NCBI GenBank assembly: GCA_029239235.1
Contig: JAQZBD010000056.1
Span: forward strand, 1-45,091
Direction of reading: 5' to 3'
From: Herbinix sp.
GTDB lineage: Bacteria > Bacillota > Clostridia > Lachnospirales > Lachnospiraceae
Length of the DNA: 45,091 nucleotides
Shown here: in pieces, positions 1-45,091 of the stretch
Numbering within the stretch: position 1 is the stretch's first letter
Layout of the letters: each line of letters begins with the position of its first letter
Notes under the pieces: model-generated
What the model was told of the DNA's origin: nothing
The model's database searches: none
The model's input: only the letters and a program-made list of their open reading frames with translations
Translations under genes and position numbers: made by a program

Positions 1-193
1 TCTCATCCTCCAGATCACATTCCAGTAGCACAGCTGCCTCACGATGGGATATACCCTTCATTTGACAGGCTTTTTCCAGGATGGCATCAATTAACTCCCT
101 GTTATCCTTATTTGCTTTTGCATATTCTATAGTCTCTAAGATTTCCTCATGACTAATAAATTCCTCTGCTTTTTTTGACATTACATCATACAT
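1..193 (-). CDS. hydG: [FeFe]-hydrogenase maturase HydG, N-terminal fragment cut by the window edge
   Basis: The reverse strand reads an open frame of 64 codons running off the left edge. It starts at an ATG with AGGAAG five bases upstream and begins MYDVMSKKAEEFISHEEIL. A second stretch, REAAVLLECDLEDE, is typical of the HydG N-terminus ahead of the radical-SAM barrel. HydG (known family) cleaves tyrosine to make the CO and CN ligands of the H-cluster of [FeFe]-hydrogenase in the cytoplasm. The radical-SAM cysteines lie beyond the window, so catalytic integrity cannot be judged. It lies 104 bp downstream of hydE on the same strand, the usual maturase pairing, and is probably co-transcribed with it. 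The assignment rests on recognition of the N-terminal sequence plus the neighbour. Confidence 0.85.
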   Translation of the reverse strand, partial: MYDVMSKKAEEFISHEEILETIEYAKANKDNRELIDAILEKACQMKGISHREAAVLLECDLEDE

Positions 194-297
194 ATTATCT
201 TCCTGCCTTTCTATTTGAGATGAACTATCCTGCTATCTGTTGCAGGATTTTAATCGGCTTAAGTACATGATTCAAATTACATTTCTGATGATCCATT

Positions 298-1353
298 CTA
301 ATATGTTAATCTTTGATAGTCACCACGGTGTACAGCCAGCTCATAGCCTATATTCTTCATTCTACGATCCAGACAGAAGCGACATTCTGCTGCCTCATCT
401 CCGGTACAGATCTTATTATCATAAAGCTGATAATTCTTACGGACAACGGTAGGGGATAGGTTTGGCATTACCACATTCGCTCCTGACAGAATTCCCTGTT
501 CTCTTCCGTTAGGATTAACAGTACCAAGTGCTGTGGTGGAAGGAATCAATGCATTCGGCAGCATCAAACGCAAAATACTGATAAAGAGCAATGTTTGTTC
601 CATCGTACCCTTGGTTTCCTCTGCAAAGGGAGTTTCATGATGCGGAAGAAAGGGGCCGATCCCAACCATCTCAGGATCAAGTTCTTTTAAGAAGAATAAA
701 TCTTCTACCAGATTCTCAGTCGTCTGGTACGGAGAGCCTACCATAAAACCTGCTCCAACCTGGAAGCCAATGTCCTTTAGATTATTTAAGCACTGCTTCC
801 GGTTCTGAAGGCTTAGATTTTCCGGATGCAGCTTTCGATAATGCTCGTCATTTGCTGTCTCATGCCTTAGTAAGTATCGATCCGCTCCAGCCTGATAGTA
901 TTTTAAATAGCTTTCATAGCTCTTTTCACCGATGGATAATGTAATTGCACAATCCGGGTAGTCTGTTTTAATTTTCTTAATAATCTCTACCATATCCTCA
1001 TCGGAATAGGTGCCATCTTCACCGCCCTGAAGGACGAAGGTACGAAATCCAAGCTCATGACCTTGTCTGCAGCAATCCAGTATTTGCTCCTTTGTCAAAC
1101 GGTAGCGTTCTACGTTCTTGTTACTCCTTCGAATCCCGCAGTAGTAACAATCATTTTTGCAATAATTCGTAAACTCAATTAATCCCCTGGTATAAATATT
1201 ATTTCCAAAATGCTTCTGAGCTGTTTCTCTTGCCCGCTCCCTAAGATACAGGGTATCCTCTTCAGAGATGGTATTGATTAAAGTCAGAAACTCCTCTTTG
1301 CTTAATATTCTTTCTTCTTCCAATTTCTTAATTAGACCTTTCACTTCTTCCAT
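298..1353 (-). CDS. hydE: [FeFe]-hydrogenase H-cluster radical SAM maturase HydE
   Basis: This 351-residue protein has the usual HydE length. The radical-SAM cluster motif C-X3-C-X2-C is at residues 65, 69 and 72 (CKNDCYYC), and a second cysteine set C-X7-C-X2-C is at 316, 324 and 327, matching the accessory cluster site seen in some HydE proteins. HydE belongs to the biotin synthase-like radical-SAM barrels and helps assemble the dithiomethylamine-bearing diiron subcluster of [FeFe]-hydrogenase. The start ATG has AGAGGT five bases upstream. The gene is followed by hydG and preceded by a promoter, a structured leader and an intrinsic terminator, so expression is probably controlled by premature termination. 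No hydF or hydrogenase gene is visible here. Confidence 0.95.
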   Translation of the reverse strand: MEEVKGLIKKLEEERILSKEEFLTLINTISEEDTLYLRERARETAQKHFGNNIYTRGLIEFTNYCKNDCYYCGIRRSNKNVERYRLTKEQILDCCRQGHELGFRTFVLQGGEDGTYSDEDMVEIIKKIKTDYPDCAITLSIGEKSYESYLKYYQAGADRYLLRHETANDEHYRKLHPENLSLQNRKQCLNNLKDIGFQVGAGFMVGSPYQTTENLVEDLFFLKELDPEMVGIGPFLPHHETPFAEETKGTMEQTLLFISILRLMLPNALIPSTTALGTVNPNGREQGILSGANVVMPNLSPTVVRKNYQLYDNKICTGDEAAECRFCLDRRMKNIGYELAVHRGDYQRLTY

Positions 1354-1376
1354 GCATTACCTCTTTCCGATTCATC

Positions 1377-1599
1377 CATCAAAAAATCCCCGTACCTAGA
1401 AAGGCACAGGGATAGCTATCGAAATCCTTAGCTCACTGATATCAGAAGAATTACCTTAATTCATCTCGCAGCTTTATAAGCTTGAGATCCTGCAGGTGTC
1501 ACATCTTTAATCACAAAATAAGGGATCAATATATTCTAATCTGTCGCCTTCTCACTTGGGCGTACCCTCGTTGTCAGAACGAATATTTTTGTTATTTAT
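1377..1599 (-). promoter_or_regulatory. Structured 5' leader RNA of hydE, candidate riboswitch or attenuator of unknown class
   Basis: The transcript predicted from the 1606-1634 promoter runs about 220 nt before an intrinsic terminator and then hydE. On the minus strand several helices can be drawn: an outer AUAUUC/GAAUAU helix near the 5' end enclosing a CGCC/GGCG hairpin, an AUCUC-AGCUU/AAGCU-GAGAU hairpin in the middle, and AGCUA/UAGCU just before the terminator. I do not recognise the consensus of the TPP, FMN, SAM, cobalamin, lysine, glycine, purine, c-di-GMP, THF or T-box classes. It could also be an independent small RNA. Structure followed by a terminator 27 nt before an ATG is seen; ligand control is inference. 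Confidence 0.55.
1381..1413 (-). terminator. Intrinsic terminator in the hydE leader
   Basis: On the minus strand a 12-bp stem (ATCCCTGTGCCT with AGGTACGGGGAT, including G-U pairs) closes a 4-nt loop and is followed by six T. It sits between the hydE promoter and the hydE start, which fits attenuation rather than simple gene-end termination. Confidence 0.8.
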
Positions 1600-1605
1600 T
1601 TAACA

Positions 1606-1634
1606 ATTATAATACATAATTCCTGTTTTGTAAA
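1606..1634 (-). promoter_or_regulatory. Sigma-A type promoter for the hydE leader
   Basis: Minus-strand TTTACA and TATAAT are separated by exactly 17 bp. Transcription would begin near position 1599, upstream of the structured leader. Confidence 0.7.
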
Positions 1635-1664
1635 TGTATTTCTCTGTCTTTTTGATCAATTTTA

Positions 1665-2030
1665 TCATTTAGCATTTTCTACAAATTGAATCTTTAAACC
1701 ATTGGGATCATGCACATAGATAAATTTAACCATTGGGTTAGGAGAGAAGGGTCCTGCCAAAATAGCAATTCCTTTTTCCTTCAAAGTATTCGTAAATTCC
1801 TCCAAAGACTCTACCTCAAAACCAAGAGAAATATCTTGTCCATAGCCCAATTCTCTTTCTCCACCACTGGTCATTAATTCAATCTCTGTTTCTCCATCAC
1901 CCAAGAATACAATCTCTCCTCCGGGACCAGCGTTGAATCTTCTATGCTCCTTTAAGCCTACTACTTCTTTATAAAATGTTAGAGATTGTTCCAAGTTCTT
2001 TACAATAATCGTTGTCCATAAAAATTTCAT
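1665..2030 (-). CDS. VOC (glyoxalase/bleomycin resistance-like) family protein
   Basis: A 121-residue single-unit vicinal oxygen chelate protein. It opens with the typical strand and helix (TTIIVKNLEQSLTFYKEVVG) and ends with the usual PNGLKIQFVE strand; length fits one beta-alpha-beta3 x2 unit. Family members are small metal-dependent or binding proteins, from lactoylglutathione lyase to antibiotic-binding proteins; the exact substrate cannot be told. The start is supported by AGGAGG seven bases upstream of the ATG and by a promoter at 2062-2090. It seems to be a single-gene unit, with the hydE leader promoter beginning just after its end. Confidence 0.85.
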   Translation of the reverse strand: MKFLWTTIIVKNLEQSLTFYKEVVGLKEHRRFNAGPGGEIVFLGDGETEIELMTSGGERELGYGQDISLGFEVESLEEFTNTLKEKGIAILAGPFSPNPMVKFIYVHDPNGLKIQFVENAK

Positions 2031-2061
2031 CTTCGTTCCTCCTAATGCTTATTATTATTCT

Positions 2062-2090
2062 ATTATAATCCTTTCCATTTGATTATTAAA
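2062..2090 (-). promoter_or_regulatory. Likely promoter of the VOC gene
   Basis: Minus-strand TATAAT lies 17 bp downstream of TTTAAT, about 30 bases upstream of the start codon. The -35 is weak. Confidence 0.45.
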
Positions 2091-2157
2091 CTAGGTGTAT
2101 GAAAAATTTAGAAATTATATTGGTTCAGATCCCTAATTCGATTAAAATTGGCTAGAA

Positions 2158-2196
2158 TTAAGGCTTTCCGGAACCCACTGATCCAGAAAGCCTTAA
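2158..2196 (-). terminator. Hairpin downstream of the FtsX-like permease gene, probable terminator
   Basis: A perfect 11-bp inverted repeat (TTAAGGCTTTC / GAAAGCCTTAA) with a 17-nt spacer. The T-rich tract is weak on the minus strand, so termination efficiency is uncertain. Confidence 0.45.
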
Positions 2197-2279
2197 CTGT
2201 TCTACTTATTTTTTCGACTTCTCATCTAATTACATAACCGTAAAAAGCACATGATGTATTTGGGGCATGTATGACTTTT

Positions 2280-4637
2280 TTAATATTCCTTTATTAGATC
2301 TATGGCAGAGATTTTCTTGATTCGTCTAGCCATTAGAATTGATACCAATAATGAAAAGACTGCTAAAAAAGTGACGATACCAACACTCCAAAGAATTGGT
2401 ATTCCTAGGCTTAGCTTTCTAATCCCAATGGAATAAAAGCATGCCAGCCATACACGGTCTACATAAATTTGACCAAGAATTCCACCTGCAACCGTGCCTA
2501 ACAAGATTGTGGGCAATAAGCTATAGGAAATCTGCAGGGATAATTGTCCCGTTGTATATCCAACGGCTTTCAAAATACCTAATTCCTGATTTCTGTGCCC
2601 TATCATTGTCTTTATAATCATATATAAAATAGCTGTTACCAATAACAAAACGATGACACTGATGGTTCCGATCATCATCGTAGTCAAGGGAATAAAGTTT
2701 CCAAACCCTTCTTTTAACATGGATTCCACATCACAATAGGCAGCCAGCTTATCCCCATGAGCTTTTATCATATCCCGGACAAAAGCTGCTGATAATGAGG
2801 TATCCCTTAAATAAACATAGATTGTTAAGGGTTCAAACTGTTCCTTCAATCGCCTGAAACCTTCCGGAGTCAACTCACAAGCTTCACCGCTATAGTTTGG
2901 TGCCTGCAGTAATCCAACAATAAGATATTCAATTTTGTTCTCTCCGTAAGTGACAGTAACCATATCACCAGGCATTAACTTCATTTCTTCAGCCAGCGCT
3001 GATCCTAAGGTGATCTCATTGTCATGTAGTGGAATCCTTCCCTCATAACACAGGTTGATATCCAATTTATCATAATCCTTTATCACAAATGCGGCGGTAC
3101 TCAGATTATTGATCATTACATTTTCCGTATCGTAGTAAAGTGCTTTTTCAACATCCGGGTTCTCCTGCAACTCACCAAGCATCTCTTCGGCCTGTTCCTT
3201 CGTGAAAGCTTTCAACGTTACTGTTGCATTTTCCTCACTCATAACCTCAATAAACCGTTCCGGCCGAAGGACAGAATTGAACATACCGCTTCCTGAATAG
3301 ATTCCGGCAAAGGTCATTACAGATAAAATAATAAATAAGAAGATATTTTGTTTTATACTATCAAAGAAATTCTTTGCAGCTAAGGCAACGTGAATCTGAC
3401 ATTTTGCTTTCGATAAAGGAAAGAAATTCCTCTTAAAATTATGATGTTTGATACCATTTCTCAGCGCCTCTATGGCATGAAGCCTGCGAATCTTACCTGC
3501 CGATAATAATGTCGTCACCACTACTAAAACCATAATCACAGACATAACAATGGCTGAAGACATGACGTCAAAGCCTTGTTTCCAACTCAGACCTGCGAGT
3601 TGTTCAAACACACCCTCCACCTTAGGTAAACCCAGATATGACCCAAAGATTCCAATCGGTATAAAGATTGCCGCTAAGAGAATATAAGGAAATACCACTG
3701 ACAGCAGCACCTGCTTGCTTATATATCCAACCGCTTTCAGAATACCCATATTCTGCAGCTCTTCCTCGATGCTGCTTTTAATTCGGAAATTAATTACCAG
3801 CATCGTAATAACCACCAAAATCAGAGAAAATGCTACCAAGACCGATGCTACAATGGTTGCAGTTATGGTTCTGTTACGTTGGTTTAACTCAAAATAGCCA
3901 TAGGTGTATTCATAAGGATAGGATAATTTACCGGACAGATTTTTTACTAGCTCTGTAAATACCTGCTTTCCATCCTGTCTATCTGTCAACTTGATGCACA
4001 AGGTTGATGCATGGGTATTTTCATCAATACTATCATACATCCTTTTAAAATCATCCCTAGGCAGGTAAATCCCCATATTTCCGCAATTATTATTGCCATA
4101 CATGATATCTTCAACAAAGCCGGCAATGGTAAAATTGTAGGTAGTGTCACCAGATACAAACTGATACCGATCACCGATTTTGCATCCATTCGCCTTAATC
4201 CAATAGGAAAGATAGATGGGATTCTCGACATTCTCAAATACCAAGGTATCTCCTATTGGCTTGATTATATTCATGCTATGGGCTTCATTCATGTTAAAGA
4301 AAATATGAGTTAGGGTATTACCCGTATCACCATAGGTGGCTGAACCGGATAGCATAATATTTTTCCTGGTTTCAACCTGTGAAACCCCAGCTAACGTCTC
4401 TGTCTGAGCAGCCAAATCCTCCGACCAGTCAAAATCGAACATGGTATAAAATACGTCAGCACAGTTATATTGCTGAAACTTCTTCTCGTACATCTTACCA
4501 AAATTTAATATCGTGATTAATCCCATACTGAAGATCGCCGCTGCAATTGCAACGATGAAGCAGAAAGAAATATATTGTCCCCTGTTCTTCCTGAAATAGT
4601 AACCCAGGAATAACGTATATTTTCTCATAATTACCAC
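2280..4637 (-). CDS. FtsX-like (MacB/BceB-type) ABC transporter permease
   Basis: A 785-residue membrane protein with a repeated FtsX layout. It has an N-terminal helix near residues 22-47, a large extracytoplasmic domain, three helices around 255-385, another single helix near 430-450, a second extracytoplasmic domain, and three C-terminal helices after about residue 650. Both halves carry the ELGILKAVGY-like coupling motif (MGILKAVGYISKQ and LGILKAVGYTTGQ), the mark of FtsX/MacB permeases. The start overlaps the upstream ATPase gene by seven bases, so the two are translationally coupled. Such exporters move lipids, peptides or antibiotics, or work mechanically on cell-wall enzymes; the cargo is unknown. 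The kinase/regulator pair encoded upstream suggests induced envelope defence. Confidence 0.9.
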   Translation of the reverse strand: MVIMRKYTLFLGYYFRKNRGQYISFCFIVAIAAAIFSMGLITILNFGKMYEKKFQQYNCADVFYTMFDFDWSEDLAAQTETLAGVSQVETRKNIMLSGSATYGDTGNTLTHIFFNMNEAHSMNIIKPIGDTLVFENVENPIYLSYWIKANGCKIGDRYQFVSGDTTYNFTIAGFVEDIMYGNNNCGNMGIYLPRDDFKRMYDSIDENTHASTLCIKLTDRQDGKQVFTELVKNLSGKLSYPYEYTYGYFELNQRNRTITATIVASVLVAFSLILVVITMLVINFRIKSSIEEELQNMGILKAVGYISKQVLLSVVFPYILLAAIFIPIGIFGSYLGLPKVEGVFEQLAGLSWKQGFDVMSSAIVMSVIMVLVVVTTLLSAGKIRRLHAIEALRNGIKHHNFKRNFFPLSKAKCQIHVALAAKNFFDSIKQNIFLFIILSVMTFAGIYSGSGMFNSVLRPERFIEVMSEENATVTLKAFTKEQAEEMLGELQENPDVEKALYYDTENVMINNLSTAAFVIKDYDKLDINLCYEGRIPLHDNEITLGSALAEEMKLMPGDMVTVTYGENKIEYLIVGLLQAPNYSGEACELTPEGFRRLKEQFEPLTIYVYLRDTSLSAAFVRDMIKAHGDKLAAYCDVESMLKEGFGNFIPLTTMMIGTISVIVLLLVTAILYMIIKTMIGHRNQELGILKAVGYTTGQLSLQISYSLLPTILLGTVAGGILGQIYVDRVWLACFYSIGIRKLSLGIPILWSVGIVTFLAVFSLLVSILMARRIKKISAIDLIKEY

Positions 4638-5386
4638 CCCATTTCTGTTAGGAAGGCCATCAAATTTAATCTACGTGATTCATCCTCCTTCTGGTAATCT
4701 CCAAGAATACATTCACCGCAGACCTGCCCATCCTTCAGATAGATAACCCGGTTACCGCGAATCGCCGTCTTAAGATCGTGAGTAACAGCCACAATACTCT
4801 GACCCTCCCGGTGAAACTCAGAGAAAACGTCCAGCACCGCTTCCGAATTACTGGAATTTAGTGCTCCTGTTGGTTCGTCTGCGAATAAGATGCCCGGCTT
4901 ATTGATTAAGGCTCTAACAATTGCTATCCTCTGCTGTTCCCCGCCGGATAATTGAGATGGGAATTTTTTTTGTAATTCCTCCGTTATATTTATCTTAGAA
5001 AATAATTCTTCTGCCGTTTGGACTACATTGTTCTTTTTCTTATTCACCAGCAGCCCGCTGGCTAAAACATTATCCATAACACTCATTTTATCAATGAGAT
5101 ATATCTGTTGAAAGACAAAGCCACAGTTCTCCCTTCGAAAGACCGCCAGCTCATCCTCACTGTACTTAGATATTTCACTGTTCCGATATAAGATCTGGCC
5201 TAGGGTGGGTTTATCCATGCCGGACAGACAATACATTAGGGTAGACTTGCCAGCCCCGGAGGAACCCATTATGATTGTGAAATCTTCTTCATATATCTCC
5301 AAATCCAGATTTTTTAGAACATGCTGCTGTACGCCGCCATTGGAAAATGTTTTACATAGCTTTTTTGTTGATAATATCGTTCTCAT
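4631..5386 (-). CDS. ABC transporter ATP-binding protein (MacB/LolD/BceA type)
   Basis: This 251-residue ATPase has Walker A GSSGAGKST at residues 41-49, Q-loop FVFQQIYL, signature LSGGEQQR, Walker B ILFADEPTG, and the switch histidine in AVTHD. The A-DEPTGALN form is typical of the MacB/BceA group that partners FtsX-like permeases, and the partner gene overlaps its 3' end. The gene starts 169 bp after the histidine kinase gene and has its own upstream region with a direct-repeat box, suggesting separate control by the neighbouring response regulator. The transported molecule is not determinable. Confidence 0.92.
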   Translation of the reverse strand: MRTILSTKKLCKTFSNGGVQQHVLKNLDLEIYEEDFTIIMGSSGAGKSTLMYCLSGMDKPTLGQILYRNSEISKYSEDELAVFRRENCGFVFQQIYLIDKMSVMDNVLASGLLVNKKKNNVVQTAEELFSKINITEELQKKFPSQLSGGEQQRIAIVRALINKPGILFADEPTGALNSSNSEAVLDVFSEFHREGQSIVAVTHDLKTAIRGNRVIYLKDGQVCGECILGDYQKEDESRRLNLMAFLTEMGW

Positions 5387-5477
5387 AAACTCCCTCTTTC
5401 AGCTTAACATATAGCTCTTTTCTTGTTTTCTGACACCATATTATCACTTATGAAAGCGCAGTTCTTTATCCATTTCT

Positions 5478-5502
5478 TGTATAATTCTTAATTATTTCTT
5501 AA
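5478..5502 (-). promoter_or_regulatory. Putative OmpR-type response regulator box and promoter of the ABC/FtsX operon
   Basis: On the minus strand the hexamer TTAAGA occurs twice as a direct repeat with five bases between (TTAAGA-N5-TTAAGA, 11-bp period). It is followed by a -10-like TATACA. An 11-bp periodic direct repeat next to a poor -35 is the arrangement used by many OmpR/PhoB-family activators. The neighbouring regulator at 6706-7410 is the obvious candidate; binding is inference. Confidence 0.4.
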
Positions 5503-5555
5503 CTGTGGAATTGAGTCGTATACTCCAACTTAATACTCCGATTGCTAAATACTGA

Positions 5556-6716
5556 TTATACTAACTTACACCCAACTATGGCTTTGAACCCAGTGGTTTC
5601 ATTCTCCAGTTCTAAAAATCCATGCATTTTCTTCATAAAATAATCCGATATGTATAAGCCAATACCGGCTCCGCTCTTGCCAACGCTATTTTTTCCACGA
5701 TAATATTTTTGCTTTAACAGCAGAAGCTCCTCATCACTTACACCTGCCCCATGATCCTTTATGATAATGCAAAGGTATTCTCCCTCAAGGAGCGTAGTTA
5801 CCTTAATTTTTGTATTGGCATATTTATAAGAATTATGGATCAAATTATCAAACACCTGCTGCAATCTGAGTGGATCTGCTTCCACCAGACATTCCTGCAT
5901 AGGAAACTCCTGTATCTGATGATTAAAATCAGAATTCCGTAATATCTCCGCGACCTGTATGCTTTCAATTACTACAGGCTGAACCCTTAATTCTTGAATC
6001 TCCTCAAGGGTTGCGTGGAACAAATTATTGATTAACGCCTCAATCTGATCTGCTTTTCCATTCATCATTTCTAACTTATTAACAAGGGCAGGCTCTGGAT
6101 TCTTCACACATAAGACCTCAATCATCGCCTTAATGGAGGCCAAAGGAGTCTTTATATCATGGCTTAAGGACGCTACCAGCTCCTTCTTGCTTTCATTGGC
6201 TTTTCTTTCATTCTCTCTGGCAATTGACATTTCTTCCCGCATAATATCAAAGCTCTCCGTAAATGCTCCAAACAAATGATTCTTATCCATACTCAGAGGC
6301 ATGTCGAAATTACCTGCTGCTACTTCCGAAGCAAAGTTCTGCATTTTATGAAAGGGTTGAATAATATTTTTCTGTATATAATGGATATAGTATAAAATAA
6401 AAAAGATAGCGATTATCACAGCACTAATCAAAATTACCGTGACCATCCTATCCCTGCTCTCTTGCTTCGAGGATTGATCCGAGTAGATCAGTATCTTCCC
6501 ATCCACATAACTATATTCCAAGCCATACTTTTCTTTTAATTCTTTTACCTTTGGAGAGGCTTCTCCCTCTTCCTCCAGGGTTTTCATCAAATCATTGACC
6601 TGCACCAAGTCCGGTTTCGTTTGATTTTTACTAAGAAATGATATTGCCCATGTCCCAAAAACAGTTAGAACTATGAGTATCACGATGCTTATCATGCCGA
6701 CCTTCTTAATCTTCAT
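5556..6716 (-). CDS. Sensor histidine kinase
   Basis: A 386-residue membrane kinase. Helix 1 is at about residues 7-28, an extracytoplasmic stretch of about 65 residues follows, then helix 2 at about 92-112, a HAMP-like segment, the HisKA box SLSHDIKTPL with phosphoacceptor His186, and an HATPase domain (N box NLIHNSYKYA, G boxes DHGAGVS and GKSGAGIGL). I chose the ATG at 6716, which overlaps the end of the regulator gene by 11 bases, rather than an in-frame ATG 90 bases further upstream buried in that gene. It pairs with the regulator at 6706-7410. The signal is unknown; the flanking transporters suggest an envelope-active compound. Confidence 0.9.
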   Translation of the reverse strand: MKIKKVGMISIVILIVLTVFGTWAISFLSKNQTKPDLVQVNDLMKTLEEEGEASPKVKELKEKYGLEYSYVDGKILIYSDQSSKQESRDRMVTVILISAVIIAIFFILYYIHYIQKNIIQPFHKMQNFASEVAAGNFDMPLSMDKNHLFGAFTESFDIMREEMSIARENERKANESKKELVASLSHDIKTPLASIKAMIEVLCVKNPEPALVNKLEMMNGKADQIEALINNLFHATLEEIQELRVQPVVIESIQVAEILRNSDFNHQIQEFPMQECLVEADPLRLQQVFDNLIHNSYKYANTKIKVTTLLEGEYLCIIIKDHGAGVSDEELLLLKQKYYRGKNSVGKSGAGIGLYISDYFMKKMHGFLELENETTGFKAIVGCKLV

Positions 6717-7410
6717 AGCTATAGCCTCGTCCCCACACTGTCTTAATATGTATGGGTTCATTTGGATGATTCTCAAGCTTTTCTCTAAGGTGCCTGATAT
6801 GTACATTCAAGGTGCTGTCTCCAGTAAAAACATCCTCCCACACATGAGCAAACAGCTCTTCTTTGGAAATGATTCGTCCTTTATTCTGCACCAGATAATG
6901 AAGGAGCTTAAATTCCATACCTTTAAAGGGCACCTCTTGACCCCTTCGATATACCTTACCCGCATTCTCATCAACATAGATATCCTGTTCCTGAATCGGC
7001 ACAGACCTATCCCTAGCGTCTTCCTTCCACCGAGATTCCTGCATGCGTTCTAACCGCTTTAAAACCACCTTAACCTTTGCCAATAACACACTTAGCGTAT
7101 AGGGCTTTTGGATATAATCGTCCCCACCTATGTTTAGTGCCAGAAGAATGTCATCATTACTACTTCTGGCACTAATAAATAAGATAGGTATATCCATTGT
7201 TTTTCGCAGTTCTTTACACAAATCAAATCCTGATTGATCTGCCAGGTTAATGTCCAGAAGAATCAACTCTGCACTATTCTCTCTGAAAAATTCAAGGCAC
7301 TCCTGGTAGGACAGCACATAATGTGTTTTTAGATCAAAGTAATTAAAATATTCACAGGTACTCTCTGCTAATTCTTTTTCATCATCTACAATCAGGCATT
7401 TATAATCCAT
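6706..7410 (-). CDS. OmpR/PhoB-family response regulator
   Basis: 234 residues: a receiver domain with acidic pair D9-D10, phospho-acceptor Asp53 (LILLDINL), and the conserved Lys102 (QKPY), then a winged-helix DNA-binding domain (PFKGMEFKLLHYLVQNKGRIISKEEL and a DSTLNVHIRHLREKL recognition region). AGGAG lies upstream of the ATG. It sits 10 bases after the DrrB-type permease gene and overlaps the kinase gene, so transporter, regulator and kinase probably form one operon. A direct repeat ahead of the downstream ABC operon is a candidate target. Confidence 0.93.
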   Translation of the reverse strand: MDYKCLIVDDEKELAESTCEYFNYFDLKTHYVLSYQECLEFFRENSAELILLDINLADQSGFDLCKELRKTMDIPILFISARSSNDDILLALNIGGDDYIQKPYTLSVLLAKVKVVLKRLERMQESRWKEDARDRSVPIQEQDIYVDENAGKVYRRGQEVPFKGMEFKLLHYLVQNKGRIISKEELFAHVWEDVFTGDSTLNVHIRHLREKLENHPNEPIHIKTVWGRGYSYED

Positions 7411-7420
7411 CGATTATCTC

Positions 7421-8257
7421 CTAACCCCAAAGCGCACTGGCATCACTGGAACTTCTGTTCAAACGTGAGAAATCGGTCTTAACAAAGGATCTTGTTGCTA
7501 AAATCAAGAATACTGCACCAATAGCCATAATGATTATGAAGGATAAAACCGGCGATACCACAAAGCCATTGATATTAATTGCCAAGCCTTCTTTTACAAG
7601 TTCAGCATTGGAAAGATTTGTTTTTTCCAATACAATCATTCGGAAAAATGCTGTAGCATAAGTCATAGGGTTAAAATAGGACACTACCTTTAGGGCACCG
7701 GGTAACATATCAAGGGGAACATATGCACCGGATATAAATGTCAAGGGCATTGTGATCGCCGTCTTAATGATCTGAAAGGTCTGCCCATTTCGCACCAACG
7801 TTGCCATAAATAAACCGACACCGGAAAATACCAGTCCAACGCATATCATTGCCAACAATACAAATAAAGGTGTTATCCAGGTTGTAAATTTAATACCGGT
7901 AAACATTCCGATCACCAGAATCAATATTCCCTGCAAGGTTGAAACAGTAGCAGCAGACAATAATTGTCCGATGGCTACGGAAATTCTTTTTGCCGGAGAT
8001 ACAAGCACCTCTTTCATAAAGCCGCTTACCATATCATCTACGGTGGTGGAAGCCAGATTTAAAGCTCCTTCAAATACTGTAGTGATAATAACACCGGAGA
8101 GCATGTAGGCAATTGGATTGTCAATAAAATCATTCTTAAATATTGCACCAAATACATATACGAAGAAGAAGGGGAACACCAGGGAAAAGATCAGCCCTGT
8201 TTTATTTCGAAAAAAGGCCTTCAGTCCTCTTTTCCATAAAGCTATTACTGTTTGCAT
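7421..8257 (-). CDS. ABC-2 type (DrrB-like) transporter permease
   Basis: A 278-residue protein with six predicted transmembrane segments in the ABC-2 pattern. The sequence runs from FFRNKTGLIFSLVFPFFFVYVFGAIF near the N-terminus, through a FMKEVLVSPAKR cytoplasmic loop typical of the DrrB group, to a last helix ending in LATRSF. Members export drugs, polysaccharides or lipids together with a DrrA ATPase. GAGGAGG precedes the ATG, which lies one base after the stop codon of the ATPase gene, so the two subunits are coupled. Substrate unknown. Confidence 0.9.
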   Translation of the reverse strand: MQTVIALWKRGLKAFFRNKTGLIFSLVFPFFFVYVFGAIFKNDFIDNPIAYMLSGVIITTVFEGALNLASTTVDDMVSGFMKEVLVSPAKRISVAIGQLLSAATVSTLQGILILVIGMFTGIKFTTWITPLFVLLAMICVGLVFSGVGLFMATLVRNGQTFQIIKTAITMPLTFISGAYVPLDMLPGALKVVSYFNPMTYATAFFRMIVLEKTNLSNAELVKEGLAININGFVVSPVLSFIIIMAIGAVFLILATRSFVKTDFSRLNRSSSDASALWG

Positions 8258-8258
8258 A

Positions 8259-9182
8259 TTATGCCTCCTCTCGTATCTTCTTCCCGGTTATTTCTAGGAA
8301 CACATCATTAAAGGTACCCTTTTTAATCTCAATATCTGTGATTACATTCTTCTGCTCACTTAGAACCTGCAGCAGAGGATGAATGTTTTCAGCATCCACG
8401 CGATAGTAGCCCTCTTTTTTCACATATTCTAATTGATATTGCTGAAGTAGTAGCTCTAGCTCTGCCTCATTTTTCGTAGTAATGAAAGCCTTATCCTTGG
8501 TATATTGTTTCTTTAAGGCATACGGGGTATCATGTGCAACGATGACGCCACCATCAATAATGGCTATCTTATTACAGATTTCCGCTTCTTCCATGTAGTG
8601 GGTAGTTAGAAAGATTGTAATATTACGTTCCTTTTGAAGCTTTCTAATGTACTCCCAGATATGGGATCGTGTCTGCGGATCAAGACCCGTAGTAGGTTCG
8701 TCCAGGAATAATACCTTGGGATAATGAATTAATCCCCTGGCAATCTCTACACGACGTTTCATCCCACCGGAAAGTGAGCTGATCAATTTCTTTCGTTCTG
8801 CGGTCAAATCCACTAATTTGAGTACGAACTGAATCCGCTCCTCCACTTCTTTCTTCGGTATATTATAAAACACGCAGTGGAGCTTTAAGTTCTCCTCAAT
8901 TGTCATCTTCGCATCCAAGGTAGAGTCCTGAAACACTACTCCTATGGCTGATCTAACCTCGCTTTTTTGGTTAGTAACGTCTTTCCCGTCAATGGTAAGT
9001 GTTCCAGAGGTCTTTTCAAATATGGTGCAAAGGGTATTAATCGTTGTACTTTTCCCCGCACCATTGGGACCCAGGAACGCAAAAATAGTTCCTTCCTCTA
9101 CTTCAAAGGAAATATCGTTTACGGCAACGAAATCACCGTATTTCTTGGTAAAGTTCTTAACATTAATTATGGACTTCATCAA
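8259..9182 (-). CDS. DrrA-type ABC transporter ATP-binding protein
   Basis: 307 residues with Walker A GPNGAGKST at 38-46, signature LSGGMKRR, Walker B VLFLDEPTTGLD, and the H-loop LTTHYMEEAE. The signature and length, with a C-terminal extension past residue 230, are those of the daunorubicin-resistance (DrrA) ATPase group. The frame starts TTG-ATG; the TTG at 9182 has the better spacing to GGAG and the ATG lies three bases downstream. It opens a likely operon of ATPase, permease, regulator and kinase, under a TTGACA promoter at 9217-9246. It energises export by the downstream permease. Confidence 0.92.
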   Translation of the reverse strand: MMKSIINVKNFTKKYGDFVAVNDISFEVEEGTIFAFLGPNGAGKSTTINTLCTIFEKTSGTLTIDGKDVTNQKSEVRSAIGVVFQDSTLDAKMTIEENLKLHCVFYNIPKKEVEERIQFVLKLVDLTAERKKLISSLSGGMKRRVEIARGLIHYPKVLFLDEPTTGLDPQTRSHIWEYIRKLQKERNITIFLTTHYMEEAEICNKIAIIDGGVIVAHDTPYALKKQYTKDKAFITTKNEAELELLLQQYQLEYVKKEGYYRVDAENIHPLLQVLSEQKNVITDIEIKKGTFNDVFLEITGKKIREEA

Positions 9183-9216
9183 TTCTTAGTCTCCTTACAA
9201 AATCTCTTTTTCTATT

Positions 9217-9246
9217 GTATTATTACTAGTTTAAGCGGATTGTCAA
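9217..9246 (-). promoter_or_regulatory. Promoter of the DrrAB-regulator-kinase operon
   Basis: The minus strand shows a perfect TTGACA followed 18 bp later by TAATAC, about 35 bases upstream of the start codon. Confidence 0.55.
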
Positions 9247-9297
9247 AAGGCATGTTATTATAAAAGTATTCCCATAAAAACCTGAAACAGCGTCAGT

Positions 9298-9324
9298 GAG
9301 GTTGTCAGCAAAGCCGGCAACCTC
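9298..9324 (-). terminator. Hairpin after the FloA operon, possible terminator
   Basis: GAGGTTG pairs with CAACCTC, with additional GC pairs inside a 13-nt spacer, about 90 bases beyond the last gene of the operon. There is no T run, so this is a weak call. The rest of the 9183-9415 spacer holds only the promoter listed separately. Confidence 0.35.
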
Positions 9325-9415
9325 AAATCTTAATGACTATTTAATTCATTTTTCGTATCATATATAAATCTACATCTTTTGTTTACCGTTGCAGTATTTC
9401 TCAGTAATATCCCGG

Positions 9416-9874
9416 CTAACTGCGGTGCCTTCTTCTACGCTTGCTCAAAGGTTCACCAAGTATTTCCGACCAAATAATAGCTTCCTGTAACCGCTCTGTA
9501 GAAATAATATCGGCTCCTTCATAGCTTGATACAGGTCTCTTACTTTGCCACTCAATATTTCTCTGAACCGGAGTATTACTTGGGGGCGGAGATACCTTCA
9601 AATTAAGTTCCATCGGTCTCGTCCCAGGCTTCTCATTGTTTGATGTTATGGGTGTACCACCAGCCATTTGACGACCGTAGTTCTGGGTATTATTCTGTCT
9701 TGGGGGCTGATTAGCCTTCGATAGTTGTTTTGGAATTCCTAAATTACTATTTATCAACATTGTTGCTCTACCAGCAATCGAATTTGGTGGAGAGGATCGT
9801 TCTGGAATTCCTGTAGCACCATTTTTTAAGATTGCTGCTCTACCGGCTATTGTATTCCTACCACTATTCTCCAT
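9416..9874 (-). CDS. Uncharacterised Pro/Arg-rich repeat protein in the FloA operon
   Basis: A 152-residue hydrophilic protein with no transmembrane segment that I could not assign. Its N-terminus contains a tandem repeat of about 24 residues: NTIAGRAAILKNGATGIP at 7-24 and NSIAGRATMLINSNLGIP at 31-48. A Pro/Asn/Gln-rich middle of about 60 residues looks disordered. The end, LQEAIIWSEILGEPLSKRRRRHRS, is a likely helix with a strongly basic tail. Its ATG overlaps the flotillin stop codon by one base, so it is translationally coupled to FloA. In other Firmicutes a third small gene often follows floA. Inference: a cytosolic partner of the flotillin scaffold. Confidence 0.8.
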   Translation of the reverse strand: MENSGRNTIAGRAAILKNGATGIPERSSPPNSIAGRATMLINSNLGIPKQLSKANQPPRQNNTQNYGRQMAGGTPITSNNEKPGTRPMELNLKVSPPPSNTPVQRNIEWQSKRPVSSYEGADIISTERLQEAIIWSEILGEPLSKRRRRHRS

Positions 9875-10854
9875 TATCTATCCTTCTTTTCATCAACAAT
9901 TGTCTTTTTTGAGGTTTCGGATATCTTCTCTCTCATCCTGGTATCTGCTTTGATATTTTGCATATCATAATAATCCATTACGCCAAGATGTCCTTCTCTG
10001 AGTGCCTGAGCCATTGCCTTTGGTACCTCAGCTTCTGCCTCTACCACATAAGCTCTCATTTCCTGTTCTCTGGCTACCGCCATAGCTCTTCTTTCCTCAG
10101 CCTTCGCCTGGGCGATGTTCTTATCCGCCTCCGCCTGCAGGGTCTGCAGCTGGGCACCGATGTTCCTGCCAACATCTACGTCTGCAATATCGATGGATAA
10201 GATCTCAAATGCGGTTCCGGAATCCAGACCCTTACTTAATACTCTCTTTGAAATGTCGTCCGGATTCTCCAGCACTTCCTTGTGACTTGACGCAGAACCA
10301 ACGGTAGTAACAATTCCTTCACCGATTCTTGCCAATATCGTCTGCTCTCCTGCACCACCAACCAGACGCTCTAAGTTTGCTCTTACCGTTACTCTTGCTT
10401 TTACTAAAAGCTCAATACCATCCTTAGCCACGGCTGAGACCATAGGAGTCTCTATTACCTTTGGGTTAACGCTCATCTTTACCGCATCGAATACATCTCG
10501 ACCTGCCAGATCAATCGCTGCTGCCTTTTCAAAAGGAAGCTCAATAATATCAGCTCGCTCTGCTGCAATCAAAGCATTTACCACTCCATCCACATTACCA
10601 CCAGCGAGATAGTGAGCTTCTAACTGATTAACGCTTACATTAAGTCCTGCCTTCGTTGCTTTAATAAGCGGAAGTACAATCCTTGACGGAAGAACACGTC
10701 TTAGTCTCATACCAACTAAATTGAAGATACTGACTCTAACATTAGCCGCTAGTGAAGAAATCCATAATCCAACCGGTACAAAACTGAAAAACAATACAAT
10801 CAACAAACAAATAATTCCAATTAGTATAACATAACCTATCTGTGTTCCTGGCAT
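9874..10854 (-). CDS. floA: Flotillin-like protein FloA (UPF0365)
   Basis: 326 residues, the usual FloA length. A hydrophobic hairpin spans about residues 8-36 ([24 protein letters not shown]), followed by the SPFH/PHB-like core ([21 protein letters not shown]), and a charged Ala/Glu-rich coiled coil around 235-285 ([21 protein letters not shown]). FloA oligomerises under the membrane and organises functional membrane microdomains that tune fluidity and protein interactions; this is known for Bacillus homologues. The gene lies 45 bases after an NfeD-family gene, the classic pairing, and overlaps the next gene. Confidence 0.96.
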
Positions 10855-10899
10855 AATATTCTCCTTCTTTCTATGTAGTTATTTTAATATAGTATTACC

Positions 10900-11388
10900 T
10901 TAATCCAATTCTTTTACTATTAATTTTGAACCAAGAACCTTAAAAATAATCACTTTTGCACCTTTTATTATATATTTTCCTTCTGAAATTACATCCTGAT
11001 CAACTCCATCGAAGCTTCCAATACCTGATGGTCTTAAATCAGTTAATGCCACACCCTGCTTTCCTAGCAGATGCTTCAGGTCATTTGCACTGATATAGCC
11101 TTCTTTGTTGCTTTGCTCTTCCTTTAGTATAATAGGAGATTTTAGTTTTCCTCTTGATAACAAGCTCAGGATAACCGCAAGCATGATTGCGAGGACAGCA
11201 AGTACTATAATAGTAATAATAGCTCCTTCCACAAAGGTGTCGGAAATCAAGAAGATTGCAACTAAAAGACTTACCGTACCGAAGATACCCGGGGCGTGCA
11301 GACCCGGCGTTATCATTTCGATTCCAACCAGGATAAATCCGGTAATAAATAAACCTATTGCCAACACAAGTAACCAATCAATCAACAT
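10900..11388 (-). CDS. NfeD-family membrane protein
   Basis: A 162-residue short NfeD protein. It has three or four transmembrane segments within residues 4-80, including the GIEMITPGLHAPGIFG motif of the family, and a C-terminal OB-fold-like domain (GKQGVALTDLRPSGIG ... GAKVIIFKVLGSKLIVKEL). The large N-terminal ClpP-like protease domain of long NfeD proteins is absent, as in the short partners of flotillins. It directly precedes floA and follows the GNAT gene by four bases. NfeD proteins bind flotillins through the OB fold and affect raft assembly. Confidence 0.9.
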   Translation of the reverse strand: MLIDWLLVLAIGLFITGFILVGIEMITPGLHAPGIFGTVSLLVAIFLISDTFVEGAIITIIVLAVLAIMLAVILSLLSRGKLKSPIILKEEQSNKEGYISANDLKHLLGKQGVALTDLRPSGIGSFDGVDQDVISEGKYIIKGAKVIIFKVLGSKLIVKELD

Positions 11389-11392
11389 TTCT

Positions 11393-11902
11393 CTACTCCT
11401 TCCGATTAAAGATATCTGCTCCTTCTGCTTTCGCTGCTCTTATGTCCTTTAGCATACAGATGGATAATGGCATATTCTTATATTGTCCGTAATTATCAAT
11501 CACTTGAAATCCAATGGAAGAATATAATCCAATCGCGGATTTCATAGCTTTGCCGGTCTCGAGAATCAAACTGTCGTAGCCTTGTTCCCTGGCTTTATCT
11601 TCAACCTGCTGCATTAGAAGTTTGGAGATACCCTGCCCTCGGAACTCTTTTCGGACAAAGACACGCTTAACCTCAGCCACACCTTCTGCATAATATTTAA
11701 ATGCTCCGCAAGCGATGGGAGTGTCATTATCAGAAATCAAAATAACATCGTGGATATGATCCAGTTTATTATACTGATTATATTCCGTTCTTTGGGTTTC
11801 GCCTCCCACAAGCTCATTCAGGCTCTCATCCAGCATCTGACATAGACGGGCAAAATCCTGATTATTTCCGTTCGTATAATGAATGTTATATGATTTAAGC
11901 AT
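11393..11902 (-). CDS. GNAT family N-acetyltransferase
   Basis: 169 residues from the ATG at 11902, chosen because GGAGG lies five bases upstream; an ATG four codons earlier lacks a site. The acetyl-CoA binding motif A is clear: VKRVFVRKEFRGQGISKLLMQQVE (about residues 88-110), followed by the motif B region KSAIGLYSSIGFQVIDNYG. Substrate cannot be told. It is the first gene of the NfeD-FloA set, separated by four bases from nfeD, so it is probably co-transcribed though not obviously related in function. Confidence 0.88.
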   Translation of the reverse strand: MLKSYNIHYTNGNNQDFARLCQMLDESLNELVGGETQRTEYNQYNKLDHIHDVILISDNDTPIACGAFKYYAEGVAEVKRVFVRKEFRGQGISKLLMQQVEDKAREQGYDSLILETGKAMKSAIGLYSSIGFQVIDNYGQYKNMPLSICMLKDIRAAKAEGADIFNRKE

Positions 11903-12137
11903 ATGAACCTCCATAGCTGTCTAATCTTTCGCACATATGATATGCTCTTTCGATTATATTCGCTTTTCTTACCATTCATGTCTTAACCTCATATTAACAC
12001 TACAGACTTCTCTAAGCAAGTAGAAAAGCCATTTTAATCAACTTCTAATATACAAAATTACCCTATCTTTGTACCGTATCATTAATCTGCTTAAATCAAT
12101 AACTTACGCGCTGCTTTACTTATTATGATTTAAAAAC

Positions 12138-12170
12138 TACGCCAGGAAATAGATCCTATTTCTTGGCGTA
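12138..12170 (-). terminator. Intrinsic terminator of cooS
   Basis: A 14-bp stem (TACGCCAAGAAATA / TATTTCCTGGCGTA on the minus strand, one G-U pair) with a tight loop is followed by GTTTTTAAA. The rest of the 11903-12203 spacer shows no gene. Confidence 0.85.
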
Positions 12171-12203
12171 ATAATAATCTTGTTGCGACGCGTAATACTG
12201 TCT

Positions 12204-14117
12204 TTATGCTAAGCCTAATTTTCTTCTCTTTGTAATAATATGAGCTTCTATCCCTTCAGCCACTTGAATCGGGTCATCTCCCAGCGCAATCTTACCACCC
12301 GTTAGCTCCTCCACATCCTCGGTCAACAGCTTAACAAGGTTCGGAGCACCTGTAATAAACGGAGTTGGGGACAAATGGGTATAGGCACCATAGGCTACAG
12401 CAAATAAACCATCAATAGTAGCCTTCTGCTCCATCCACTCCGGAGCCGTAACAGCGATCGGAAGATCAGGAATGTCAACGCCAAGGTGATCTGCCAGAGC
12501 AGTAACCAGCATAGAAATTCTACCTGTGTCCGTACAGGTTCCAAAGCTTAATACCGGCGGAATTCCCAGCGCTTTACATACCCCCTTCAACCCTTCTCCA
12601 GCCTGCTCCACCGCATCCAGATTACAGAGTCCTGCCACTTCCAGGGCATGATTACCACAGCCTCCGGCAACCACGAGTATATCCCTTGCAATCAATTGCT
12701 TTGTCAGGTTGACCGTATTCCAGTCTTGAGGGCCATTACGCAGGGTAGAACAGTTTGCCAGAGCAACTACACCCTTAATCTGACCCTTCGCAATAACGTC
12801 CACCAATGCACCGAGATCATTTCCGATTGCCTTCATAACAGCCTCAGTGGAGAAGCCGGCAATTGCCTTTGTCATGTGCTTTGGAACAAAGGGCTTGATC
12901 TTTCCATGACGCTTTTTAAAGTTATCGATTGCAATATCAATACAGCTCTCCGCCATTTCTTCCGCCTTCGCCGGATAATAGGGCATTGCATGTCCAACGC
13001 CTGGTACGCCTATAATTGTACTTACGCTGACTAAGGCTACCTGATACTTCTCTGCATACATGTCCATATCCGGTGGAGAACAGTTCTCTTCCATAACTAA
13101 TGCATCTACGGTACCTGTTGCCAAGAAGGGTTCAAGGGCTAACCAGTTACCCATAAGTCCTACAAAGACATCATCCACCTCAAAGCGCTGCAAAAGCTCC
13201 TGTCCGGTCTCAATGGAACCAACAATACGAATTCCTTTTGCTCCTGCCTGAATTGCTTTATGCTGATATTCCGGGAGTTTTGCCTTTTGTAAGGTAGCTA
13301 CTCCAATCCAGGGCTGGTGTCCATTAAATGCAATATTAACATAGTCTCCATCCATGATTCCGAGATCTACGTTCACCTCATGAGGCATAGGGGTGCCAAA
13401 CAGAATGTCCTGCACCATCTCCAGCCCAATTTGAGCGGTATATATGGTGGAAACTCCTAGCCTCAGTGCCTTTTTTGCCAATGAAACATAATCACCATCT
13501 ACATTTGTTAAGCAGCTTGCGATACTATTTTCAACCTCATGCTGGATACCGCAGGGATATAGATGCAAGTCCTTCCATATCTGTTTTCTTTTCTTTGGAG
13601 CGAAGGCTTCTACCATAATGCTGTCACCATCCGGTGTAATCTTCATTTCTCTGTCCAATAAATCCGCCAGCTCTGCTGCCATATGGTTAGCATCCTGATT
13701 TGTATCCACTCCTAGTTTTTCGCACATCCATTTCAATTTATCAAAATCCTTAATTTGAAATGGGGTTTTTCCTTCTGCCGTTGCTTTTAGAGTACGAAAT
13801 GCTTCATAGGCATGATGTCCGTAAGTGGCCGCACCCATAATGTTACGGATTAGCATATTACGCATTGCCATAGCATCATTTCCGATACCACAGACTCCTT
13901 TATCTGCCCCTGTCTTCTCATTAATTCGGCATGGTCCATTGGTACATAACCAACAGCTCATGCCGGCCAAACAATATCTGCACCGAATTTTTTCCTGCTC
14001 TGTCCATCTGGAAAATACGCTCGACAAGCCATCCTCTTTGATTCGAAGAAGCATTTCTTCTACGGAATCATGGTAGCTTACACGCCCTACGGGTTTTTCT
14101 AATATTTGCTCAGACAT
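12204..14117 (-). CDS. cooS: Anaerobic Ni-dependent carbon monoxide dehydrogenase, catalytic subunit
   Basis: A 637-residue protein from the ATG at 14117, which has GGAGG five bases upstream; an ATG four codons earlier lacks a site. CooS interconverts CO and CO2 at a Ni-Fe-S C-cluster in a homodimer and feeds electrons to ferredoxin. N-terminal cysteines are at 46, 49, 55, 58, 63 and 76 (B- and D-cluster region). C-cluster motifs include LANCSTLRNG, GGCGNHALE and GTCTDTGR, the hybrid-cluster/CODH signature. The residue normally forming the second D-cluster cysteine is Ser54. No acetyl-CoA synthase, CooC or CooF gene lies next to it, so it is a stand-alone CODH and is cut off by its own terminator. 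Confidence 0.95.
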   Translation of the reverse strand: MSEQILEKPVGRVSYHDSVEEMLLRIKEDGLSSVFSRWTEQEKIRCRYCLAGMSCWLCTNGPCRINEKTGADKGVCGIGNDAMAMRNMLIRNIMGAATYGHHAYEAFRTLKATAEGKTPFQIKDFDKLKWMCEKLGVDTNQDANHMAAELADLLDREMKITPDGDSIMVEAFAPKKRKQIWKDLHLYPCGIQHEVENSIASCLTNVDGDYVSLAKKALRLGVSTIYTAQIGLEMVQDILFGTPMPHEVNVDLGIMDGDYVNIAFNGHQPWIGVATLQKAKLPEYQHKAIQAGAKGIRIVGSIETGQELLQRFEVDDVFVGLMGNWLALEPFLATGTVDALVMEENCSPPDMDMYAEKYQVALVSVSTIIGVPGVGHAMPYYPAKAEEMAESCIDIAIDNFKKRHGKIKPFVPKHMTKAIAGFSTEAVMKAIGNDLGALVDVIAKGQIKGVVALANCSTLRNGPQDWNTVNLTKQLIARDILVVAGGCGNHALEVAGLCNLDAVEQAGEGLKGVCKALGIPPVLSFGTCTDTGRISMLVTALADHLGVDIPDLPIAVTAPEWMEQKATIDGLFAVAYGAYTHLSPTPFITGAPNLVKLLTEDVEELTGGKIALGDDPIQVAEGIEAHIITKRRKLGLA

Positions 14118-14318
14118 AAAAACCTCCATACTTAGATAATCAATCTTCGCTAGTTAATATGTCCAGTTCTTACAATAAAATACTAATAAAACTTATGAAA
14201 ACCCGTATATTGTATAGAAAAAAGTTCGTGTTTGAAACCTTTGCATATTTTAATTTATTTTCAATTGGGATATAATACCATTAATTACAATTATAATCCA
14301 GATATAAGGAGGTAGATT

Positions 14319-14991
14319 ATGAAGAATGTGGTTATTACCGGTAGCACCAGAGGAATTGGACTTGAAATGGCGAGAGAATTTTTAAAGCATGGCTGCAATG
14401 TAACAATCTCAGGAAGAAATACGGCTCCCCCTGGTAAGCTTGAGGAGGAACTGACAGAGTACCGTAAAAACTATCACTATGTGCCATGTAATGTGCAAAG
14501 TAAAAATGATATAGAAAACCTATGGGCCTCAGCGAAGGAGCAATGGGGTACCATTGATATCTGGATTAATAATGCAGGCCAAAATACTCCCCATGAATTC
14601 AGTTATGATACGGATTCCTCCAGTACTGAAGCTGTAATTCATACGAATATTCTGGGTATCATCTATGGGGCACAGGTAGCTGCAAAGTATATGCTTCTGC
14701 AAGGAAACGGACAGATCTGGAATATGGAAGGTCTGGGTTCGAATAACATGATTCAGGTTAAAACCATCCTTTACGGAACAACGAAGCATGCTTTAGTCGC
14801 CAGTTCTTAAGGACAAGAGCTTTCAGTTTGTATTTAATGCCCTAGCGGATCGGCCGGAGACAGTGGCAGCCTTTTTTATCCCACGTATATTAAAAAATTC
14901 GAAAAATAATGCGCATATCGTCTGGTTGACAAATGCCAAATCTATGTGGAGGTTTCTAAAGTATCCGGTTCTTAAAAGAGAACTGATTTAG
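14319..14991 (+). pseudogene. Short-chain dehydrogenase/reductase, disrupted by an internal deletion and frameshift
   Basis: The first 163 codons (14319-14810) give a good SDR N-terminus: GSTRGIGLEMA dinucleotide-binding motif near residues 8-18, NNAG motif, and active-site YGTTK. The frame then stops at 14808. From 14812 to 14991 another frame encodes about 59 residues (DKSFQFVFNALADRPETVAAFF...) that read as the C-terminal part of the same family. About 50-60 residues that normally lie between are missing, so the gene lost an internal segment and its frame. Start has AAGGAGG nine bases upstream. The product is unlikely to be active. Confidence 0.8.
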
Positions 14992-15001
14992 CATCAAAAA
15001 A

Positions 15002-15046
15002 GTCATGTAACAATTCAAGGTATAAAATTGCTACATGACATTTTTT
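15002..15046. terminator. Bidirectional intrinsic terminator
   Basis: GTCATGTA-A-CAATT pairs with AATTG-C-TACATGAC; six T follow on the plus strand and six on the minus strand. It separates the convergent SDR remnant and lipoprotein gene. Confidence 0.88.
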
Positions 15047-16163
15047 ATTTGTTTACTACATTATCCATATTTACTTGAAGGGTCTCTCCCTCTTCTAACA
15101 TGATATGACCTGATTCATAAGGTTTATTGTCCACCGTTATTATTACCTTCTGTGCCTGATAGTAATTACCCAGGGTATTTGTTATGCCCTGCAGTATTAG
15201 TAACTCGTATCCAGCACCGGCGTTCATATCATCAACTAATTCCTTAGAAAAATCCACCCTAACTATGCCATCCTCGGATAGATAAAGACTGTTAACCTTT
15301 GTATTAATACTTGCTAGTGGAAGATAGGTATCCTTCGATGTCTTCTTGCTGATCGCAGCTTCAAGAATATCTTTTGTTTCATCTCCAGTATGGAAGGTTA
15401 AAGTCGTTTGCTCCGGATAAAGCTTCTCATCTATATCGGGATAGTAAATATCAATTGTCTTAGTATAGGCTTTGTTTGTATTGATTGTCTTCAGTGAGGA
15501 AGTAACCTCCATGTCACCGGACTGGAATACACTTTTTACTAATCCAACTTGAGGTGCATAATAATCCTTTGAAGCACTATCCTCATTTTCAGTAGTTACC
15601 TCAATAGCCGTATATTCACCGGAGGGAGTTGTTACCGGTACATCAACACCGGAAATATATCGTTTTCTGCCATCGGATAATGTCCACTCTGTTCCTTGTA
15701 CTAGAGGCTCCATTAATAAAACCTCCGGAGAATCCTCTGAAGCTGTACCGGATAAAAAGTTATCCCTGTAGTAGCATTCATTTAACCGTTTTATAATCTC
15801 CAGCTTGCCAGCCTTGATTTCAATTACCCGAACTGTCTCTGTTCCACCATTATTCGTTCTGGTTTGAATTCTTTGATTGGCGGCATCCAGAAAATCAGTC
15901 GTTTGTTCATAGGAGGCGTATTCATTTCCCTTCCCCTCATAAACATACTCTGTATCAGCAGACATGGGATAATAGTCAGCGATGGTAGCTGCTTTTTCAT
16001 CTTTTGTAGTACTATCTTGAGTATTATATATTTCATCCTCTGCAGGTGATGTAATCTTCGGAATTACTGTTGGTGTTACCTCATTTGTATCTTTAGACTT
16101 ATTGCAGGAACCTAGAAAAAGTACCAGTAGGACTACACTAAGTAATAAAATCTTAATCTTCAT
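15045..16163 (-). CDS. GerMN-domain lipoprotein
   Basis: 372 residues. A lipoprotein signal peptide is visible: hydrophobic core at 5-16 and lipobox LGSC with Cys20. A middle domain of beta-rich sequence (about 50-220) precedes a C-terminal GerMN domain (about 240-345: DIYYPDIDEKLYPEQ ... SEDGIVRVDFSKELVDD ... LQGITNTLGNY). GerMN domains occur in GerM, needed for spore germination and sporulation, and in other lipoproteins of Firmicutes. It should sit on the outer face of the membrane. The deacetylase gene lies 87 bases upstream on the same strand; both could act on peptidoglycan, which is inference. Confidence 0.85.
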   Translation of the reverse strand: MKIKILLLSVVLLVLFLGSCNKSKDTNEVTPTVIPKITSPAEDEIYNTQDSTTKDEKAATIADYYPMSADTEYVYEGKGNEYASYEQTTDFLDAANQRIQTRTNNGGTETVRVIEIKAGKLEIIKRLNECYYRDNFLSGTASEDSPEVLLMEPLVQGTEWTLSDGRKRYISGVDVPVTTPSGEYTAIEVTTENEDSASKDYYAPQVGLVKSVFQSGDMEVTSSLKTINTNKAYTKTIDIYYPDIDEKLYPEQTTLTFHTGDETKDILEAAISKKTSKDTYLPLASINTKVNSLYLSEDGIVRVDFSKELVDDMNAGAGYELLILQGITNTLGNYYQAQKVIITVDNKPYESGHIMLEEGETLQVNMDNVVNK

Positions 16164-16250
16164 AATAACCTCCTTTTACCACTGTAACGGTATCAATAGC
16201 AGTATGTATTTATTCTAATAGAAAATGCGCATAAGTGCAATCCTCCTAGC

Positions 16251-17810
16251 TTACCAGTTTTTCGCCGGTCGCTGCGGATCCAAAATATCCTTTGTATCAA
16301 ATAAATCCTTCAGCCTTTCCGGGAATTGCAGCATAGCCTGCCCATCCAACGGTCTTCGATTCATTCTAACATAGTCCTTCTTAATCTGCATCCAGGGTTC
16401 TTTATAAACACCTACAAAAACATTAAATCCCTGCTGCTTTAAATATTTATACTTCTCATTAGTGTAGTTACCAACTGTATTTTCTATATCATTTCCAAAG
16501 GGGAATACATAGATATCAGTTTCTCCAATCAGTGATGCAACTTCTTTCAGCCACCGATCCGTATCTCTTTTTAAAGTATCGACAGAAACCTCCGTCATAT
16601 TCTTATGTCCCCAGCTATGGGAAGCAAACTCCCAGCCTTCCTCCTTTAATACCCTGGCTACCTCTATTACAGACTCCTTATCTTTATCATAAGTTGGCGA
16701 AGCTTCATCATTGGTACGGTAGCCCAAAACTCCTTCATAGCCGGTTAAAGCCAAAAGCGCTCTGGCACCTTGATAGGAAAAATCCGGATGCTTTTCGATA
16801 AAGGCATCCAGTATCGGTACAAGATCAAACGCTCCTGTTATGGTAGTTCCGTCCTCCTGCAGCATTTCACAAGTCGGTTTACCATCCTGACCGATGACTA
16901 TTCTAGTTGCAAAGCCATCTCCATCCATATAGCTATAATAATTCACATCATCCTGTGATATCACGAAGGGCTTTTTACCGGGTCTTAAGTATATCTCATT
17001 TTCCACATATCTTGATGTCCCATCCTCTAAGGTCTCCTGTTTCACCAAGTCAGCCATCTTGACTAGAACATAGCCATCCTGATACATGGTATCAAGCATT
17101 TTATTGAACTCTGATATCGTAGTCATGTACATATTATAACCCTTGCTTTTTCTGTCTCCATCAAAGGCCTTGGAATTGTCAGCTATAAGGGAGTGGAAAA
17201 ATATATGGTTGATTTGGGTTATGGAAGTATACTCCCCACCATAGAGCAGTAAGGAGGACTTTTCCTCTTCCAAGCTTTGATAGGCTTTCTCTAGTTCCTC
17301 ATACTGGGTATAATCACCTTTGTCACCCACGTAGTCTTTTATTAGCTTTAGGGCACCCTCATAATCATAGCCCAGTGCTAATCTCTCTGCCTGTGTTATT
17401 AACACTTGCTGTTCATCACCTTTATTATTCTCATTTGTATTTTCATTTGTATTATCATTTGTATTTTCATTTGTATTTTCAGCCTCTGTATTTGATTCCG
17501 AAGATGTACCTCCTGGAGAGGTCTCTGTTGATGCTGTTCCTGGAGTGGTCTCTGTTGATGTATTCTCTGAAGTCGTTCCGGCTGAGGTGCCATCTGTTGT
17601 TACTACAACTGAATCACTCTCTTGATTTGTCTCCACCGTGTGAAATGCTTGCTTCGATTCCCCATCATCTCCATTCACTCCAGCTCTGCGGCCATTCAGA
17701 ACCCAGTAGGCGCTCACAAGTAATAAGATTACTACTGCCCCGCCTAATACTATCATCCATTTTCCCGGCTGTTTCTTCCCATTGTTTTCTTCCTTATTAA
17801 ATCTACCCAT
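16251..17810 (-). CDS. Membrane-anchored polysaccharide deacetylase family protein
   Basis: 519 residues from the ATG at 17810, which has AGAGGGG six bases upstream; an ATG twelve codons earlier lacks a site and sits against a small hairpin. A transmembrane anchor (about residues 17-37) is followed by a Thr/Ser/Asn-rich linker with TENTNENTNDNTNEN-like repeats, then the NodB-type catalytic domain. Motif 1 appears as ISQDDVNYY, motif 2 as ASHSWGHKNM, and a later YVFPFGND segment. NodB proteins remove acetyl groups from GlcNAc or MurNAc in cell wall polymers using a metal bound by Asp-His-His. The first motif deviates from TFDDG but keeps the paired Asp. Located outside the membrane. Confidence 0.85.
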   Translation of the reverse strand: MGRFNKEENNGKKQPGKWMIVLGGAVVILLLVSAYWVLNGRRAGVNGDDGESKQAFHTVETNQESDSVVVTTDGTSAGTTSENTSTETTPGTASTETSPGGTSSESNTEAENTNENTNDNTNENTNENNKGDEQQVLITQAERLALGYDYEGALKLIKDYVGDKGDYTQYEELEKAYQSLEEEKSSLLLYGGEYTSITQINHIFFHSLIADNSKAFDGDRKSKGYNMYMTTISEFNKMLDTMYQDGYVLVKMADLVKQETLEDGTSRYVENEIYLRPGKKPFVISQDDVNYYSYMDGDGFATRIVIGQDGKPTCEMLQEDGTTITGAFDLVPILDAFIEKHPDFSYQGARALLALTGYEGVLGYRTNDEASPTYDKDKESVIEVARVLKEEGWEFASHSWGHKNMTEVSVDTLKRDTDRWLKEVASLIGETDIYVFPFGNDIENTVGNYTNEKYKYLKQQGFNVFVGVYKEPWMQIKKDYVRMNRRPLDGQAMLQFPERLKDLFDTKDILDPQRPAKNW

Positions 17811-18021
17811 CTCCAGCCCCTCTTCTGTATTCACACGAACGGTCATCCAGCTGCAAGGCAGCTCAATGCCAATGTTAATTGATTAAATACTACATATCGA
17901 ATTATATCATATAATGACTGATGTATTTCTTACGTTTCGTTTAAATTTATATCAAATAAGGTTAAAATAATTGTAATAGTTCTGTAAGTAATTGAACACT
18001 GGAATAATTTACAAGCTAATA

Positions 18022-18051
18022 TTTACACTTACTGTTAAAATGTGGTACAAT
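18022..18051 (+). promoter_or_regulatory. Promoter of the phosphofructokinase gene
   Basis: TTTACA and TACAAT are separated by 18 bp, leaving a 5' untranslated region of about 150 nt. No known riboswitch was recognised in it. The rest of the 17811-18211 divergent spacer shows no gene. Confidence 0.55.
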
Positions 18052-18211
18052 AACCACTAATAGGCAATTTAGACAACCTAGAAGCACAGAATTGAATTCT
18101 ACTAGACATTTTGTTCACCAAAGATTACCACTAGCGTAGCACACTCGGATTTAAATGGCAGAGACAATCTTATTCAACATTTTAACGAAAAGTAAAGGAG
18201 TGTAGTAATTT

Positions 18212-19441
18212 ATGGTACTTGAAGGAAAAGTAGTTGTAGCACAAGGTGGAGGTCCTACCGCTGTTATTAATCAGTCTCTGGTAGGAGCCGTGCTGGAGTC
18301 TAGAAAATTTCCACAGATCACAAAGGTTTACGGAGCAATTAATGGGGTTCAGGGTATTATCAACGAAGATTTTATGGATTTAACACAGGAAACAACCAAT
18401 AATCTGGAGCAGGTCGCTATCACTCCATCCTCTGCGTTATTTTCAACCAGAGATAAGCCGAATAAAGCTTATTGCAAAGAGATTTTTAAAGTGTTTCAAG
18501 CACATAATGTCCGATATTTCTTTTACATAGGCGGTAATGATTCTGCGGATACCGTTAGAATCGTTAACGAACAAGCCGAATCCTCGGGCTATGAATTCCG
18601 CGCAATCCATATTCCAAAAACGATTGATAATGATTTGATGATGAATGACCATACTCCCGGTTACCCGTCTGCTGCAAGGTTCGTGGCACAGTCCTTCATC
18701 GGTCTAAATCTTGATAATAGAGCCCTTCCGGGTGTACATATCGGTGTTGTCATGGGTCGAAACGCTGGTTTTCTAACAGCAGCTTCCTCCATCGCTCAAA
18801 AATATCCTGACGATGGTCCCCATTTAATCTATCTGCCGGAACGTCACTTCATTATAGATAACTTTCTAAAGGATGTGAAAGAAGTGTATGATAAATATGG
18901 ACGCTGTATCATCGCCATTTCAGAAGGTGTTCAAGATGAAAACGGTATTCCTATTGTAACTAAGCTAGTACGCAGTGAAACGGATTCTCACGGAAATGCT
19001 CAATTATCCGGCACCGGAGCCTTAGGTGATCTGCTTTCCAATGAAATTAAAGCAAAGCTGGGAATTACCAGAGTTCGTTCTGATACTCTTGGGTATCTTC
19101 AAAGATCCTTTATGGGCTGCGTGTCCGGTGTTGATCAGCACGAAGCAAGAGAAGTTGGAGAAAAAGCCGCTCAGTTTGCTATCTGGCATAATATTGACGG
19201 GTCTATTACAATTAATCGCACGGGTATCTACTCTGTGGATTATAAAATGACCGATTTGAAAAATGTTGCAGGCAAGACAAAATTAATGCCCGATGATTTC
19301 ATTAACAGCCAGGGTAATAATGTCACGGATGCTTTCAAATATTATCTGCAACCACTTCTGGGTGCTGATATGCCAGCGGCTCACATGCTGCGTGCTCCAA
19401 GAGCTGATAAGATTTTAAATAATCCGATAACTCTTTTCTAA
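18212..19441 (+). CDS. 6-phosphofructokinase, pyrophosphate-dependent type
   Basis: 409 residues, longer than the ~320 of bacterial ATP-PFK and fitting the PPi group. It opens with the VAQGGGPTAVINQSLVG phosphate loop. The phosphoryl-donor site is GGNDSADT (107-114), with Asp110 in the position that is Gly in ATP enzymes, and the catalytic motif is PKTIDNDL (135-142), with Lys136 that marks PPi use. MGR and the PGG-type sugar-binding segments follow. It converts fructose 6-phosphate to the 1,6-bisphosphate, reversibly if PPi is used. AAGGAG lies 11 bases before the ATG, slightly long. It is a single-gene unit with its own promoter and terminator. Donor specificity is inferred from the motif. 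Confidence 0.9.
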   Translation: MVLEGKVVVAQGGGPTAVINQSLVGAVLESRKFPQITKVYGAINGVQGIINEDFMDLTQETTNNLEQVAITPSSALFSTRDKPNKAYCKEIFKVFQAHNVRYFFYIGGNDSADTVRIVNEQAESSGYEFRAIHIPKTIDNDLMMNDHTPGYPSAARFVAQSFIGLNLDNRALPGVHIGVVMGRNAGFLTAASSIAQKYPDDGPHLIYLPERHFIIDNFLKDVKEVYDKYGRCIIAISEGVQDENGIPIVTKLVRSETDSHGNAQLSGTGALGDLLSNEIKAKLGITRVRSDTLGYLQRSFMGCVSGVDQHEAREVGEKAAQFAIWHNIDGSITINRTGIYSVDYKMTDLKNVAGKTKLMPDDFINSQGNNVTDAFKYYLQPLLGADMPAAHMLRAPRADKILNNPITLF

Positions 19442-19493
19442 TCGATAAGTTTTGAATTTAGCTTAGGCTGATTTACCTGATATAAATGTTATA

Positions 19494-19537
19494 AATAAGA
19501 ATGGAGAGCAGATTTTTAATTGCTCTCCATTCTTATT
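19494..19537. terminator. Bidirectional intrinsic terminator
   Basis: A perfect 17-bp stem (AATAAGAATGGAGAGCA and its complement) with a 10-nt loop between the convergent phosphofructokinase and nitroreductase genes; T-rich on the plus-strand side. Confidence 0.88.
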
Positions 19538-19547
19538 TTTCAATCTG

Positions 19548-20084
19548 TTATTTTTCTATTTCCGATGTTTGTTGATATCTTTCCCAACTCACTAGCTCAT
19601 CTAGCTTCTTACGACGAAGCTCCGTGGTTCTCTCACCCTTTGGATATCCGAGGGGTAATAAAGCTACAACCTCCAGGTTTTCCGGCAAAGCTAGGAGCTC
19701 ATGGCAAAGCTTCGCATCGAAGGCGCATACCCAACAGCTTCCCAGTCCAAGGTCAGTTGCTGCCAGGGACATGTGATCAATTGCAATCGCAACGTCAATG
19801 TCAGCATGATCCTTCCCATCCTTTCTATCCCAGGAGGTCTTATGGTCACCACAGGCAACGATAATTACAGGTGCCTCCTTAATCCAATCCCTTTTATAGG
19901 TCTGATAAAGCTTTTCTTTTTCCTCCTGTTCCGTAACCACAATAAGATGAATGGGTTGAAAATTTACCGCTGAAGGTGCAATTCGTCCTGCTTCCAACAC
20001 CTGTAACAGCTTCTCCATCTCAACCTCTTTTTTCTCATAACTTCTTACTGAATATCTGGCATTTGCAATGTCTAAAAAACTCAT
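19548..20084 (-). CDS. Nitroreductase family protein
   Basis: 178 residues, typical of the short NAD(P)H-FMN nitroreductase group. It shows the RYSVRSYEKKEV FMN-phosphate segment near residues 10-21, APSAVNFQPIHLIVV (36-50), and the C-terminal PLGYPKGE loop that holds the flavin. Such proteins reduce nitro groups, quinones or flavins, or act in small-molecule dehydrogenation; the substrate is unknown. The start ATG follows a GGGGAA stretch. It is a single-gene unit between the terminator at 19494-19537 and a long intergenic region. Confidence 0.9.
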   Translation of the reverse strand: MSFLDIANARYSVRSYEKKEVEMEKLLQVLEAGRIAPSAVNFQPIHLIVVTEQEEKEKLYQTYKRDWIKEAPVIIVACGDHKTSWDRKDGKDHADIDVAIAIDHMSLAATDLGLGSCWVCAFDAKLCHELLALPENLEVVALLPLGYPKGERTTELRRKKLDELVSWERYQQTSEIEK

Positions 20085-20250
20085 TGTGTTTTCCCCTTTC
20101 GTGTCATCTATTATTTACTTTCATTTAAAATATCATATATTTTTCACATTTATAATTACCATGAATCAATACTTACACACCCAGTTACCTGAAAATAAAA
20201 TCGCATGTTATACACTTTGTAACAGGGTTTATCTTCTTTAGGTTTGATAC

Positions 20251-20278
20251 TGGTATAATATCCGTCGATATTATACCA
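20251..20278. repeat. Perfect 12-bp inverted repeat, possible operator
   Basis: TGGTATAATATC and its complement flank a 4-nt spacer, about 170 bp upstream of the nitroreductase gene, in the 20085-20438 spacer where nothing else was recognised. Each arm contains a TATAAT-like hexamer, so it could overlap divergent promoters or be a regulator site. Confidence 0.45.
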
Positions 20279-20438
20279 TAGAAATAAAGTCTGTGTCATC
20301 TAACCATACCACATTTATATCATCTTAATAATTTATCCTATTCAAATCAATATAACTTATCTTAAAAGTTTACTTATCTTAATTAACATACTAACATAAA
20401 TAACTTATATTGCCTTTTGAATTGCTAAAGATACACAA

Positions 20439-20472
20439 AAATTCCCTCCTATACAACGAACAGAGGGAATTT
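20439..20472 (-). terminator. Intrinsic terminator of the small Lys-rich gene
   Basis: On the minus strand AAATTCCCTC and GAGGGAATTT pair around a 14-nt loop, with T residues continuing after the stem, ten bases after the small ORF. Confidence 0.75.
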
Positions 20473-20480
20473 CCGAAATG

Positions 20481-20558
20481 CTATTTTTTCTTTGTAGTGC
20501 TCGCTGCGCTTGATCCGCCCTTCTTCTTCGGCGCTTTTTTTGGATTCTTATCACCCAT
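20481..20558 (-). CDS. Tiny basic Lys-rich protein (25 residues)
   Basis: A 25-codon ORF with a strong GGGAGGTG site six bases before its ATG and an intrinsic terminator right after its stop. The product begins MGDKNPKKAPKKKGG and ends with three Lys; nine of 25 residues are Lys and there is no hydrophobic core. Short Lys/Pro-rich proteins that start MGxKNPKK are, to my memory, common in clostridia and have no known role. Function is not assigned; nucleic-acid or membrane-surface binding would suit the charge. The strong translation signals and own terminator argue it is a real gene. Confidence 0.65.
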   Translation of the reverse strand: MGDKNPKKAPKKKGGSSAASTTKKK

Positions 20559-20720
20559 GGAATTCACCTCCCTTTGTAAAGTTTTAGCATATATTACCTA
20601 TATTTTATATGCACGACAATACATTGTCAAATGAATTCTATACAGATTATTCGTCATATATCACTTAGTTCTCAAACCATATATCAATTATTGTAGTTAT
20701 TGCATGTACAATTCAATTTA

Positions 20721-21008
20721 CTAAATAGAGATTACTTCCCTTTCTACCCCAATAATTTCTCCTTCTGTATTTTCCTCTGCAAAGTTAAGTACATGATCTA
20801 TCACACTATCTGCCATAGCTGCATCTCCTGCAAGTCCAGCGACGCCTATCACCGCAATCTGATGGATATCCTGTTCGTCCACTTCTGCTACGGATACGTT
20901 AAACTTATTACAAAGCTTTGCAATTAAGCTTTTTACTACCATTCTTTTTTCCTTTAATGAATGAACCCAGGGCAGATGAATCTTAATTTTTACAGTTGCG
21001 ATTAGCAT
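20721..21008 (-). CDS. DUF503 (YlxP-like) family protein
   Basis: 95 residues, the family's usual size. The family motif IHLPWVHSLKEKRMVVKSLIAKL is at about residues 10-32, followed by FNVSVAEVDEQDIHQIAVIGVAGLA. YlxP-like proteins form a ferredoxin-like fold; in Bacillus ylxP sits in the infB-rbfA-truB region and is linked to ribosome biogenesis. Here it is next to truA, which supports an RNA-related role. AGGAGGG precedes the ATG. Confidence 0.9.
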   Translation of the reverse strand: MLIATVKIKIHLPWVHSLKEKRMVVKSLIAKLCNKFNVSVAEVDEQDIHQIAVIGVAGLAGDAAMADSVIDHVLNFAEENTEGEIIGVEREVISI

Positions 21009-21097
21009 ATTTCACCCTCCTCTTTAATTTATCCATAGAAACCAAGTCATACCATCAGGGTTTCCATATTATACTTTATTCATCCATAGTCAATCTA

Positions 21098-21838
21098 TTA
21101 CTCGTAACGAATCTTTTCCAGATAAAGCCCGCAAGCGTCCGCTAAGTTTCCTGTCTGATTTCTATCCTTGGACAAAAGCATCTGCGTAATATCCTCTGGC
21201 TTACGATTTCCTAATCCAACCTCCACCAAGGCTCCCACCATCCATCGAACCATATTGTATAAAAAACCGTCTCCGCAGATTCTTATATTTAGAAAGCCTC
21301 CCTTCAGTTCAAGGTCAATGGCTCTAATATTTCTTACCATTGATTTTTTCTTGGATTTTGCATTTGAGAAGGCAGTAAAATCATGTTCTCCAAGAAAATA
21401 CTTGCTGGCCTCCTGCATCGCAGTTACATTCAGCAACCCGCTCACATGCATACTATATTTTCTCATGAAAGGATTGCTGTATTCCTCATTCCAGATTTTG
21501 TATAGATAAGTCTTGTCCTTTGCCAGATATCTTGAATGAAAGCTCTCCTCAGCCATTATTACCTCAAGAATGCTGATATCTTGAGGCAAATAGCGGCCTA
21601 AATAGCTCCTAATCTCTTTCTCCGGCACATAGTTATCCAGCTTAAAATTAGCAATCTGGGCAATCGCATGAACACCTGCATCCGTGCGGCTGCATCCGAT
21701 AATCTCCAGCTTATAACCAACCATCTCAGATAGAACCTGCTCTATCTTAGCCTGGATCGTATTCTCTCCGCCGCCGAGCCGCTGCCACCCCTTGTAACGA
21801 CCTCCATCATATTGGATTGTCATTTTGTAATTAAACAT
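21098..21838 (-). CDS. truA: tRNA pseudouridine synthase A
   Basis: 246 residues, standard TruA length. It has the N-terminal IQYDGGRYKGWQR motif and the catalytic block GCSRTDAGVHAIAQ with catalytic Asp53. Further conserved segments are YLPQDISI, FHSRYLAKDKTYLY, GEHDFTAFSNAKSK and FLYNMVRWMVG. TruA isomerises uridines 38-40 in the anticodon arm of many tRNAs. It is the first of two TruA-like genes in this window and retains the expected active site, so it is the likely housekeeping enzyme. The start has AGG-rich sequence upstream (GGAGGTAGTAC before ATG). It lies upstream of the DUF503 gene on the same strand. Confidence 0.95.
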   Translation of the reverse strand: MFNYKMTIQYDGGRYKGWQRLGGGENTIQAKIEQVLSEMVGYKLEIIGCSRTDAGVHAIAQIANFKLDNYVPEKEIRSYLGRYLPQDISILEVIMAEESFHSRYLAKDKTYLYKIWNEEYSNPFMRKYSMHVSGLLNVTAMQEASKYFLGEHDFTAFSNAKSKKKSMVRNIRAIDLELKGGFLNIRICGDGFLYNMVRWMVGALVEVGLGNRKPEDITQMLLSKDRNQTGNLADACGLYLEKIRYE

Positions 21839-21992
21839 GTACTACCTCCAATCAGATGCTCTTTCAAATTTCATCCCTATCATGACATACATTTATTTTT
21901 CAATTATAAACCTAACTAATGCTTATGGTACACAAAAAGTAGCAAGATTTTCACCCTGCTACCCTATGCTTTATATATTTATAATTTATAAT

Positions 21993-22193
21993 TTATCTTC
22001 TGCCTTGTCTAAAGTTTCCGCCTCTGTTTCCGCCGCCAAAACCATTATCCTTCTGAGCTTTTCTTGCTCTTCTGCAATCTGGGCATCTAACCGGTTCATT
22101 ATCAAAGCCTTTCTCTTGATAAAAAGCCTGCTCGCTTTCAGAAAATACAAATTCTGCCTTACAATCCTTACATACAATAACCTTGTCTGCCAT
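21993..22193 (-). CDS. Small zinc-ribbon protein
   Basis: 66 residues from the ATG at 22193, chosen because AAGGAGG lies eight bases upstream; the frame is open 33 bases earlier but without a site. Two CXXC knuckles (CKDC at 8-11, CPDC around 37-40) frame the sequence FVFSESEQAFYQEKGFDNEPVRC, the known probable zinc-ribbon domain found in many bacterial small proteins. A basic Gly/Arg/Asn-rich tail (GFGGGNRGGNFRQGRR) resembles RGG RNA-binding tails. Function is not established; RNA binding is inference. Confidence 0.85.
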   Translation of the reverse strand: MADKVIVCKDCKAEFVFSESEQAFYQEKGFDNEPVRCPDCRRARKAQKDNGFGGGNRGGNFRQGRR

Positions 22194-22565
22194 ACCAATT
22201 TCCTCCTTAATTTTAGGCACACTCATCTCTTTCCTTTAGATCTTGTGAGCCTTTCAAAAACAAAATTTTACACTAAGTTACTAATTGCTCCGATAAATTA
22301 AAGGGGGTTGGTAGAAGACATCAATCCAAATTAATATATGGGAATAATTAGATTATAACATTGGAGGTTTTAAATGGCAACCATAGTTTCATAATCTGAT
22401 TTTAATTTATCGGTTTTTAATTGCATATCACTGTTTTATCAGCAACATACTAAGATTTATAATATAATAATAAATAAAATTGAGAATTTTATACAAAATA
22501 ATCCTACTCCAATCTATTATTTCTTTTTAAATAGATTCATAAATCCTAGAAAGTTGGGTGACTTG
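22194..22565. other. Intergenic region without a confident gene
   Basis: This spacer separates divergent genes. It contains GGAGG followed by a 6-codon ORF (22374-22394, M-A-T-I-V-S-stop), which may be a leader peptide or the remnant of a lost gene. No terminator or RNA family was recognised. Confidence 0.4.
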
Positions 22566-23504
22566 ATGCAAACGGTAAAAAGACTAACTGCTGCATATGA
22601 GAATGCAAAGCTGGAATACTTTGATACAAACTCCAAGTATGTATTTTTCAGCGATGTCCATCGCGGAGATGACAGCGTATCTGATGAATTTGCCAGAAAT
22701 CAGAACATTTACATCCATGCGCTAAATTATTATTACGAGAAAGATTTTGTATATGTAGAGGTTGGTGATGGCGATGAACTATGGGAATATTCTAACTTTA
22801 AGCATATTCGCCTTGCACACACGGATTGCTTTGTTGTCTTAAAAAAATTTTTTGATAAGCAACGCTTTATTATGCTATACGGTAATCATAATATTTTTTT
22901 GAAGGATAAGGATTTTGTAAGCCGCAATTTCTATCAGTTTTATGATGAATATAAACAGGAACGTGTGGAACTCTTTAAGGATCTTAGTGCCCATGAAGCT
23001 ATTTTATTAAAACACCGGGAAACAGATCAAGAAATTCTTGTGGTTCATGGCCATCAGGGTGATTTCATGAATGATCAGGGTTGGCGTATCTCTATGCTGT
23101 TGTTGCGGTATTTCTGGAGATTCATGCATGTCGTTGGCTTTGAAAATCCGGCCAGCCCTGCCCGTAACCTATTCAAACGACACAAGGTGGAAAGGGCTTA
23201 TAATAAATGGATAGAAAAACATAAAACAGCGCTGATCTGCGGTCATACCCACAGACCGAAGTTCCCTAAGTATGGTGATTTACCATATTTCAACACTGGC
23301 TGCTGCATTCACACCCGGGGTATCTGCGGAATCGAAATTGAAAATGATCAAATTTTAATGGTAGACTGGCGTATCGTTGCCGATCATGATGGCATAGTTA
23401 GAATTGACCGGCAGGTTGTAAGAGGCCCGGAGCCGATTGAAAGCTTTGACTGCAAGCGAAATCCGAATTCAACCCACTGTTCTTGTGATGAAGATGATGA
23501 ATAG
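22566..23504 (+). CDS. Calcineurin-like metallophosphoesterase
   Basis: 312 residues from the ATG at 22566, with GGGTG six bases upstream; the frame also allows a TTG four codons earlier. The five metallophosphatase blocks appear in order: SDVHRGDD (about 29-36), VGDGDELWE, YGNHNIFL, VVHGHQGD and CGHTHRP. In the third block the usual GNHD/GNHE has Asn instead of the acid. The C-terminus is short and Cys/Asp-rich (THCSCDEDDE). Relatives include UDP-diacylglucosamine hydrolase-like and bis-metal phosphodiesterases; the substrate is unknown. It is soluble. The CBS gene follows 138 bases downstream. Confidence 0.9.
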   Translation: MQTVKRLTAAYENAKLEYFDTNSKYVFFSDVHRGDDSVSDEFARNQNIYIHALNYYYEKDFVYVEVGDGDELWEYSNFKHIRLAHTDCFVVLKKFFDKQRFIMLYGNHNIFLKDKDFVSRNFYQFYDEYKQERVELFKDLSAHEAILLKHRETDQEILVVHGHQGDFMNDQGWRISMLLLRYFWRFMHVVGFENPASPARNLFKRHKVERAYNKWIEKHKTALICGHTHRPKFPKYGDLPYFNTGCCIHTRGICGIEIENDQILMVDWRIVADHDGIVRIDRQVVRGPEPIESFDCKRNPNSTHCSCDEDDE

Positions 23505-23642
23505 TATTCCATTTTTATAAGAAAAATTTAGCTTTATAAAAAGTAAAGACTTCGGGCAATCTAATGTTATAAGCCGGAACAAATGATTTGATTTAACTGT
23601 TCGTTCCTGCTTAAATCTATGTTGGCTGAATGGAGGTTATTT

Positions 23643-24068
23643 ATGAAATTACGTGATATTATGTCAAAAGATGTGGTTAGCTTAAGATCAGATGACTCTG
23701 TAGAGCGTGCTGCTCAGCTTATGAAGCAGTATAACTGTGGTTCCATTCCTGTGTGTACTCAGGATAAATTGATCGGTATCATAACTGACCGTGACATTGC
23801 CCTAAGAAGCGTTGCTTCCGGTGAGGATTGTCATCAAAAGGTTTGTGACATTATGACAGATTCCGTTGTTTTTGCAAGTCCGGAAACAGATGTTAATGAT
23901 GCTGCAAAATTAATGAGTGACCGTCAGATACGAAGATTGCCCATCGTTGAAAATAACAGCCTTGTAGGCATTGTTGCCCTAGGCGATATTTCCTTGGAGC
24001 CAGCTTGCCAAAATAGTGCAGAGGATGCTTTAAGCGGTATCTCAAAGCCTGGTATGAGCGCACGATAA
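23643..24068 (+). CDS. CBS-domain pair protein
   Basis: 141 residues from the ATG at 23643, preceded by TGGAGG at six bases; an in-frame ATG eight codons upstream lacks a site. The protein is two CBS units: MKLRDIMSKDVVSLRSDDSVERAAQLM with IGIITDRDIALR, and KVCDIMTDSVVFASPETDVNDAAKLM with VGIVALGDISLE. Stand-alone CBS pairs bind adenosine nucleotides and often act as energy or stress sensors. Its partner is not identifiable. A terminator follows at 24111. Confidence 0.92.
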   Translation: MKLRDIMSKDVVSLRSDDSVERAAQLMKQYNCGSIPVCTQDKLIGIITDRDIALRSVASGEDCHQKVCDIMTDSVVFASPETDVNDAAKLMSDRQIRRLPIVENNSLVGIVALGDISLEPACQNSAEDALSGISKPGMSAR

Positions 24069-24110
24069 TAATTTTTGATAACCTCAAAAGAATTCGTTAA
24101 ATAGGAAAAT

Positions 24111-24145
24111 AAATCGGAACAGCGCGGAATCGTCTGTTCCGATTT
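24111..24145 (+). terminator. Intrinsic terminator of the CBS gene
   Basis: AAATCGGAACAG pairs with CTGTTCCGATTT around an 11-nt loop, then ATTTTTA. Confidence 0.88.
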
Positions 24146-24193
24146 ATTTTTAGACAAAATATATGTTTTATCTTATTTTTTAGCAAATTCTAA

Positions 24194-24221
24194 TTGAATT
24201 TCTGTTTTTCAATGTTACAAT
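24194..24221 (+). promoter_or_regulatory. Likely promoter of the membrane protein gene
   Basis: TTGAAT and TACAAT are separated by 16 bp. The transcript would begin a few bases before the long inverted repeat at 24233-24317. Confidence 0.45.
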
Positions 24222-24232
24222 GGTTACATTGC

Positions 24233-24317
24233 ATAATTTGAGCGTCAAAAACCAGATTAGATCGTGAAGATGAATGTGAGTTTATAGTTTTAATAAGGCT
24301 TTTGACGCTCAAATTAT
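24233..24317 (+). repeat. 18-bp perfect inverted repeat in the 5' untranslated region
   Basis: ATAATTTGAGCGTCAAAA at 24233-24250 is exactly complementary to 24300-24317, with a 49-nt spacer. It ends 25 bases before the ATG and just ahead of the GGAGG. There is no T run, so it is not a standard terminator. In RNA it would form a stable 18-bp helix. Confidence 0.8.
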
Positions 24318-24342
24318 TGTATTCTTTTACGGAGGTTGTTTT

Positions 24343-25119
24343 ATGAGGAAATTTTTTAAATTTATAAGTAATGATGGGCATTTCGGCCTTAATGTAATCT
24401 ATTTTATTCTACGAATACTTGTTATTCTTGTTGCTATCGACCAGCTGGTCAGTAGAAATTACGAGAATCTATTCCTGTGTATTTTAACCTTAGTGCTTTT
24501 TCTGGTTCCCAGCTTTATTGAGAAAAGAATACATATCGATATACCGGATACCCTTGAGGTAATTATTCTGTTATTTATTTTTTCCGCCGAAATTCTGGGT
24601 GAGATACAGGAGTATTATATTCTTTTTCCTTATTGGGATACTGTTTTACACACAATCAACGGCTTCCTTGCTGCTGCTATTGGCTTTTCGCTGATTGATA
24701 TCTTAAATAAGAATGATAGATTCGCTATCTCCCTCTCACCGGTATTTGTGGCCTTAGTTGCCTTCTGCTTCTCCATGACCATCGGTGTATTATGGGAGTT
24801 CTTCGAATTTGGCGTAGACCAGCTATTAGGCTATGATATGCAAAAGGACACTTTTGTGCAGTCCATAAATACGGTTCTATTAAATCCGAATGGGGCTAAT
24901 GTTCCTGTTCATGTGAACATTCAGAGTCTCATTGTAAATGGAGAGCCTTGGAGCGCTTATATTGATTTAGGCCTCTATGACACCATGATGGATTTAATCG
25001 TTAATTTTATTGGTGCTGCCGTGTTTTCTGTCTTTGGTTATTTTTATATTAAACGTCGGGGAAAGGGCTTCTTTTTAAAAGGAATTATTCCAAGACTAAA
25101 AACAAAAATTGAATCCTAA
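24343..25119 (+). CDS. Multi-pass membrane protein, DUF2238/YjdF-like
   Basis: 258 residues with about six predicted helices: around 15-40, 43-58, 68-85, 101-120, 128-152, and 218-238. The segment PYWDTVLHTINGFLAAAIGF, the acidic GVLWEFFEFGVDQLLG motif within a helix, and LYDTMMDLIVNFIGA recall the DUF2238/YjdF pattern of conserved W-D, WE-F-E and D-M-D residues. Function is unknown. A GGAGG lies nine bases before the ATG, and a long hairpin precedes it. It ends at a bidirectional terminator. Confidence 0.8.
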   Translation: MRKFFKFISNDGHFGLNVIYFILRILVILVAIDQLVSRNYENLFLCILTLVLFLVPSFIEKRIHIDIPDTLEVIILLFIFSAEILGEIQEYYILFPYWDTVLHTINGFLAAAIGFSLIDILNKNDRFAISLSPVFVALVAFCFSMTIGVLWEFFEFGVDQLLGYDMQKDTFVQSINTVLLNPNGANVPVHVNIQSLIVNGEPWSAYIDLGLYDTMMDLIVNFIGAAVFSVFGYFYIKRRGKGFFLKGIIPRLKTKIES

Positions 25120-25125
25120 TAAAAC

Positions 25126-25163
25126 AATGGGGCTCTTGATATCACTTTATCAAGAGCCCCATT
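25126..25163. terminator. Terminator between convergent genes
   Basis: A perfect 15-bp stem (AATGGGGCTCTTGAT and complement) with an 8-nt loop. The T-rich tract (TTGTTTTATT) is on the minus strand, so it serves mainly the GGDEF remnant. Confidence 0.8.
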
Positions 25164-25203
25164 CGCTTCTATAACTAATAAATCAGTTCTTTGATTCATT
25201 TTT

Positions 25204-25862
25204 TTATTTTATTAATAACATCTCTTTGTTCTTCTTTTTATTTTTATTCAGATACATTAATCCATCAATATAATTAATAAAGTGATCGATACTGCTATAG
25301 CTTTTGTCAAAGATATCCCCGCCAAAGCTGCACTCCAGCTTGTACCTTTTGGTAGAATCTTGATTATATTCATCAAAGATATGTTCCATCCTTTGTACGA
25401 TATGATCCAGATCTTTCTTAAACGGACTTTTCACAATAACCAAAAATTCGTCTCCGCCATGTCTTACAATGATATCTTCGGTGCGTATTGCCTCTCGTAG
25501 TAAGCAAACCGCCGTACTAATGGCAAAGTCACCTTCTCGATGTCCATAGCTATCATTGATTTCCTTCAGATGATCAACATCACAATAAATAATACCAAAG
25601 CCTTCCTGCTCCTGCGGCAGTCTGTTACGCAGGTAATATTCGAAAGAGCCTCTGTCCCAGGCACCTGTAAGCTCATCCACATGTATCATCTTTGCTGCAG
25701 GAGGATATAAACGACCACCAAGGAAAAAGCAGAACAGCTCCAAATCAATAATGGGCCATACACAAAAGCCTGAACCAATCCACCGCAGATGGGTAACCCA
25801 ATAAATATGGTCAGAATATTGGCATCCTCTTTTGCAATGCTCTTTCGGTTAATCAAAATTAA
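25204..25862 (-). pseudogene. Truncated and frameshifted membrane GGDEF protein
   Basis: The frame 25204-25743 encodes a GGDEF domain: VDELTGAWDRGSFEYYL, IIYCDVDHLKEINDSYGHREGD, and RHGGDEFLVIV, the active-site signature of diguanylate cyclases. Just upstream, another frame (about 25720-25862) encodes two hydrophobic segments (ILTIFIGLPICGGLVQAFVYGPLLIW, then SAFSLVVVYILLQQ) that normally run straight into VDELTGAW in 7TM-GGDEF proteins. The join needs one extra base near CAGCAAAG. Upstream of 25862 a stop codon interrupts that frame and no further coding is seen, so most of the N-terminal membrane domain is gone. A free GGDEF domain might still be made, but no good start site is seen. Confidence 0.75.
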
Positions 25863-25916
25863 TTATCATTTCATCAAAAATAACGCAAGGAAGAATGTTA
25901 TGAAGCGTACCCTGTT

Positions 25917-26657
25917 TTAATATTCCACTTCCTGTAAAAATAGGCCTTGTGCACTTGCAGGTGTACTTCCCAAATCCGGCTGATTTGGATCCAATATCTT
26001 TTCAATTTCCCACATACTCCGGTTACCCAGACCTATTTCCAGCAAGGTGCTAACTAGCATACGAGCCATATTGTGCAGAAAGTCATTGGCTTTTATGGAA
26101 ATTTGAATCTCTTTTTCGTCCTGGTAGATATCGATATCATAAATCTCCTTCACTGTGGATTTGCCTTTTTTCACAGAGGAAAAGTCTTTAAAATCATGTT
26201 CTCCCAATAATAATTTCGCTGCTTCCTTCATATGTGTAACATTTGGCCTTTTGAAGCAATAGTAGGTGTACTTTCGATCAAACACACTGGGAACATCACC
26301 GATTGCTATGCGGTACAGATAGGTTTTACTTTTAGCATTCAGGCTGGCATGAAATCTTTCCGTCACTTCTTCTACGCTGGTCACGGCGATATCCATGGGC
26401 AAATATCGATTCAAATAATTTTTAATTTCGAAACACTTTAAATCTGTGCTTGCTTTAAAGTTTGCCACCTGAGCATAGGCATGCACGCCCAACTCTGTTC
26501 TGCTTCCACAGTTGAGTTCAACCTCTTTGCCTGTCATCTTGTGAAGAACTTCCAAAAGCTTATTCTCTACCGTATTGTCTGCTTCCCCTTTTCCTAACCT
26601 TTGCCACCCATTATAACGACTTCCATCATATTCGATGGTCAATTTTATATTTCGCAT
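25917..26657 (-). CDS. TruA-like pseudouridine synthase paralogue with Glu at the catalytic position
   Basis: 246 residues, the same length as the TruA at 21098-21838 and clearly homologous (IEYDGSRYNGWQRLG, YLPMDIAVTSVEEVTERFHA, GEHDFKDFSSVKKG, FLHNMARMLVSTLLEIGLGN). The catalytic block reads GSRTELGVHAYAQ, with Glu55 where TruA enzymes have the catalytic Asp. The codon is GAG, so a single base change from GAC/GAT is enough. Family knowledge says this Asp is essential in all pseudouridine synthases. The protein may be inactive, act as a tRNA-binding paralogue, or use Glu. The 3' end abuts the GGDEF remnant, and a 16-bp repeat array lies upstream. Confidence 0.88.
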   Translation of the reverse strand: MRNIKLTIEYDGSRYNGWQRLGKGEADNTVENKLLEVLHKMTGKEVELNCGSRTELGVHAYAQVANFKASTDLKCFEIKNYLNRYLPMDIAVTSVEEVTERFHASLNAKSKTYLYRIAIGDVPSVFDRKYTYYCFKRPNVTHMKEAAKLLLGEHDFKDFSSVKKGKSTVKEIYDIDIYQDEKEIQISIKANDFLHNMARMLVSTLLEIGLGNRSMWEIEKILDPNQPDLGSTPASAQGLFLQEVEY

Positions 26658-26688
26658 TGCTTCTCCTCTTTCAACATTGTCTATCTCT

Positions 26689-26818
26689 ATTTCTGCCTGT
26701 TTCTAAATTATGCCTGTCCCTAATTCTGCCTGTCTCTAATTCTGTCTGTCTCTAATTCTGCCTGTTTCTAATTATGTCTGTCACTAATTCTGCCTGTTTC
26801 TAATTATGCCTGTCACTA
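26689..26818. repeat. Tandem array of a 16-bp unit
   Basis: Seven contiguous units (26707-26818) with the pattern ATTMTGYCTGTYNCTA, preceded by one irregular copy (26689-26706), fill the spacer between the MATE stop codon and truA paralogue start. Units differ at a few positions (TCT/TAT, CCT/TCT, TTC/CCC/CAC). Confidence 0.9.
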
Positions 26819-26832
26819 CTCTCTCTTCTGTT

Positions 26833-28209
26833 TCAATTCTTTCCTTTCTTAGATATCTGAAAGCCCGGCTCACGTTTTATATAATGGCGGAAATAAAAGA
26901 TAAACATAATTGAAGTTACAGACCAGGTAAGCGGATAGCTGAAAATCAAGGTTCGGATATCATGCCAAATTGGTACTGTTGTAAACACCCAAAGCACTCG
27001 AAGTACACAGATCCCTATTCCGGTCATAAGCATGGGCATAAAAGAATCACCCATCCCTCTTAAGGATCCAGAAATAATTTCAATGAGCACATAGGTACAG
27101 AAGGTGGGTACCATAAAGTGAAGAATTTCAATTCCCCGCCGGGTTACCTGCACATCATTTGTAAATAGGCCGTAAATGCTTGGTCCTGCAAAATATAAGA
27201 TCAGACTTAGAACCACTGCCACTCCAATGGTCATGGCTAAGCAGATCCTAATTCCTTTTCGCACCCTGGCAAAGTTACCGGCACCATAATTCTGCCCTAC
27301 AAAGGTGGTAATTGAGATGCCAAAAGAGCTCATGGTCATCCAGAAGAGACCATCGATCTTACCATAGGCTGTCCAGGCTGCGATTGTATTCGTTCCAAAG
27401 CTGTTGACACTGGATTGAATTATAATATTGGAGGAGGAATACATGAGAGACTGGAGTCCTGAAGGTATTCCGATCCGAACAATTTTCATAAGTATCTCTT
27501 TGTGAAAACGTACCTTTCTTAAATCTAATCGATAGCATTCCCTGGTACGCATCAAAGTAACACAGATAAGCACTGCGCTAAAGACCTGTGCAATTACAGT
27601 TGCTAGGGCAACTCCTGCTACGCCCCAATGGAACCCTACGACGAACAAGAAATCCAAGATAATATTTAAGACTACACTTGCAGCCAAATAGTAAAGAGGA
27701 CGTTTGGAATCTCCGATTGCACGTAGAATTCCAGTTCCCATATTATATATTAAATTAGCAATTGTACCACAAAAATAGATACGGATAAAAGTAAGGGAGT
27801 AAGGAATGATATCCTCCGGTGTACCCATCAAGCGAATTGCTAATGGAGCACCTAAAATTCCAATTACCATAATCACCGCCCCTGCTGCAACTGCTAAAGC
27901 AATGGCAGTATGTACACCTTTACTCACTTCTTTCTCATTCTTCGCTCCGAAATATTGTGATATCGTCACGGTAGCACCGGAGGAGGTGCCCACAAAAAAT
28001 CCGATAAATACATTTATTAAGGTACCGGTTGTACCCCCTACAGCGGACAATGCTTCTTTTCCCACATAATGACCTACAATAATAGCATCCACTGTATTAT
28101 AAAGCTGCTGTAAAAAGGTACCAAACAGCAGGGGAAAGAAAAATAGTAATAGCTGCTTCCAGATAACGCCTTCAATTATGCCATTGCTTTGTTGTTCTTG
28201 ATTTTTCAT
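26833..28209 (-). CDS. MATE family efflux transporter
   Basis: 458 residues with twelve predicted transmembrane segments in two related halves. The N-terminus reads FFPLLFGTFLQQLYNTVDAIIVGHYVGKEALSAVGGT, the hallmark of the MATE DinF/NorM branch; the matching half begins KIVRIGIPSGLQSLMYSSSNIIIQ. Such transporters export drugs or metabolites using Na+ or H+; substrate unknown. The start is preceded by GGGGATAGGGAATTCGA. The gene is followed by the tandem repeat array and the truA paralogue on the same strand. Confidence 0.94.
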   Translation of the reverse strand: MKNQEQQSNGIIEGVIWKQLLLFFFPLLFGTFLQQLYNTVDAIIVGHYVGKEALSAVGGTTGTLINVFIGFFVGTSSGATVTISQYFGAKNEKEVSKGVHTAIALAVAAGAVIMVIGILGAPLAIRLMGTPEDIIPYSLTFIRIYFCGTIANLIYNMGTGILRAIGDSKRPLYYLAASVVLNIILDFLFVVGFHWGVAGVALATVIAQVFSAVLICVTLMRTRECYRLDLRKVRFHKEILMKIVRIGIPSGLQSLMYSSSNIIIQSSVNSFGTNTIAAWTAYGKIDGLFWMTMSSFGISITTFVGQNYGAGNFARVRKGIRICLAMTIGVAVVLSLILYFAGPSIYGLFTNDVQVTRRGIEILHFMVPTFCTYVLIEIISGSLRGMGDSFMPMLMTGIGICVLRVLWVFTTVPIWHDIRTLIFSYPLTWSVTSIMFIFYFRHYIKREPGFQISKKGKN

Positions 28210-28349
28210 TCGAATTCCCTATCCCCTTTGACAGAGTCAATAATTTTATTTGTAAAAGCTTAAGATAATATTCTACCTTAAACAGACAAAATGCGCAAGG
28301 TAAGCAATTGCTAAATTATTCTCTCCACACTCATTGGTCCTATGTGAAA

Positions 28350-28379
28350 TTGAATAAAATACTGCTTCGTGTATATACT
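28350..28379 (+). promoter_or_regulatory. Promoter of the 56-residue protein gene
   Basis: TTGAAT and TATACT are separated by 18 bp, about 32 bases upstream of the ATG. The rest of the 28210-28410 divergent spacer holds nothing else recognised. Confidence 0.55.
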
Positions 28380-28410
28380 AATTCATCAAAACAAAAAAGG
28401 AGGCAGTTAC

Positions 28411-28581
28411 ATGGATAATAATAAGAACAGAATGAAAGATCGAGAAAAAAGCAATCCAGAGATGAGAAAAATGGATCCAACCGGTAATGCTGACCATGGA
28501 ATCATCAATGGACAAGTAATTGGTGTCCATGAAGGAAAGCATGAGAAAAGCAGAGCCGGAGGCAGAAACAAGAATCATTAA
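28411..28581 (+). CDS. Small hydrophilic protein (56 residues), unknown
   Basis: The ATG at 28411 has AAGGAGG eight bases upstream, making it preferable to an upstream in-frame ATG. The product starts MDNNKNRMKDREKSNPEM and ends KSRAGGRNKNH. It is rich in Asn, Lys, Arg, Glu and Gly, has no membrane segment, and contains HGIINGQVIGVHEGKHEK near residues 29-46. I do not recognise a family. It has its own promoter and a terminator at 28660-28703, so it is probably expressed alone. Such charged small proteins are often sporulation or stress proteins, which is only a guess. Confidence 0.7.
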   Translation: MDNNKNRMKDREKSNPEMRKMDPTGNADHGIINGQVIGVHEGKHEKSRAGGRNKNH

Positions 28582-28659
28582 TTTTTATTGTACGTTAATT
28601 AATTTTACTGTCTTATTGCTGTGATTTTATATGTAAAGAATGTATTAGTAGACTAAATT

Positions 28660-28703
28660 AAAAGAGAGAACGATTCTATGAAAGCAGAACCATTCTCTCT
28701 TTT
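28660..28703. terminator. Bidirectional intrinsic terminator
   Basis: AAAAGAGAGAA pairs with TTCTCTCTTTT around a 22-nt middle that contains a further TTCT/AGAA helix. T runs are present on both strands, between the convergent small-protein and ROK genes. Confidence 0.8.
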
Positions 28704-28767
28704 GAAAATTCCAAATATCACCGGTCACAAATTGATTCGGGTAAACTTCCCTTTGTTTATAGCAGGG

Positions 28768-29712
28768 TTATATATTCATGATCAATCTTGCGCCACCATA
28801 AATACCCGCATCATTACCGAGGGAAGCCAAGCTGAACTGTGTTTGCTCCGATGCCGGGAAGGCATATTTTTCAAAGGCATGTCTAACGCCCTCTAACAAA
28901 ATGGTTCCTGCCTTGGATACTCCGCCACCAAGTACAATGATTTCCGGATCTGTTACACAGGATATTCCAGCCAGTGCTGTTCCCAGGTCGTCATACATCA
29001 ACTCTGTAACCTTTCGTGCTACCTGATCTCCTTCTTTTGCCAGATTAAATACGTCCTTTGCCTCAAGCTTATCAAATTCTCTTAGCTTTGTTGGTTCCTG
29101 GCTGTCCTTTAGAAGCTCATAAGCATACCGAACAATACCGGTTGCTGACGCATACCCTTCCAGGCAGCCCTTTTTACCGCAACCACAACTAAAATCTGCA
29201 TCCCTCTTTATCTTGATATGTCCAATTTCACCGGCTGCTCCATGCTGTCCGGTAAGTACCTTACCATCAACAATAATTCCGCCGCCTACTCCGGTTCCCA
29301 GAGTGACAAAGATAACATTGGAATAGCCTTTCGCACCGCCCTGCCACATCTCACCTAACGCTGCCGCATTTGCATCGTTAACAACCTCTACTGGAATTCC
29401 TACAAAGGCAGATAGCTTTTCAGAAACATCAAAATCTCCCCAACCATTTAAATTCACACAGCGCTTTACATATTTCCCGTTCAGCACTGCACCGGGAACA
29501 CCAATACCAATTCCTTCTACACAATTTTTATCAATGTTAAATTCACTTAATTTATTAGTGATTGATAACGCGATATCTGGTAAAAGCTGTTCGCCGTTAT
29601 TCTCGGTTCTGGTTGGAATTTCCCATTTGTCAATCAGAATTCCCTCTGTTTTGAATAATCCAAGTTTAACGGTCGTTCCGCCAAGATCCACACCAAATGC
29701 ATACTCTCTCAT
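28768..29712 (-). CDS. ROK-family glucokinase
   Basis: 314 residues. The phosphate-1 motif FGVDLGGTTVKLGLF is at 6-20, the ROK segment TLGTGVGGGIIVDG around 135-149, the catalytic EVVNDANAAALGE near 107-119, and the ROK zinc site GHIKI ... CGCGKKGCLEGYAS at about 165-190. The length and motifs match the glucokinases of Firmicutes, which phosphorylate glucose taken up without PTS. The gene is alone between terminators, unlike ROK repressors, and has no HTH domain. Other hexose kinases of the ROK family cannot be excluded. Confidence 0.9.
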   Translation of the reverse strand: MREYAFGVDLGGTTVKLGLFKTEGILIDKWEIPTRTENNGEQLLPDIALSITNKLSEFNIDKNCVEGIGIGVPGAVLNGKYVKRCVNLNGWGDFDVSEKLSAFVGIPVEVVNDANAAALGEMWQGGAKGYSNVIFVTLGTGVGGGIIVDGKVLTGQHGAAGEIGHIKIKRDADFSCGCGKKGCLEGYASATGIVRYAYELLKDSQEPTKLREFDKLEAKDVFNLAKEGDQVARKVTELMYDDLGTALAGISCVTDPEIIVLGGGVSKAGTILLEGVRHAFEKYAFPASEQTQFSLASLGNDAGIYGGARLIMNI

Positions 29713-29852
29713 TTATTACACCTCATCAAATAGTATTTAAAATAAAATTATATCAAGGCAAAAAAGATAAACCAATTCAGATTTAGACCTGATTCCTATC
29801 ATATTTTATCCATGCATCCAAGCTTAACAGGTTGTAAATTAAAATTTGCATA

Positions 29853-31886
29853 TTAAAATTTGTAATGCTTTAAGGTTTCCTCTAGCTGACCGGACAGCCT
29901 TGCTAACGTCTCTGCGGAAGAAGCAACCTCCTGCATAACTGCGGACTGCTCCTGCGTCGCTGCAGATATGGTCTGACTTCCAGCTGCGGTTTCCTGTGAG
30001 ATTGCCTTAATCTTATCTACCGATGTGACCACACTGGTGCTGGAGTTGGAGAGATGCTTGACATTCTGAGTAATTTTCTGGACTGCTTCATCCACATTAT
30101 TAATCTGCTGTTGAATGCCCTGGAAGGCTTCTCCTGCCTCAAGCACAACCTCTGTTCCATAGGACACCTCTTGCGCACTGCTATCCATCTTTTGAATTGC
30201 ATATCTGGTCTGAATTTGAACACCTTCAATAATGGACGCGATATTGCTGGCAGCTTCCTTGGACTGCTGTGCAAGCTTGCTGACCTGCTCTGCTACCACA
30301 GTGAAGCCACGGCCTTGCTCTCCTGCCCGCGCTGCTTCAATCGAAGCGTTTAACGCCAGAAGGTTAGTACTGGAGGCAATGCCCGTAATTGTTGTTACGA
30401 TCTGGCTGATCTGTTCTGAGGAGCTGTTCAAATCACGGATAGCATTTGCTGTCTCCTGAACAATCTCATTAATGTTTGTAATTGAAGTAACTGCACGCTT
30501 AATAGCCTTTTCTCCGTCATAAGTGGTAGCTGCTGCCTTACCTGATAAATCTGCTACCTCGAAGGAGAGATTCTCTATCTCACCAATTTCATTACCGATT
30601 TCGATGACAATATCGGCGGTCTGATCCACTGCCTGTACTTGTTCTGACGCTCCTAAGGCAACCTCTGCTACGGTCTCTGCCACCTGATTGGAGCCTTGTG
30701 CTGACTGCTCCGTACTAATCTCCAGAACCTCACTGGAGGAGGCAAGCTCCTTAGTGGCTTGTCCGATTTGCTCCATGGTACTCTTAAGCATAACAGCCAT
30801 ATCCTTGAACGAGCGTTGCAGCTGACTGATCTCATCCTTCCCCTGGGCATCTAGTGCTATCGCCTGAGTAAAATCACCGGAGGCAATGATATTTGCCTGG
30901 TTAGCAATCTTCTTAATAGGTGTTGCAATGAGTGCAGATAAGCCAAGAGCTGCTGCTATTCCCACTGCTGATGCAATCAGAGTAATAATAATCGCTGAAA
31001 GCTGCTCCTTACGAACTGACTCCATGGCATCATAGTACTTCATACGGCTGGCTACACCAAAGGAGGTTCCGGGAATATTAGCATAGGCAGCGATTACCTT
31101 TACTCCATTAAATTCATAGACCTGGGTACCAGCATGTCCGGCTACAGCATCTTGAGCCATTTTTGTCAGCGCCGGTGCCACGAGACTTTTATCCTTTTCA
31201 TCGGGATTAATAAACTTTAAGACCCCAACATAATCCTCCATCGGATGTGCAAAAACTAAGCCATCCTTACCGTCAAAGGCAAAGGAATAATTACTGTCAC
31301 TGTTTTTCATGTCAGCAACAATGGTTTTAAGCTCTTTTGTATCAAGGGATACGCCAAGATAGCTTTCCTTAGCTCCCGCAATTTTTATTGGTGTGGCTAT
31401 CATAATAGCCGGTTCGTTCGTGGCCTGAGAAATAAGAATTTCATTGGACACAACAGTTTCTCCTGTATCTTTCACCTGCTGCATGTATTCTCGGTCAGCG
31501 AGGGACGCAGCATCACCCTTTTCATTGATACGGCTAAGGGAAGCATCGCTTAAGAACACCGTTGCAAATAAGGGATTCTGATTTTTGATGTTATTCAGCT
31601 CCTGGATAATCACACTCTGATCCTGGGATAGAAAAGCGCTATTATTAGATGCTGTCTCCACAGCGGATACTGCTTTTGCAATCTCCACTTGTAATCTGGT
31701 AGCTGTCAGCTCAGCCGTATGTAACATATCATCCTTTACGGATTGCTCAAGATCTGATTGTCTGGTAAAATAATCATAGGATTTCGCTGCTCCCATGGTG
31801 AGACAAACCAGTGGAATAATTACCAATAAAAGCTTGGTTCGGATACGGCTATACTTAAAGAGTCCGCGCTGTTTTTTCTTAATCAT
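29853..31886 (-). CDS. Methyl-accepting chemotaxis protein
   Basis: 677 residues. It has a first transmembrane segment at about 18-35, a periplasmic-side dCache-like sensor of about 270 residues (with the [18 protein letters not shown] and [19 protein letters not shown] segments), a second helix near 290-318 ([21 protein letters not shown]), a HAMP domain, and the cytoplasmic coiled coil with the signalling tip [23 protein letters not shown]. It reports ligand binding to CheA/CheW and the flagellar motor. The ligand is unknown; dCache domains often bind amino acids or small acids. Single-gene unit. Confidence 0.94.
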
Positions 31887-32048
31887 AAGTTAACACCCCC
31901 GTAAAAATTTAAGTTGTTTTATTAGTCCGATTATACTATAATTCCAAAAAAATTGACAGCGTCAAAAAGCAGATTTTAAGTGCTTATTTATGGTATTTTT
32001 AATCTGTTTAGCACAGATATAGTGCAAGGAAAGATACGATTTCATATG

Positions 32049-32114
32049 GATGTAAATAAGAGGTAAAACATTTGTAGTTATGATGTAAATAAGAGGTAAA
32101 ACATTTGTAATTAT
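32049..32114 (+). repeat. Tandem duplication of 33 bp
   Basis: The unit GATGTAAATAAGAGG... occurs twice back to back (32049-32081 and 32082-32114) with one mismatch, within the spacer just upstream of the small membrane protein gene. Nothing else was recognised in the 31887-32153 divergent spacer apart from a short TTGAC-AGC-GTCAA palindrome at 31953-31965. Confidence 0.85.
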
Positions 32115-32153
32115 ATAGAAAAATAAGTGATAAACAGATCAGGAGGAATATGG

Positions 32154-32579
32154 ATGAAAACAAGATCAAAATGGCATTTATGGATCATTTCCTTATTTAT
32201 GATTTTCATGTATATCATGGGCATTTATGATTTCTTTATGATGCTGGCTCATAATCAAACCTATTATGAAACTCATGGATACGGATCAAAGGTAGTTGAT
32301 TACTTCACGAACTATCCAATCTATTTTATGATATTTTGGATTGTAAATTTATTAGCTGGCTTCCTATCCCCGGTATTATTAATGTTAAAAGATATTCGTT
32401 CGAAATATCTGGCCCTGGTTTCTGCCATTGCCGATACCATATTATTAATACTGACCTTTACTTTTAGAAATCGATGGGATGTATTGGGGAGTGGTGTGGC
32501 GGCTTTTGACTTCTTTATTCTAGCTATTACTTTTGGGTTGTATTTCTATTGTAGGTATGTATTTAAGCGTAACGCGTGA
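32154..32579 (+). CDS. Four-helix membrane protein, unknown
   Basis: 141 residues from the ATG at 32154, which has AGGAGG seven bases upstream; an in-frame ATG nine codons earlier lacks a site. Four hydrophobic segments are seen at about 8-30, 56-80, 87-105 and 115-135, with few charges between them. I do not recognise a family. It is alone between the chemoreceptor and the convergent regulator gene. The upstream region carries a 33-bp tandem duplication that could affect expression. Confidence 0.75.
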   Translation: MKTRSKWHLWIISLFMIFMYIMGIYDFFMMLAHNQTYYETHGYGSKVVDYFTNYPIYFMIFWIVNLLAGFLSPVLLMLKDIRSKYLALVSAIADTILLILTFTFRNRWDVLGSGVAAFDFFILAITFGLYFYCRYVFKRNA

Positions 32580-32599
32580 AATTCAACTTAGGGATGTAG

Positions 32600-33310
32600 T
32601 TACAGGTAAGAATCCGAGGACAGCATCTTTAGTCCGGAGATATCTTTAACAACATAATAATCTTCTTGTTTTTCTAAAATGCCATCCTTCACAAACTGTT
32701 GCAGTATACGAAGTAAATGCCGATAGCTTGTTCCAAGAAGCTCAGCTGTTTCTGTAAGGTTTTCACGGAATACCGTGTTATAGACGGACTTTTGATTTGT
32801 GTTCTTTTCAGAAAGATAATAGATGTATTTAGCAAGCCGGCTTTCCAGAGTACATAAAATATTGGCAGAGCTTACGTCTGATATTCTAACCAGTTTGTTT
32901 GCTAAGGAAAAAGAAAGGAAATTCAAAAATTTAATATCTTTCAATAATGCATTCTTAATTTTTTCATCCTTTATCGGAATGGCGATGCAATAACTTTCTT
33001 TCACAACTTTAATGGAATTGTAAGGGTTTGCAATTTGATAAAGTTCTAGGTCACCTAGGATTTCAAAATCTTCAAAAAAACATAGCAGTAATGATTTGCC
33101 GTTGCTTAGATTACTGCAAACCTTTAATTTCCCGGATAGAAAAAAATAAATATAATCTAAGGATTCTTTATCCTGATAAACCATATCATTTTTACTAAAA
33201 CGAACAAGCTTCAGGTGCTTATAGAAATAGTCAAAATCAGAAAAATAATCTGCAATTTTATAATTATTAATATATTGATCCAATTGAAATTGATTAAGGT
33301 AGACCTTCAC
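32600..33310 (-). CDS. Crp/Fnr-like transcriptional regulator
   Basis: 236 residues from a GTG at 33310, preferred because AGGGGGTG lies six bases upstream; the frame extends 12 codons more to an ATG with a poor site. An N-terminal cyclic-nucleotide-binding-like barrel spans about 20-125 (VRFSKNDMVYQDKESLDYIYFFLSGKLKVCSNLSNGKS), a dimer helix follows, and the C-terminal winged helix is at about 170-225 (ENLTETAELLGTSYRHLLRILQQFVKDGIL). There is no Fnr-type cysteine set. It lies 53 bases after the lacI-type gene. Effector unknown. Confidence 0.85.
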   Translation of the reverse strand: MKVYLNQFQLDQYINNYKIADYFSDFDYFYKHLKLVRFSKNDMVYQDKESLDYIYFFLSGKLKVCSNLSNGKSLLLCFFEDFEILGDLELYQIANPYNSIKVVKESYCIAIPIKDEKIKNALLKDIKFLNFLSFSLANKLVRISDVSSANILCTLESRLAKYIYYLSEKNTNQKSVYNTVFRENLTETAELLGTSYRHLLRILQQFVKDGILEKQEDYYVVKDISGLKMLSSDSYL

Positions 33311-33363
33311 TATTACACCCCCTGCTATTCCATTCAGGATAAGCATGCCCTTTTGTTACTGCA

Positions 33364-34359
33364 TCAAGCTTCTTCATCGGTAGATTTACGAAGGATAATT
33401 CGACCTTCAATCTTAACTTCTTCTGTGAGCTCCCCTTGAATTTCTGATAAAATTCTCCGTACCGCCAACTCTCCCATCTCATTAAACGGCTGAGCCACCG
33501 TAGAAATAGAGGGGTCAAATTGTGCCGTAATGCCCAGATTATCAAATCCAGCTACATAGATATCTTCCGGTACACGCAGTCCCTTTTCCTTAAATGCTGA
33601 AATACAGCCGATTGCGATCTTATCATTAAAGCAGAATACCGCATCCGGCATCTGAGACAGGCTCATATAATATTCGGCTGCCTCTCTTCCTGTGGAATAT
33701 CCAACATCACCTATATATTTTAACGAATCTATCATATCAATTCCTGCTTCTGCTAAGGCCTTCCTAACCCCTATTTCACGATCTCTTGAGAATTTAGGTT
33801 CTACCTTACCGCCTAATTGAATTCCTACAATTCCGATTCGCTTCTTTCCTTTTTCAATCAAATGCTTCGTCATGTTATATGCTACAACCGCATTATCGAT
33901 GGCAATCGAATTTTCATCCCTGCCTTCAAAGGACATGACTCCACCGCACAGAACTACCGGATAACGCTCCATAATATCATACAGAACCTTCTGATCCAGC
34001 ATAACATCCTGAAGTATAACGCCATCTACCAATCCTTGATAGACCGGACTTAAGGGCTTGGCATTTTTAATATATGCGGGTGAATAGTAAAACAATATCG
34101 TATAGCCTGCTTTATCCGCTTCTGCGGTTACCGCATTCATAAATTCGGGAATTAATACGGAAAACACTACTAGTATTGACTTAGTTTCTGATTTCCGCAA
34201 CATTCTACCAGCAATATTAGGTTCATATTTTAACCGCTTAATTGCATCCATGACCAATTCACGTCGTTTATCACTGACCATGTCCGCATTATTCAATACA
34301 CGGGAAACCGTCGCTTTTGATACACCTGCACATTTAGCTACATCGTCTATTGTTACCAT
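33364..34359 (-). CDS. LacI-family transcriptional regulator
   Basis: 331 residues. The N-terminal HTH is canonical (VTIDDVAKCAGVSKATVSRVLNNADMVSDKRR, residues 2-34) with the hinge helix after it, followed by a periplasmic-binding-like core (about 58-325) with the DAVFCFNDKIAIGCISAFKEKG and DIYVAGFDN segments. Such proteins repress sugar operons and release DNA on binding the sugar. The neighbouring sugar island at 34551-45038 is the natural target. The lacI gene is separated from it by a terminator. Confidence 0.93.
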   Translation of the reverse strand: MVTIDDVAKCAGVSKATVSRVLNNADMVSDKRRELVMDAIKRLKYEPNIAGRMLRKSETKSILVVFSVLIPEFMNAVTAEADKAGYTILFYYSPAYIKNAKPLSPVYQGLVDGVILQDVMLDQKVLYDIMERYPVVLCGGVMSFEGRDENSIAIDNAVVAYNMTKHLIEKGKKRIGIVGIQLGGKVEPKFSRDREIGVRKALAEAGIDMIDSLKYIGDVGYSTGREAAEYYMSLSQMPDAVFCFNDKIAIGCISAFKEKGLRVPEDIYVAGFDNLGITAQFDPSISTVAQPFNEMGELAVRRILSEIQGELTEEVKIEGRIILRKSTDEEA

Positions 34360-34511
34360 CCTGGTCTACTCCTTACATTGTTGTACATTTGAGTTATATT
34401 CTGTAGGTTGCTCGCTCCAACTTTTCTTTTCATTTTCTATAGCGGGAAATCATATTTGCAATTCTCACTCTGTAACAAGTTTACCACACTTTCCCGGTTA
34501 TTACAATTAAA

Positions 34512-34544
34512 ATGGGACTGTCTGTATTATCTCGGCAGTCCCAT
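34512..34544 (-). terminator. Intrinsic terminator of the sugar operon
   Basis: On the minus strand ATGGGACTG pairs with CAGTCCCAT around a 15-nt loop, followed by TTTTAATT. It ends the operon before the LacI-type gene. Confidence 0.75.
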
Positions 34545-34550
34545 AATTCA

Positions 34551-35717
34551 CTATTTTATATCGTTAATATTAACCCAGACCCCGTCATTATTGCTGCTCT
34601 GAACCGCAGCATGAACATATTTTACACCTGCAATGCCATCTTCAACGGAAGGAAAATCATAATCATATTTCGTAAGCTCCTCGCCATTGACTTTCTTGAT
34701 GATTGCATTGATAAATACTCTGTAAATATTAGCAAAGGCCTCATATAAGCCTTCCGGATGACCTGATGGGATTCTTGATACAGACGCAGTTCTTTCTGTC
34801 ACATAAGCCATCCCCCTGTTATAGATCTGAGTTGGCTGACCCTTCAAGGTCACATAGAGGATATTCGGATTCTCCTGTACCCATTCGATCGCGCCCTTCG
34901 TTCCGAAGATACGTACCACTAGCCCATTCATATGTCCAACGCATACCTGAGAAGAGCAGAATACACCATGTGCTCCATTATTAAATTCAATTAGTATATT
35001 TGCATTCAGATCAAGGGGCTGACCATAATGATCAAGGACAGCTGCCACCCTCTTTACCTTAAGTCCAGTAATATAGGATACCGTATGTTCAATATGCGTT
35101 CCGATATCACCCACACAGTTTGAGATTCCGGCAACCTTAGGGTCTTTTCTCCATACCGATAGCTTGTTCATTGTCTGGTCACCTGCACCAATATCATCAA
35201 TCAACCATTCCTGAAGATATTCCGCATTTACATTGATTACCTCACCAATGGTTCCGTTTTCAACAAGCTCCCTTGCTTCCTTTACCATGGCATTACCGGA
35301 ATAGCTATAATTTACTGCAAAGAGTAATCCTTTTTCTTCTGCAATTTTTTTCAATTCCTCAGCCTGAGCTACTTCAAAGCATAAAGGCTTCTCGCAGAGT
35401 ACATGAATACCGCATTCCAGGAACTTCTTAGCCACTTCATAATGAAGAAAATTAGGAGTAGCAATGGTTACAAAATCAATTTTGTCTGCTCTTTTACTCT
35501 CTTTTTCTGCCATTTCCTTATAGTCTGTATAAATACGGTCGTTTTTTAATTGATAGAATTCTCCGCACTCCTTACTTGCAGCCGGATCCGGATTAAAACA
35601 ACCTGCTGCCAGGAATGCTGTTCCTTCAAAATGAATTGCTACTCGGTGTACTCCGCCGATAAAAGCATTTCTATCTCCGCCAACCATTCCATATAGTAAT
35701 GTTTTTCTACTCATCAT
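34551..35717 (-). CDS. Gfo/Idh/MocA family oxidoreductase
   Basis: 388 residues. The NAD(P)-binding motif is GMVGGDRNAFIGGVHR near residues 10-25, followed by the catalytic CEKPLCFEVAQAEEL block with its conserved Lys, and the GDIGTHIEHTVSYITG segment, where the acid-His pair completes the active site. The gGxxxFIGxvHR form marks a subfamily that oxidises sugars, inositols or glycosides at a ring carbon. It is the last gene of the operon, 124 bases after the TIM-barrel gene, with a 40-bp dyad in that gap. The substrate is unknown; C-3 oxidation is an inference from the neighbours. Confidence 0.92.
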   Translation of the reverse strand: MMSRKTLLYGMVGGDRNAFIGGVHRVAIHFEGTAFLAAGCFNPDPAASKECGEFYQLKNDRIYTDYKEMAEKESKRADKIDFVTIATPNFLHYEVAKKFLECGIHVLCEKPLCFEVAQAEELKKIAEEKGLLFAVNYSYSGNAMVKEARELVENGTIGEVINVNAEYLQEWLIDDIGAGDQTMNKLSVWRKDPKVAGISNCVGDIGTHIEHTVSYITGLKVKRVAAVLDHYGQPLDLNANILIEFNNGAHGVFCSSQVCVGHMNGLVVRIFGTKGAIEWVQENPNILYVTLKGQPTQIYNRGMAYVTERTASVSRIPSGHPEGLYEAFANIYRVFINAIIKKVNGEELTKYDYDFPSVEDGIAGVKYVHAAVQSSNNDGVWVNINDIK

Positions 35718-35747
35718 TTAAATACCCGTGCCTTTCACTTTTTGATA

Positions 35748-35787
35748 ACCTATTCCAGACGCGAATATATTCGCTTAGTGAATAGGT
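35748..35787. repeat. 40-bp symmetric dyad between epimerase and dehydrogenase genes
   Basis: The centre GCGAATATATTCGC (35761-35774) is a perfect 14-bp palindrome. It is flanked at equal 5-bp distances by ACCTATTC and its complement GAATAGGT, so the whole 40 bp is symmetric apart from the two spacers. It could be a regulator site or an RNA hairpin within the operon mRNA. Confidence 0.8.
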
Positions 35788-35841
35788 CTTAATTAATAGT
35801 TTGAAAGTGACCTTCTTTAAACTTCCTCCCTGCATTATAAA

Positions 35842-36831
35842 TTAATTCGCAATGGCATCATCGAATTTGATATCAGATTTTGCAAAGTCAACCTTTCTTA
35901 CAAAAGCTGCCGCCTCGGTTGCTCCATAGATACGCTCCATACCGCTATCCTCCCACTCTACGGAAAGAGGTCCCTCATAGCCGTATGCATTCAGAACCCG
36001 GATGATCTCTTCAAAATTAACATCGCCATGTCCTAAAGAACGGAAGTTCCAGCCTCTTCTTAGATCGCCGAAATCAATATGAGAACCTAAGAGCCCTGAT
36101 CTGCCATCCAGTGTAACAGCCGCATCCTTCATATGAATATGATATACCTTATGTATGAAATCCTTTAAGAACAGATCAGGTTTTATTCCCTGCCAGATCA
36201 AATGACTCGGGTCAAAGTTCAAACCAAATTCTGGTCTGTGTTCAAATTTTTTCAGCAGCTTCTCTGTGGAATAATAATCAAAGGCAATTTCGCCAGGGTG
36301 CACCTCTAATGCAAATACCACACCATTTTCCTTCATTACATCCAGGATAGGCTCCCATAGCTTAACAATTGTGTTGAAGCCATCCTCTACCATCTCTTCC
36401 GTAGTCTGAGGGAAGGAATATAAGTATTTCCAGATTGGAGAACCAACAAAGCCCGTAATGATTTTAACACCCAGCTTATTTGCTGCAATTGCGGAGTACT
36501 TCATGGTTTCAATTGCCCAGGCACGAATCTCCTCCGGTTTGTCTGCAAGCTCCGCGGGAGCAAAGTTATTCAGACGAGGATCATTATAATCTCCTACACA
36601 CTGTCCAATAATGTGGGTAGCAATCGCCTTACACTGAAGACCGTTCTTCTCCAAGGTCTCTTTGATATAGCTTACGTAGGAGGGATCTGTTGCTGCCTTT
36701 TTCACATCCAGATGGTTACCCCAGCAGGCGATCTCAAGACCGTCATAGCCCATCTCTTTTGCTTTTTTGCACATATCCTCAAATTTCAGGTCTGTCCATT
36801 GACAGGTCACTAATGTTACTAATCTGCTCAT
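35842..36831 (-). CDS. Sugar phosphate isomerase/epimerase-like TIM-barrel protein (AP_endonuc_2)
   Basis: 329 residues of the xylose-isomerase-like TIM-barrel family. Metal-site residues are visible: Glu in FALEVHPGE (about 178), Asp-His in LNFDPSHLIWQ, His in VYHIHMKDA, and Glu in LSVEWEDSG. The opening VTLVTCQWTDLKFEDMCKKAKEMGYDGLEIACWG is typical. Members epimerise, isomerise or dehydrate keto-sugars and inosoles. It is next to a Gfo/Idh dehydrogenase, a frequent pair in which oxidation is followed by epimerisation or elimination. AGG-rich sequence precedes the ATG. Confidence 0.9.
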   Translation of the reverse strand: MSRLVTLVTCQWTDLKFEDMCKKAKEMGYDGLEIACWGNHLDVKKAATDPSYVSYIKETLEKNGLQCKAIATHIIGQCVGDYNDPRLNNFAPAELADKPEEIRAWAIETMKYSAIAANKLGVKIITGFVGSPIWKYLYSFPQTTEEMVEDGFNTIVKLWEPILDVMKENGVVFALEVHPGEIAFDYYSTEKLLKKFEHRPEFGLNFDPSHLIWQGIKPDLFLKDFIHKVYHIHMKDAAVTLDGRSGLLGSHIDFGDLRRGWNFRSLGHGDVNFEEIIRVLNAYGYEGPLSVEWEDSGMERIYGATEAAAFVRKVDFAKSDIKFDDAIAN

Positions 36832-36952
36832 TTTTATACCTCCATAATTTTTTTATATTGGTTTTTATAGTTCTTCATTTAACATCGCGATTGATTCGGA
36901 AAAAGATCATCCTGTTGGTATATAAAATTGGCTTATGACCTATGTATCATTA

Positions 36953-37918
36953 TCAGTCTATCCCCTGCATCCTTGCCGCTTTTTCACTTCTCTCCGATAA
37001 TTTCAGATTAATTGATGTCGCAATCAATACACATAACAAAGCAAGCCCGGTTATAATTTGCTGTAAACTGCTGGTTAAGCCCATGGATACTAAGCCTGCA
37101 CTAATTATTTTGATTGATACTTCACCGATCACAACCCCCAGCGTAATATTGATATATCTCTGCAAGCTGAGTGCAATGATCATACCCATAATCGGCTGGA
37201 AGGTCATGGACATGGTTGCCATATTATATTTTGCAGCGGCTGTTCCGCCGTAGCTCAGATATGCAATTGCAGCTACTCCAACGAAAAAGCCAGCTACAAG
37301 AAATGCCTGTAATTTAACCTTTCTAGGATTAATGCCTACATTTTTTGCAACTAAGGAACCGTTACCCATAGCTCTAATATTACTGCCGAAAACCGTATGG
37401 TTGTATACGACGTAATAAATAATGCCAATTACAATACAAAGGATGAAAATATAAGGTGGCTGCCCCAAAACAGATGCCCCATGTTTCACCGAAATTGGCC
37501 CTCCGTTTTTGTAGATCGTTGTGGCTGCTTCATAAATAAGCATCATGCCAATCGTTGTTATGATGGATGGAATTCTTAAAAAGGTGAACACCAAGCCCGT
37601 AATCGCCTCCAGCAGGAAGGATATCACCAGGCATCCCAAGATTAAACCGACCAAACCAAAAGAGCCTGATAGGTCTGCCGCAATCATGGCTGCCAAAGCA
37701 ATGGTAGCTCCCGCACTGAAGTCCCAGGCTCCAACAATCAGGTTAAAGCTAATACCCCATCCAATGAGAATTGGAATTACTGCCTGTATCAATACCACCT
37801 TAATACTGATCGGTGATCCGAATTTACCGCCGGATAGGATTACAAATAAGAAGAATAATACAATTGGCAACAGTAACACTTTTAATGCATTTAACAATGA
37901 TTTCTTAACTGCTTCCAT
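36953..37918 (-). CDS. ABC sugar importer permease (ribose/galactose type)
   Basis: 321 residues of the BPD_transp_2 (RbsC/XylH-like) family with eight to ten hydrophobic helices. Marker segments are NLIVGAWDFSAGATIALAAMIAADLSG, VGINPRKVKLQAFLVAGFFVGVAAI and GEVSIKIISAGLVSMGLTSSLQQIITGLALL. It lies 65 bases after the substrate-binding protein gene, and its reading frame is intact, unlike the other permease of the operon. Together they would form the membrane channel fed by the lipoprotein and powered by the double ATPase. Confidence 0.9.
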   Translation of the reverse strand: MEAVKKSLLNALKVLLLPIVLFFLFVILSGGKFGSPISIKVVLIQAVIPILIGWGISFNLIVGAWDFSAGATIALAAMIAADLSGSFGLVGLILGCLVISFLLEAITGLVFTFLRIPSIITTIGMMLIYEAATTIYKNGGPISVKHGASVLGQPPYIFILCIVIGIIYYVVYNHTVFGSNIRAMGNGSLVAKNVGINPRKVKLQAFLVAGFFVGVAAIAYLSYGGTAAAKYNMATMSMTFQPIMGMIIALSLQRYINITLGVVIGEVSIKIISAGLVSMGLTSSLQQIITGLALLCVLIATSINLKLSERSEKAARMQGID

Positions 37919-37983
37919 AAACGCTCCTTGTATGCTTCAGGGAATGCTCAAGGGATACTCCTTAAAAATCCCCTCGCTGATAA

Positions 37984-39195
37984 TTACTGTCTTCTGCTCA
38001 GAACATCTTCCATACCATAGCTGTCACAAACTTCCTGGAATTTCTCATAGGTCAAATCCGGATTGAAGTATTTACATAGGGCTCTAATCTCATCTTCGTT
38101 GTAGGCCAGTGCCCCATCTTCCCCTTCACAGTATTTAAAATATGCTTCACAGTCAGCTGAACTTTTCAGAACCAGGTTATGCATCTTAGCCAACACCTTG
38201 TCCTCCCCGTTTAATGGATTACCGGATAGCTGGTTGACCAGCATCATTGTTGTAAACAGGATATTCGGATACTGTCCGCCGATCGCGCAAGTTACGGTTC
38301 CATTATCGATTTGATCTGCGATTCCATCAATGAAGTCAACCATTGCAAGCTTGATTTCTCCTGCTTTGCCCAGGGACTGAAGAGCCTGAATACAGCCCTC
38401 ACCTCTGGAATCGCTGCCGCTGATACAGAAGATACCATCACAGTCAGGATAACTTGCAACGATATTATTAACCGCTTCTGCTGCATCTGTAGCATCTGTT
38501 AAGGTACGCACCTCCGTTATTACCTCAATACCATAATCAGCCGCATTGTCTTTAAACACCTGAGCTCTGGTATCCGTTGTAATGTCTCCGGTAGTCGGGC
38601 CAACGATCGCTGCTTTTGTAACCCCATTCTCTTTAAGAGAAGCTAATGCATCGAGTGCTACAGCTGCTTCATCGGTATATGCTCTGCCTACATAATACTT
38701 ACTTGACTTTAGAAAGCTTAGGATCTCTTCGTCTGTTACATCACGCAGGAACTGTGCCCAGTACACCTTATTCTCATCACAAATCTGAGCAACCTTAGGA
38801 AGTACATCCGTGGTAAAGTTGATAAATACAATGGCATCTGCCCCGGCTGAAATAACATTTTCCACACTGGTAATCTGTTCTTCCGGAGATACTGCACCTA
38901 CATCATAGATTACCTTAAAACCACAGGCCTTCCCTGCAAGCTCAAGCATCTGGGCACACTTTTGAAACAGTCCGCCGGATGTTGTTACCACCACCATCGC
39001 TAAGGTAAAATCTTCTGGAAGCTTATCTGCCAAAGAGCCAGTTCCCCGAGTTGTATCCTCTGCGGAAAATGCTTGTTCTGAATTTTCTTTTGAATTTTCT
39101 GAGGTCTGTGTTGCACTTTTACATCCTGAGAATGTCCCCATAAATGTCAATACCACTACCAGTACTACTGCGATTTGTTTCACCCATCTTCTCAT
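37984..39195 (-). CDS. Sugar ABC transporter substrate-binding lipoprotein
   Basis: 403 residues. The signal peptide has core AVVLVVVLTFMGTF and lipobox FSGC with Cys25, then a Ser/Glu/Asn linker and a type I periplasmic-binding fold (about 62-380), with the DFTLAMVVVTTSGGLFQKCAQ first strand and AGADAIVFINFTTDV segment typical of the ribose/galactose group. It should be anchored outside the membrane and deliver the ligand to the importer. It lies 29 bases after the frameshifted permease gene. The ligand cannot be deduced from sequence. Confidence 0.92.
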   Translation of the reverse strand: MRRWVKQIAVVLVVVLTFMGTFSGCKSATQTSENSKENSEQAFSAEDTTRGTGSLADKLPEDFTLAMVVVTTSGGLFQKCAQMLELAGKACGFKVIYDVGAVSPEEQITSVENVISAGADAIVFINFTTDVLPKVAQICDENKVYWAQFLRDVTDEEILSFLKSSKYYVGRAYTDEAAVALDALASLKENGVTKAAIVGPTTGDITTDTRAQVFKDNAADYGIEVITEVRTLTDATDAAEAVNNIVASYPDCDGIFCISGSDSRGEGCIQALQSLGKAGEIKLAMVDFIDGIADQIDNGTVTCAIGGQYPNILFTTMMLVNQLSGNPLNGEDKVLAKMHNLVLKSSADCEAYFKYCEGEDGALAYNEDEIRALCKYFNPDLTYEKFQEVCDSYGMEDVLSRRQ

Positions 39196-39224
39196 AATTT
39201 CCTTCTCCTTTTTAATGAGTCCAA

Positions 39225-40150
39225 TTAATCAATAACTGCAACATTAGAACGTTCATAGGATAAGGCTACAATCAATAGCAGGATAATTCCTTCAATTCCC
39301 TCCTGCAGCTTGGCATCAACTCCGCAAAGTACCAGTCCATTTCCCAGTACTGCCAGCGAAAGTGCTCCAATGACTGCCGCCCTTACCCTTGCCTTAGCCC
39401 CCCGGATAAAGGCATTCCGCCTAATACCAATGCAATCAGTACCTCTGTTTCAAACATCTGTCCTGTTGTTGTGAAGGAGGTTCCTGATTTGATTAAACTT
39501 AAAAGTCCACATAAACCGCCAAATAGCCCTGAGATGGAATAGGCTATTACTTTTACCTGATTAACCGGCACACCGGACTGCAGTGCCGCCATCTCTCCGG
39601 AACCTACTGCTTTACAGTACTTTCCAAACTTTGTCTTATTGAACAAAATGTAAACGATTACAAAAACGAGTAAAGCAATAACTACTCTGTAGCTTAATTT
39701 ATCATACTGATACATGGAAAACGGTAATGCAATGGAGCTGTCCTTATTCAATATCCAGGTCAATCCTCGATACATAAATAAAATAGTAATTGAGATAATA
39801 AAGGGATTTAATTGAAAAAGTGCATGTAAGCCACCGATTAAGACACCTGTTAACGCACCAATTACTAATACAGCAAGGAGTGCCGGAAGAATTCCAAAGG
39901 ATTTTGACACCAGACATCCAACGGTAGCGGTAACACCAACCAAACTTCCCAAAGAGAAGTCCAGTTTACCGATGGCTAGTACAAAGCTGCTTCCCAGAGC
40001 TCCGATCATTATAATCAGCATTTGATTAATAATTACTTTGATATTTCTTGAAGATAATAGCTCATTACCGCTGGCAATGGAAAAGATCAGGATAATTGCT
40101 ATCAATCCCAGATATGGAACGAGAGCTTTCAAATCAATTTTTCGTTTCAC
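39225..40150 (-). pseudogene. Second ABC sugar permease, frameshifted at a G6 run
   Basis: The frame from 40150 runs 255 codons with normal BPD_transp_2 features (GALGSSFVLAIGKLDFSLGSLVGV, GLFGGLCGLLSLIKSGTSF) and stops at 39383 within the conserved GGMPLSGG motif. At six consecutive G (minus strand; C run at 39398-39403), one added base restores the family sequence: GGA-K-A-R-V-R-A-A-V-I-G-A-L continues to a stop at 39225-39227, ending SYERSNVAVID, for a 308-residue protein. Loss of the last helices would probably inactivate the permease. Sequencing error, slippage, phase variation or -1 frameshifting are all possible. The ATPase gene ends 15 bases upstream. Confidence 0.8.
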
Positions 40151-40165
40151 GGTAAGCCTCCTCCT

Positions 40166-41671
40166 TTAAGAGATCATCTTGTCAATGATATCAGACTCTG
40201 ATAAGGTTTCCGCTCTTAAGAACTCACCGGAAAGCCTGCCATCCTTCATAACAAGAATTCTGTCACTCATACCAATCAGCTCCGGAAGCTCCTCCGAAAT
40301 CATCAATATCGATTTGCCTTCCGCTTTCAATTTCTCCATTAATCGATAGATCGCAGCTTTGACACCGATGTCAATTCCCCTGGTAGGGCAATCCAAGATC
40401 AGAATCTCAGAGTCGTTTCCAAGCCATTTTGCAATCGCAACCTTTTGCTTGTTACCGCCGCTCAGATTCATTACCAGCTGATTAATACCGCTCATTTTTA
40501 CTTCCAATAACTGAGCCATCTCAGAACTTAATGACTTTTCCTTTGAGTCAGGGATCAAGATACCTTTTTTCATCTTGTCATAGGAGGGAAGGCAAATGTT
40601 ATCTTTAATGGATGCGCTTAAGTGAAGTGCTTCCTGATCGCGATTTTTTGATATGTATGCTACCTTATTATCGATTGCCACACGGGGAGAGCTGATGTTC
40701 AAGCCTTTTTGACTTAAGCTAACGCTTCCCTGATCCGGCTTTTGTACCCCGAAGATGATTTTTCCAAGCTCATGCATACCAGAGTCTGTAAGGCCCCCAA
40801 GCCCCAGAATCTCTCCCTTATGAAGTTCAAAGGAAACATGGCGCACTTCCCGTTCAAAGCATAAATCCTCTAATGCCAGAACCACCTCACTCCCATAGTT
40901 GTGATCATAATCGGATCGATAATAATGCTCTCCTAGCTCGCGGCCAATCATCAGTGTCTTTAAAAGGTCAGTATTCAGATCCTTTTGATCCACCGTCTTA
41001 ACATACACCCCATCCCTCATAACGGATACACTGTCAGAGTGCTCCATTAATTCTTCCAGGTCATGGGATATGAATATTACTGATTTGTTCTTTGCACAAA
41101 GCTCGTGCATTACATTATAAAGCGTGTCTCTGCCGTTCTGTGACAGAGCCGTTGTGGTCTCATCCACAATCAGCAACTCGGGATCTTTGTAGATTGCCCT
41201 TGCTACCTCAATTAACTTTCTGTTTTCAAACGACACTGTATTAATAATTTCAGAGGGATCAATATTGTTGATACCAATCTGCTGTAATGCTTTTGTTGCC
41301 TCTGCTCTCATGCCCTTGCGGTCAATGATACCATTTTTTAAAAACTGCTTCTCATTTCCTAAAAACATGTTTTCAGCAACGGTAAGGTTATTGATGGTCG
41401 CCATCTCCTGTACAATCATACAGATCTTATTGGCACTGGAATCCATCATGGAATGAGGGGCATAGGACTGCCCCTTCCACTCCATGGAACCGCTGTCGGG
41501 AGCAAAGACTCCCACAATAACATTTGATAAAGTTGACTTACCGGAACCATTTTCACCAATCAGTCCACGGATTTCACCGCGATTAAATTCAATTGAAACA
41601 TCTGAAAGAGCCACTGTTGATGAAAATTTTTTCGTAATATTGTTCATTTTCAGTAAAAGCTTTTCCTCCAT
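40166..41671 (-). CDS. Sugar ABC transporter ATP-binding protein, double domain (RbsA/MglA type)
   Basis: 501 residues with two nucleotide-binding domains. Domain 1 has Walker A GENGSGKST (near 38-46), Walker B LLIVDETTTALS, and a degenerate signature VSFENRKLIEVARA. Domain 2 lacks a normal Walker A (GLGGLTDSGMHELGK), has a clear signature LSGGNKQKVAIAKW, and Walker B ILILDCPTRGIDIG, in which the usual catalytic Glu is Cys. So one composite ATP site looks canonical and the other degenerate, an exaggerated form of the asymmetry typical of this family. It powers the importer encoded next to it. RBS AAGGAGAAGG precedes the ATG. Confidence 0.92.
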   Translation of the reverse strand: MEEKLLLKMNNITKKFSSTVALSDVSIEFNRGEIRGLIGENGSGKSTLSNVIVGVFAPDSGSMEWKGQSYAPHSMMDSSANKICMIVQEMATINNLTVAENMFLGNEKQFLKNGIIDRKGMRAEATKALQQIGINNIDPSEIINTVSFENRKLIEVARAIYKDPELLIVDETTTALSQNGRDTLYNVMHELCAKNKSVIFISHDLEELMEHSDSVSVMRDGVYVKTVDQKDLNTDLLKTLMIGRELGEHYYRSDYDHNYGSEVVLALEDLCFEREVRHVSFELHKGEILGLGGLTDSGMHELGKIIFGVQKPDQGSVSLSQKGLNISSPRVAIDNKVAYISKNRDQEALHLSASIKDNICLPSYDKMKKGILIPDSKEKSLSSEMAQLLEVKMSGINQLVMNLSGGNKQKVAIAKWLGNDSEILILDCPTRGIDIGVKAAIYRLMEKLKAEGKSILMISEELPELIGMSDRILVMKDGRLSGEFLRAETLSESDIIDKMIS

Positions 41672-41683
41672 AACCTTCTCCTT

Positions 41684-41710
41684 GTTTCACCCTTTTATGA
41701 ATAGTGAAAC
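41684..41710 (-). repeat. 7-bp hairpin just ahead of the ATPase ribosome binding site
   Basis: GTTTCAC and GTGAAAC flank a 13-nt loop, two or three bases before AAGGAGAAGG on the minus strand. It may tune translation or mRNA ends inside the operon; this is inference. Confidence 0.4.
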
Positions 41711-41755
41711 TCTATAGTTTGTGGAATTTAAGTTTCTTAATTGCCTAGCCTTTTA

Positions 41756-42931
41756 TTAATCCAGTGTTCCGTTTTTCAAACCCGTTGGAATTGGCGTCGG
41801 CTGCTTACAGGTGGATTTCATCTTGTAGACTTTCCCTGTCTTTGCAGCAATATCAAAGCTGAGTAATGCTTCTGTTACATGGTAAACCAAATCTGTATTG
41901 GTTCTGTGGTCTCTTTCTTCGACGATGGAATAAGCCATATCAAGAAGTCCTAACCCGCGCATATTATCTTCTGATTTATTGTAGAGCAGTGGAACTTCCT
42001 TGAAGAACTCATACATCTCTTCGGAATGAATCTTCTCTACCGCTTCACCTACATCCATTCCTTCTACGCTGTCCACCATGCTATTTCCCCTTAACAGCTT
42101 TACAGGACCACCGAACATGTTAGGATCGGGTACCACTAAGGTTCCCTCAGAACCAAAGATTTCAAATTGAGGAAGATTTGACAGCCATACGTCAAAGCTC
42201 ATATTAATGTTTACAATTACCCCGTTTTTGAATTCCATGATTCCAGCGTAGTGAGTCAGGACATCCACATCGATCTCCTTGCCTCTCTGAGCCTTGCTGG
42301 TAATTACACGCTTATCAAAGGATTTCTTAGCAAGGCAGTGAATCTTATCAATTGGTCCGAGCAAGGACACCAATGCAGTAATATAATAAGGTCCCATGTC
42401 AAGCATTGGGCCGGCGCCTTCTTTATAATAGAATTCCGGTGCCGGATGCCAGGTTTCATGTCCATGACCTACCAGATTAACCGTTGCACCAAGAGGCTTT
42501 CCAATCCAGCCTTCTTCAATTACCTTTCTACAGGTCTGTAAACCTGCTCCCAGGAAGGTATCCGGTGCACAGCCCAGTAGTAAGTTCTTTTTCTTAGCTA
42601 AATCAATCTGCTCCTTTGCATCCTCCAGGGTCATTGCCAAAGGCTTTTCACAGTATACATGCTTACCTGCCTCCAAGGCTTTCATATTAATCTCTTTGTG
42701 TGCCTTAGGGATGGTTAAGTTGGCAACGATCTCTACCTCCGGATCTGCGAGGAGTTCCTCAACCGAACATGCTTTAGACACATTAAACTGTGTTGCAATC
42801 TCCTGTGCCTTATCGATAAACATATCCGCTACAGCAACAACTTCCAGATTTTCAAATAACTGTGTAAGGTTTCTCATATAGGTCTGGCAGATGACACCAC
42901 AGCCGATAATGCCGACTTTCACTTTTCTCAT
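41756..42931 (-). CDS. Gfo/Idh/MocA family oxidoreductase
   Basis: 391 residues. N-terminal dinucleotide motif GIIGCGVICQTYMRNL (8-23), catalytic VYCEKPLAMTLEDAKE with the conserved Lys, and the substrate-side MLDMGPYYITALVSLLGPI. This second dehydrogenase differs in subfamily from the one at 34551-35717 (GPMLDMGPYY rather than GDIGTHIEH), so the operon may carry two redox steps, such as oxidation and re-reduction or two positions. It is 84 bases upstream of the transporter ATPase gene. Substrate unknown. Confidence 0.92.
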   Translation of the reverse strand: MRKVKVGIIGCGVICQTYMRNLTQLFENLEVVAVADMFIDKAQEIATQFNVSKACSVEELLADPEVEIVANLTIPKAHKEINMKALEAGKHVYCEKPLAMTLEDAKEQIDLAKKKNLLLGCAPDTFLGAGLQTCRKVIEEGWIGKPLGATVNLVGHGHETWHPAPEFYYKEGAGPMLDMGPYYITALVSLLGPIDKIHCLAKKSFDKRVITSKAQRGKEIDVDVLTHYAGIMEFKNGVIVNINMSFDVWLSNLPQFEIFGSEGTLVVPDPNMFGGPVKLLRGNSMVDSVEGMDVGEAVEKIHSEEMYEFFKEVPLLYNKSEDNMRGLGLLDMAYSIVEERDHRTNTDLVYHVTEALLSFDIAAKTGKVYKMKSTCKQPTPIPTGLKNGTLD

Positions 42932-43112
42932 TTCTTACCTCCATCATGCTGCAATACAGCGTTATAAATACTCAGGAAACTCCTAATGGATTATCATATT
43001 TCTTCATGGTGCTTCTCCAAGTCTTCTCTAGTTCTCTCTAGTTTTCTTTCACATTCTTCTCATGGAATAATGAAAGCTTTTTCAAACAACTCAGCCTCAT
43101 CAATGTCAAACT

Positions 43113-44045
43113 CTATTCATAGATAGGATGAAGCACATGATTAATATAGTACTTGGATAACAGCATGGTCGCCATAGGATCCGGTGTACCATCTGTTTCC
43201 AGACCGATCCAGCCCTTGTACTCATATTTCTTTAACAGCTTCCACAGACCTACGAAATCAACTTCTCCTGAGCCAAGCTCCCAGAACCAACGATCACCAT
43301 TATCCTGGAATTCAGCCCCTGCACAGAGTCTTAATTCGTCCGGTGAATTCGGGAAGGTTGTATCCTTCAAATGGAAGTACTTCACAAAGTCATGGTAGGT
43401 GTCGTAGAATTTCACTACATCAAAGCCAAGGATTGCTACCTGAGCTGTATCTAAGCAAAATCCTACATATTTCTGATCTATATTCTCAATATATCTCTCC
43501 AGCTCATCCTTATTAATGGAACCCCAGAATTCTGTATGTACGCACGGAATGATATCTTTTTCTGCACAACGCTTACCAAATTCATTCATAAAATGTGCAG
43601 AAGTTTTAATCTGTTCCTTATCCAGCGGTCCAAGTCCATAATAACCGCCGCATGGCATGATATTAATTCTGTGTCCACCAAGTTCCTTCGTAAAATCAGC
43701 AATGGCATCTAACGGCTGTATTGCCTCACTGAATTTTGATTTGTCCTGAGAATTAAAGGCAATGGCAAAGGTACCAGTAACCTCTTCAATTCCTCTTTCC
43801 TTAACAAACTCCGTAAACTTCTTCGCTTCCCCGAAGAACTGCTTTATGTACGGTTCCATATGGAACATAAGCTCAATTCCGGTAAAACCTGCACCGATAT
43901 GATATTTGATAATTTGATCCCAATCCAGATAATATACCGCATTACTAAAGTCACCTTTATACCACTCGTCCCAGTTAGTCAGCTGAGGATATTGAACCTT
44001 AAGGCCCCACATATTAGTCTGATATGAATACTTTAAATTTCCCAT
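43113..44045 (-). CDS. Sugar phosphate isomerase/epimerase-like TIM-barrel protein
   Basis: 310 residues, AP_endonuc_2 fold. Candidate metal ligands: Glu in PCVHTEFWGS, Asp in GFCLDTAQVAI, His in KYFHLKDT, and Glu in IGLETDGTPD. The N-terminus YSYQTNMWGLKVQYPQL followed by a long insertion before IGAGFTGIELMFHM sets it apart from the other two family members in this operon. It is 12 bases after the adjacent gene at 44058 and so is co-transcribed. The 181-bp spacer on its 3' side holds no recognised element. Confidence 0.88.
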   Translation of the reverse strand: MGNLKYSYQTNMWGLKVQYPQLTNWDEWYKGDFSNAVYYLDWDQIIKYHIGAGFTGIELMFHMEPYIKQFFGEAKKFTEFVKERGIEEVTGTFAIAFNSQDKSKFSEAIQPLDAIADFTKELGGHRINIMPCGGYYGLGPLDKEQIKTSAHFMNEFGKRCAEKDIIPCVHTEFWGSINKDELERYIENIDQKYVGFCLDTAQVAILGFDVVKFYDTYHDFVKYFHLKDTTFPNSPDELRLCAGAEFQDNGDRWFWELGSGEVDFVGLWKLLKKYEYKGWIGLETDGTPDPMATMLLSKYYINHVLHPIYE

Positions 44046-44057
44046 TATCCCGCCTCC

Positions 44058-45038
44058 TTATCTTAACTTTTCCACAATTTTATGTTGAACGAACCAGCCC
44101 ATCTTCAGCAGTCCCCGATATACATCCAGTGTCTTCTTCTGTTCGCAGATGATCCAGCCGTCATAGTTACTATCCTTTAACACCTGAACTGCACTGAGGA
44201 TATCTACCTTTCCTTCTCCAAGATCACAGAATACCTTCTGAGGTCCCTCTACCGGAATTTCAGCATTAATTTTTTTCCAATTGTTAAAGGCATCTTCAAA
44301 GCCGGTATCACTTACGCGCATATAAGCTACTTGATGCTTGTGTGCATTAACCACAATCGTGGTAGGATCTCCTGAAATCTGCATATGAGCCAGATCAGGG
44401 CACAGATAGGAACCGCTCACTCTCTCCAGCAGCTTTGCCATCTTATTGCCGCGGAATAAGCTCCAATATTCTGTTTTAAAAGCTACTTGAACTCCTTTTT
44501 TCTCTGCCTCTGCAACGACCTCACTTAAAATCTCTACTGTTTTATCTGTGAATTCCTCATCCAGGTCACCTTTGAACAATGTCTCTAACCAGCCAATCTC
44601 AGGGGTAGGTGATATCACCAAGCCTTTTCCTTTTAGGGAGATCAGATGATCAATTGCCTGCAAGCACATATCACGGAATAAACCGTAATAATCCTCAGCT
44701 TTTCTTGCAGCTGCAATTACTTCCAGCATTGCATCATTTGCATTCACATGAACACTGGTCACCTCTTCAATGCCAAATTCATTCAGCATTGCAAGAAATT
44801 CCTCCGGTGAGCCGTATTTTGAGCGAACTGCAACCGCATTGCAGGGTATTCCGCATCTGCCTGTCTCAAAAGCCATCGGGTCACTATTATACGGATTAAA
44901 AGGTAATTCAATTCCCTTAAACCCTACTGCTGACACATATTTAAAGAACTCAACCCAGAAACCTTTTGATTGCTTGTAAATAAAGTTCGGTCCGCTTGTC
45001 AGCATATTTACCATTTCTAAACTACATCCAAATTTCAA
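44058..45038 (-). CDS. Sugar phosphate isomerase/epimerase-like TIM-barrel protein
   Basis: 326 residues from a TTG at 45038 with AGGAGG eight bases upstream; the frame is open for another 17 codons without a site, so the usual KFGCSLEMVNML start was chosen. AP_endonuc_2 features are VGFKGIELPFNPYN, Glu in VAFKTEYWSLF, Asp-His in LCPDLAHMQI, and Glu in WIICEQKKT. The position that is His in the neighbours (FHLKD, IHMKD) reads YMRVSD, so one metal or substrate ligand may differ. It is the first visible gene of the operon; its promoter lies beyond or at the right edge. Confidence 0.85.
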   Translation of the reverse strand: MKFGCSLEMVNMLTSGPNFIYKQSKGFWVEFFKYVSAVGFKGIELPFNPYNSDPMAFETGRCGIPCNAVAVRSKYGSPEEFLAMLNEFGIEEVTSVHVNANDAMLEVIAAARKAEDYYGLFRDMCLQAIDHLISLKGKGLVISPTPEIGWLETLFKGDLDEEFTDKTVEILSEVVAEAEKKGVQVAFKTEYWSLFRGNKMAKLLERVSGSYLCPDLAHMQISGDPTTIVVNAHKHQVAYMRVSDTGFEDAFNNWKKINAEIPVEGPQKVFCDLGEGKVDILSAVQVLKDSNYDGWIICEQKKTLDVYRGLLKMGWFVQHKIVEKLR

Positions 45039-45091
45039 TGAAACGTCCTCCTGTCTGTTGTAAATACATATTTTTGTAATCGTTTTCATTT

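Follow-up and report, generated by a model that had tools for sequence, protein, structure and literature searches.

A conserved leader RNA in Clostridia, predicted to act as an OFF-type transcription attenuator of [FeFe]-hydrogenase H-cluster maturation genes

The H-cluster is an unusual Fe-CO-CN cofactor assembled by HydE, HydG and HydF. We know of no established sensor by which cells could tell whether they need it. A structured leader before hydE raises the question of whether an RNA could fill that role. The leader lies on contig JAQZBD010000056.1 (GCA_029239235.1, Herbinix sp.), the 45,091-nt stretch of DNA that was analysed as a whole; we call it the window, and coordinates below refer to it. 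We consider it probable (roughly 0.8) that the leader acts in cis to attenuate transcription of the H-cluster maturation genes, in an OFF-type arrangement. The conserved structure, the association with particular genes, the competing pairings and the folding of the window's unfinished leader into the antiterminator by default were all computed; that an effector exists, that it turns the genes off and that the purpose is feedback we infer.

Read along the minus strand, the promoter is followed by the Rex-like palindrome and the 45-nt hairpin; a variable RNA stretch of about 120 nt then leads to the terminator, behind which lie hydE and the beginning of hydG. An earlier note on this DNA had placed a consensus promoter before the maturase genes, and it is there (1606-1634; -35 TTTACA at 1634-1629, a 17-nt spacer, -10 TATAAT at 1611-1606). 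Its score of 11/12 is the best among 19 sites in positions 1-5000, where 15.5 sites are expected by chance, and a comparable -35/-10 pair stands at the equivalent place in leaders of the window's genus. Judging from the -10 element, transcription would start near 1599. The strong terminator with U6 that the note had described is likewise present at 1380-1413 (minus strand), as a stem-loop of 12 pairs and a loop of 4 (1413-1386) followed by a six-T tail (1385-1380). The leader does sit directly before hydrogenase maturase genes: hydE, the [FeFe] hydrogenase H-cluster radical SAM maturase, occupies 298-1353 on the minus strand (TIGR03956, 607.6 bits, E 6e-183), and hydG, of which the contig end leaves only the start, follows at about 1-193 on the same strand (translation MYDVMSKKAEEFISHEEILETIEYA..., read by eye). 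A hydG-like open reading frame is also next after hydE in the genomes G001-G003. The claim of a structured leader of about 220 nt held as far as folding goes (z = -2.52; equally good folding in 2/200 shuffles), but the conserved parts are the terminator and, at the other end, the promoter with roughly the first 60 nt of RNA. A gene for a glyoxalase-like small protein (1665-2030, minus strand), with only sub-cutoff matches in NCBIfam, ends just upstream of the leader promoter.

The palindrome TTGTTAAATAAATAACAA (1589-1606, minus strand) overlaps the -10 element and the start site. Rex, which responds to NADH/NAD+, has the operator consensus TTGTTAANNNNTTAACAA, and the window palindrome matches 13 of its 14 positions, which none of 100 shuffles equalled; by sequence, the window leader thus carries a putative operator palindrome of the Rex regulon in its promoter. 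The palindrome recurs in 14/14 aligned leaders of the genus, at 12-13 of 14 positions. PMC6391272 gives the Rex operator as TTGTGAANNNNTTCACAA and reports validated Rex control of hydG in Caldicellulosiruptor bescii. The first gene of the hydG operon in that species carries the annotation of a CopG-family regulator, and we would take it to be, possibly, the small putative regulator TM1266 discussed below. The presence of the Rex-like operator over the -10 in every aligned leader of the genus, together with the C. bescii precedent, might suggest that the leader is only a Rex-regulated promoter followed by an inert structured 5' UTR, the terminator being a leftover of a small RNA or of a transcript that started upstream. 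Rex control acts at the DNA level. The hairpin, however, is common to leaders from most of which the operator is missing: over all 81 leaders, the palindrome reaches at least 11 of 14 positions in 37 and p<=0.05 in 27. Nor would an inert UTR keep the covariation and arm complementarity described below, and we consider this explanation very improbable.

The attenuator reading begins with the hairpin (1541-1585, minus strand), a putative aptamer that matches our covariance model R2 at 60.9 bits. Its core consensus in the genus leaders is CUGAYRACRAGGGUNCGCCCRAGUGRGAAGGC, with the promoter and TTGTTAAATAAATAACAA or a close variant before it and the terminator after it. In the window, P1 comprises 1581-1579/1547-1545 plus 1577-1576/1549-1548, followed by the middle AC/GU pairs (1571-1570/1555-1554), a tandem RA/RA and P2 (1567-1565/1560-1558). 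RNAalifold, unaided, recovered P1 (Y-R, G-C, U-G, a bulge, C-G and U-A), the middle AC/GU and P2, with the tandem RA/RA between the latter two, from A3, a MAFFT alignment of 25 cores that was not fitted to the model structure. With our own version of the pairing, A3 has 20 double-sided cells versus 8.1 when shuffled; a measure of further pair types in A3 was no better than shuffles (412/500). A4, in which 81 cores are fitted to the covariance-model structure, has 98.9% of 747 cells paired, as against at most 52% in slid versions. It holds 68 double-sided changes versus 18.6 when shuffled, and its covariation score was reached by 0/500 shuffles and its number of pairs with double changes by 27/500, in controls that ignore or only partly respect relatedness. 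The outer P1 pair is U-A in place of C-G in 8/18 families, and P2 has A-U in place of G-C in 4/18. A conserved, structured 5'-leader domain with covariation, as in a riboswitch, is therefore found, under controls that are not phylogeny-aware; the earlier note had proposed looking for conservation and covariation upstream of hydE in relatives, and both are present.

Several structural candidates were rejected. An outer extension of P1 (A3 columns 3 and 4) was dropped, with 14 and 11 of 25 sequences unpaired. The CUGAUGA-like start of the core recalls a hammerhead ribozyme, which was ruled out by eye as there is no GAAA after stem II. A K-turn with sheared GA pairs was also ruled out: the AC/GU pairs right beside the RA/RA tandem covary, so that no three-nucleotide bulge is left for it.

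With Rfam 15, no family reached its gathering threshold anywhere in the window, nor on the element in 36 sources (the window and 35 loci, of which L034 is the window again). The 6S RNA that the note had named as an alternative likewise gave no match on the element with the whole library, any 6S model included. A permissive threshold brought up only PyrR (E=1) and the L10 leader (E=4) in the window, both outside the conserved hairpin. Such weak matches, with PyrR at 0.3 in locus L110, a further L10 leader match at 0.47 and anti-hemB at E=0.015 in L044, could mean that the element belongs to a riboswitch or leader class already described, from whose Rfam model it has diverged too far to be recognised. 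The L10 match of L110 does span the hairpin, but those to PyrR and anti-hemB lie off it, on the terminator side; the PyrR attenuator model (RF00515) scores 21.1 bits in the window and 22.3 bits in L110 against a gathering score of 54, and the controlled genes have nothing to do with pyr or ribosomal operons. Together with the lack of any family at gathering score in the 36 sources, this leaves divergence from a known class exceedingly improbable.

The RNA extends well beyond the window. When the 34 genomes of the genus were searched at the DNA level, 12 (L001-L012, among them the window's own) had a match of about 7e-7 or better, and one genome (G001) has two leader copies, one before hydE and one before hydG. 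Covariance models of the core placed the RNA in 13/299 family genomes (R1) and, at E<=0.01, in 34/392 order and 41/391 class genomes (R2), samples that overlap in part. The 81 aligned core matches come from 18 GTDB families of Clostridia, with family labels entered by hand from the genome tables. By a comparison made by hand, HydE is present in 38/41 RNA-bearing class genomes; it is in 257/391 class genomes overall, and the RNA occurs in a minority of HydE genomes (38/257, class sample). A mobile or phage origin was considered and rejected, as blastn of the leader in phages and plasmids was empty and viral contigs held no relative of hydE. One genome, G168, has three RNA copies (L036, L047 and L048); two identical leaders stand before TM1266-SBP on different contigs, and the third before an apparent TM1266 remnant.

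The association with H-cluster genes is close. The order and class searches yielded 57 different loci. Leaving aside the window itself, which was among them, we examined 56 by blastp against our own reference proteins or, for L057, L062, L063, L065, L072 and L107, by reading; L056 and L058 come from genomes that the family sample had also given. Fifty-three lie upstream of H-cluster genes; the other three (L081, L082 and L083, 25-28 bits) are chance model matches in coding regions. The nearest recognised downstream gene is TM1266 in 45 loci (then hydE, hydG or hydF) and hydE in five, and in three it belongs to an NMT1-type ABC permease/ATPase/SBP operon. This count leaves out weaker matches without a locus, 4 from the order and 11 from the class; by coordinates, the match in G751 lies ~0.45 kb upstream of hydE. 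L270, L273, L287, L291 and L292 are false model matches with no hyd context, and in L273 (E 0.022) a tRNA-like D-arm, recognised by eye, resembles the 3' half of the core, which we take as chance. At L042, a Clostridiales-1 RNA (RF01699, 128.7 bits; 1251-1404, minus strand) adjoins the hairpin and is probably an unrelated neighbour.

An exact IUPAC pattern was also scanned against one genome for each of 84,980 species, where by our own estimate ~0.4 chance matches are expected. Of the 62 loci that it returned, 55 matched TM1266, hydE, hydG, hydF or SBP by blastp; three more (L127, L147 and L159) have hyd context by sequence, giving 58/62 in context. L115, L117 and L169 are too short for their context to be read, and L120 (Larkinella rosea, Bacteroidota) is a chance match inside an open reading frame. 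The scan is not fully independent of the model searches, because the pattern derives from the same alignments and some genomes overlap.

How the hairpin might act is suggested by its 3' half (AAGGC and the following bases), whose sequence complements that of the terminator 5' arm. In the window, the predicted antiterminator pairs AGAAGGCGACAG (1541-1552, minus strand), which is also the 3' half of the hairpin, with CUAUCCCUGUGCCUUUCU (1398-1415, minus strand), which overlaps the terminator 5' arm. By one criterion, a terminator-like structure is present in 67/81 aligned leaders; among the 14 without, one can be seen by eye in five (L037, L058, L090, L100 and L105). In L153 and L090, which are Ruminiclostridium-type leaders, the core is followed by GGTGGAG and then ATG, possibly a short upstream open reading frame, and the terminator has an interrupted T tail. 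The core-arm duplex of a leader averages -13.8 kcal/mol, compared with -11.5 when arms are swapped between leaders, and is stronger than the swapped mean in 50/67 leaders; a median of 21% of swapped arms pair at least as strongly as the leader's own. Partition functions, run on transcripts of 64 distinct leaders ending at the terminator loop, gave 10.3 expected core-arm pairs versus 7.0 with shuffled arms. Fifty-four of the 64 leaders exceed their own shuffle mean and 30 beat at least 19 of 20 arm shuffles, a modest signal. At least five core-arm pairs are expected in 53 leaders and fewer than five in 11, with about 0-2 in L007, L010, L036 (second copy), L045, L059, L065 and L072. In these 53/64 leaders, an expression platform mutually exclusive with the hairpin domain is predicted, as in a riboswitch.

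In the window leader cut at the terminator loop, the antiterminator is the minimum free energy fold (-46.7, versus -40.1 with the sensor hairpin forced). With the unfinished transcript favouring the antiterminator, the default looks ON, so that an effector would have to pay several kcal/mol for the hairpin. In the full leader, the sensor hairpin with the terminator (-59.7) is favoured over the antiterminator (-51.8), and the free minimum (-59.9) keeps the terminator, with the 5' part paired otherwise than in the sensor hairpin. Stabilising the hairpin should mean termination (OFF), because its 3' strand is predicted to pair with the terminator 5' arm. We therefore envisage that transcription would run from ~1599 under the Rex-like operator and that the first ~60 nt would fold into the conserved hairpin, with its large internal loop as sensor. 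When the sensor is not stabilised, its 3' strand (AAGGC...) would pair with the terminator 5' arm, forming the antiterminator and leaving the genes on; an effector that stabilised the sensor would withhold the 3' strand, the terminator would form and hydE-hydG would not be transcribed. At L036 no terminator was found; there the core is placed at the TM1266 ribosome-binding region, a layout that would also be OFF when the core is bound. The earlier note's reading of a riboswitch or attenuator of no known class thus gains from conservation upstream of hydE, covariation, a hairpin empty of Rfam matches and a predicted antiterminator and terminator. Of its further suggestion, control of H-cluster assembly by an RNA sensor, the predicted switch at hyd genes stands, whereas the effector and ligand binding are putative. 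The note had mentioned neither the Rex-like operator nor TM1266, which emerges as a serious candidate effector.

Given an attenuator, there is about an even chance that the effector is a small molecule bound directly by the RNA, as in a putative riboswitch. A compact, highly conserved internal loop fits this, and if the ligand were a product or intermediate of the pathway, it would make sense that synthesis genes and an ABC importer are controlled together. The other candidate is TM1266 (TIGR03959 and PF21699). PyrR causes termination by binding the leader in pyr operons, and TM1266 might do the same at the hairpin, which would make the TM1266-hyd operon autoregulated. Its predicted fold (about 80 residues, pLDDT 96.1) is the NikR sensor domain without a DNA-binding domain; the best PDB matches of the model by Foldseek are TM1266 itself (2nzc) and then NikR C-terminal, nickel-sensing domains (2y3y, 2bj3 and 1q5y). 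NikR has in addition a DNA-binding domain, which is a ribbon-helix-helix. We know of no ACT/NikR-sensor domain that binds RNA, which counts against TM1266.

The case for TM1266 rests on co-occurrence. The RNA was never found without a TM1266 gene in the 75 RNA-bearing genomes chosen as stronger or context-confirmed from 93 (18 with weak or false matches were left out), compared with 64/80 among the first 80 HydE genomes without detected RNA, although HydE genomes often have TM1266 in any case and the 75/75 is inflated by adjacency. In 23 of the 75, however, the RNA is not beside TM1266 and the gene is encoded elsewhere in the genome. For the class sample alone the figures are 30/30 and 64/80 (p = 0.004). 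With stricter filters off, none of 26 HydE genomes without TM1266 has an RNA match at E<=0.01. Among 36 Lachnospiraceae HydE genomes searched in this way, 25 have TM1266, and the RNA is confined to these, in nine at E<=0.01 (p = 0.022), or ten counting G081 (E 0.012), where it adjoins TM1266 (p = 0.013); a second match in G057 (E 0.008) is false. Where TM1266 is unlinked from hydE, the RNA precedes hydE in 4/11 genomes versus 0/11 without TM1266 (p = 0.045, grouped by hand). All these p-values ignore phylogeny, and the sets are small. The RNA-negative label is also imperfect and the RNA is probably more widespread than the model shows, because G670, G680, G697 and G698 have weak matches (E 0.04-0.5) beside TM1266; the only match under 0.01 in that comparison, in G692, has no hyd context. 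Furthermore, in five genomes of the genus the TM1266 locus itself has no RNA match. Taking its place as nearest gene in most loci into account, we regard termination by TM1266 as a real possibility that falls somewhat short of even, and lean slightly towards the riboswitch. TM1266 is beside an ABC SBP in four of these five genomes, the exception being the window's own, which also has a partial second TM1266 match (G000:C80:2393-2503; 50 bits, below cut-off).

Either effector would have precedents. In pyr operons a leader hairpin, antiterminator and terminator occur in copies before separate transcription units, with pyrR often the nearest gene, and the RNA described here resembles them in all three respects, with TM1266 as the small putative regulator; it differs in its genes, and RF00515 does not match its conserved hairpin. 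A second mechanism class, the OFF-type metabolite riboswitches that work through intrinsic terminators, combines a compact loop with a competing antiterminator. The likeness extends here to a compact conserved internal loop, a competing antiterminator and the control of an importer together with genes for cofactor synthesis, whereas no Rfam class matches and the RNA co-occurs with one protein, TM1266. By analogy, the RNA may work like an OFF riboswitch or a PyrR-type attenuator and is a candidate member of either. A search of the open literature, supplements aside, found no RNA of such a kind among the titles and abstract openings listed, and the main texts of five RNA discovery papers (PMC11109978, PMC8632094, PMC7266159, PMC2864571 and PMC8040213) do not mention hydE or hydrogenase. 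The motif may possibly have been listed anonymously before, for example in supplements. On computational evidence, it appears to be a new, unregistered class of OFF-type attenuator or riboswitch for [FeFe]-hydrogenase cofactor assembly.

We suggest tentatively, and with more doubt than confidence, that the hairpin monitors H-cluster assembly itself, either unaided or together with TM1266, which would then be a new kind of RNA-binding protein that senses a ligand, and that it shuts down the HydE/G/F pathway; the signal might be, for example, an Fe-CO-CN intermediate, a dithiomethylamine precursor or a substrate of the NMT1-like ABC transporter. If so, feedback control of H-cluster biosynthesis at the level of RNA would, to our knowledge, be without precedent, and a job would have been found for TM1266, a putative regulator without a DNA-binding domain. 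A compact RNA almost exclusive to hyd genes offers a direct handle for in vitro screening against intermediates and TM1266, and could serve as a read-out for engineering hydrogen-producing Clostridia.

The regulon defined by the RNA also brings an uncharacterised NMT1-like ABC importer into H-cluster biosynthesis, and the substrate of this importer may be a clue to the effector. In G066 and G079 the transporter is an RNA target at a distance from TM1266-hydE, and two SBPs match PF09084. At L049, TM1266-SBP-permease-ATPase is followed by NuoF-like and HydA-like genes (named by reading), and at L051 (G198) an RNA-controlled SBP is followed by a HydE-like radical SAM protein (4269-5246) with only PF04055 in Pfam. 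Overall, NMT1/THI5-like importers occur behind the RNA or beside TM1266 at L049, L051, L111, L112, L113, L265 and L266, as an SBP that in most comes with permease and ATPase, sometimes far from TM1266-hydE. In G198, a nitrilase-like gene (by reading) also follows the RNA-controlled SBP.
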